From Verrucomicrobiota bacterium (GTDB lineage: Bacteria; Verrucomicrobiota; Kiritimatiellia; JAAZAB01), in contig JAHIJO010000141.1 in the NCBI GenBank assembly GCA_018898455.1, positions 1 to 42,395 of the forward strand: 42,395 bases of DNA, in the 5' to 3' direction. Below are positions 1 through 42,395 of this stretch, piece after piece. How positions within the stretch are numbered: position 1 is the stretch's first letter; every line of letters starts with the position of its first letter. The notes beneath the pieces were generated by a model that did not search any database, was not told the origin of the DNA, and was given only the letters and a program-made list of their open reading frames with translations. A program made the translations under genes and the position numbers.

Positions 1-312
1 GGTGCCGTTGTACCGGACCAGGCGCACGTCCATTTGACTCCAAATGTTGGTAGGGGTGGCGTCCACACAGCGATTGGACAGCGTACAATCCAAGGGGATC
101 TCAGCCGCTTGTGTGCCGCTATACACCGTTTGAGTCTGCACGACAATGATAGCATCCGAGCCATACCAGCCGTTGGTGCCGTCCACGAGCGGGGTGCTGT
201 TGGTGTAACTTTCAAAATCGTCGCTGAACGGTACGGAGTTGGTGGTGCCGGTCCACCCTGGCAATACGGCCGAGGCCCAAACGATTCCAATGACTGCCCA
301 TAGTCTATTCAT
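1..312 (-). CDS. N-terminal part of a secreted protein (signal peptide), truncated by the window edge
   Basis: Reverse strand reads ggcaggaggtaacg-ATG then MNRLWAVIGIVWASAVLPGWTGTTNSVPFSDDFESYTNSTPLVDGTNGWYGSDAIIVVQTQTVYSGTQ..., open to base 1. Good Shine-Dalgarno and signal peptide. Absent from the ORF track because it is partial. Confidence 0.75.
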   Translation of the reverse strand, partial: MNRLWAVIGIVWASAVLPGWTGTTNSVPFSDDFESYTNSTPLVDGTNGWYGSDAIIVVQTQTVYSGTQAAEIPLDCTLSNRCVDATPTNIWSQMDVRLVRYNGT

Positions 313-447
313 CGTTACCTCCTGCCCATAGGACCATAATGATGCACTTCTTATTCAGACAAAATACTATCCGCGGATAAGTGGAAAGTCAAACATTTAA
401 TACCTGAAAATTGCACGGAGGCTGCAATTTTCACCCTCCGGGCCGTC

Positions 448-599
448 GTACCCCCGCATTAATGCGGGGGTACAAGGGGTTAACCACTTGCGTTGAGCGT
501 ATAACCCATTGGGTTATCCGCCCAACGCGACGTCTTTTCGCCAATGCCTTGTCAGCATTGACGAAAAGTGAATATTGCGCGATTTTCGCGCAATATTCA
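448..599. repeat. Cluster of four consecutive inverted repeats (hairpin array)
   Basis: GTACCCCCGCATT/AATGCGGGGGTAC (448-473); ATAACCCA-T-TGGGTTAT (501-517) nested in CGTTG...CAACG; CTTTTCG-cCAATGC-cttgtca-GCATTG-aCGAAAAG (534-568); TGAATATTGCGCG-atttt-CGCGCAATATTCA (569-599). Confidence 0.85.
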
Positions 600-729
600 G
601 GTAATAACTGGTCGAGCTACATCCACTAACCCATTACGGGGGTGCCAGGTGTTGACTTTCCCGGCAGGGAGATATACCTTTCCTGACACTTTGTCATGGC
701 GGGTAAAAAGATTAGGAAAGGATAAGATC

Positions 730-2019
730 ATGTTGAAAACAAAACCGACGGCGGGCGATACGCGGTGGTTTGTGCAGGACCGGTTCGGAATGTTCATCCA
801 CTGGGGTCTTTACGCCCTGCCGGCGCGGCATGAGTGGATCAAACATAACGAAGAGATCCCGGAAGAGAAATACGATGTCTATTTCCGGCATTTCGATCCG
901 GATTTGTATAATCCCGATCTCTGGGCACAGGCGGCCGCTGGCGCCGGCATGAAATATTTTGTGATAACCACCAAACACCATGAAGGCTTCTGCCTGTGGG
1001 ACTCGAAGCTGACCGACTATAAAGCGCCCAATACTCCGGCCGGGCGGGATCTCTTGACCCCAATGGTCCATTCTTTCCGCAAACAGAATATGCGCGTGGG
1101 ATTTTATCACTCGTTGATTGACTGGCATCATCCCCATAATGTCATTGATCCGCATATCGGTCCCTATCGTAATCGGGCGGACCGGACGCAGTTGAACAAG
1201 GGGCGCGATCAGGCCAGGTATGCCCGCTATCTGCACGGCCAGGTGCGTGAACTCCTGACCAAGTTCGGTAAAGTGGATATTCTATGGTTCGATTTCAGCT
1301 ATCCCAAACCGGATGGCAGTGGCAAGGGGCGCAAGGATTGGCAAAGCGAAAAACTGTATGCCTTGGTCCGCAAACTGGCCCCGCACATCATCCTTGATGA
1401 CCGGCTTGATCTCGAAGAGGGATGGGATATCAAGACTCCGGAGCAATATCAGCCGCGGGAATGGGTGAGGGTCAACGGTCAGCCCGTGGTCTGGGAAGCC
1501 TGCCAGACGTTTTCGGGATCCTGGGGCTATCATCGCGACGAGTCCAGCTGGAAGAGTATCGATCAATTGGTCCAAATGCTGATCGACACGGTCAGTAAAG
1601 GCGGCAATCTGTTGTTGAACGTCGGGCCGACCGGTCGCGGTGAATTCGACCAGCGGGTACTGGACCGTCTGGCAGGCATGGGCGAATGGATGAAACGGCA
1701 TAGCCGCTCCATCTATGGCTGTACCCAGGCGCCGGATGAGTTCAGCACACCCCGTGATTGCCGGCTGACGTATCATCCCGCTGCGCGCCGGCTTTACGTG
1801 CATGTCTTTGCCTGGCCGTTCCAGCATCTGTATCTGGACGGGTTTGCCGGCAAGGTGGCCTATGCCCAATTGTTGAACGATGCTTCGGAAATCCGCATGA
1901 CCGCGCCGGACAAGCAACAGCCGAAGACGGATTCCAAGGACAAGCACACCTTGGTGCTGAACCTTCCGGTGCAGAAGCCCCACGTGTCCGTTCCCGTCAT
2001 TGAGCTGTTCTTGAAATAG
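730..2019 (+). CDS. GH29 alpha-L-fucosidase-like protein
   Basis: WFVQDRFGMFIHWGLYALPARHEW, YFVITTKHHEGFCLWDSKLTDY, DILWFDFSYP and GGNLLLNVGPTGRGEF are GH29 motifs. ATG at 730 with upstream aggaaagg is preferred over GTG 568, which lies inside the hairpin array. Confidence 0.88.
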   Translation: MLKTKPTAGDTRWFVQDRFGMFIHWGLYALPARHEWIKHNEEIPEEKYDVYFRHFDPDLYNPDLWAQAAAGAGMKYFVITTKHHEGFCLWDSKLTDYKAPNTPAGRDLLTPMVHSFRKQNMRVGFYHSLIDWHHPHNVIDPHIGPYRNRADRTQLNKGRDQARYARYLHGQVRELLTKFGKVDILWFDFSYPKPDGSGKGRKDWQSEKLYALVRKLAPHIILDDRLDLEEGWDIKTPEQYQPREWVRVNGQPVVWEACQTFSGSWGYHRDESSWKSIDQLVQMLIDTVSKGGNLLLNVGPTGRGEFDQRVLDRLAGMGEWMKRHSRSIYGCTQAPDEFSTPRDCRLTYHPAARRLYVHVFAWPFQHLYLDGFAGKVAYAQLLNDASEIRMTAPDKQQPKTDSKDKHTLVLNLPVQKPHVSVPVIELFLK

Positions 2020-2072
2020 CCGCAGGACTTTCCGCTTGGTTTTTCGGGCCGGCGGGATACACTGGCCGTGTC

Positions 2073-4562
2073 ATGGATCCGGAGTGTTACCCCCATCTCC
2101 TGCGGCGGCCCTTGGTGGGCTTGGCCCTGGCGTTTATTGCCGGGACTTCAAGTGCCGTGCTGTTCCGGGGGGCGCCGTCGTTTTGGGTGGGCGGGGCGAC
2201 CGCGCTCCTGTTGCTTATCGCTCTGCTTTTCCATATTTGGCATCGGTTCAACCTCCGGCGGCCCGTAACGTCAGTCTTTGATTCTTCGCTTTCGATCTTG
2301 CCCCGGCTGTTTTCAGGTATGGCCACGCTGGTCTTGTATTTTGCCGTGGCCGGTGCGGCTTGGTTTTCTGCTTCCTTGCGCCTGGATGATCCATCTACTC
2401 AAGCGCTTTCCGCCCGGATGACTCGACCGCGCGAAAGCGTGGAACTGGAGGGGATTGTTGCCGATGATCCCGTCAGTCGCCCCGCCTGGAACAACGACCG
2501 CCAGGTTTGGAGCTTTCCGCTCCGGGTGGAATCAATCCGGCAGGTTCTTGCCTGGGAACCGGCGCGGGGCACAGTCCAGGTTATCCTGACGGTTCCTTCA
2601 GAGGACGAACGTCGGCCTCAGTATGGCGATTGCTGGCGCCTGGCCGGCGTGCTCACGGACAACGCCCGCTTCCCGGAAGATGAATTTGCGGCAAATTCCT
2701 CCCGTCCGGTTCTCGACTGGCTCAACCGGCGGTACACGTTTCGGACCGACCCGGATGCCGCGGTGTGCCTGGTCCCTTGCCAAGGTTTGTCCCTGATGGG
2801 AGCCTGCTTCCAATTGCGTCAGCAGTGTGCCGCCCTTCTGGCGCTGGGTATTGGTCATCGCCCTGACGTAGTCGGGCTGTTGCGGGCGATCCTGCTGGGA
2901 TATCGTCAGGAACTTCCGGAGAAACTGCGGAACGATTTCGTCGCAACCGGCACCTACCATATCTTTGCGATTTCCGGTCAGCATGTCGCCATCTTGGCGC
3001 TGTTCATTATCGTGGTGCTGCAATCCTATCGCGTGTCGCGCGTCACCTGGTTCCTGTATGTCGCGCCGATTCTGGTGGTGTTTACGTTGTCAACCGGAAT
3101 GAGTTCCAGTGCCGTTCGCGGTTGTTTAATGGCCCTGTTATGTTTCCTGGGACCGCTGGTCGGGCGTAAACCGGATATTCCTTCGGCCATGGCCTTGGCC
3201 GCGCTGATCATCCTGGCCGTGGATCCGTTCCATCTGTTCGATTATGGATTTCTGCTCTCGTTTGTCGCGGTCAGCGGCCTGATCGTGTTATGCCCGCCAA
3301 TGCTCCGGCGGGTGGCGCCGGCTTTGGAGCCCGATCCGTTCCGCCTCCAGCCGGAGCCAAAGCCTGTTCATTGGAGCCGGCGCGCCTTCCGGGCCGTTGC
3401 CTTCCTGTTCGTCACTTCCCTGGCGGCCTGGCTGGTGACAACGCCGCTGGTCGCGCGCTGGTTCAACCTGGTGTCGCCAGTGGCCTTACTGGCAAACCTG
3501 GTCGTGATTCCCATCACGACCCTCGTGCTTCTGGCCGGTTGTCTGGCGATCCTCTTTGGCTGGGCGGTTCCGGTCCTGGGCGAAATTTTCAACTTCACCA
3601 ACGTGGCGCTGGTCTCGTTCCTGCTGTGGATAACCGATCTGATGGCGCGTATTCCGTACGGCCATGTCTTTGTCCGATCCCCGCCGCTCTGGAGCCTGGC
3701 CGTATGGTATGGAACGCTTGCCATGTGGGTCGGGTGGCGTCAGCGAGCCTGGTGCTGGATTATCGCACCGGTTCTGCTGGCATTGTCGCTGGGCGCGGGT
3801 TTCCTGGGATCAAGGAATGCCGTTGTGCTGGATGTTATCAATTGGGGAGATGGCCCCGTCTGTTTCGTGAATGGCATCGGCGGGGATGACCTTCTGATTA
3901 ATCCCGGATCCCGTTACCACGTTCGCAAAGTCATCCGCCATTTGCGCCGGCAGGGAGTGGATGGTTTAAAAGCCGTTGTCCTGGCCGGCGCCGGCAGTTC
4001 CCGCGCCGGCGGGACCCCGGATATTCTGCAAACCATGGCGGTCGGAGAACTCTGGATTCCGTCCAGCGCCGGGCGATCCGTAACATTGCGGGAAGCGCGT
4101 GAGGCCGCACGTGAGCAAGGTGTGGCTATCCGCAATATGACGAATGGCGCAACGATCAGATTGCGGGGCGGGACGACGTGGTCATTTCTGTTCACGCCGG
4201 CTGACAGCTCAGCCGCCCTGACAGGTAAACCCCTATTGGCCTGGCGACTGCAGAGGGGAGCAAGGTCGGTACTATGTGCGGACAACGTATCCTCTCCGAT
4301 GACCGCCGGGATGAGTGCGTTGGCAAGGAGCTTGATCCCGACCGTACTCATTGAAAATAGGATGGATCCTGATCCCGCGCGGAGTTCCCGGGCGGCATGG
4401 CCGGCAGCCATCAATTCCGAATGGCGCATTATCTGTACGCGCCTCCTTCTTCAGGATGAGCCGCCCGGGACTCCGGCTTCCTCCCATATCATCCGGTTGG
4501 CGCCGGGGCAGGGGGTAAGGATTCATTTGAAGGATACGATCGTTCGGGTGGAGCAATTTTGA
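2073..4562 (+). CDS. comEC: ComEC/Rec2 family competence protein
   Basis: 829 aa polytopic protein with the Competence-domain motif LRAILLGYRQELPEKLRNDFVATGTYHIFAISGQHVAILALF. The C-terminal region resembles a metallo-beta-lactamase domain but is degenerate. Confidence 0.88.
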   Translation: MDPECYPHLLRRPLVGLALAFIAGTSSAVLFRGAPSFWVGGATALLLLIALLFHIWHRFNLRRPVTSVFDSSLSILPRLFSGMATLVLYFAVAGAAWFSASLRLDDPSTQALSARMTRPRESVELEGIVADDPVSRPAWNNDRQVWSFPLRVESIRQVLAWEPARGTVQVILTVPSEDERRPQYGDCWRLAGVLTDNARFPEDEFAANSSRPVLDWLNRRYTFRTDPDAAVCLVPCQGLSLMGACFQLRQQCAALLALGIGHRPDVVGLLRAILLGYRQELPEKLRNDFVATGTYHIFAISGQHVAILALFIIVVLQSYRVSRVTWFLYVAPILVVFTLSTGMSSSAVRGCLMALLCFLGPLVGRKPDIPSAMALAALIILAVDPFHLFDYGFLLSFVAVSGLIVLCPPMLRRVAPALEPDPFRLQPEPKPVHWSRRAFRAVAFLFVTSLAAWLVTTPLVARWFNLVSPVALLANLVVIPITTLVLLAGCLAILFGWAVPVLGEIFNFTNVALVSFLLWITDLMARIPYGHVFVRSPPLWSLAVWYGTLAMWVGWRQRAWCWIIAPVLLALSLGAGFLGSRNAVVLDVINWGDGPVCFVNGIGGDDLLINPGSRYHVRKVIRHLRRQGVDGLKAVVLAGAGSSRAGGTPDILQTMAVGELWIPSSAGRSVTLREAREAAREQGVAIRNMTNGATIRLRGGTTWSFLFTPADSSAALTGKPLLAWRLQRGARSVLCADNVSSPMTAGMSALARSLIPTVLIENRMDPDPARSSRAAWPAAINSEWRIICTRLLLQDEPPGTPASSHIIRLAPGQGVRIHLKDTIVRVEQF

Positions 4563-4694
4563 CCTGCATTATGCTTGACAACCTGATGTCGGATCATTTT
4601 AATCATTTGCCATACTATTAAAGGAAAATTCATTAAGGGTTGCCGATTTTTTCATTTCGCGCGCGGCTTATGCCGCGTTCAACAAGGGGGTCGT

Positions 4695-6272
4695 ATGACA
4701 AAGCGGTTTGGACTGTGTGTGGTTGGTTTATGGATGATGGCGACGATCGGATTTGGGCAGGCGCCCGCAGACACGCCGCCGCCGGATGATATCGGATTCA
4801 TGGATCCCATGAGCATGAATCCTAATGAGCTCATGACGCGCGTCAACGAAATGCTTCAGCAGGGTAATACGAATTCGGCGATCAACATGCTGATGATCGG
4901 TCATGCCATGAATCTGTCCCGGCAAGCCAGCACGTTTGGCGTGTTGCTGAATAATCTGCTGGCGACCGGCAATCTGCCGGAGGCCGAGCGCATCTACCAG
5001 GAGAACATGGCTCAGCAGGACCGCCTGACGCGTGACTATTTCAATCTCCTCCATACGTATTATGACCGGCAGGGAGATAAGCAGGCCTTGCTGGAATGGA
5101 CCACCAGCCTGCAGGCCCGGGCTATGCCTCAGGATTTTCGCGCCCAGGCGTTTGGGTGGTTGCTCGACGCCAGTCGAAGTCTGGGACCTGTGAGTCGAGT
5201 GACGCAGCTGGTCCCGGTCTGCATCACCAACTTTAATGTGTCGATAAGCTGGGGTCTGTTGAATGGAGCCATTGAGGCCTATAATAAAACCGGTGATCTA
5301 AAGGCAGCGAACAGTGTCTGTGATGCTTTGGAACGCGCCGCGCGCCGGCAACCCGAATTGCGCCTGCTGGTGACTTGTCAGCGTGTGAAGTTGCTCTTTT
5401 CCGCCGGGCGTTGGCCGGAAGCTGAAACCTGTTTTAAGAAGGAAGCGTCGGCGATACCGGACCAGGAATTACTCGATTGTTTTCAGCGCGCGCTGGCGTA
5501 CGTCGGCCAGACCAATCAGTTTGACCTGAAAGATCGCCTGTGTGAATGGGTGTTAAAGAAAGCGAAAAATAAGCCTGCGACATGGCAGGCCGCCGCTCGC
5601 ACCTGGCTGGAAACTGCCCAAGCTCGCAAGGCGATCGCGGATATCCCAGTTCGATTTGATGCGCTGATAAAATTGGGATACGCCGACAATGAACTCACTG
5701 TGTTATTTTATAAGTATTGGCGGGTGATCTTGAAGGACGGCAAGCCGGCCAACTTGACAGCCATGATCAAGATTGGCGAGCGGCTGGCAGCAGCCATGCC
5801 GGACAAACAGGAAAAGGAGTGGTTGGGGATCACTACCTCGGAAGGTTATTTCATGCTGGAAAACTATGAACGGGCGTTAAAACTGATGGAGGATTCGGTT
5901 GCGATTATGGAGCGTCCCGAGCAAGAGATCATCGTCAATAAGATCAAAGCGCACCTGGCGCTCCAAAAAGGTAATAAGCAAGAAGCAATCGAGCGTTTTC
6001 GTATGTTCATGGATTCCGTCAAGGGCTGGACCCGTACGGAAGAGGATCCAATCAGCGGATTGTATATCACCAAGGAAATGTGTCTGGGGTTGAACGCCAG
6101 GCGGATTGGAGATATAATGAGTTCCATGAACGATGCCCAGGGGGCGCAGGCGGCTTTTCAGGAAGCGGATGGTTATTACACCACGGCGCTGAAGGAAGCG
6201 AAGGCAAACTCGCCGGAAGTCGACTATATCAAGACTCGGCAGGCCGAACTGTCCCGGCTGATGAAGAAATAA
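4695..6272 (+). CDS. Secreted/periplasmic TPR-like repeat protein
   Basis: Signal peptide MTKRFGLCVVGLWMMATIGFGQAPA; helical-repeat composition; SD caagggggtcgt-ATG. Confidence 0.7.
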   Translation: MTKRFGLCVVGLWMMATIGFGQAPADTPPPDDIGFMDPMSMNPNELMTRVNEMLQQGNTNSAINMLMIGHAMNLSRQASTFGVLLNNLLATGNLPEAERIYQENMAQQDRLTRDYFNLLHTYYDRQGDKQALLEWTTSLQARAMPQDFRAQAFGWLLDASRSLGPVSRVTQLVPVCITNFNVSISWGLLNGAIEAYNKTGDLKAANSVCDALERAARRQPELRLLVTCQRVKLLFSAGRWPEAETCFKKEASAIPDQELLDCFQRALAYVGQTNQFDLKDRLCEWVLKKAKNKPATWQAAARTWLETAQARKAIADIPVRFDALIKLGYADNELTVLFYKYWRVILKDGKPANLTAMIKIGERLAAAMPDKQEKEWLGITTSEGYFMLENYERALKLMEDSVAIMERPEQEIIVNKIKAHLALQKGNKQEAIERFRMFMDSVKGWTRTEEDPISGLYITKEMCLGLNARRIGDIMSSMNDAQGAQAAFQEADGYYTTALKEAKANSPEVDYIKTRQAELSRLMKK

Positions 6273-6499
6273 TCATGCATCCCTGACTCTCGGTTCACGG
6301 GGTGCCTTGATTTCCAATGCGGAGGGCGTTTGCATCGTTTCCGCCTTGAAGTTCGGGCCTGTTGTCACCACGGTATCCGGCGATGTCTTCAACGACGCTC
6401 AGCCGTCGCTGCCCACTCGCCAGGGAATCGATCGCCTCATTCAGAAAGATTGACCGGTTTACCACTTCGTGATACGGTTGCGTCCACTTTGTACACCAT

Positions 6500-6573
6500 C
6501 GGGGCGTAGCGCAGACTGGTAGCGCGTTTGCTTGGGGTGCAAAAGGTCATGAGTTCAAATCTCATCGCCCCGA
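6500..6573 (+). tRNA. tRNA-Pro (anticodon GGG)
   Basis: Acceptor CGGGGCG/CGCCCCG (6500-6506/6566-6572), anticodon stem-loop TTTGC-TTGGGGT-GCAAA, T-arm GAGTTCAAATCTC. CCA is not encoded. Confidence 0.92.
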
Positions 6574-6584
6574 CCCCTCTTGTT

Positions 6585-6629
6585 AGCAAAAATGCCTTGT
6601 ATTCATTGATGAATATGAGGCTTTTTGCT
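6585..6629. terminator. Large hairpin immediately downstream of tRNA-Pro (terminator or element end)
   Basis: AGCAAAAATGCC-ttg-TATTCAT-tg-ATGAATA-tga-GGCTTTTTGCT. Confidence 0.5.
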
Positions 6630-7060
6630 TTCCAGCCCTAAAAGTGCTTCAGGTTGAAACAGGGTGATTTCAGGCGGTCAAAAGCACCCACATACGCACC
6701 CACAAAATTAAAATGACGGTTCAGATGGCGGACGGTCCAGGGTTCAGAAAAGAAAAATAACACCCACAACATTCCTGCCAAGGGCATTTGGAAGAAAAAT
6801 AATCTCTCGGCTGATACCGGCGCTGGTCCCGATCCACCCTGGCAACATGGCCGCCGCGAGCGTCCGCAACCGTTTTCTTTCAACTGGCTTTTCGGGACAT
6901 GCCCTGATACAGTCAAAACCGCTGTGAACGTGCACGCAGGCTTGCCCGCTAGCGGCTTCGCGCAGGTGGGGGGCAGGCCCCTGCAATAGGCTTATTCGCT
7001 ATTCGTAGGACTGACCACTGGTCGCCTGGAAGGCTCATATAGCATGAAAGGCAGAAGACT

Positions 7061-7747
7061 ATGAAACCTGAAAAACGGATCGCAGATTGGGAAGTGTGGG
7101 GTGTAGCCATCGTCGTGTCACTGGCTGCAATCGCCCTTCTTCACTACCGGGGCGTAAACGGGGAAACGGTAGCAGAAACGATACAGAACATCGGCGCGGC
7201 TGTCATTCCGATCCTGGCTGCTTTCGTTGCTGCCCGCCTTGTCATGCGCAATATGAGCCTTGAAGATAAATGCTTGCATGTCGGCGAGGATGCCCTTCGT
7301 CGTCTCCAGGCCAAAAACCCTGGAATGCTCAAGGGGCCAAAAGCAAACCGGGAGAATTACGATCAGGAAAATTCAGGCGATGTGGGCCGATATATCTTTT
7401 TCCAACGAAACAATAATGGGAGAAAGGCCCAATTTATTCCGCTTCTTCCCTTGAAAGGCGGCATTGTTGAGATTCGGGTCCCCAAAATGGCCATGCTCCT
7501 TCTCGGCAGTGAGAGAGAGGGCTTGGAGATGGAGCAGAAGGATCTTCTCGCAAAGGTCCAGGTTTCAGTCAAAACTATGCTTGAACGTAATTATCCTGGT
7601 TCATTCGAAATTCTATCACACAAACATGAAGACATTGCTATCGTTGTGGATTTTGACGAATCACGCCTTAGCCTCAGGAGATTTGGCAAGGCAGTTGAAG
7701 CATGCGCAGATACAGCCTTAAAAACAGTAGTGGACACTTTGCGGTAA
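7061..7747 (+). CDS. Membrane protein of unknown function (two N-terminal TM segments plus cytoplasmic domain)
   Basis: VWGVAIVVSLAAIALLHY and IGAAVIPILAAFVAARLVM are hydrophobic segments. First gene of a plus-strand set with short gaps. Confidence 0.65.
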   Translation: MKPEKRIADWEVWGVAIVVSLAAIALLHYRGVNGETVAETIQNIGAAVIPILAAFVAARLVMRNMSLEDKCLHVGEDALRRLQAKNPGMLKGPKANRENYDQENSGDVGRYIFFQRNNNGRKAQFIPLLPLKGGIVEIRVPKMAMLLLGSEREGLEMEQKDLLAKVQVSVKTMLERNYPGSFEILSHKHEDIAIVVDFDESRLSLRRFGKAVEACADTALKTVVDTLR

Positions 7748-7806
7748 GGATTGGAAAAGCATCAAGTCGAAAAAGAGTATGCCATGGCTGTTTGGAGGAC
7801 TGAATT

Positions 7807-9051
7807 GTGAAAATATGTATTCGCCGGGGCGCCAAACAGATCGGTGGAACCTGCATCGAGATTGAGTCGCAGGCCAGCCGGCTCGTCCTTGACATCGGCC
7901 AGCCGTTGGATAGCCCGGATGCTGAATCAGTGGACATGCCTGGCGTAGACGGCTTTGACAAGGCAGATCCTTCGCTTCTGGGCATTGTGCTGTCGCATCC
8001 CCACATGGATCATTATGGTTTGGCTTTCCGCGTCCCCCCGACCACAACCTTCCTCATGGGAGCGGCGACCGAGCGGATATTGGCTGCGGCGGCCGTGTTT
8101 ACGCCGTCCGGCGGAACATTCTCCAATGTCATCCATCTTGCGGACCGCAAGCCAATTGTGCTTGGCCCATTCCTGATCACGCCGTTTCTGATGGACCATT
8201 CGGCCTACGATAGCTACGCGCTGTTGATCGAGAGCGATGGCAAACGGCTCTTTTACACCGGAGATTTGCGCGGGCATGGCCGGAAGGCATCACTGTTTGA
8301 ACGTCTCGTGGCCAATCCACCAAAGGACGTACACGTCCTGATCATGGAAGGAACCACCATTGCCCGGGCGGGAACTGAAGAAGGCTTTCCGACAGAGGCC
8401 GACATCGAAGATAAGCTCGTTGGGATCTTTCATGACACGAAGGGCCTTCCGCTTGTTTGGTGCTCGGGACAGAACATCGACCGTCTCGTGACGGTTTTCA
8501 GAGCGGCCAAACGGTCTAACCGTCAGTTCATAATCGACATGTACACGGCCCATATCCTCAAAGCCACAGGCAATCAACACATTCCCCAGGCCGACTGGCC
8601 TGGCATACGCGTGTTCCTGCCGGAGTTCCAGAAGCGCCGGATCAAGCGGGATGGCGCCTTCGATGTGGCGGCTCTGTATCGCGACTTTCGGATATTTCCC
8701 GAGAAGTTGGCTGAAGCGGCAGGTAAATCCGTGATGCTGTTTCGGCCGAGCATGCAGATTGATGTGGAAAGCGCTGCCTGCCTTGACGGGGCGTGCCTGG
8801 TCTACTCGATGTGGGACGGGTATCTTGCGGAGGAGAAGATAAAACCGTTTCTCGCGTGGCTTGATGAACGTGGGATCCCCATACATAAATGCCACACGTC
8901 AGGCCATGCCCCGCTCTGCGATCTGAAGCGCCTGCGCAATGCATTCGCGGGAGCCGTGGCCGTGCCCGTCCACTGCGCCGAGCCGGAGATGTTTGCCAAA
9001 GCCTTTGATCGAGTTGAACGGCATTCAGATAATGAGTGGTGGGAAATATGA
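7807..9051 (+). CDS. Metallo-beta-lactamase/beta-CASP family hydrolase (RNase J/CPSF-like)
   Basis: MBL motifs LSHPHMDHYG, MDHSAYDSYALLIE and LFYTGDLRGHGRK; beta-CASP-like LPLVWCSGQNIDRLVTVFRAAKRSNRQFIIDMYTAHIL; C-terminal CHTSGHAPLCDLKRL. GTG start. Confidence 0.85.
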   Translation: MKICIRRGAKQIGGTCIEIESQASRLVLDIGQPLDSPDAESVDMPGVDGFDKADPSLLGIVLSHPHMDHYGLAFRVPPTTTFLMGAATERILAAAAVFTPSGGTFSNVIHLADRKPIVLGPFLITPFLMDHSAYDSYALLIESDGKRLFYTGDLRGHGRKASLFERLVANPPKDVHVLIMEGTTIARAGTEEGFPTEADIEDKLVGIFHDTKGLPLVWCSGQNIDRLVTVFRAAKRSNRQFIIDMYTAHILKATGNQHIPQADWPGIRVFLPEFQKRRIKRDGAFDVAALYRDFRIFPEKLAEAAGKSVMLFRPSMQIDVESAACLDGACLVYSMWDGYLAEEKIKPFLAWLDERGIPIHKCHTSGHAPLCDLKRLRNAFAGAVAVPVHCAEPEMFAKAFDRVERHSDNEWWEI

Positions 9052-9063
9052 AAGGGGACCGCA

Positions 9064-10053
9064 ATGGCCCCAAGGTATGATCGATCTTTGTCTCCGGGCG
9101 CTCTTAAACTCCTGCTGCCTGATGGACCGCTTCGGTTTCTGGTGTCAGACCTGCCTCTGTACCGGGATGATCCATACGCCTTTGACATTCAGTTGCGTGA
9201 AAATAATACGCTCATGTATTATCGGGGTACGACCAGGCTGCTGTCCGTTCGGATTCACGAGAACGGAGACATTCGGGCTGTTACGCAGGCTGACAAGGCG
9301 TACGGACGCTATCCCTCATCTAAGGAAGCATACGCGGGCATGATGCGCGAGTGGAAACTTGAAGAAGCAAATGAGATGGCGATTGCTTTTCACGATTACC
9401 TTCTGAAATCCGCTGAGGCATGCAAAAACAGATACTACGGGAATAGGAAAGAAGGATACTGGCAGAACCGCCTGTGTATTGATTGGGGACTTCGGTGGCA
9501 AACCAATCAGCAATTCATGATCATTGACCGTGAATGCGTCATTGGATTCGATAGTGAACAAGAAAAGCGCGCGTTTTACGATCCCCTGTATCGGCCGTAT
9601 AACGAAATCCGCAATCAACTGCAGAAAGAAGCATGCAAAATCTGGGGAAAAGCGCGGGAAAAGCCATTTGGGGACGAGCTCGATATCTTGGCTTTGGACA
9701 GTCAAAATAATCTGGTCGCCATAGAACTTAAGCATGGCTGCAATCCGGGCGGAATTTACTGGGGACCGTTGCAGGTGCTGGCATATCGGGATGCCTTCAA
9801 AAGTAAGCTTGCCGTAGTTACTCGGGGCATAAAGAAATTGGTTGAACAGAAGGTCTTGTTGGGACTCTTGCCGCAAACGGCATTAAGCCGGCTGCCGGAT
9901 GACGCTTTCCCGGCGGTTAAAACCGTGCTGGTCATCGGAGACCCGAATCTTAAAAGCAAATGCTGGGACAATCTCAATCGCGTAGTCAAGGAATTGAACG
10001 TGTCAAAGACAGATGAAGACCGGGACGGACTGCGCCTCATCACGCTGGAGTAA
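9064..10053 (+). CDS. Putative PD-(D/E)XK-fold nuclease-like protein
   Basis: GDELDILALDSQNNLVAIELKHG fits D-x(n)-ExK. Starts 12 nt after the beta-CASP gene. Confidence 0.55.
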   Translation: MAPRYDRSLSPGALKLLLPDGPLRFLVSDLPLYRDDPYAFDIQLRENNTLMYYRGTTRLLSVRIHENGDIRAVTQADKAYGRYPSSKEAYAGMMREWKLEEANEMAIAFHDYLLKSAEACKNRYYGNRKEGYWQNRLCIDWGLRWQTNQQFMIIDRECVIGFDSEQEKRAFYDPLYRPYNEIRNQLQKEACKIWGKAREKPFGDELDILALDSQNNLVAIELKHGCNPGGIYWGPLQVLAYRDAFKSKLAVVTRGIKKLVEQKVLLGLLPQTALSRLPDDAFPAVKTVLVIGDPNLKSKCWDNLNRVVKELNVSKTDEDRDGLRLITLE

Positions 10054-10078
10054 GATGCTTCCAACCCCGAGGTAAATC

Positions 10079-10792
10079 ATGGCTATCATAGCTGGTGTTG
10101 ATGGATGCGCTGCGGGATGGGTTGTGGTTCAACGGGACACGGAGTCGGGACGATCATCCTGGTGTATAGCTCCCGATTTTCTCGCAGTCCTGGATAAGAC
10201 CAGTGGCGCCAGCATAGTGGCTGTTGATATTCCCATCGGACTCCTTGATCAGGCGGTTCACGGTGGCCGGGCCTGTGATCCGTTGGCGCGTAAACTGCTT
10301 GGCCCGAAACGGGCGTCCAGTGTGTTCCCGCCGCCTGTGCGTGCGACCCTTGATTGCCGGACATACCCGCAGGCGTCAAAAGCAAATCAGGACAGTTCGT
10401 TAGCCGGCATTCGCATTTCACAGCAATGCTTCGCCATCCTGCCTAAGATCCGGGAGGTGGACCGGGTGATGACGCCTGAACTCCAGCGGAAGATTCGCGA
10501 GATCCACCCGGAGCTCTGCTTCTTTGCGCTGAACGGCGGTAATGCCATAACTCAGCCCAAAAGGAGTGCCGAAGGTAAGGATGTGCGGTTGGTGTTGTTG
10601 CAGAAGCATGGTTTTGGCTCTTTATCTTCTGAGGCCGTAAAGCCCAAATGTCCTGGAGTCGAAACTGACGACATACTGGATGCCTGTGCCGCCTGCTGGA
10701 CCGCAGAACGAATCTGCTTGGGCACGGCAGTCTGCATTCCGCCATCGCCCGCTCGCGACTCTCGCGGTCTCAGAATGGAAATGTGGTACTGA
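10079..10792 (+). CDS. DUF429 domain-containing protein
   Basis: MAIIAGVDGCAAGWVVVQRD..., VAVDIPIGLLD, CDPLARKLLGPKRASSVFPPPVR, and ETDDILDACAACWTAERI are typical of DUF429. Confidence 0.8.
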   Translation: MAIIAGVDGCAAGWVVVQRDTESGRSSWCIAPDFLAVLDKTSGASIVAVDIPIGLLDQAVHGGRACDPLARKLLGPKRASSVFPPPVRATLDCRTYPQASKANQDSSLAGIRISQQCFAILPKIREVDRVMTPELQRKIREIHPELCFFALNGGNAITQPKRSAEGKDVRLVLLQKHGFGSLSSEAVKPKCPGVETDDILDACAACWTAERICLGTAVCIPPSPARDSRGLRMEMWY

Positions 10793-10810
10793 AGGACAGC
10801 CTTTTAACGT

Positions 10811-11611
10811 CTACTTGGCTGCCTTGGCATGTTTATCGCGGGCAATCACATAGCGTTTGAGATGGTATGTGATCAGGTGAATATCCGCATCGTCGATCTG
10901 GCTATTGAGTTTTGCGACTGTGTTGACAAAGGATCTCTCGTTCATTACCCACACCGTGGGCCACTCAACGGATGCCGTGACATACCAGCCCGGATACAAC
11001 ACAACGGGATGAACCTTGAATTGTTTGCCGGCACTGGACTCGATGAGATCGTACAGCCATCCGGCTTGTGCCTTGGCCTGGGCTACAGGATCACGGTCAG
11101 GTTGGAAACCGTTTACTTTGATTTTTTCACCATCGTAGGTGACTACGCACGATCCTTTTGCCGGCTTGCTATTAGTCTTGGTCTCGACAGTGTAAATCCC
11201 GGCAGGACCGATCAGCACGTGGTCCACGTTGAAGTTGTCGGCTTGAATATCGTGCAACACCTGATACCCGGCCGGGCGCAATTTCTCCTCCAGGAACTGA
11301 CCGACAGCTTCTTCACCGGTTTGTCCCAGACGAAGTGGTTTTATTTCCTTTATTGTCCGCCATATCTTCACTACGGCAATTATGGCCATCAAGACGGCGA
11401 TTATGGTGAATAGCCAAGGCGATCTTGGGGTATTGAAGAAAACGGCGATCCAATCGATAGAGGCAATTATGATCATGCAAAGCGTGATGGTCACCCACGG
11501 CATGAGGCCTTCGTCAACCAGGTAGTCAATGCGTTCCCGGAGAGACTGCCCCGGCAGTCGGACCGGCAGGTCTTTGATCGGGCTTTTCTTATATTCTTTA
11601 TTCTCAGTCAT
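10811..11611 (-). CDS. NERD (nuclease-related) domain membrane protein
   Basis: LGQTGEEAVGQFLEEKLRPAGYQVLHDIQADNFNVDHVLIGPAGIYTVETKTNSKP is the NERD signature. Two hydrophobic segments precede it. Confidence 0.8.
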   Translation of the reverse strand: MTENKEYKKSPIKDLPVRLPGQSLRERIDYLVDEGLMPWVTITLCMIIIASIDWIAVFFNTPRSPWLFTIIAVLMAIIAVVKIWRTIKEIKPLRLGQTGEEAVGQFLEEKLRPAGYQVLHDIQADNFNVDHVLIGPAGIYTVETKTNSKPAKGSCVVTYDGEKIKVNGFQPDRDPVAQAKAQAGWLYDLIESSAGKQFKVHPVVLYPGWYVTASVEWPTVWVMNERSFVNTVAKLNSQIDDADIHLITYHLKRYVIARDKHAKAAK

Positions 11612-11701
11612 ATGGCCTCTATCAATTGAAAAAATGGCTCATTCATGCAGATAGTCGTTCCGAAATGGTTTGTTTGAATAGGAAATTCATTGCAGCCGCG
11701 A

Positions 11702-14371
11702 TCAATCTGCTTGAACATCGCTGGCAAAAATTGAAGTCTTGGTATTATGTTGTGCCATGATGACAGGCCAATAGAAAGGGGCTCCCCGCCAACCATCTTC
11801 CTCCAAGCCCTTTTGTTTGATCATCAGGAGTGCTGGTATGTCCACCGCCGTACAGCGAGCGAGTTCGCCTTCCTTGTGATATGTGTCAGGCGCGTTTGAG
11901 AAGCGCCCCTCCTCTCTGATGCGCTTCATGGTGCGATCAGTCCTAACGATGCACCAGATGTTGCCCCGCCGAATGGGGGCCTCGCACTGGTTACTAAGAT
12001 GTTGGATGGCCGCTTTTGCCGCCTCCACGTCCCACTCGTAGAATTGTTCGAACTCCAAGGTTTTGTATGCTTCCGCAACAAGGTTAATAGCCGTTTCTAC
12101 AGAAATGAGAAAAGGGTCGGTAGGGAGAGGGTCGCCTCCCTTTATCTTGAGTGTTTCATCAATGTGTTGAACCGTCCTGGCAATGCGAGTCTTATAGCCG
12201 GTCTGAAAGCCGACTGGCAGAAGCCGGGTGTAAGGTTTAAGTGTTGTTGTCGTTGATAGGATTATCTTGTTTGGACTGCACGGCTTAATGGTGCCGTCGG
12301 GATCCTTTTGAATGAAGTATACGCCCCGGTTATCCCCTTCTTCGATTGAGTCCCTTAGTGCGGTATCAATTTGATGTATGCGCTGCATGGCTGCATAGAT
12401 TTTAGGTGTCGTGTAAAACCGCGTGACGGCGAGATCTTCGATTGGTCTAAACCCAAACATCCGGGAGTGTTGCAGTACTGTGTCCTGCTGCATGGTCTTG
12501 GGATTCCGCCCGTAGTAAAATCCTGTTAGATTCGCGATGGTAAGGCCGCGGTCCAGAATCTGTCCGCCGATAAACAGATTGAGGGGCGTGCGCAACTTGA
12601 GTTGGCCGCGGTCATCGAGCAATTCCTGCACTTGGACGTCCGAATTCACTATGGAGATAACGAGGTGGTCGTCATGGAGAGCGGAGGCTGCTTTCTCTTT
12701 AACCAGCTCGTAGGGCGGCAGAAACACGTGTGTGCAGCGCATGGAACGTGCAAGGTCGTCGAACGCGTCACGGAAGAGCGTTTCCGGGATGGAGGGGTTG
12801 GAGGTCAGTGCCTGGGTAAGTTGGGATCTGAGCGCCTCCACGATTTTCGCCTGCCATTCATGTGGCTCGCGCTTTGCCTCAGTGTGAACCAGGAAGCTAT
12901 ACTTCTGCTCGGTGGCCTTCCGTTGCTTCTCTTGGATTTGGCGGATGCACCCGCCGACGAGGAAATTGACAAATGCGGCACGGAGGGCGCTAATGGCCTT
13001 GCTTGTGAGGGCGTTCTCAAGTTTGAACTTGCGGCCGTCGGGGTGCCGCAGTACCTCGAGTTCCTGCTCGCCGACGGCGTGGAAAAGGCTGGATGCAACG
13101 GTCTCGTTCCTTTCGGACTCGTCGAAGTAGTAGTCGCCCCCGATATAGGCAGGGGCTACGGGCACGAGTTCAGTGAAGGTCGGTCTGGTCGGTTTAAAGA
13201 TCATATCCGGGCCGATGGCCACATCTTTAGGCTGGAGGTAGAGGGAATACGGGGTGGCGGTGACCTGAAGGAATGAACAATCAGTAAGCCGGTTGCGTAT
13301 GGCGTCGAGTTGGCTGGCGATTTTCGCGAGTTGAACACCCTCCGTCTTGCTGCGTCTGAAACCGACACTGGCGTAGTCAGCCTCGTCGTCGATGATCAGT
13401 AACTTGCGCTCGGACAGTGCGGGGTAGGACTTGAAGAGTACATTTTCCAGCCGCTTCATGTTTTTATTTTCTTTCTTGACGACGAAAACCAATTTTTTCT
13501 TCAGTTCCCATTTGTTGAGGTTCGACGGCATTTTCATGATGTCGTAGACATCTAGCCGGTCGTCGCGGATGAATTGGGCATACTCATTCCGAAGCCTCTG
13601 CAGGGTCTGCGTTGCCAGGGCGACGGTCCCCTTTGTGAGAACAATGGAGACCTCGTAGTCTTGATCGAACGCCAACGCGATGACACCTGTGAATGTGCGT
13701 GTCTTTCCGCTTTGGATCTTCCCGAGGAGCATGCCCGGGTGTTGCGATGAGGTTGTCTTCTCGCGTAGTCTGTGGACTGTGCGCCAGATGGCGCATTTGA
13801 GGTCCTGGCTATAGTCCCCGTTGTCGGCCACAAAATTACTGTAGAAGTGCCCGTCCAGCCGCATGTCTTGTGCCCAGATTGTGGCTTCGTCGTTTCGGAA
13901 AGTGTGTCGCTCCTGTTGTGCCCATGACTTTGCGAGCACTGGGCTGGCCTGGAAAAGACGTTCCTCTCCCTGGTGAATCGTGGAGTTAACACCATCGAGG
14001 ACATGGAGGAAGCGAAGAACTTCCAGTCGTACGAAGGGGTATGGCTGGAGTTCTGCCCTGGTGGCACTCAATTCTTGGGCGACTTGGCCTTGGGTACCTG
14101 CAATTATTGCTCCCGATGGAAGAAGGAAGGCGTGATAGGTGGGGTCACCATGGCTGAAGACCTGTCGCGTGTTCGCCAAAGGCGGGACGATGTCTGCTAT
14201 GGACTCTGGGTCATCGAACCGGCTGAATGTGGTAACGTTCCCGTCTTGAACTTCATCTTGTATCCAATGTTCGCTCCCGTCGGTAAGAATGGGAAGGAGA
14301 AAACCTGTCTTCTGGCGCATCGGGTTGACGTAGCCCAGGAGGGTTAGAGGGAGTAGGGAATCTACAGCCAT
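11702..14371 (-). CDS. Z1 domain-containing ATPase/helicase-like protein
   Basis: Walker A GMLLGKIQSGKTRTFTGV, Walker B LLIIDDEADYASVGF, FLQVTATPYSLYLQP, FIGGQILDRGLTIANLTGFYYGR, DTVLQHSRMFGFR: Z1 family motifs. Confidence 0.85.
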   Translation of the reverse strand: MAVDSLLPLTLLGYVNPMRQKTGFLLPILTDGSEHWIQDEVQDGNVTTFSRFDDPESIADIVPPLANTRQVFSHGDPTYHAFLLPSGAIIAGTQGQVAQELSATRAELQPYPFVRLEVLRFLHVLDGVNSTIHQGEERLFQASPVLAKSWAQQERHTFRNDEATIWAQDMRLDGHFYSNFVADNGDYSQDLKCAIWRTVHRLREKTTSSQHPGMLLGKIQSGKTRTFTGVIALAFDQDYEVSIVLTKGTVALATQTLQRLRNEYAQFIRDDRLDVYDIMKMPSNLNKWELKKKLVFVVKKENKNMKRLENVLFKSYPALSERKLLIIDDEADYASVGFRRSKTEGVQLAKIASQLDAIRNRLTDCSFLQVTATPYSLYLQPKDVAIGPDMIFKPTRPTFTELVPVAPAYIGGDYYFDESERNETVASSLFHAVGEQELEVLRHPDGRKFKLENALTSKAISALRAAFVNFLVGGCIRQIQEKQRKATEQKYSFLVHTEAKREPHEWQAKIVEALRSQLTQALTSNPSIPETLFRDAFDDLARSMRCTHVFLPPYELVKEKAASALHDDHLVISIVNSDVQVQELLDDRGQLKLRTPLNLFIGGQILDRGLTIANLTGFYYGRNPKTMQQDTVLQHSRMFGFRPIEDLAVTRFYTTPKIYAAMQRIHQIDTALRDSIEEGDNRGVYFIQKDPDGTIKPCSPNKIILSTTTTLKPYTRLLPVGFQTGYKTRIARTVQHIDETLKIKGGDPLPTDPFLISVETAINLVAEAYKTLEFEQFYEWDVEAAKAAIQHLSNQCEAPIRRGNIWCIVRTDRTMKRIREEGRFSNAPDTYHKEGELARCTAVDIPALLMIKQKGLEEDGWRGAPFYWPVIMAQHNTKTSIFASDVQAD

Positions 14372-15123
14372 CTTTTCTCCTCACAGTGTTTCCTGACTAG
14401 GAGTCGCAGATGGGCATGGAATTCGCTGGGCCTGAAGCTTTTGTAAAGTTCATATGCCAGGGGGGCGGCATCCCACGTCGAAAGGACGTTCTTGACGTCA
14501 TCGTTTTCAAGAAAACTGTGCGGTAGAGCGACTGCCGCTATGCGGCCATTCAGATCAATCGGCTGGTCGACTTGGTACTCGACGGCGGACTTCCGGTCGT
14601 CACAATCTTTATCGCCGCCGCCGTTGTTAAGGTTATAGTATTTTCGAGCGGGCGTTCCCGCGGGAGGTATGGTCAGGTTCATGTCGAGCATTCCCGACCA
14701 ATATTTCTCGTTCGTGCTGAAGAAGCCGACGACCAGGCGTTGCGCGGCTTGGGTTACGGACTTAAGGTCGTATGTATCAACATCGGCAGGATCGATCTCA
14801 GGGTGGTACAATAGATCTTTACCGGCGCCTGAGTCGAATGGGAAGACTCTCTTCACCCCGGCTGTTACAGTGCCAGGGGTGATAATCAGGCAAACCGGCG
14901 CGTATATGGTGTCATGTCGGACCGTATTGGCATCTTTTACCCGGTATGCTGGTTTGCCATAGAAGAAGTAGACCAGTGGTTCCTTGTATCTGGGACACTG
15001 GCTGGGATTCAGGCAACCTGAGTTTACGATGTCCGCAAAACTGGTCCAGGTCGTTACGTGGGTCAAGGGCAGTTCGCTCACATATGCGTCTTTCTGCTGT
15101 ACGTGCTCTGCAAATGTTACCAC
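14362..15123 (-). CDS. Uncharacterised protein with possible ADP-ribosyltransferase (DarT-like) features
   Basis: LTHVTTWTSFADIVNSGCLNPSQCPRYKEPLVYFFYGKPAYR and a later DRKSAVEYQVDQPIDLNGRIAAVALP give an H...Y...E order reminiscent of DarT/ART folds. Overlaps the Z1 gene start by 10 nt. Confidence 0.4.
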   Translation of the reverse strand: MVTFAEHVQQKDAYVSELPLTHVTTWTSFADIVNSGCLNPSQCPRYKEPLVYFFYGKPAYRVKDANTVRHDTIYAPVCLIITPGTVTAGVKRVFPFDSGAGKDLLYHPEIDPADVDTYDLKSVTQAAQRLVVGFFSTNEKYWSGMLDMNLTIPPAGTPARKYYNLNNGGGDKDCDDRKSAVEYQVDQPIDLNGRIAAVALPHSFLENDDVKNVLSTWDAAPLAYELYKSFRPSEFHAHLRLLVRKHCEEKRWL

Positions 15124-15138
15124 AGGACATTGCCCTCC

Positions 15139-17526
15139 CTAGTAGGCGCAGTTCAGTACCTCGTCGAGTGTCGCGGTGAAGGGCAGAGGGGAGGCGATTT
15201 CGGCGATTCCCCGGTGCTTCAGGAGCTGGCGCACGTTCCAGTGGTAGTGTACGAACTCGGGCGCTGAATCGACGCGGTACACGAGATAATAATCAGATCC
15301 TGTCTTCAAGGGGTAGTGATACTTTCTCTTGAGTGTGGCGGCGGTGATGACTTCCGGGGGCGTGGGTTTGCCGTCGCCAGCCGTTATCACGGCATAAAGG
15401 CCGGTCGCAGCCTCCTGCCCGTGTTTGTGGAGCAGAATGTAATAAGCGCCGACGTTTTCCGAAGTCAGAGGGACAGCTCCGCGTTTTTCGCCGACGCGGA
15501 GAATCAGCAGGTGCTTTTCGTCGGTCCAGCGGAGTTGAGTCTCGTTCTGATACCACGCGACGAGGACAGGGGTCTCTCGCGGAGGCAGGGCGCGGCGACC
15601 GTTGATGTCGTATTCGGCGATGGGTGCCTTGCGGACGGCAAGCGGTCCGGGCTTGTCATGAATGCGGTAGCGGTGGTAGGTCTCCTGCTCACGGCGGGTG
15701 GCGCGGTCACAGACATGGGCGACGATTTGGAGCATGAAGTCCTTTAGCGCCTTGGTGCCGTCCTCTTCTCCCTCGGTCGGACGAATGGAGAATGCTCCGA
15801 GTCCCGGGACAATCTCATGGAAACCCCACCATGTGCGTGTCAGGGATCCCGGGTACAGAACGTAGGCGCCAGCGGTGCGGCGGATCGCGTCCCTGTAAGC
15901 GTGCATCTTGAGGAGATCCGCCCTCTTGTAGGTGCCGGCCCGCTCCTGCTCTTTCTCCTCGGACAACCGGCTCTCCAGGTTCCTCGCCCCGGTTTGTTTG
16001 TCCGTCTTGCCGAAGATGTCCTCCAGTTTCTCGACGCGATACTTGGCGTCGAAATGCACATGGACGATCAGTTCCTGTTCTTCGGCCTGCTGTTCACTGA
16101 AACCTATTGGCCACAGTGAAAGCGTGTAGTCGGGGCGCATGCTGGCCGTCCAGCTTCCTCTGAGCGGGAAGTTCGGGGCGGCGTCATCTCCTCTTCGCGG
16201 GAAGGTACGATTGTAGGAGAAACGGACGTTCAACTCGCGCTGTCCCTTGTTGTATACTCCCTTCAGGGCGACATGCCGCCCCGCCCTTAATTTAAGGCCG
16301 AAGCCATCGTCTGTTTTCGTTATCAGGGACTGCGCCGGAGGGGTGGCGAGCGTAAAGACGTCGGCGACGACGTCCAGAAGCCGGAAGAAGAGCCAGTACT
16401 CGTATAGGGTGGCGACATCGCGTTTGCCGGCACCATAAACGTCCGCTCCGCCCGACCAGCAGATGCGCGCTGCCATGTCAAACTGCAGCCATGCTGCGAG
16501 AATCTCGCGGTATCCTCCCTTGCGCTGAAGAACAGGACTGCCAAGGGGCAGGATGCGCGGTTCCGATATATCGCGGAAGAAGTCGCGGCTGAGCACTTCG
16601 GCCAGTTCCTCTTCCAGGGCGAGAGCTTCTTGGGTGAAGCGCTTATCCCCCTCACGGCCGACGTTCTCCAGCCGTTCGCGGATCAGGGCCACGAACGCCT
16701 GGAACGTCCGGAGGGCGTGCTTCACAAATCGGTTCTCGGCGGTGTCCACGGTCTCGACGTTGCGGAGGACGGTCACGCGTTCCGGCACGGATGCCATGCG
16801 CGAGTGGAGCGGATGGCCGGCTGGCAGAGGGACTCGGCGTGAGGCGGATGCGATCTGGCGGGCGATGGCCGCAGTTGGTTTGATGCTGCGGTTGATAGGA
16901 ACGACGCACGCTTCCTGTTCCCAAAGACGGTGTGGAATTGCAGTAATCCGTTGGACGGCGTCGCGAAACTCGCGAGAGGCCAGTAGAGAGCGGACAAAAG
17001 CGAAACGTTGACAGAGGGTCTCGGGGTCGCGGGTCTCGTCGGGGAGCAATGTCTGTTGGGCCGGGGAGCGGAACTCGAGCAGCAGGTCTGTGCAGCGCTC
17101 CGTGATGTACCTCAGCATGCGGCGGTAGTCATCGCGGTAGCCAACTTTTGCCGTCCGGACCTCAACTTCGGCCGAGCCCTTTTCGCGGTCAGTTTCCGCG
17201 TCCAACAGCATAAAGCGCATGCGACCTACGTTGAGACCAGGTGTAATGCGCCCACGGTCAAGATTTTTTGGTGTGCGGCTGGACCGAACGATTCCCGGTT
17301 CAGTCCGGAGGCGGCATCCGGGCTGGTCGAGCTCGTATTCGTACGCGGCCATTTCCAGAAGTTGAACGGGGGCTTCGGCATACTCCGCGGCAGATTCGGG
17401 TGACTCCTCAATGATCAAAGGGATGGCTTCGTCGGAAGTCCCTTCGGGGTAGAGTGCCATAAGGGCGACGGGTTGTCCGTCGCCATTCGTGAACTGAACC
17501 TTGACCAATTCTTGCGCCACTGTCAT
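15139..17526 (-). CDS. DUF2357 / PDDEXK_7 McrC-like nuclease
   Basis: 795 aa; LRNVETVDTAENRFVKHALRTFQAFV typical of DUF2357; C-terminal VHFDAKYRVE...KRADLLKMHAYRDAIRRTAGAYVLYPG nuclease-like region. Confidence 0.8.
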   Translation of the reverse strand: MTVAQELVKVQFTNGDGQPVALMALYPEGTSDEAIPLIIEESPESAAEYAEAPVQLLEMAAYEYELDQPGCRLRTEPGIVRSSRTPKNLDRGRITPGLNVGRMRFMLLDAETDREKGSAEVEVRTAKVGYRDDYRRMLRYITERCTDLLLEFRSPAQQTLLPDETRDPETLCQRFAFVRSLLASREFRDAVQRITAIPHRLWEQEACVVPINRSIKPTAAIARQIASASRRVPLPAGHPLHSRMASVPERVTVLRNVETVDTAENRFVKHALRTFQAFVALIRERLENVGREGDKRFTQEALALEEELAEVLSRDFFRDISEPRILPLGSPVLQRKGGYREILAAWLQFDMAARICWSGGADVYGAGKRDVATLYEYWLFFRLLDVVADVFTLATPPAQSLITKTDDGFGLKLRAGRHVALKGVYNKGQRELNVRFSYNRTFPRRGDDAAPNFPLRGSWTASMRPDYTLSLWPIGFSEQQAEEQELIVHVHFDAKYRVEKLEDIFGKTDKQTGARNLESRLSEEKEQERAGTYKRADLLKMHAYRDAIRRTAGAYVLYPGSLTRTWWGFHEIVPGLGAFSIRPTEGEEDGTKALKDFMLQIVAHVCDRATRREQETYHRYRIHDKPGPLAVRKAPIAEYDINGRRALPPRETPVLVAWYQNETQLRWTDEKHLLILRVGEKRGAVPLTSENVGAYYILLHKHGQEAATGLYAVITAGDGKPTPPEVITAATLKRKYHYPLKTGSDYYLVYRVDSAPEFVHYHWNVRQLLKHRGIAEIASPLPFTATLDEVLNCAY

Positions 17527-19631
17527 GCCTCGGTGTAGCTGGTAAAGCCGTTGTGTTTAAGACGCAGTTCCATACGTTCTATCTTTGCATAACTGATGGG
17601 GAATCTTTCTTTCGTAACGATCTTCTTCAGTTCAGTGAGTACGGGTCCAAGTTTTGTCTTTGAACCGTGAAGTTTAGGCAGGAGTTTCTGCATGATCGCC
17701 GCGTCGAGAGCTTCATCAAGTTTCCAGCCCTCGCCAGAGACCTTTGCATGGAAGTATACAAAGCGAGAGATCTCGTACGCGGGGCGATAACCAAATTCAG
17801 CGCCGACTGTCGACAACACGGTGAACATACCATCAAGAACACTCTTTACCTCTGTTCTTTGCGTGGTTCCGAGTTCATCGAGGGATACATCTCTCCTTGC
17901 GGCCTGGGCCACAAAAAGCTCAGCATAAACGACTCCACTACCTGTGAGCCGGGAGATGTCCACTGGGTTTGGTTTGTCGAGAAAATTCGTCATGTCTGTC
18001 GCTGAGACCGTGAATTCGATAACGTTGGCCCGGTCCAACACCTTGGGGGAAAACATATATGTTGTTTCGTCCACGTTGACCGTTCCAATGACGAAGAGGT
18101 TGGGAGGGATGCGTACTTGCTCAGGTACGGCGTTTCCTTCGCCGTCTCTGTGCTCTCGGTTCTCATGGAGGGTAACTGGCTCGCCTGACTCCGTGGCTGA
18201 CAAAACATCCGCAAAGTAGCGTTCAACATGGGATAGGTTCATTTCGTCTAGGATGAGAATATATGGATGTGTTGGATCCGCTTGGGCAGCCAGGATAAGT
18301 TGTAGTGCGCCGGAAGATGGCATGCAATACCGCCCGGGTGATAGGGCGTCAGCGTAACCAAAGAGTGGGTCTTTATTGGTCCAATCAGCGCCGACCGGAA
18401 TTAGTGTGTAGGAACTGCTGTAGATTGCAGGTTCCAAGTTGGCCTCAAGTACTGCGAATGCTGCGGCCTTTAGATGTGTTTCGAAAGAGTTAAGTTGAGT
18501 GGAGTATTGTGTGTTCTCTGAAACAGCTTCTCTAATGGTGCGCGCAGGTGTGTCGCGGGTGAAGCCTTTGTTTGTAATGGTGAGGACCCATTCGGCAACG
18601 AGTTCTCTGGGAAGGCATACTTTGGTCGCCACCCCTGATTCCGGCTTGTTTGTTAGAACGATGGCGGTTGAATCAGCCGCGTGCACATAGTAACTAATTC
18701 GATCAGACTTGATCTCGCGTCCCACTGAAAATTGGTCGTGTTTGCAGGCGTGGGGTTTTGTGAGCCATGACGCAAATGCGTGTGCGAGTTTCGTCTTCCC
18801 GCTTCCGGATAAACCTGTAAGAATTACAAACCGTTTTGAACATACAGCTGCTACAAACCGCTTGCTAAGACGTGGATCTACCCGCAAGTTGGCCCTCTCA
18901 AGTGCGGATGTGAAGGCTACTACCAGTTCGCGAAGCGCTACATTTTGATCTAGCGAGTTCAGATGGCTATCAGCAGGACCTGCGATCTCTGTCAATGCCT
19001 CTTTGTTCCACGGAATATACTTATCTTCGCCGACTTGGATGGCGCCAGTCATTGCCATCACTTGGAGCATGTGGCGAATCCTTCGCTCGACCGTTTCAGG
19101 CAAGCCGTGTTTTTGCTGCTTCCCGTGATCGAGAGCTTCGGTCAGATTATCCTGGGTTGGGCGGAAATTCCGCATCACTCCATACAATACGTCTTCGAGA
19201 GTAAGAGGTGCTTTTGATAGGGAGAATGCGGCAGCCAATATCCTAAAAGGGTATTCATCCGCTTCGGCATCCTTGATCGCCGAAAGAGCCTGGGCTAAGG
19301 CATGCGGCGGATCGATCTCGCCGGCAACTATCTGTCTGCCGAAAGCCGTCACCTTGAATTTTTGATCTGTCAGATCCAGAACGCCGGTCCGCGTCCATGG
19401 GTGAGGATAATCGCGAAAAAGCGGTCTGATTTCCTTCGAGGACTGCTTCTGACTCCACTTCTCATTCGGGAATGCTTGCGCGAGTTCAGTGTAGATAGGA
19501 GACTTCTCGTCGTACACATTTTCACCCTCGTGCTGTGCGGCAATTTTCAAGACTCCGAGCCATATAATGGGATTCCAGAGGCCTTCACGGCCAGCGTCGA
19601 TTCCCGTCCACTGCACATCGTATTTGTTCAT
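17523..19631 (-). CDS. McrB-like AAA+ ATPase
   Basis: Walker A VILTGLSGSGKTKLAHAFASW, Walker B YILILDEMNLSHVERYFADVL, NLFVIGTVNVDETTYMFSPKVLDRANVIEF (McrB-type GTVNxDETT). Confidence 0.9.
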   Translation of the reverse strand: MNKYDVQWTGIDAGREGLWNPIIWLGVLKIAAQHEGENVYDEKSPIYTELAQAFPNEKWSQKQSSKEIRPLFRDYPHPWTRTGVLDLTDQKFKVTAFGRQIVAGEIDPPHALAQALSAIKDAEADEYPFRILAAAFSLSKAPLTLEDVLYGVMRNFRPTQDNLTEALDHGKQQKHGLPETVERRIRHMLQVMAMTGAIQVGEDKYIPWNKEALTEIAGPADSHLNSLDQNVALRELVVAFTSALERANLRVDPRLSKRFVAAVCSKRFVILTGLSGSGKTKLAHAFASWLTKPHACKHDQFSVGREIKSDRISYYVHAADSTAIVLTNKPESGVATKVCLPRELVAEWVLTITNKGFTRDTPARTIREAVSENTQYSTQLNSFETHLKAAAFAVLEANLEPAIYSSSYTLIPVGADWTNKDPLFGYADALSPGRYCMPSSGALQLILAAQADPTHPYILILDEMNLSHVERYFADVLSATESGEPVTLHENREHRDGEGNAVPEQVRIPPNLFVIGTVNVDETTYMFSPKVLDRANVIEFTVSATDMTNFLDKPNPVDISRLTGSGVVYAELFVAQAARRDVSLDELGTTQRTEVKSVLDGMFTVLSTVGAEFGYRPAYEISRFVYFHAKVSGEGWKLDEALDAAIMQKLLPKLHGSKTKLGPVLTELKKIVTKERFPISYAKIERMELRLKHNGFTSYTEA

Positions 19632-20773
19632 TTCTCCTCCTGAAAGAGATGCGTTTGATCTAGGACTTGTAGGATCGTTTCGAAAGGAACTGGTTCGAGG
19701 CCAAAGATCTGAGATCTGATAACGTTACCCACGGCAGCGGCGAGTAGCGGAGGCACTGCGTTGCCGATCTGGCGTATCGGATGCCGGCCGGTTCCTGCGA
19801 ATGCCCACCAGTCGGGGAATGTCTGTATTCGGGCGCTCTCCCGCGGCGTCACTTCACGTGGCTTGATCGGATGGATATGCCCCTTTCCGCCACCTTTGTC
19901 TGATCCAACGATGATCGTGAAACTGGGGCGATCAAGGTCCAATTTGTTGATGCGTGTGAAGTGGTCTCTTTCGCCCGGACGCATGCTTGCATATCTTTCT
20001 ATTATCCTTTGACTGTGATTCCGGCCTGTATGGTTTGCGGGAGGTTCCGTCCCGATGACAGGGAGACCACGCAGGGCGTGCCTGACGGTTCTCCAGCTTC
20101 TCGGCCCTTCGAATGGGCTCGTCCCGGGTTGACTTGTGATTTTGGGTATCTGGGCAATGGTCTTGCCATTTCGGGATCCTATGATAAACACTCGATCTCT
20201 GAACTGCGGGACGCCGTAATCAACGGCGTCGAGACGCAAAACGGAGAGGCTGTACTTCAGTCCTTTCTTCGGCTCGCCGATCTTTTTGCATATCTCCGTG
20301 AACACTTCGCCGCCTTCTACGGTCATTATGCCGTATACGTTTTCGAAGACGAAAGCTTGGGGTTCCAACTCGGCCAGCAGTCGCAGGTACTCATATGCGA
20401 GCAGTCCACGGTGGTCCTCTCTGCCTCTCCGTTTGCCGAAAACGCTGAATGCCTGACATGGGGGGCCGCCTGCGAGGAGATGCACTTCGTCTTTCTTTCG
20501 CCGGATTGCCTCGAGAATGAAATGGGCATCGATCTCCTTGACGTCTGAGCGATAAATGAGGGACTCTGTAAGGATTTTCTTTCCTCTTTTTGCTGCTTCG
20601 GCGCGGCCCCACTGAAGTGTTATGACACTGTGGGGATCTATGTCTGTGCAGAATCCCGTGACCCATCCGGTGGCCTCGAGCCCCAAATCCATGCCTCCGC
20701 CTCCTGAAAAGAGTGAGACAGCCTCGAGTTTTCTCTGCGGTTTATGTGGTTGAGGTTTTTCTGCTGTTTTCAT
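19628..20773 (-). CDS. dcm: DNA (cytosine-5-)-methyltransferase
   Basis: VSLFSGGGGMDLGLEATG, LLAGGPPCQAFSVFGKRRG, FVFENVYGIMT, RESARIQTFPDWWAFAG, QIGNAVPPLLA: C5-MTase motifs I, IV, VI, IX and X. Confidence 0.95.
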   Translation of the reverse strand: MKTAEKPQPHKPQRKLEAVSLFSGGGGMDLGLEATGWVTGFCTDIDPHSVITLQWGRAEAAKRGKKILTESLIYRSDVKEIDAHFILEAIRRKKDEVHLLAGGPPCQAFSVFGKRRGREDHRGLLAYEYLRLLAELEPQAFVFENVYGIMTVEGGEVFTEICKKIGEPKKGLKYSLSVLRLDAVDYGVPQFRDRVFIIGSRNGKTIAQIPKITSQPGTSPFEGPRSWRTVRHALRGLPVIGTEPPANHTGRNHSQRIIERYASMRPGERDHFTRINKLDLDRPSFTIIVGSDKGGGKGHIHPIKPREVTPRESARIQTFPDWWAFAGTGRHPIRQIGNAVPPLLAAAVGNVIRSQIFGLEPVPFETILQVLDQTHLFQEEK

Positions 20774-21342
20774 TCACCATTTAATCCGGTACGGCGAGGC
20801 GTTACCAACTGACCTCTATTGTTGAATTGGCAGAGTATTGCATGCCATTTGCGGTGTGCCAATATTTGTTTAAGTGCCTCTCCGACACGGCGTGGGCCCC
20901 CCTCGATTTGACACTCCCAGAGTACAAGGAGCCTCCAGCCGGCATTCAGTATTTCCGTTTGGATGTGCTTGTCTCTATGGACGTTCGTCTGAAGTTTTGG
21001 CCGCCAATAACGACGATTGGACTTGGGAACGCCTGAGTGTTTGCATCCCGGGTGTTGATGCCAGAAACACCCATGCACAAAGATGACCGTCCTGTGTTTC
21101 GGCATGACGATATCCGGTTTGCCGGGGAGGTCCGTCCTCCGCAGTGAGAACCGGTAGCCCATTCTGTGCAGCAGGGACCTGACCGTCCGCTCCGGCTGCG
21201 TGTCCTTGCCACGGATCCGGCTCATGTTCCAACTTCTGTGCTCTGGTGTGATCTTATCCACGTCTTGGCTGTGTTCGGTTGCTGGCGGTTTTTCGATATG
21301 GCAGTATAGACATCGGCAGTCATAAAACACCTTTTCGGGCAC
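20770..21342 (-). CDS. vsr: Vsr-family endonuclease
   Basis: SWNMSRIRGKDTQPERTVRSLLHRMGYRFSLRRTDLPGKPDIVMPKHRTVIFVHGCFWHQHPGCKHSGVPKSNRRYWRPKLQTNVHRD. The true start may be downstream of the annotated ATG. Confidence 0.93.
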   Translation of the reverse strand: MPEKVFYDCRCLYCHIEKPPATEHSQDVDKITPEHRSWNMSRIRGKDTQPERTVRSLLHRMGYRFSLRRTDLPGKPDIVMPKHRTVIFVHGCFWHQHPGCKHSGVPKSNRRYWRPKLQTNVHRDKHIQTEILNAGWRLLVLWECQIEGGPRRVGEALKQILAHRKWHAILCQFNNRGQLVTPRRTGLNGE

Positions 21343-21516
21343 TATAGCAAGTTGATTTCGGGATGCTTTCGCCGATGTGCGCGCTTTCTTTTTTATCCCG
21401 ATTCTGGTAGCGTCTTTATTGATTTCAAAGAATGTATCATAGAGCGATTATTGCGTGCTATTAAGGCGGCCGGTTATACAACCGCCTGGATGTATTCGGC
21501 ATATAGGAGATCATCA

Positions 21517-22770
21517 ATGGATCGAATATCAGTCGGCAAACAGACCATCAAAACCCTTTGGAAATGGTGTGACGAGCGCCTTTTTGCTGTTCCTGAAATC
21601 CAGAGGGAGTTTGTCTGGGACAAGCGCCGGGCCAGTGATTTGCTCGACAGCATCTATCGCTGTCTTCCAATAGGCAGTATCCTTATATGGGACGCTCATG
21701 GCGACCATCGGCATCTTTTGCGTCAGACCCAAGTCCTTTTGCCGCCCCACGATCCGTCAAACAAAAACACGTTTTTCCTCATTGACGGGCAGCAGCGGCT
21801 TTCTGTGCTCTATCGTGCCCGCAAGGGCGGCGAGGTGTTGAGTTCCAACGGCAGCCCGATCAACTTCGATCAGCTTTGCTTTAATTTTGACACCGAGAAC
21901 TACGAATCCCGCTTCCTCTTTACCCGGCGGCCCATACCTAATGTTCAAATCCCCGTCACGGATATTCTTTCCCCTGAATGGGCGAGGCGGATCAATAAAC
22001 TCCCGCACTGGAAGCGGAGTCAGATTCGTAAGTGCCGCGAAGCAATTGCCTATTACGAAGTCCCGGTCATTTCCGTCCACACCCACGAGCTGGATGAGGT
22101 GCGGGAAGCTTTTCTGCGCATCAACTCTGGCGGTCTTCGCATCAGCAAGGCTGACCGGGCCTTCAGCCGTGCCTCGCGTTTGGACTTGCGCCGGCTCATC
22201 CGCGAGCTCCGCGAGTCACTCCCGAATGGGTTCGAGGAAATTGATCCCCGCATACTGCAGGTCTCCATGGCTGTTATCGAAGGCCAGCGGGATACCAGTT
22301 CTAAGGCCGTGGAGAGCATTATTGCCAGGCTCGATAAAGCCGAGTTTGAGGACGGGGCAGCATCCAGTGAGTTTGTTCGAAAATGGAAACGTGTTAGCGA
22401 TTGCGTCAAACGATCAGTTGATTACCTGCATTTCGATCTTGGGGTCATTAATTTCAGTTTCCTGCCGTCGGACCTCATGATTGCCGTACTCGCCTTTTTC
22501 TTCCATGCCAATAACCGTGCCCAGCCCAATTCCCGTCAACGTCGGGAGATCAAGAAATGGTTCTGGGCGACCGGGATTGCCCGGAGATATGTCGGCCGCG
22601 GATACTACAACAACATTCGTCGAGATCTTGCTTTCTTTGAACGTCTCGGTCGCCGGCGCCCTGGCCGGTTTGAGTTCAAGGACCGAATGGCCGATAGGAA
22701 ATTAGGGTCACGTCTCGACAATCGACAATTCAGCATTGCCAGGAAGGTGGCGTATAGAAACGGATGGTAG
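21517..22770 (+). CDS. DUF262 domain-containing protein (GmrS-like)
   Basis: MDRISVGKQTIKTLWKWCDERLFAVPEIQREFVWDKRRASDLLDSIYRCLPIGSILIW...FFLIDGQQRLSVLYRA. Start at 21517 has ataggaga SD; the upstream extension in the track is unlikely. Confidence 0.85.
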   Translation: MDRISVGKQTIKTLWKWCDERLFAVPEIQREFVWDKRRASDLLDSIYRCLPIGSILIWDAHGDHRHLLRQTQVLLPPHDPSNKNTFFLIDGQQRLSVLYRARKGGEVLSSNGSPINFDQLCFNFDTENYESRFLFTRRPIPNVQIPVTDILSPEWARRINKLPHWKRSQIRKCREAIAYYEVPVISVHTHELDEVREAFLRINSGGLRISKADRAFSRASRLDLRRLIRELRESLPNGFEEIDPRILQVSMAVIEGQRDTSSKAVESIIARLDKAEFEDGAASSEFVRKWKRVSDCVKRSVDYLHFDLGVINFSFLPSDLMIAVLAFFFHANNRAQPNSRQRREIKKWFWATGIARRYVGRGYYNNIRRDLAFFERLGRRRPGRFEFKDRMADRKLGSRLDNRQFSIARKVAYRNGW

Positions 22771-22835
22771 TGATCTATCAATGCCAGCAGTGTCCATTTA
22801 GACGTGAATTTGCACACCCAGAAAGGACGTAAGCC

Positions 22836-23075
22836 ATGAGATCACTTCCGCCTCCCGGAACCCTCGTGAAATGCAAGCTGGAGATTAATCTGCCCTTTGA
22901 ACAAATCCCGGTTCTGCGGAAGATGTGTAAGGCGAATGGCTTCACAATAAACGAAATGGCCGAAGAACTCCTCCGCGCCTACCTTGCGGGCACGGTAAAA
23001 ATCACACGGAAACCCGATAAATCTGGTAGAATGTCCATTGATGATCTGAACGCCACGATCCGTCAGCGTCCATGA
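22836..23075 (+). CDS. Small protein, possibly ribbon-helix-helix-like
   Basis: FEQIPVLRKMCKANGFTINEMAEELLRAYLAG; short beta then two-helix pattern; SD aaaggacg. Confidence 0.45.
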   Translation: MRSLPPPGTLVKCKLEINLPFEQIPVLRKMCKANGFTINEMAEELLRAYLAGTVKITRKPDKSGRMSIDDLNATIRQRP

Positions 23076-23158
23076 GACAACAAGACCGGTCGTCGAATCG
23101 AAACGGAAGGTCGTGACCCTGCCCATGCCGGCGATAAATGTTGCTCGGTTCAGAATCC

Positions 23159-23695
23159 TCATATTTCGATCATCTTGTGTCCATAGACACCGATGATCCT
23201 CGTATCACCCAACAGGGTCTCAGCATCCACGTGCTGGTGGCCATGGACGACGATTTTCGGTCTTGCCCTGAGCACGTAATCCTTGAGCGCTTCAAAACCG
23301 TAATGCACCTCGTCTTCCCGATCATGAATTCCCCTGGGCGAGTTGTGGGACAGTAGAACGTCGACCGGAGGGAATGACGCCAGCCATTTGTCGACTTCGA
23401 TTTGGTCGTACAGAAAATGCCCACGCGGTTTATACTTCCATGACCCGTTCAAGCCGCCGAATGTTACCCCGTTATGTTCATAGACCTGGAGATGCAAGTC
23501 CACGATGGGGTGCGGGAATGCAGTGTTGCTGTCATGATTGCCTTTAACGGCCAAGATGGTCGAGCAAGAGAATGCCTCTGCGGCCTCAAGAATCACCTGA
23601 TCAACAATATCGCCACAGGACAGAAGCACGTCTGCTGATCCAGATCCGCCCTTCCAATGGAAATCGTCTATGTCTGATAGCGCAAGGATTCTCAT
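23159..23695 (-). CDS. Calcineurin-like metallophosphoesterase
   Basis: MRILALSDIDDFHW...DVLLSCGDIVDQ...ILAVKGNHDSN...VDVLLSHNSPRGIHD...IVVHGHQH. Internal ATG at 23695 aligns with the family N-terminus. Confidence 0.85.
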   Translation of the reverse strand: MRILALSDIDDFHWKGGSGSADVLLSCGDIVDQVILEAAEAFSCSTILAVKGNHDSNTAFPHPIVDLHLQVYEHNGVTFGGLNGSWKYKPRGHFLYDQIEVDKWLASFPPVDVLLSHNSPRGIHDREDEVHYGFEALKDYVLRARPKIVVHGHQHVDAETLLGDTRIIGVYGHKMIEI

Positions 23696-23888
23696 CTTTT
23701 GATGTTCAATATAGCACAATATGCCAATGTTACCCAAGAACGTTTTGCCGATGATAAATATTGCCCATCGTCGGCTTGACCGCAACGGTTCTGTAGAGGG
23801 TAGAGCTTGACACTCCGGAACTGTTAGCCCATCATAATCACGCAAGAACATGATTTGTCATGCAACAACCTCAAGAGGGTAAGACACC

Positions 23889-24389
23889 ATGAAACCTCTA
23901 ATTATCTTAATCGTTATCGTTGCGATATTGTTGCTCGTTATTTATGTACTAAAAATATTATTGGCTGGAAAAAAGAACGGACGGCGACCGGATCTATACG
24001 AGAAGCGTGATTACTTGCTTACAAAGGCGGAACGATCATTCTTTGGCGTTCTAGAACAAGCTGTTCAAGGGCAAATGCGCGTCATGTGCAAAGTGCGATT
24101 AGCGGATGTGGTTGCCGTCAAAAAGGGCATTCAGAATCCAGAACGTCAGCGTTTGTTTAACTCAATCCAGAGCAAACATGTTGACTTTGTATTGTGCGAT
24201 AACGATCGCATAACCGTGCAGTGTGTGATTGAACTCGATGACAAGAGTCATGAAGAAGAGGGGCGGCAGGATAGGGATTCCTTCGTCGATCAGGTCATGC
24301 GCAGTTCCGGTATTCCGATCTTTCACTTCTCAGCAAAACGTGGATATTCAATCGAAGAAATACGGAATACTATTTATGACAAGGCATAG
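23889..24389 (+). CDS. DUF2726 domain-containing membrane-anchored protein
   Basis: N-terminal TM helix; YLLTKAERSFFGVLEQAVQGQMRVMCKVRLADVV...KHVDFVLCDNDRITVQCVIELDDKSH...GIPIFHFSAKRGYS. Confidence 0.8.
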   Translation: MKPLIILIVIVAILLLVIYVLKILLAGKKNGRRPDLYEKRDYLLTKAERSFFGVLEQAVQGQMRVMCKVRLADVVAVKKGIQNPERQRLFNSIQSKHVDFVLCDNDRITVQCVIELDDKSHEEEGRQDRDSFVDQVMRSSGIPIFHFSAKRGYSIEEIRNTIYDKA

Positions 24390-24460
24390 GAAAGAAAAAT
24401 AAAGAAACGGGACTGTGGATCTTTGGAACAACAAGACCGAACGGCAGGCAAATATAAAAT

Positions 24461-24766
24461 GTGAAGGCAAAGCAACATACCAGACGAGCGAAGGCGTGGG
24501 GTCCCCGCCGGGCAGTGGGTGTGACCCGCGTTCGCGCCGCGGCGATTGCGCGGGTAAGGCTTGCCCGGGAGTTGATTGGTTGCGCGGTGTATGGGAAATT
24601 ACCGGCGGGCTATTCCGTGTACCGGCACCGGCCTTTGCCGAAGAATTGCTGGTATGTGGTCTGCGGGCCGAGGCACACAAACAGGACCGGAGGATTCCGG
24701 ACGCTACTGTGTATCTCCAAGCAATCCGGGCGCGTGTTGTTGACCACGGTCCTTCACTGCGAGTGA
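24461..24766 (+). CDS. Small hypothetical protein
   Basis: GTG start; GYSVYRHRPLPKNCWYVVCGPRHTNRTGGFRTLLCISKQSGRVL looks coding-like. Ends 11 nt before the next CDS. Confidence 0.5.
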   Translation: MKAKQHTRRAKAWGPRRAVGVTRVRAAAIARVRLARELIGCAVYGKLPAGYSVYRHRPLPKNCWYVVCGPRHTNRTGGFRTLLCISKQSGRVLLTTVLHCE

Positions 24767-24777
24767 GGAAATCGGGT

Positions 24778-25143
24778 ATGGGAGAGATCTTCAAAGCCGA
24801 GTGTCCTTGCGGGTTCAAGTCGCGGGATTTGTACGTGGGGCGTGGAATGATGAACGCGCATCCTTACGGTGTGCCCGTGGCCTGTCCGCAGTGTCATATT
24901 GTGTGGGTCACATATTCGCGGAGCCACAGGCGAACTTGCCGGAAATGCAAGGCAACGCTCTACTACTTGCACGAGGACGGTAACTTTGTTCCCGCCGATG
25001 TGCTAAAACGGTTTAAGGTTGATTTTCCCTGGGATTGGGACTGCACGGAAGAGGAAGTCGAATCTTTTCCCGAAGTCCGCTATCGCTGTCCGAAATGCGG
25101 GAAGATAGAGATGCAACTCGTTGAGGCCGGCTGTTGGGATTGA
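24778..25143 (+). CDS. Small multi-zinc-ribbon protein
   Basis: MGEIFKAECPCGFKSRD...VACPQCHIVW...RRTCRKCKATL...YRCPKCGKIEM; four CxC/CxxC knuckles. SD gtgagga; the longer 24415 start overlaps the preceding ORF. Confidence 0.6.
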   Translation: MGEIFKAECPCGFKSRDLYVGRGMMNAHPYGVPVACPQCHIVWVTYSRSHRRTCRKCKATLYYLHEDGNFVPADVLKRFKVDFPWDWDCTEEEVESFPEVRYRCPKCGKIEMQLVEAGCWD

Positions 25144-25227
25144 GGGAGCGGTGAAACTGAAGCCGGCTTGGGCATGATTCAGGCGACCGGAACACAATGA
25201 ATGAGGTCTGCCAAGATAACAGCCATG

Positions 25228-25581
25228 GTACACACAAAACCAGACAGCAGATCGGACAGGCTACGGGAACTGGCTAACGCGATAGACACCGTTGCTGACA
25301 GGGCGATGACGCACGTGATGTCCGGGCTGATGTGCGCCATTGAAAGCGAAGCAGACAAGCAGCAGATGTCTCCTTTCGAGGCGAAAGCCTACGCGGAAGA
25401 GGAAGTAAAAATCAGACAGGGTTATGCTCGAAGCAAAGCTCTACTTCACGCTTTTGAGGCAGCCAGACTCGACCTCAGAGAAGACGAGGCCATGTTCTTG
25501 GAAAAGGTGCTCCCCTGGTTTGAGTTCAGTACGGTTGATCCCTGGACAGACTACCCCTCAAAATGGTACGCCGTCTTATGA
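25228..25581 (+). CDS. Hypothetical protein
   Basis: Open frame with helical composition (RLRELANAIDTVADRAMTHVMSG...). No recognised family. Confidence 0.35.
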   Translation, partial: VHTKPDSRSDRLRELANAIDTVADRAMTHVMSGLMCAIESEADKQQMSPFEAKAYAEEEVKIRQGYARSKALLHAFEAARLDLREDEAMFLEKVLPWFEFSTVDPWTDYPSKWYAVL

Positions 25582-25900
25582 GTATGCGCTTGCTGGACCG
25601 CGCGCGATTATTTGACCGCTGGTGGCTGATCGCGGTCGATGGGTCGCTACAGGATCGCGGCCATGATACGCCGACGAATGAGGCGCGCTACCGGTATGTC
25701 GTTGAGGCAAAGCTGGTCGGTCCCGATGGAACGATGTTTCCGTTGATGACGGAATTTGATGAGGACATGCGCGATCCGGTTCGCGACAAGGAGGACTGTG
25801 AACTAAACGCTTTCGGACGGCTCGCCGAGCGCCTGCATGCTGAGTTTCCCTGACTCGCCATCTGCCTGCTGATGGACGTAGCAGGACCTCCCGCCCGCCC
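25563..25900 (+). pseudogene. Transposase remnant (DDE, ISNCY-like) with premature stop
   Basis: RLFDRWWLIAVDGSLQDRGHDTPTNEARYRYVVEAKLVGPDGTMFPLMTEF...KEDCELNAFGRLAERLHAEFP, then TGA (25851), then LAICLLMD in the same frame, as in intact relatives (FPxLxICLLxDGL). Confidence 0.7.
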
Positions 25901-26094
25901 CCGCCTGCCTTTAACGACAATCTCATTATCCAACGCTCCGCGCACGGTCCGCCGATATCTGCTCTTATCACGCCACCATTTTGCTCTTGCCCCGTCCAAC
26001 ACTCAAATGCGACTATGAATTGGAAGTGTTGGTGTTCATTGCGTCCGCTTGACATCTCGTTGGGGAAAAGGTAAATTACGGTTTTTTATGTATT

Positions 26095-26167
26095 GCCAAC
26101 GTAGCTCAGCTGGTAGAGCAGCGCATTCGTAATGCGCGGGTCGGCGGTTCGATTCCGCCCGTTGGCT
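26095..26167 (+). tRNA. tRNA-Thr (anticodon CGT)
   Basis: GCCAACG/CGTTGGC acceptor, D-arm GCTCAGCTGGTAGAGC, anticodon GCGCA-TTCGTAA-TGCGC, T-arm GGCGGTTCGATTCCGCC. Confidence 0.95.
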
Positions 26168-26326
26168 TTGAAGGCTCGCCTGGCTGGGTATTTCCAGGCG
26201 GGGCATACCGGGGAATGGGTTTCCCGTGGATCGCATGAGGCTCGGAGCCAGGTGTCGGTATTTCATACGGACAGATACCGGCCACCGTGTAAACGCCGAT
26301 TTGAATCGAAAAGTAAATCTGCAAAC

Positions 26327-28207
26327 ATGGTTTCTATGACATCTCACAAGAAGAAATCAAAGATAAAATCGTCTCCGAAACGAAAACCGTCAGCCCAGAA
26401 GGCCGGTCTGGCCAAAAAGGTTATGGATTCGGCGCATCAAGTATCGAAGAACGTCGCCCCTGCGTCTGGATTCGGAAAGCGTCCTGCTGCCGGGCCGATG
26501 CCCTCCCGCCGCAAGCAGGAATCCCGGAAAGCGATCAATGCGGTGGATGTGTTGCCTCCGCAGATTCGTGTCAAGATGAGTAGTGAAGAACTCCGGGAAA
26601 AAATGAAGGAGCTGATGAAGCTGGCCCGGGATCAGGGCTATTTGACCCACATTGACATCAATGAAAGCCTGCCGACCGACCTGATCGATCCGGATGAAAT
26701 CGAAGGGTTTATTCTGCTCCTGAGGGGAATGGATATCGAGGTTATTGATCCTGCTGCGGTCGAGCAGTTCAAGAAACAAGTGGAAAAAGACGAGCGCGCC
26801 GAACAGGCAAAATCCTTTGACGTAATGGACGATCCCATCCGGACCTACCTCCATCAGATGGGTCAGGTCCCCTTGTTGACGCGGAGCCAGGAAGTTGAGA
26901 TCTGCAAGCGGATTGAGGAAGCTGAAATCAATTCCCGTTCATTATTCAAGCAGTTTGGTTTTTCCATGGAAGCGTATTTTGCGCTTGGGGAGCGTCTGGA
27001 AAGTGGCAAGGAGCGTTTCGACCGGATTATCGTTGATAAGCATGTTAACGGGAGGGATAAGTATTTCCGGGTTCTTTCAGAGTTGAAGAAGAAAATTAGA
27101 GCCATGCACAAGAAACTTACCGGAATGTTTCTTCGTATCAGCCGTTGCCGCGGCAATGAAAAGAAAGCCCAGCGTTATCAGAAGCCGTATGACAAGATGC
27201 TTCAGCAATATTCCCGCCAGTTGGACGGGTTTTATTTCAAACAGAAGGCCATCGAGGATTTTGTCACAATTGCCGACCGATATTACCAGCAGTATGCGGA
27301 TTGCTGTGTCCAAATCAAGCGATTGGAAGCAGGCCGGGGGCCTAAAACCGCAGTCCGTCAGTCTAAACTTCGTGCGGAGAAACGGCGGGCGCATGATCTG
27401 GAAACCATCTTTTTTATGCGGGGTGAATTGTTTGAATCAAAATATCGGGCATTTAAATCATGGTTGAAAAAGGGGCAAAAAGCGCGGACGGAAATGGCCG
27501 AGGCCAACCTGCGGCTGGTTATCAGCATCGTGAAAAAGTACATGAACCGTGGTCTGATGTTTCTGGATCTTATCCAGGAAGGCAATACGGGGCTGATGCG
27601 GGCTGTGGAAAAATTCGAATACAAACGCGGGTATAAGTTCAGCACTTATGCCACGTGGTGGATTCGGCAGGCGGCGACGCGAGCCATCGCCGACCAGGCG
27701 CGAACCATCCGGATTCCCGTGCACATGATAGAGACCATTAATAAACTGGTCCGGGTTCAAAAACAATTATTGCAGGATTTCGGCCGGGAGCCCACTCCGG
27801 AAGAAGTGGCCAATGAAGTGGATATTCCCGTGGAGCGTGTCAAGGAAGTATTCAAGATGTCGCAACAGCCGATTTCCCTTCAGGCGACGGTAGGCGACAG
27901 CGATGATGCGTATTTCGGGGATTTCATCGAGGATAAATCGGCTGAGAATCCGTCTGAAATGACCGCCTACAGTCTGCTCAGGGAGCGCCTCCAGGAAGTC
28001 ATCAAGACCTTGTCGGAACGCGAGCAGAAAGTCCTCAAATTGCGTTTTGGCATCGATGATGGATGTCCGCGGACCTTGGAGGAGGTCGGTATAATGTTTT
28101 CCGTGACCCGCGAGCGCATTCGCCAGATAGAAGCCAAGGCGCTTCGAAAACTTCGCCACCCAACCCGCCTGCAGAAGTTGGAAGGTTTCCTGGAAGTCAA
28201 GGACTAG
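26327..28207 (+). CDS. rpoD: RNA polymerase primary sigma factor (sigma-70, RpoD)
   Basis: [144 protein letters not shown]. The track start at 26132 lies inside tRNA-Thr and is rejected. Confidence 0.96.
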
Positions 28208-28271
28208 GCCTGTTCCAGGCTTGAACCGATGCCGCAGATTACCGCATCCGCTTTATAATCAAAACGTTACC

Positions 28272-28298
28272 CATGCGGGCGAGGTGGCTTCCCGCATG
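28272..28298 (+). terminator. Hairpin downstream of rpoD
   Basis: CATGCGGG-cgaggtggctt-CCCGCATG followed by an AT-rich stretch. Confidence 0.5.
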
Positions 28299-28367
28299 AC
28301 TATTATTTTAAAATTGCGGCTTGCTTTTCCATGGTAGCGGTGTATCATGCGGCCAAGGGGGATTGTC

Positions 28368-28937
28368 ATGTTAAGATTTATTTATTTTTTCATTGGTCTG
28401 GTTGCGCTGGCTTCCATGGTGGTGGAGGCCCGGGCTCAAAATAAAAAATTCAGTATTACCGTCACGACCCTGAATGCCAAGGCTAATGCATTGAGTCGTG
28501 AAGAATGTATCGATCGCGCCAAGTCCAGCGAAATCAGCAAGGACCTGCGCGGGGCCAAGCTGAATGACGCTGATTTAAGCGGCGCCATGCTGATATCCGC
28601 GGATCTCAGCGAGGCCAATTTGAAGAAGGCGGTTCTTCATAATGCCTTTATGTGCCGCGCCGATTTCAGCGGGGCCAATCTGGAAGGAGCCGTCATGTAT
28701 GAGGCGGATCTGAACAGCGCCAGGCTGGTGAATGCGAATCTGACCGGCGCCGATCTGACCGCCGCCAATCTCTGTAATGCCAACCTGAGCGGCGCCAACC
28801 TGACCAAGGCCAACCTGAAGAGCGCCAACCTGACCGGCGCCAGCCTGAGGGGGGCCAACCTGGCCGGAGCTCAGACGAATGACACCGTGTTCTCCGGCAC
28901 GATCATGCCGGACGGCACCGTGCGTCCCGGCTCCTAG
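28368..28937 (+). CDS. Secreted pentapeptide-repeat protein
   Basis: Signal peptide MLRFIYFFIGLVALASMVVEARA; A(D/N)LSGA-type repeats throughout. Confidence 0.88.
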   Translation: MLRFIYFFIGLVALASMVVEARAQNKKFSITVTTLNAKANALSREECIDRAKSSEISKDLRGAKLNDADLSGAMLISADLSEANLKKAVLHNAFMCRADFSGANLEGAVMYEADLNSARLVNANLTGADLTAANLCNANLSGANLTKANLKSANLTGASLRGANLAGAQTNDTVFSGTIMPDGTVRPGS

Positions 28938-29407
28938 TTAATGTCGAGAACCTCCGCAAGCCGGGCTGGTTCCACGCGGAACGCACAGCCGCTTCCTTCG
29001 TAGAATCCATGTCGGCCGATCAGGTGGATATGCAGATCGGTAAATGTGATTTCCGTGCCGTTTTGAATATCGCGAACGGTAATGCTTGTTTTCGGATATA
29101 ACCCCGGATCGCCGAATGGGCAGAGGAGTTTTCCACGCGCGGAATCCACGCGCACTTCCCAGCGGGGCGGAATGGTGATCCAATCTCCACATGCCTTTTG
29201 TCCGGCATCGCGGAATTCAATCATGCGCCGGGCAATTTGCCGGTGCGACAACCCGATGCGGTTCACCGCGGCCTGGTCAGCCGCCATGATCGCCGCCAGG
29301 GAACGGGGATCGTTACCGAGAAAACCGTCGCACGCGATCTGTCCCGGCTGCATGGCGGCCGTAATGGCAACCAGTTTCTTTGATAATTTCATGGCTTCAT
29401 GCTCCAT
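28934..29407 (-). CDS. Conserved hypothetical protein
   Basis: Open frame with signature-like DLHIHLIGRHGFYEGSGCAFRVEPARLAEVLDIN. Family not recognised. Confidence 0.5.
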   Translation of the reverse strand: MEHEAMKLSKKLVAITAAMQPGQIACDGFLGNDPRSLAAIMAADQAAVNRIGLSHRQIARRMIEFRDAGQKACGDWITIPPRWEVRVDSARGKLLCPFGDPGLYPKTSITVRDIQNGTEITFTDLHIHLIGRHGFYEGSGCAFRVEPARLAEVLDIN

Positions 29408-29424
29408 GGGTTAACGGTATGCGA

Positions 29425-30444
29425 TCATGAATACTTGTCAAAAAAGATGCGGTCATCAGAAAATCCTTTTCGGGTCAGCACGGCCAGACAGGCGTTGATC
29501 ATCGCGGGACTGCCGCACAGATAGGTGTCGGCCGGCCGGTTGGAATCGATATGCCGGTCAACAACATCCATGATCAGCCCCGTTTCACCATGCCATGAGT
29601 CATCCGGGAGCGGTTGGGATAGAGCCGGAATGAACTTGAAATCCGGAAGATCTAATTCCAGTCGTTTCATTTCGTCAACCAGGAAAAGATCGCGCCGATT
29701 CCTGGCCCCAAAAAAATACCTGGTTGTTCGCGGATCGTGCCGTTCCCGCATATCCAGGAGGATGGATTTCATGGGAGCCATGCCCGATCCGCCGGCGATG
29801 AGAATAATATCCCGCGGGGACTCCCTTAAATAAAAATCTCCGTGGGGCCCGTGAAACATGACCTGATCATGGAGCTTCAGGTGTTTGAATATGTAAGTGG
29901 TTCCCAATCCATGAGGGATCCATCGGATCTCCAGTTCGATCCTGTCAGGGGACGAGGGCGGCGACGCAATGGAATAGGCCCGAAACGACAGGCGTTGGAC
30001 CTGCGCGTATCGGGGAATCTGCAACTCGATATATTGCCCCGCTTTGAAGGCCAGAACCGGGGGATCGATCAGGCGTAACTGCAATTCCCGGATATCATGG
30101 GTCAGATTGCGAATATCCGCCACCTCGGCGCGGTATTCCTTTGCATGGAAATAGCCGTCGGGGATCGCGACGGCCATAGCCTGATCCACCGGGACCTGAC
30201 AGGAAAGACGCAGGCCCTGACGCTGTTCCTCTTCCGTCAGGTGAAAGCGTTCCTTGGATGATAGGGGACTGTGAGGACCGCGCACCACCCGGACTTTACA
30301 CAGCCCGCAGGCACCCCGGCCTCCGCAGGCGGAGGGTATAAAGACCTGTTGCCCCTTTAAAGCGGTCAAGAGTGAAACACCCGGCGTGCTCCGGAATTCC
30401 CTTCGCTCATTAATCGTGATAGTAAATTGTTGATTGTCGATCAT
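29425..30444 (-). CDS. 2Fe-2S ferredoxin/FAD/NAD(P)H oxidoreductase (NqrF-like, no TM segment)
   Basis: CGGRGACGLCKVRV...LRLSCQ iron-sulfur site; RAYSIASPP FAD motif; LIAGGSGMAPMKSIL NAD site; YLCGSPAMINAC. Confidence 0.88.
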   Translation of the reverse strand: MIDNQQFTITINERREFRSTPGVSLLTALKGQQVFIPSACGGRGACGLCKVRVVRGPHSPLSSKERFHLTEEEQRQGLRLSCQVPVDQAMAVAIPDGYFHAKEYRAEVADIRNLTHDIRELQLRLIDPPVLAFKAGQYIELQIPRYAQVQRLSFRAYSIASPPSSPDRIELEIRWIPHGLGTTYIFKHLKLHDQVMFHGPHGDFYLRESPRDIILIAGGSGMAPMKSILLDMRERHDPRTTRYFFGARNRRDLFLVDEMKRLELDLPDFKFIPALSQPLPDDSWHGETGLIMDVVDRHIDSNRPADTYLCGSPAMINACLAVLTRKGFSDDRIFFDKYS

Positions 30445-30603
30445 TGCCTGCGCTAGCGCGTCCCATCACATAAAGGACAAACCCTTATATCACATTCTGT
30501 GATACTTTATCATTTGCGGCAAGCGATTTGAATGGAAAATATAAAAAAGATGTTGATTGAAAGCCGTTTGTTTTGTAATTTGATGAATAGGAATTTCAAT
30601 CTT

Positions 30604-30657
30604 GCGGTTCTACCGAACCGCCACAATCCGGCAGCTGACGGATTGCGGCGTAGCCGC
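30604..30657. repeat. Palindrome cluster upstream of the rubredoxin gene
   Basis: GCGGTTC-tacc-GAACCGC; CAATCCG-gcagctga-CGGATTG; GCGGC-gta-GCCGC, in direct succession. Confidence 0.75.
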
Positions 30658-30757
30658 CTAATTCAAAATCTTCAGGCAGTGCCTGCAGATGCAGCGTCAT
30701 GAATCGAACGCGCAACCATGAAGAACATGGCCGAAGCATCGTACGGAAAGGAGTCCA

Positions 30758-30916
30758 ATGAAACGCTATGTATGCAATGTGTGTGGATATATCTATGATC
30801 CCCAGAAAGGAGACCCGGAGCATGGGGTTAAACCTGGAACCTCGTTTGAGGCCTTGCCGGCTGACTGGGTATGCCCTGAATGCGGAGTAGGCAAGGATGA
30901 ATTTTCGCCGGAATGA
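30758..30916 (+). CDS. Rubredoxin
   Basis: 52 aa [54 protein letters not shown] aaaggagtcca. Below the track size cut-off. Confidence 0.96.
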
Positions 30917-30973
30917 AAATGGAAACACAGCGTCGGGCCGAAGCCAACGTTTAAACAAAAGGGAGTGAGCGTC

Positions 30974-31546
30974 ATGGAATTCAAAGGCAGTCAAACGGAG
31001 CGAAATATTCTAACGGCATTTGCCGGGGAATCTCAGGCGCGTAACCGGTATACCTATTTTGCCGGACAGGCGCGCAAGGATGGATTCGTCCAAATCGCCG
31101 ATATTTTTGAGGAAACCGCCAACCAGGAGAAAGAGCATGCTCATCGCCTGTTCAAACTGCTCCCGGGCGGCGATGTGGAAATTCGGGCTGCGTTTCCGGC
31201 TGGCGTGGTGGGTTCGACGCTTCAGAATCTGAATGCGGCCGCGGCTGGAGAGCTCCATGAGTGGAGTGAGATGTATCCCGGGTTTGCCAAGATCGCGCGG
31301 CAGGAAGGATTTGAAACCGTGGCCAAGGTGTTTGAAGCCTTGGTTGTTGCCGAGCGCCAGCATGAGAAACGCTATCGCGGGCTGGCGTCCAATGTGGAAG
31401 CGGATACCGTGTTTACCAAAAGCCAGGATGTTGTCTGGCGATGCCGGAATTGCGGCTATCTGCATAAGGGCAAAGCTGCGCCGCAAGTTTGTCCGGCCTG
31501 CGCTCATCCTCAAGCCTACTTTGAGCTGTTGGCCGAAAATTGGTGA
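30974..31546 (+). CDS. Rubrerythrin
   Basis: ERNILTAFAGESQARNRYTYFAGQARKDGFVQIADIFEETANQEKEHAHRLFKLL plus C-terminal rubredoxin-like WRCRNCGYLHKGKAAPQVCPACAHPQAYFE. Confidence 0.96.
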   Translation: MEFKGSQTERNILTAFAGESQARNRYTYFAGQARKDGFVQIADIFEETANQEKEHAHRLFKLLPGGDVEIRAAFPAGVVGSTLQNLNAAAAGELHEWSEMYPGFAKIARQEGFETVAKVFEALVVAERQHEKRYRGLASNVEADTVFTKSQDVVWRCRNCGYLHKGKAAPQVCPACAHPQAYFELLAENW

Positions 31547-31590
31547 AGAGGGTAATACGAAACGTAATGAAAGTAACATTGAGGTGCCCC

Positions 31591-32115
31591 ATGTTGAATA
31601 AAAAAATGATTGCCGCTTTGAACGGCCAGATGAGCAACGAGTTTTATTCGGCCTACCTGTATCTCTCAATGTCGGCGGCATCCACCGCCATGGGTTTGAG
31701 GGGCGCGGCCAACTGGTTTATGGTTCAGTACCAGGAAGAAATGGTACATTTCATGAAGTTGTATAATTATGTTATCAGCCAGGGCGGTGCGGTCACGCTG
31801 GCGACGGTCAAGGCGCCGCCGTCGGCCTTCAAGTCGCTGCTGGATATGTTTGAGCAAACACTTAAACACGAGCAATTCATTACCCGCTGTATTAACGACC
31901 TGTCGGACTTGGCGGTCAAGGAAAAGGATCACGCCACCGCCGTCCTGTTGCAGTGGTACGTGACCGAACAGGTTGAGGAAGAAGCCAATGACAATGACGT
32001 GCTGGCCCGGTTGCGCTTGGTGGGCAAGGATGGCAATGGACTCTTTATGGTTGATAACGAACTGGCCACACGCGTTTTTACGCCGCCGCCGGCCGCCGGC
32101 AACCCGTCGGCGTGA
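31591..32115 (+). CDS. Ferritin
   Basis: MLNKKMIAALNGQMSNEFYSAYLYLSMSAASTAMGLRGAANWFMVQYQEEMVHFMKLYNYV ferritin motif. Confidence 0.94.
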   Translation: MLNKKMIAALNGQMSNEFYSAYLYLSMSAASTAMGLRGAANWFMVQYQEEMVHFMKLYNYVISQGGAVTLATVKAPPSAFKSLLDMFEQTLKHEQFITRCINDLSDLAVKEKDHATAVLLQWYVTEQVEEEANDNDVLARLRLVGKDGNGLFMVDNELATRVFTPPPAAGNPSA

Positions 32116-32133
32116 ACCGGTCAAGGGCATTTT

Positions 32134-33774
32134 GTGGATTCAAGCAGAAGTCTTAAGTGCCTCCGTCAAATGATCAAGACGTGGGTTGTGCCCATGGCCC
32201 TCACGACCGGTGTGATTGGCGCCTTTGCCGCCGTCAACGATGATTCAGCGTTCAAGGTGTCGGCCTCCCTCGACGAGTCTTCAGCCACAAGCCTGATTTT
32301 AAATGTGTCGGTCACGGTGGCGCCGGATTACTGGCTTTATGCCGATCAATTCGGCGTTCAGGCGCGTCTGCCTGTTCAATTAAGTCTGCTGGAGTCTCCT
32401 GCGCCGGAATTGAAACGCGACGCATTGTCCGGAGAAATTCAGGCCGTGTTCCAAAAGGATTTCCGTGTTCGATATCGTGTAACGCAAGCGGATGATGCGC
32501 CCGTTTCCATTACGGTTCGATACCAGGGGTGCCGGCAGGACGTATGTTTACTTCCGGAGGAGAAGCCGTTTGTGCTGAAGCGGGAGCAATCGGTATCTCC
32601 GGCCGGTTCCATGAAATCCGACGTCCAGATGTCCGGTAAACGGCCTGATGCGGCGCCGGCCGTAACAAACTTTACAATCATTGCGACTAAAGTCGGTTAT
32701 GTTCGTGCCGCTGATTTCATTGCATTTTTGCATGCTGCGCAAAAAGGAAGTTCCCCCCTGTTATCAACCTGGAAAGGGGGGATACCTGGATTGACCGGAA
32801 TATCCTTGATCGTAATTCTATTAGGCGGCTTGGCCTTGAACTTGACGCCGTGTGTGTTGCCTATGATCCCAATCAACCTGGCCATTATTGGTGCCGGCGC
32901 CCAAGCCGGAGACCGGCACCGTCTGCGTGGATTGTTCATTGGATCTCTTTATGGCGCGGGAATGGCCATGGCTTATGGGATCGCGGGCGGCATTGTGGTT
33001 GCCACGGGACTCAAATTCGGCGCGCTTAATGCCTCTCCTTGGTTTAATCTGGCCGTTACCGTCGTTTTTATTGTGCTGGCCTTGGCCATGTTCGACGTCT
33101 ATTTTCTTGATTTTACGCGATTTCAAGGGCAAGCGATCAAAACCGGACGATCAGTCTGGATTGTGCCGGTCATGGGTGCTGTGTCGGCCTTACTGGCCGG
33201 CGCCTGTGTCGCCCCGGTGGTGCTGTCCGTGCTTCTCCTGGCGACGGATCTGATGGCGAAAGGGAATCAGCTTGCGGTGTTTCTGCCGCTGATTCTTGGG
33301 ATCGGAATGGGATTGCCCTGGCCGTTAGCCGGCGCCGGGTTGTCTCTGCTGCCGAAAGCCGGTAAATGGATGATCCATGTGAAACATGGCTTTGGCATAC
33401 TGATCTTGGGGATGGCGGCCTATTATGCCGTTATGGGCATCCGCCTGTGGATGCGGCCGGCCCCGGTTCAGGTCGCTGAAGGCTGGCTGGCTTCGATTCC
33501 TGAGGCTCTGGCCATGGCGCGGCAAGAATCGAAACCTGTGCTGATCGACTTCTGGGCCAGTTGGTGCAAGAGCTGTGAGGCGATGGACGCCACCACCCTG
33601 AGGGATGAAAAGGTGCGGGACGTCTTGCGCGGATTTATCAAAGTCAAATATCGCGCCAATCATCCCAATCAATCGCCGGATCGTGAAATGCTCGATCGAT
33701 TTGGCGTGGTCGGCTTGCCCACTTATGTCGTCTTGAAGCCAAAGTCTGCCTTGCCCTCAGTCCCTCCGCCATAA
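32134..33774 (+). CDS. dsbD: Thiol:disulfide interchange protein DsbD-like
   Basis: N-terminal DsbD-alpha-like domain, LALNLTPCVLPMIPINLAIIGAGA TM domain, C-terminal LIDFWASWCKSCEAMDATTL thioredoxin domain with a short tail. Exact start uncertain. Confidence 0.88.
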   Translation: MDSSRSLKCLRQMIKTWVVPMALTTGVIGAFAAVNDDSAFKVSASLDESSATSLILNVSVTVAPDYWLYADQFGVQARLPVQLSLLESPAPELKRDALSGEIQAVFQKDFRVRYRVTQADDAPVSITVRYQGCRQDVCLLPEEKPFVLKREQSVSPAGSMKSDVQMSGKRPDAAPAVTNFTIIATKVGYVRAADFIAFLHAAQKGSSPLLSTWKGGIPGLTGISLIVILLGGLALNLTPCVLPMIPINLAIIGAGAQAGDRHRLRGLFIGSLYGAGMAMAYGIAGGIVVATGLKFGALNASPWFNLAVTVVFIVLALAMFDVYFLDFTRFQGQAIKTGRSVWIVPVMGAVSALLAGACVAPVVLSVLLLATDLMAKGNQLAVFLPLILGIGMGLPWPLAGAGLSLLPKAGKWMIHVKHGFGILILGMAAYYAVMGIRLWMRPAPVQVAEGWLASIPEALAMARQESKPVLIDFWASWCKSCEAMDATTLRDEKVRDVLRGFIKVKYRANHPNQSPDREMLDRFGVVGLPTYVVLKPKSALPSVPPP

Positions 33775-33799
33775 TCCGCCGGGTGCAATGATGCCAGTC

Positions 33800-35095
33800 C
33801 TACTCGGCGGCCGTTAAATCGGTCACGGCAAGGGCCACCACTTTGGCTTGAGTTAGAATGTCGGCCACGGCCACCCATTCATCCGGCGCGTGCGCGGCAC
33901 CCGGCCGGGCAGTGCCGAAGGCGACTGTCGGCATCCGGCCCAGACGCGCGGCCCAAGTGGCGTCCGACCAGCCGCTTTCGACTGTTATCCGGGCTTTTTT
34001 GCGGGTGGTTTGTCGATAAGCCTTAGCTACGGCTTGCGTCAGCGGGTGACGTCGGTCGGTTTGGTATGGAATCATGTCTTTGATCCATTCGATCTTTGGG
34101 GGATGGGCTCGGAGCCAGGGATGGCTTTGACGCGCCCGGGCCAACGCTTGCTCCACCATTTCCCGAGCCAGTATCCCGTTAAACGCGCCCCGGGTCTTTT
34201 CCGCTTTTCTTGCCTCGTCGATTGGATACGACATATTGAACGCCATGTGAGCGTCGCTCGGAATGGTCCAGGGGGCGGTGCCGGCGGAAAATTGTCCGAT
34301 ACAGAACGAGGTCTGCCGATGGCCGGCCAGACGCCGGGCCTTGACACGATCCAGTTCTTCTTTGACCAGGCAGGCCATATCCAGGGCACTGATGGCCTGG
34401 CGTTCAACAGCATGACCGCCTTGTCCGGTCACGCTGATCTTGCCCGTTACCACTCCCAGACATTCGACGGTAATGGAGTCGGCAGTCCCATCCAGCATAA
34501 TACAGAAGTCGCCGCCATGCCCGGCCAGGCAACAGGCGATGGTCCCTGCGCCGCAACCGCTGCATTCCTCATCAATCACGGATTCGAAAATAATGGCGCC
34601 GCGATCCAGGACGCCGGTTTCAACCAGGGCTTTGACAGCGACCAAACCGCCCGTCAATCCGCCCTTGCAGTCGCAGGCGCCGCGCCCCATGATCCGTCCG
34701 TTTTTCAGGGTTCCGGAAAAGGGGGCGATGGTCATATCCGTTATGCCCACCGTATCCATGTGGCCGTTTATCACGACGGTTTTCCCGGGTTGGCGCAGAG
34801 TTCGTTGGGCGACCAGATTCATCCGTCCGGCATGGGAGCGGTGGGTGGGGCCCAGGATGCCGGTGCGCTTGTAAATATTAGGCGGGCATTCGAAAAGTTC
34901 GGTGGTGAAACCCAAGCCTTTTAGTTCCCGTTGCAGGATGAGTTGCCCGTCCGTTTCATTGCCGGCGGGTCCGCCCGCATACGGATTGACCGTGTTGGTT
35001 CGGACAAGTTCCGAACAAATCCGCTCGGCGTAGGATTTGGACGAGTCAACGGCTCGGATAATAGTGCGTTGCGAAGTGTTGAGCGTTGGGTTCAT
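33800..35095 (-). CDS. M20 family metallopeptidase (ArgE/DapE-like)
   Basis: TVVINGHMDTVGI, GRGACDCKGGLTGGLVAVKALVE, ESVIDEECSGCGAG, VESGWSDATWAARLG motifs. Confidence 0.9.
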   Translation of the reverse strand: MNPTLNTSQRTIIRAVDSSKSYAERICSELVRTNTVNPYAGGPAGNETDGQLILQRELKGLGFTTELFECPPNIYKRTGILGPTHRSHAGRMNLVAQRTLRQPGKTVVINGHMDTVGITDMTIAPFSGTLKNGRIMGRGACDCKGGLTGGLVAVKALVETGVLDRGAIIFESVIDEECSGCGAGTIACCLAGHGGDFCIMLDGTADSITVECLGVVTGKISVTGQGGHAVERQAISALDMACLVKEELDRVKARRLAGHRQTSFCIGQFSAGTAPWTIPSDAHMAFNMSYPIDEARKAEKTRGAFNGILAREMVEQALARARQSHPWLRAHPPKIEWIKDMIPYQTDRRHPLTQAVAKAYRQTTRKKARITVESGWSDATWAARLGRMPTVAFGTARPGAAHAPDEWVAVADILTQAKVVALAVTDLTAAE

Positions 35096-35328
35096 CTTGA
35101 CGGCTTACCCGGCGGCCTGGCCGAATAATTGTTTAGCCTGCACCCTTTCCTCGAAGACACTCCTCATCGGTCTCCCTCCTGTCCCAGATGAAATCGATCA
35201 ATGTTAGCTCGGGATGCGGTGAATGACAATGGGAATTCCGGGACTGAGCGCCTTGACGCGCGTGCTTGCCTGGGATAGCATGTGGCCATGAATGATCCTT
35301 GGGCAACCGATATCGGGAGAGAATATCA

Positions 35329-36204
35329 ATGAGCACAATCGGCCTTATCGGCTATGGCTATGTGGGACGGTCGGTGGAATACGGATTTGTGGAATACGAT
35401 CGCCAGCGCGGTTTTGCACCCAAACACCGCGTCCTGATCTATGACAAGTACAAGCCGCGCGACAATTTGGACAAGGTGTTGAAAGGCAGTGATGTTATTT
35501 TTACCTGTCTGCCCACCCCCTACGACGAGACGCGATTGCATATCGACCTGTCCATCTATGACGACTTCATGACGCAGATGTGCCCGAAAATCGCCGGCAA
35601 GGGCAAGGTGGTGGTGATCAAGTCCACTGTGGCTCCCGGTACTACCCGCCGCTACGCCCAACGCTATCCCAAGGTTCCGTTCGCAATGAACCCGGAGTTC
35701 CTGACGGAAGCCAATTACCTCCAGGATTTCATCAATACCGACCGGATCGTGATCGGCGCCGACAATGACTGGGTGGCGCAGAAGGTGATCGATCTCTATC
35801 GCACCTGTTTTCCCGCCGCCACGATCATCCACATGAGCACGGTGGCCGCCGAGATTGTGAAATACCAGGCGAACGTTATGTTGGCCGCCAAGGTGTCGCT
35901 GGCGAATGTGTTTTACGATCTCTGCCGGGCCGAAGGCGTGAATTATGACGATGTCAAGAAGGCAGTGGCCCTGGACAAGCGGATTGGACCGAGTCATCTG
36001 GATGTGACCACGGAACGCGGATTCGGCGGCAAATGTTTTCCCAAGGACCTGGGCGCCTTGATCGGCCGCTGCCGTGAACTGAAGGTGGACTGCAAGCTGC
36101 TGGAAGAAGTCCATGCCTATAATTTACGCATCCGAAAAGTGCGGGATTGGCAGGAAATCGCCGGCGCCACTATCGGTGGTCGGATTTACGGCAAGAAAAA
36201 ATAA
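35329..36204 (+). CDS. UDP-glucose/GDP-mannose dehydrogenase-like, short form
   Basis: IGLIGYGYVGRSVEYGF, VIKSTVAPGTTRRY, MNPEFLTEANYLQDF, AEIVKYQANVMLAAKVSLANVFYDLC, GFGGKCFPKDLGAL. No obvious C-terminal UDP-binding domain. Confidence 0.85.
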   Translation: MSTIGLIGYGYVGRSVEYGFVEYDRQRGFAPKHRVLIYDKYKPRDNLDKVLKGSDVIFTCLPTPYDETRLHIDLSIYDDFMTQMCPKIAGKGKVVVIKSTVAPGTTRRYAQRYPKVPFAMNPEFLTEANYLQDFINTDRIVIGADNDWVAQKVIDLYRTCFPAATIIHMSTVAAEIVKYQANVMLAAKVSLANVFYDLCRAEGVNYDDVKKAVALDKRIGPSHLDVTTERGFGGKCFPKDLGALIGRCRELKVDCKLLEEVHAYNLRIRKVRDWQEIAGATIGGRIYGKKK

Positions 36205-36248
36205 AGTGATAAAAGCTTGGCCCTTGGTCGCATCAAAATTTGATGCCG

Positions 36249-36881
36249 TCAATGGCCAAAGACAACGCCGTTTGTTTTAAATGCCGCGATAATATCAACG
36301 TTTGTAATAATAACTTTATGGGATGATGTATGGTCGTTGGTAGATGCTACCCACATCCCCGAACCTGCTACCTTGACTATGTTGCCGCCTTTTCCCAGGT
36401 GGTTGCCGCCCCAGTGAATTTTCGTTTTGGTCACTTTTATGTCCGCAAGGCCGTCTTTGTCGGCAAGCAATACTAAATCTCCATCCTTATCGCTTCGCCC
36501 GGAAAAATAATTATAGTTGCAGTTACTATCGGTTACCGATGCGAGATGAGCTGCGGGCCGAGTCCCAAATTCTCCCGCCGCTGTGGGGCATACGAACGAT
36601 TCCGGGCAAATGCCGTCGATGGGGGGTAGAGCGCCATTTAAGCCGGTGATATTTGATTTCGGGAAACTGGGCCTGAACGAATCTTCTTCAGTGAGTCCCC
36701 ATGCGGATAAACTCTTCCATAGCCCGTTCATGTTTGATAAACAATTGACTCGTCGGGCTCTTTCCCGCTGGCCAATTTGGGATGCTGAAAAAATAGTGAT
36801 AAGGAAAATAAGAGTAACAATAACGGCAAGCACGTCGGTTAATGTTGTATATCCGTCTTTCTGTGAACTTCCGGATATCAT
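36249..36881 (-). CDS. Pseudopilin-like (type II secretion/prepilin-like) protein
   Basis: Hydrophobic N-terminus YTTLTDVLAVIVTLIFLITIFSASQIGQRERARRVNCLSNMNGLWKSL. Overlaps the next gene by 4 nt. Confidence 0.55.
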   Translation of the reverse strand: MISGSSQKDGYTTLTDVLAVIVTLIFLITIFSASQIGQRERARRVNCLSNMNGLWKSLSAWGLTEEDSFRPSFPKSNITGLNGALPPIDGICPESFVCPTAAGEFGTRPAAHLASVTDSNCNYNYFSGRSDKDGDLVLLADKDGLADIKVTKTKIHWGGNHLGKGGNIVKVAGSGMWVASTNDHTSSHKVIITNVDIIAAFKTNGVVFGH

Positions 36882-38623
36882 GGATGGCTCGCCTTATTGG
36901 AGGAGAGTTCAGTGTGATTTACTGAAAGCAGACGACCCTTACGCAAACTAAGGTACATGCCTACGGCAAGCAGGATGAAACTCAAGATCACATAGCGCCA
37001 TCCGGATGCCGTTCGGGATAGCTGGTACACCGCCTTTAACAAAGGGATCCATAGGATAATGCTGACCAGCAGGTTGCGATGAAGCCAAAAGGCAAAAGCG
37101 CCTAATACAGCCAGAAATACCCCACTTAGCATGATGAGATACAATGGGGAAAATTCTCCAAAACAACGGAGGGTGCCTCCAGTCAGGAAAATTGCCCCCA
37201 TGATGACAACGCTTGTTTTGAGTTCTTTCCCGTAAATCAAGTAAAGTCCGATAATGCCTAATCCCGCCACGATTCCCATAGGAGCCATGATGGGAAGATT
37301 GTAATCGGAAGCGATGCGAATCATCCACGGGATCGATCCGGAGCTCAAGGCCAGCGTGATGACGCCTGCCACGGCCACTTGGAAATATCGATGAAATATC
37401 CCGATGCCGAGCAGGATGGCTCCCAATGTCCAACCCACAGTTTTCCAGTGAAACGAGGTGTGCGGAGCCCCAGCCGTAAGTAGAATACCAAGTCCATAGG
37501 CCAAAGCCACATACATCAGCGAATAATGGCGATTTCTTAACCCGACATATATAACGGCTATGGCCGTCATGAGTAGTATAACCGGTGGATACCAGAAGAA
37601 CCCGATCCCTATAATCGATTCCTCGATCATCAGGCCATTCCACAAGGCCGCCAATATCAGAACCAAAGGCACACATGCGAGTCCAATTTCACATAGCCCC
37701 GGTGTTTTTCCATATGTCCTCATCGTTTCAATGGCCATGAGGACGCCGAGTGTAATGAGAGGGATGAAGTCTCCAAAGCAAAAACGCAAATCGAAAATAT
37801 ATGCTAATTCATACTGGTGCAAACTCCCTACCACGAATAATATTCCAGCGAAAATCCAGCTCATTCCGGGGGCTTGCAGGAACGGTCGATTAATATGTTC
37901 AGATCGAGCCATGCCGGTCGGTGTCGCGCAGGAATGAATATACAAAAGTATCCCGCCCGTCAGCATCACCGCCCATCCCATCTGCCAGATTGTCCTCAGG
38001 CTTGACGCATTATTGCATCCAAGGCTTTTCATTAATGCGATGGTTGGAGACATGAGGAAATTCCAGGCAAGCAGCAGGAGGATGCCTGCCAACAGCATTC
38101 GGTCCAATCGGAGGGAGATGTAGCGCCGCATGGCCCACAGTTTGACAACGGACAATGCGAAGCAAATAAATCCGATGACGCAGGCAATGGGAATATTGTC
38201 CACCACCACCTGGTCGAGGGCAATGCCATTGGCAATCAGGAATAGCGCGATGAGCACCATCAGTGATACGGCATCGTCGGTGACGCGACGCCAGAGCACG
38301 ATGAGAAGCATGATTACAAGCAAGGCGCATTCATAAAGGTTGAGAATCCCGATGCAAGAAAGGCGTTCGGCATAAACGTGGCTTTTGGACAGAACGGGGC
38401 CGATGATTTGAACAATGCCGAAAAGAATAGACAAGGCGCTAAGGCAGTAAAATATGCTGCCGCCGCTAAAACCAAAAAAAGTCTTAATCCATGAGATCGC
38501 TTGCGGTGTATAATCCTCTTGGGGTGGAGGAATGGGTGGGGTGGGATTTATGGCAGATTGAAAATTTCCAAAGTTTGCATTGCTTGAATTTAGCGCTTCA
38601 CCTTTTTCATCATCGGCATTCAT
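36878..38623 (-). CDS. Polytopic membrane protein of unknown function (DUF4401/DUF2157-like)
   Basis: More than 12 hydrophobic segments over 581 aa; Asn/Pro-rich N-terminal tail. Confidence 0.7.
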   Translation of the reverse strand: MNADDEKGEALNSSNANFGNFQSAINPTPPIPPPQEDYTPQAISWIKTFFGFSGGSIFYCLSALSILFGIVQIIGPVLSKSHVYAERLSCIGILNLYECALLVIMLLIVLWRRVTDDAVSLMVLIALFLIANGIALDQVVVDNIPIACVIGFICFALSVVKLWAMRRYISLRLDRMLLAGILLLLAWNFLMSPTIALMKSLGCNNASSLRTIWQMGWAVMLTGGILLYIHSCATPTGMARSEHINRPFLQAPGMSWIFAGILFVVGSLHQYELAYIFDLRFCFGDFIPLITLGVLMAIETMRTYGKTPGLCEIGLACVPLVLILAALWNGLMIEESIIGIGFFWYPPVILLMTAIAVIYVGLRNRHYSLMYVALAYGLGILLTAGAPHTSFHWKTVGWTLGAILLGIGIFHRYFQVAVAGVITLALSSGSIPWMIRIASDYNLPIMAPMGIVAGLGIIGLYLIYGKELKTSVVIMGAIFLTGGTLRCFGEFSPLYLIMLSGVFLAVLGAFAFWLHRNLLVSIILWIPLLKAVYQLSRTASGWRYVILSFILLAVGMYLSLRKGRLLSVNHTELSSNKASHP

Positions 38624-38914
38624 AGGGTGGCCCTCAATTAGTGTACCCCTTGCGTTGATTTCGTAATGTAAAATACCGGTTTAATTGTAGTGGTGCAACT
38701 TGAATGTTGATGCCGGGGCGACAGTGGAACGTCGCCTTGGAATCCGTGATATCTGCATTGACAATATGGATCAATTTCATCATCATCTATTCCGTTCGAT
38801 TCAATCCATTTCGCCAGCAATTCCGGTCAAGGTTGTTAGGGATATTGACGGGAATTTCAGGCTGATCATTAACCCTGAATATTCGGGAGAATAATTCCAA
38901 AGGAGCCAGTTTGT

Positions 38915-39092
38915 CCGCCCCGCGGCGGAGCGGGAATTTCATGCCATGGGCAGATCCGCCTTTGGCGGAGATGGTGAAGAAACAACGGACCGGCCTGGGG
39001 ACAGGCCGGCTCCAAAAGCTAAAGACAGATTAAACATGGAGCCGGGGCGCCCCCCGCCCGCAATCCGTCAGCCGACGGATAGCGACTGCGGG
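38915..39092. repeat. Palindrome cluster upstream of the STAS gene
   Basis: CCGCC-ccgc-GGCGG; TCCGCC-ttt-GGCGGA; CCGGCCTG-ggga-CAGGCCGG; GGGGCGCCCC; GCCCGCA-(ATCCGTC-agcc-GACGGAT)-agcgac-TGCGGGC. Confidence 0.8.
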
Positions 39093-39123
39093 CAGGTCAC
39101 CCCGGTTGTTTCAGGAGATCCCT

Positions 39124-39471
39124 ATGAACTGTGAATTGACGGCAAGCAAGATCAACCCGCAGGTCAATCTCATGGCGCTCAGCGGACGGCTGGCGGTCGA
39201 GACCGAAGCCCAGGTCAGGCCTCTGCTGGTCCAGGCGATTCAGAAAAGCCCCCACGGGCTGATCATCGATCTCAAGGCGGTCAATTTTGTCACCAGCGCC
39301 GGGTTGCGCTTGTTGTTGGAGGTCTATAAAAGCGCGGCGTCCAGCGGAACTAGGATTGCCATGATCCGGCCCCAGCCTGAAATCTATAAATTATTCAAGC
39401 TGGCCTCGCTGGACACCACATTTTCCGTTCATGAGACCGAGGACGAAGCAGTGAAGGCCATTGGAGGATAA
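39124..39471 (+). CDS. STAS-domain anti-sigma factor antagonist
   Basis: LSGRLAVETEAQVRPLL...GLIIDLKAVNFVTSAGLRLLLEVYKSAASSGTRIAMI. Confidence 0.9.
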   Translation: MNCELTASKINPQVNLMALSGRLAVETEAQVRPLLVQAIQKSPHGLIIDLKAVNFVTSAGLRLLLEVYKSAASSGTRIAMIRPQPEIYKLFKLASLDTTFSVHETEDEAVKAIGG

Positions 39472-39548
39472 CTTTTACTTCGTAGAATCTATTTATGTCG
39501 CTTGATATTGAATCATCGGAGCTAATTCAGGATTATTTGTGAGGATTT

Positions 39549-42140
39549 ATGGATCCAAATAAATCAGAGACGAATATCAAGGCTGCGGCCGATGCCTTGG
39601 TGGCCCGGGCCGCTGTTGCGGCCGCTGTTTTTTCGCAGTATGACCAGGAGCAGGTGGACCGGATTGTGGCGGCTGTTGCCCGGGCCGGCACCGCCCGGCA
39701 TATCGAACTGGCGCGCATGGCGGTTGAAGAAACCGGCATGGGCGTCTTTGAAGACAAGGTCATCAAGAATCTTTTCGCCACCGAGTCCGTTTATAACGAC
39801 ATCCGTGACGTCAAAACAGTCGGGATAATCGGCGACAATCCCGCCACCGGTATTATGGAATTCGCCGAGCCGCTGGGCGTCATCCTGGGCATTACGCCGA
39901 TTACCAACCCGACCTCGACGGTCATGTTCAAATGCATGATTGCGCTGAAGACGCGCAATGCCATCGTGTTTTCTGCGTCCCGCAATGCGCTCAAGTGCAG
40001 TAACGAGGCCGCCCGCGTCATGTATGATGCGGCCGTGGCTGCCGGCGCACCCGATGACGTCATTCGCTGGGTGGAGGACCCGTCGCGCGAAATGACCCAG
40101 GCCTTGATGACTCATCCCGATGTGGCGCTGATCCTGGCCACCGGCGGTATGGGCCTGGTGCAGGCGGCCTACGGCTCGGGGAAACCCGCCATCGGCGTCG
40201 GGCCCGGCAATGTGCCGGTTTACATCGATAAGAGCGCCAATATTGATATGGCGGTCAACGACATCCTCATGAGCAAAACGTTCGATAACGGCATGATCTG
40301 CGCGTCCGAACAGGCCGTGGTGGTCCACCAGGATATCTGCAAGGCGGTGGAAGCCCGGTTCGTGTCCCAGGGCGCGTATTTCCTCAAACCGGCTGAAGTG
40401 GCGGCGGTCCAGGATATCGTCATCGATCCGGCCAAGCAAAGCATGTCGTCGAAAGTCGTCGGCAAGAATGCCCGGCAGATCGCCGAATTGGCCGGTATTA
40501 CGATTCCTCCGAATACCCGCCTGCTGTTGGCGCGCTTGGCGGGGGTGGGGGAGAAAACGCCTTTGTCGCGCGAAAAATTGTGCCCGGTGCTGGGCTATTA
40601 CGTGGCCGAAGACCTGGATGAAGGCATCAATCTATGCACCAGCTTGACCCACTTCGGGGGACTGGGCCATTCAGTGTCGATCTTTTCACAGGATCCCGTG
40701 GCCATCGAGAAGTTCAGCCGGAACTTGAACGCGGGCCGCATTCTCGTCAACTCGCCGTCCTCGTTTGGCGGCATCGGCGATGTCTATAACCGCCTGCGCC
40801 CGTCCCTGACGCTGGGGTGCGGCACGGGCGGACGCAACATCACCACCGATAACGTGACCGTGACCCACTTGCTGAACATCAAACGCGTTTCCAAAAGGAT
40901 GGTCAATATGAAATGGTTCTGCGTACCGCCGAGCATTTATTTTGAGCCGGGCTGCCTGGATGTGTTTTTCACTCACGAAATCAAGGATATGGGTGTGAAA
41001 CGGGCCGTGATCGTTTGCTCGGAGTCTGCCATGAGGGAAGGTATAACGGACCGCGTGGCGGGATATCTCAAGGCGGCTGGTATTCAATCGTCCGTTTTTT
41101 CGGACGTCAAATCGGATCCAACAGTAGAAACCATTGAGGCCGGGGTTGCCATGCTGAACAAGGATAGACCGGACCTGATTATCGCCCTTGGCGGCGGCTC
41201 GCCGATCGACGCGGCTAAAGCCATGTGGCTGATGTATGAGCATCCCGAGTTTAGCTTTGATGACTTGCGCCTGCGGTTTATGGATATCCGCAAGCGGGTA
41301 GTCAAGTTCCCGGCGCTGGGGAAGAAGGCCCGTTTGATTGCCATTCCCACCACCAGCGGCGCGGGATCGGAAGTCACGGCGTTCACATTTCTCACCGATT
41401 CCAAAACAGGTAAAAAATATCCCATCGTGGATGCCGCGATTATACCGAACGTTGCCATCATCGACCCGAACCTGGTATTGACGGTTCCGGCATCGGTCAC
41501 GGCGGACACCGGGCTGGACGTGCTGGCGCATGCCTTGGAGAGTTACGTATCCGTGGCGGCCTCGGATTACACTGATCCGCTCGCCCTGAAGGCCATTCAA
41601 CTTGTCTTCGAGTATTTGCCCGCGGCCCATCGCGATGGGAGCGACAAGCTGGCCCGTGAAAAGATGCACAATGCGTCCACGATCGCCGGTATGGCGTTCA
41701 CCAACGCCCTGCTGGGGATCAACCATTGTCTGGCGCACATCCTGGGAGCCACGTTCCATATCCCGCACGGCCGCGCCAACGCGTTCGTGATGATCCCCGT
41801 TATCCGCTATAACGCCGCGTTGCCGAACAAGTTCCCGTCCTATCCAAATTATACCTCGCCCAAGGGCAAAGACCGTTACCTGGAAATCGCGGCGGCACTC
41901 AAGCTGGACACCTCCACGCCGGAAAAGGGGATCGATGCCCTGGTCTCGGCCGTGGCGCAGTTGAAGAAAACCTTGGGCGTTCCCGCCAGTCTCCGCGAAG
42001 CCGGTGTGCCGGAGGCCGAGTTCAAGGCCAAGCTGAACTTCATGGCAGAAACGGCGTTCGACGATCAGTGCGCTGGCGCCAATCCGTCATATCCGCTCGT
42101 TACCGACCTGGTCAAACTGCTGGAAGAATCTTACGGCTAA
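39549..42140 (+). CDS. adhE: Bifunctional acetaldehyde-CoA/alcohol dehydrogenase
   Basis: N-terminal ALDH: EPLGVILGITPITNPTSTVMFKCMIALKTRNAI, FDNGMICASEQAVVV. C-terminal Fe-ADH: ALGGGSPIDAAKAMWLMYEHPE, IPTTSGAGSEVTAFTFLTD, GINHCLAHILGATFHIPHGRANA. Confidence 0.97.
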   Translation: MDPNKSETNIKAAADALVARAAVAAAVFSQYDQEQVDRIVAAVARAGTARHIELARMAVEETGMGVFEDKVIKNLFATESVYNDIRDVKTVGIIGDNPATGIMEFAEPLGVILGITPITNPTSTVMFKCMIALKTRNAIVFSASRNALKCSNEAARVMYDAAVAAGAPDDVIRWVEDPSREMTQALMTHPDVALILATGGMGLVQAAYGSGKPAIGVGPGNVPVYIDKSANIDMAVNDILMSKTFDNGMICASEQAVVVHQDICKAVEARFVSQGAYFLKPAEVAAVQDIVIDPAKQSMSSKVVGKNARQIAELAGITIPPNTRLLLARLAGVGEKTPLSREKLCPVLGYYVAEDLDEGINLCTSLTHFGGLGHSVSIFSQDPVAIEKFSRNLNAGRILVNSPSSFGGIGDVYNRLRPSLTLGCGTGGRNITTDNVTVTHLLNIKRVSKRMVNMKWFCVPPSIYFEPGCLDVFFTHEIKDMGVKRAVIVCSESAMREGITDRVAGYLKAAGIQSSVFSDVKSDPTVETIEAGVAMLNKDRPDLIIALGGGSPIDAAKAMWLMYEHPEFSFDDLRLRFMDIRKRVVKFPALGKKARLIAIPTTSGAGSEVTAFTFLTDSKTGKKYPIVDAAIIPNVAIIDPNLVLTVPASVTADTGLDVLAHALESYVSVAASDYTDPLALKAIQLVFEYLPAAHRDGSDKLAREKMHNASTIAGMAFTNALLGINHCLAHILGATFHIPHGRANAFVMIPVIRYNAALPNKFPSYPNYTSPKGKDRYLEIAAALKLDTSTPEKGIDALVSAVAQLKKTLGVPASLREAGVPEAEFKAKLNFMAETAFDDQCAGANPSYPLVTDLVKLLEESYG

Positions 42141-42320
42141 CCTGATTCTTTACCACAACGGCGCTAAGAAACTAAGAACATCCGAAAGTAAAGAAAATAC
42201 TAAGCTTATCGGGCCTACGTTGCGCGTTAGTGACGAATCTGAACTAGATGTCTCATTAGTACCTTATCCACCAGAAACCGCTATGAAAAACAAGAAAACA
42301 TCAGCAAAGATTTTTTTAAC

Positions 42321-42350
42321 CACGGATGAACACGGATTGGCACGGATTAT
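42321..42350 (+). repeat. Three phased CACGGAT copies with exact 10-bp period
   Basis: CACGGATGAA CACGGATTGG CACGGATTAT. Confidence 0.85.
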
Positions 42351-42395
42351 GATCAGAAAGTCTTTGGAGTTTTTTGAAGCGTAGCAATCCAAGGA

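What the first reader, a model, noticed from the sequence alone, without database searches (positions are those of the whole stretch)
14362..15123. Uncharacterised 253-aa protein between Z1 and DUF2357 genes may be a DarT-like ADP-ribosyltransferase
N-terminal LTHVTTWTSFADIVNSGCLNPSQCPRYKEPLVYFFYGKPAYR resembles the H...SG.L...Y start of DarT/ART folds, and the late DRKSAVEYQVDQPIDLNGRIAAVALP resembles the catalytic Glu segment. If correct, a DNA- or protein-ADP-ribosylating effector would sit inside an R-M/McrBC-like operon. No macrodomain antitoxin is visible nearby, so control might come from the operon partners. The fold call is inference from motif order only.
Basis: inference. Interest (0 to 1): 0.72.

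Follow-up and report, generated by a model that had tools for sequence, protein, structure and literature searches.

The report
ADP-ribosyltransferase with domain-swapping partner gene
The gene encodes a new family of ADP-ribosyltransferase-fold enzyme (nearest known shape: the DNA-modifying toxin DarT) that is almost always paired with a partner protein whose tail is swapped between bacteria for helicases, a methylase or extra copies of housekeeping proteins, which suggests an uncharacterised toxin-and-sensor module, possibly antiviral.

Summary
The ORF is real: minus strand, GTG start at 15123 with a ribosome site, 253 aa. No Pfam, NCBIfam, PADLOC or PDB sequence match. I collected about 70 distant relatives. 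H22 and E182 are invariant (49/49), Y52 nearly so (48/49). An AlphaFold model (pLDDT 92.9) has seven DarT chains as its top PDB matches (probability 0.85-0.99), then Tpt1 and SopF. So the ART-fold call holds. DarT family membership is not met by sequence; catalysis is untested.

In 70 of 72 loci with an intact ART gene, a partner gene follows on the same strand, usually overlapping by 4-8 nt. All partners share one N-terminal domain of about 150 aa with no known fold. Their C-termini fall into about 33 unrelated types: SNF2, UvrD and Z1 helicases, a DNA methylase, RES, cold-shock, GcrA, ribosomal protein S9, RelA/SpoT. In the window the partner is the 889-aa Z1 protein, so ART plus Z1 is an add-on behind a complete Vsr-Dcm-AAA-DUF2357 operon. 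The genomes tested keep a normal S9, GcrA or Rel; one fused Rel has lost catalytic residues.

Best reading: an ART toxin held by the partner's N-domain, with the swappable tail as sensor or decoy. The mechanism is inferred.

The parts
14362..15123 (-). ART-fold protein, 253 aa, GTG start (finding P0001)
   Evidence: ORF; relatives; AlphaFold model pLDDT 92.9; Foldseek top hits DarT
15058..15060 (-). codon of invariant His22 (candidate H of H-Y-E)
   Evidence: 49/49 in alignment A2
14968..14970 (-). codon of conserved Tyr52 in YFFYGKPAY
   Evidence: 48/49, Phe once
14953..14955 (-). codon of Lys57 (Arg in 40 of 49); by motif order the counterpart of DarT2 Arg51
   Evidence: DarT R51 role from PMC11543638; equivalence is inference
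14833..14841 (-). P95-F96-D97 of the PFD[ST]GA motif
   Evidence: invariant in A2, but A2 was collected with this motif as search pattern; also conserved in plasmid relatives found by tblastn, with one PCD
14578..14580 (-). codon of invariant Glu182 (candidate catalytic Glu; D175 and R177 also invariant)
   Evidence: 49/49
13883..14371 (-). conserved partner N-domain, residues 1-163 of the 889-aa Z1 protein; its start overlaps the ART stop by 10 nt
   Evidence: HMM built without this protein: 73.9 bits, E 1e-21, best shuffle 5.5 bits; model pLDDT 87.9, no PDB fold match; overlap
11702..13849 (-). Z1 helicase part of the partner (variable C-terminal part in this locus)
   Evidence: Pfam Z1 7e-26; GKIQSGKT, IIDDEAD and TATP motifs intact
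15133..15140 (-). ribosome-binding site AGGGAGGG of the ART gene
   Evidence: sequence read
15139..17526 (-). DUF2357 + PDDEXK_7 nuclease-type gene (context, not part of the module)
   Evidence: Pfam; relatives lack ART and Z1
17523..19631 (-). AAA ATPase gene, PDC-M26A-like (context)
19628..20773 (-). C-5 cytosine methylase Dcm (context)
   Evidence: Pfam 9.6e-54
20770..21342 (-). Vsr mismatch endonuclease (context)
   Evidence: NCBIfam vsr 1.4e-42

Best explanation
The 253-aa protein is an ADP-ribosyltransferase-fold enzyme of an uncharacterised family. It forms an almost obligate two-gene module with the next gene. [Shown by computation: fold, conservation, pairing, shared N-domain, swapped C-termini.] Most likely the ART is a toxin, modifying a nucleic acid or protein with NAD+, that is bound and restrained by the partner's conserved N-domain. 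The partner's C-terminal domain is the replaceable sensor: either a decoy of a host protein that phages attack or hijack (S9, GcrA, cold-shock protein, Rel/SpoT), or a working DNA-defence protein that the toxin guards (Z1, SNF2 and UvrD helicases, methylase). Interference with the C-terminal domain would release or activate the ART and stop the infected cell. [Inferred.] In the window the sensor is a Z1 helicase, and the module sits at the 3' end of a Vsr-Dcm-AAA-DUF2357 restriction operon, where it could report anti-restriction attack. [Inferred.]
For: ART fold. Invariant H22 and E182, near-invariant Y52. Pairing: 70/72 intact ARTs; in 385 alphaproteobacterial genomes the ART profile and the N-domain profile hit exactly the same 7 genomes, side by side. 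Window Z1 carries the N-domain. About 33 C-terminal types on 67 ARTs, needing at least 32-33 changes on the ART tree, with Rel acquired twice. Housekeeping-type tails: S9, GcrA (51), CSD (51), Rel/SpoT (46). In the genomes tested for S9, GcrA and Rel the ordinary copy is still there. Fused Rel in L033 has lost residues that the same genome's own Rel keeps. Near defence genes: window R-M operon, L004 behind Vsr-Dcm-Z1-AIPR, L012 beside CBASS. ART broken with partner intact in L027, L059 and L165.
Against: No activity, toxicity, binding or phage data exist. L044 has an intact ART with the partner's N-domain split by an insertion, and L021 has an ART with no partner, so strict toxin-antitoxin dependence is not shown. 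Helicase and methylase tails keep their catalytic motifs, so they are not dead decoys. RES, FGE, TPR and many unknown tails do not obviously fit a list of phage targets. Many tails bind nucleic acid or ribosomes, which fits a targeting role equally well.
Confidence: 0.5

Rival explanations
1. Targeting model: the N-domain is a docking piece and the variable tail carries the ART to its substrate (ribosome via S9 or Rel, mRNA via cold-shock domain, DNA via GcrA, helicases, methylase). The partner is an adaptor, not a sensor.
For: Most identifiable tails bind nucleic acid or the ribosome, and the nearest folds, DarT and Tpt1, act on nucleic acids. S9, CSD and helicase tails look functional.
Against: It does not explain why the fused Rel loses catalytic residues, nor RES, FGE and TPR tails. 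A toxin with a general nucleic-acid substrate would not obviously need more than 30 different adaptors.
Confidence: 0.27
2. Plain toxin-antitoxin pair: the N-domain neutralises the ART and the C-terminal domains are passenger fusions without a sensing role.
For: Two-gene operon with 4-8 nt overlaps, sporadic spread, plasmids and prophage-like contigs.
Against: A tail is present in essentially all partners, several are intact and highly conserved (fused S9 is 75-80% identical to the host copy), and tails follow ART clades, which passengers would not be expected to do.
Confidence: 0.13
3. The ART modifies the partner's own C-terminal domain to switch it on or off (regulatory enzyme-substrate pair); the partner is the effector.
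For: Strict pairing; some tails are enzymes with intact motifs.
Against: ARTs about 50% identical are paired with unrelated tails, so a conserved substrate on the tail is unlikely; S9, CSD and GcrA are not obvious effectors.
Confidence: 0.06
4. Not an enzyme: the ART fold is kept only for binding.
For: No activity has been shown.
Against: His22 and Glu182 are invariant, and Tyr52, D175, R177 and the R/K57 loop conserved, across 49 divergent sequences.
Confidence: 0.04

Closest known systems
DarT (DarTG, DarT-NADAR toxin-antitoxin systems)
   Same: Predicted fold (top seven PDB matches); same motif order H ... YF..R.P ... D.(N/G)A ... R/K..(A)E; two-gene module with the partner downstream.
   Different: No sequence-profile match; partner is neither macrodomain nor NADAR by the searches made; partner has a swappable C-terminus.
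CmdTAC (mRNA ADP-ribosyltransferase toxin-antitoxin-chaperone, PMC11618068)
   Same: An ART toxin is the effector, and a partner (there a chaperone) senses the phage.
   Different: Three genes with a SecB-like chaperone; here one partner with a shared N-domain and about 33 kinds of tail.
PARIS, PrrC, Ronin and other effector-triggered systems (reviewed in PMC12409349)
   Same: A sensor that resembles or guards a restriction component releases a toxin.
   Different: Different toxins; no swappable housekeeping-protein tails in the passages read.
Integrated-decoy immune receptors of plants (own knowledge)
   Same: A constant signalling part joined to exchangeable copies of attacked host proteins.
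   Different: Unrelated proteins; here the constant part restrains a separate ART, by inference only.
Mza / Z1-Vsr-Dcm systems
   Same: Z1 helicase, Dcm and Vsr genes.
   Different: Window Z1 carries the ART-partner N-domain; MzaC match is far below cut-off (69.8 of 1500 bits).

Membership tests
ADP-ribosyltransferase (ART) fold | ART fold | tested here: met
   AlphaFold pLDDT 92.9, pTM 0.91; PDB matches DarT, Tpt1 and SopF lead the list, probability up to 0.99. TM only 0.34-0.51 for the DarT chains.
ADP-ribosyltransferase (ART) fold | H-Y-E (or variant) active-site residues conserved | tested here: met
   H22 49/49, Y52 48/49, E182 49/49. Which Tyr is the motif Tyr is not settled: in DarT2 it is Y71, after R51.
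ADP-ribosyltransferase (ART) fold | NAD+-dependent transferase activity | not testable with these tools
   needs an assay
DarT (PF14487) | match to the family profile | tested here: not met
   no Pfam DarT hit for the window protein or any of 10 relatives; hhalign of A2 with 13 DarTs scores 19.2 against 21.4 for the best of 60 column-shuffled controls
DarT (PF14487) | downstream macrodomain (DarG) or NADAR antitoxin | tested here: not met
   partner N-domain has no Pfam or PDB fold match; the genome's macrodomain is on another contig
DarT (PF14487) | ADP-ribosylates DNA bases | not testable with these tools
   needs an assay
Known anti-phage systems (PADLOC-DB 2023) | ART protein matches a model | tested here: not met
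   no credible hit among 49 members
Toxin-antitoxin module | two genes, obligate pairing, overlapping frames | tested here: met
   70/72; 7 of 7 genomes in both directions
Toxin-antitoxin module | toxin lost before antitoxin in decaying copies | tested here: inconclusive
   three loci with ART broken and partner intact (L027, L059, L165), but L044 and L021 go the other way
Toxin-antitoxin module | toxicity and neutralisation | not testable with these tools
   needs expression tests
Integrated decoy/guard | tail is an extra copy of a protein the host also keeps | tested here: met
   S9 in 2 genomes, GcrA in 2, Rel in the genome of L033; other tail types not tested
Integrated decoy/guard | catalytic residues lost in enzyme-like tails | tested here: inconclusive
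   Rel in L033 dead-looking and Rel in L113 degenerate in the synthetase; Z1, SNF2, UvrD and methylase tails intact

The most novel reading that the evidence does not exclude
Bacteria carry an immune module that works like plant integrated-decoy receptors: one constant ART toxin, one constant restraining domain, and an exchangeable decoy domain copied from host proteins (ribosomal protein S9, GcrA, cold-shock protein, Rel/SpoT) or DNA-defence enzymes. Each decoy would reveal which host function phages attack.
Probability: 0.33. Interest if true: 0.93.

Novelty: new variant of a known kind. Interest (0 to 1): 0.78.

Why it matters
A family of ART-fold proteins with no entry in Pfam, NCBIfam or PADLOC is tied to a second protein whose tail has been exchanged at least about 32 times, including for second copies of essential proteins. 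If the sensor reading is right, the list of tails is a catalogue of host functions that phages attack, each testable by swapping tails in one laboratory strain. If the targeting reading is right, it is a natural system for delivering ADP-ribosylation to chosen sites on ribosome, RNA or DNA. Either way it changes how the Z1 gene in this operon is read.

Tried and rejected
Search of genome contigs with the single sequence found nothing; the 11-row alignment was needed. No match in phages. Profile-profile link to DarT by sequence: right register at the first block but not better than shuffled columns, so membership was dropped. Macrodomain or NADAR antitoxin next door: none among the proteins tested. 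ART as integral part of the DUF2357 restriction system: rejected, none of 14 related loci carries ART or Z1. My first catalytic-motif pattern missed the SNF2 Walker A in L013; reading the sequence shows DEVGLGKT, so it is intact. Toxin-antitoxin decay asymmetry: not clean (L044, L021). PDB sequence searches with clusters of tails of unknown type gave nothing credible. Literature searches for such a module found no description; the library lacks most subscription papers. The longest frame in L155 was not the Rel frame, so it was not used as reference.

Full report
The observation. The finding's frame is real and on the minus strand: 14362-15123, 253 aa, GTG start with AGGGAGGG upstream. It has no match in Pfam, NCBIfam, PADLOC or PDB sequences. 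It lies between a DUF2357/PDDEXK_7 gene and a Z1 gene, in a run of minus-strand genes: Vsr, Dcm, AAA, DUF2357, ART, Z1. Junctions overlap by 4 nt, except for a 15-nt gap before ART and a 10-nt overlap between ART and Z1.

Relatives. tblastn found 12 plasmid records, 24-35% identical. An 11-row alignment then brought in 56 loci, mostly Alphaproteobacteria, with some Betaproteobacteria, Verrucomicrobiota, Planctomycetota and Clostridia. In 49 aligned proteins H22, C43, F54, P76, D175, R177 and E182 are invariant, Y52 is Tyr in 48, and position 57 is Arg or Lys in all. The PFD[ST]GA motif is also invariant, but it was the search pattern, so that part is by construction. H22, Y52 and E182 were not in the pattern.

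Fold. AlphaFold2 on these 49 rows gives pLDDT 92.9 and pTM 0.91. Against the PDB the first seven matches are DarT chains (Thermus DarT with and without NAD+, M. tuberculosis DarTG, E. coli DarT1), probability 0.85-0.99, best E 2.7e-3, TM 0.35-0.51; then tRNA 2'-phosphotransferase Tpt1 and SopF, both ART folds. Sequence profiles do not link it to DarT: score 19.2 against up to 21.4 for column-shuffled controls. By motif order the YFFYGKPAY segment corresponds to DarT's FYF..RSPM, which holds R51; PFDSGA to D.NA; and R..AVE to the catalytic-Glu segment. This is inference. In DarT2 the motif Tyr is Y71, after R51 (PMC11543638), so Y52 may not be the [H-Y-E] Tyr.

The partner. In 70 of 72 loci with an intact ART frame, the next gene on the same strand encodes a protein with one conserved N-domain; the commonest gap is -4 nt. 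A few loci are near-duplicates (L064/L068, L066/L067, L026/L108, L007/L110). A profile of this domain built without the window protein finds the N-terminus of the window's Z1 protein at 73.9 bits, against 5.5 for the best of 200 shuffles. Eight later loci not used in the profile also match. The clearest test: among 385 alphaproteobacterial genomes the ART profile hits 7 and the N-domain profile hits the same 7, adjacent. The N-domain is modelled with confidence (pLDDT 87.9) but matches nothing in the PDB (best E 0.55).

The swapped tails. C-terminal parts fall into 33 groups by blastp. Recognisable ones: Z1 helicase (window), SNF2 (L013), UvrD-like (L116), Eco57I-type methylase (L115), RES (L022), FGE-sulfatase (L107), TPR (L011), cold-shock (L055), GcrA (L063, L065), ribosomal protein S9 (L032, L043), RelA/SpoT (L033), HD+TGS (L113). 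On the ART tree 33 types need 33 changes, and Rel and one 890-aa type arose twice. ARTs 50% identical carry unrelated tails.

Housekeeping copies. The genomes of L032 and L043 keep a separate rpsI, those of L063 and L065 separate gcrA genes, and that of L033 a separate rel. The other tails were not tested for this. Fused S9 is 75-80% identical to the host copy and keeps the SKR tail. Against the same genome's own Rel, the fused Rel of L033 reads Ser, Gly and Ala at three hydrolase metal-ligand positions and lacks the synthetase Asp (residue roles from own knowledge of Rel enzymes). L113 is degenerate in the synthetase. Helicase and methylase tails keep their motifs. So some tails look like decoys and others like working proteins.

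Relation to the restriction operon. Fourteen related AAA-DUF2357 loci, some with Dcm or Vsr, carry neither ART nor Z1. The module is therefore an add-on behind a complete operon. The nearest ART relative, in Pedosphaera (L013), also has a DNA-helicase tail.

Mechanism. Shown by computation: ART fold, conserved candidate active site, near-obligate pairing, shared N-domain, repeated tail exchange. Inferred: NAD+ chemistry, toxicity, restraint by the N-domain, sensing by the tail. The sensor/decoy model is preferred over targeting because of the dead-looking Rel and the second copies, but most tails also bind nucleic acid or ribosome, so targeting stays a serious rival. The decay pattern does not settle it: ART is broken with partner intact in L027, L059 and L165, yet L044 has an intact ART with a split partner and L021 an ART without the partner.

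Verdict. DarT membership does not. The larger finding is the module, which I did not find described in the papers searched.

Noticed in passing
window 21352-22770 (+), 10811-11611 (-), 23159-23851 (-): GmrSD_N-type, NERD nuclease-related and PDC-S10-like genes flank the operon, so this looks like a defence island.
   Followed up: partly
L021:8656-9846: ART-family domain fused behind a pentapeptide-repeat-like segment, without the N-domain partner and lacking the otherwise invariant Cys43.
   Followed up: partly
L004:1-12452: Rhizobium plasmid with Vsr, Dcm, ATPase, a separate Z1, PD-(D/E)XK and AIPR genes followed directly by an ART + 902-aa partner module.
   Followed up: partly
L012:9001-12682: Broken ART remnant in Paraburkholderia next to a CBASS operon.
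   Followed up: no
L165:1564-4221: Next to an IS110 transposase only the last 29 codons of the ART gene remain, while the partner gene is intact.
   Followed up: yes
L044:9729-12117: About 1.3 kb inserted after codon 32 of the partner, splitting its N-domain while the ART stays intact.
   Followed up: partly
L107-L110: Four members lie on contigs called viral in IMG/VR, suggesting carriage by prophages; two of them match host loci already found.
   Followed up: no
L147, L148, L149: Three-gene plasmid systems of site-specific methylase, second gene and DUF2357 nuclease recur without Z1 or ART; two start with a HigA-type antitoxin gene.
   Followed up: no
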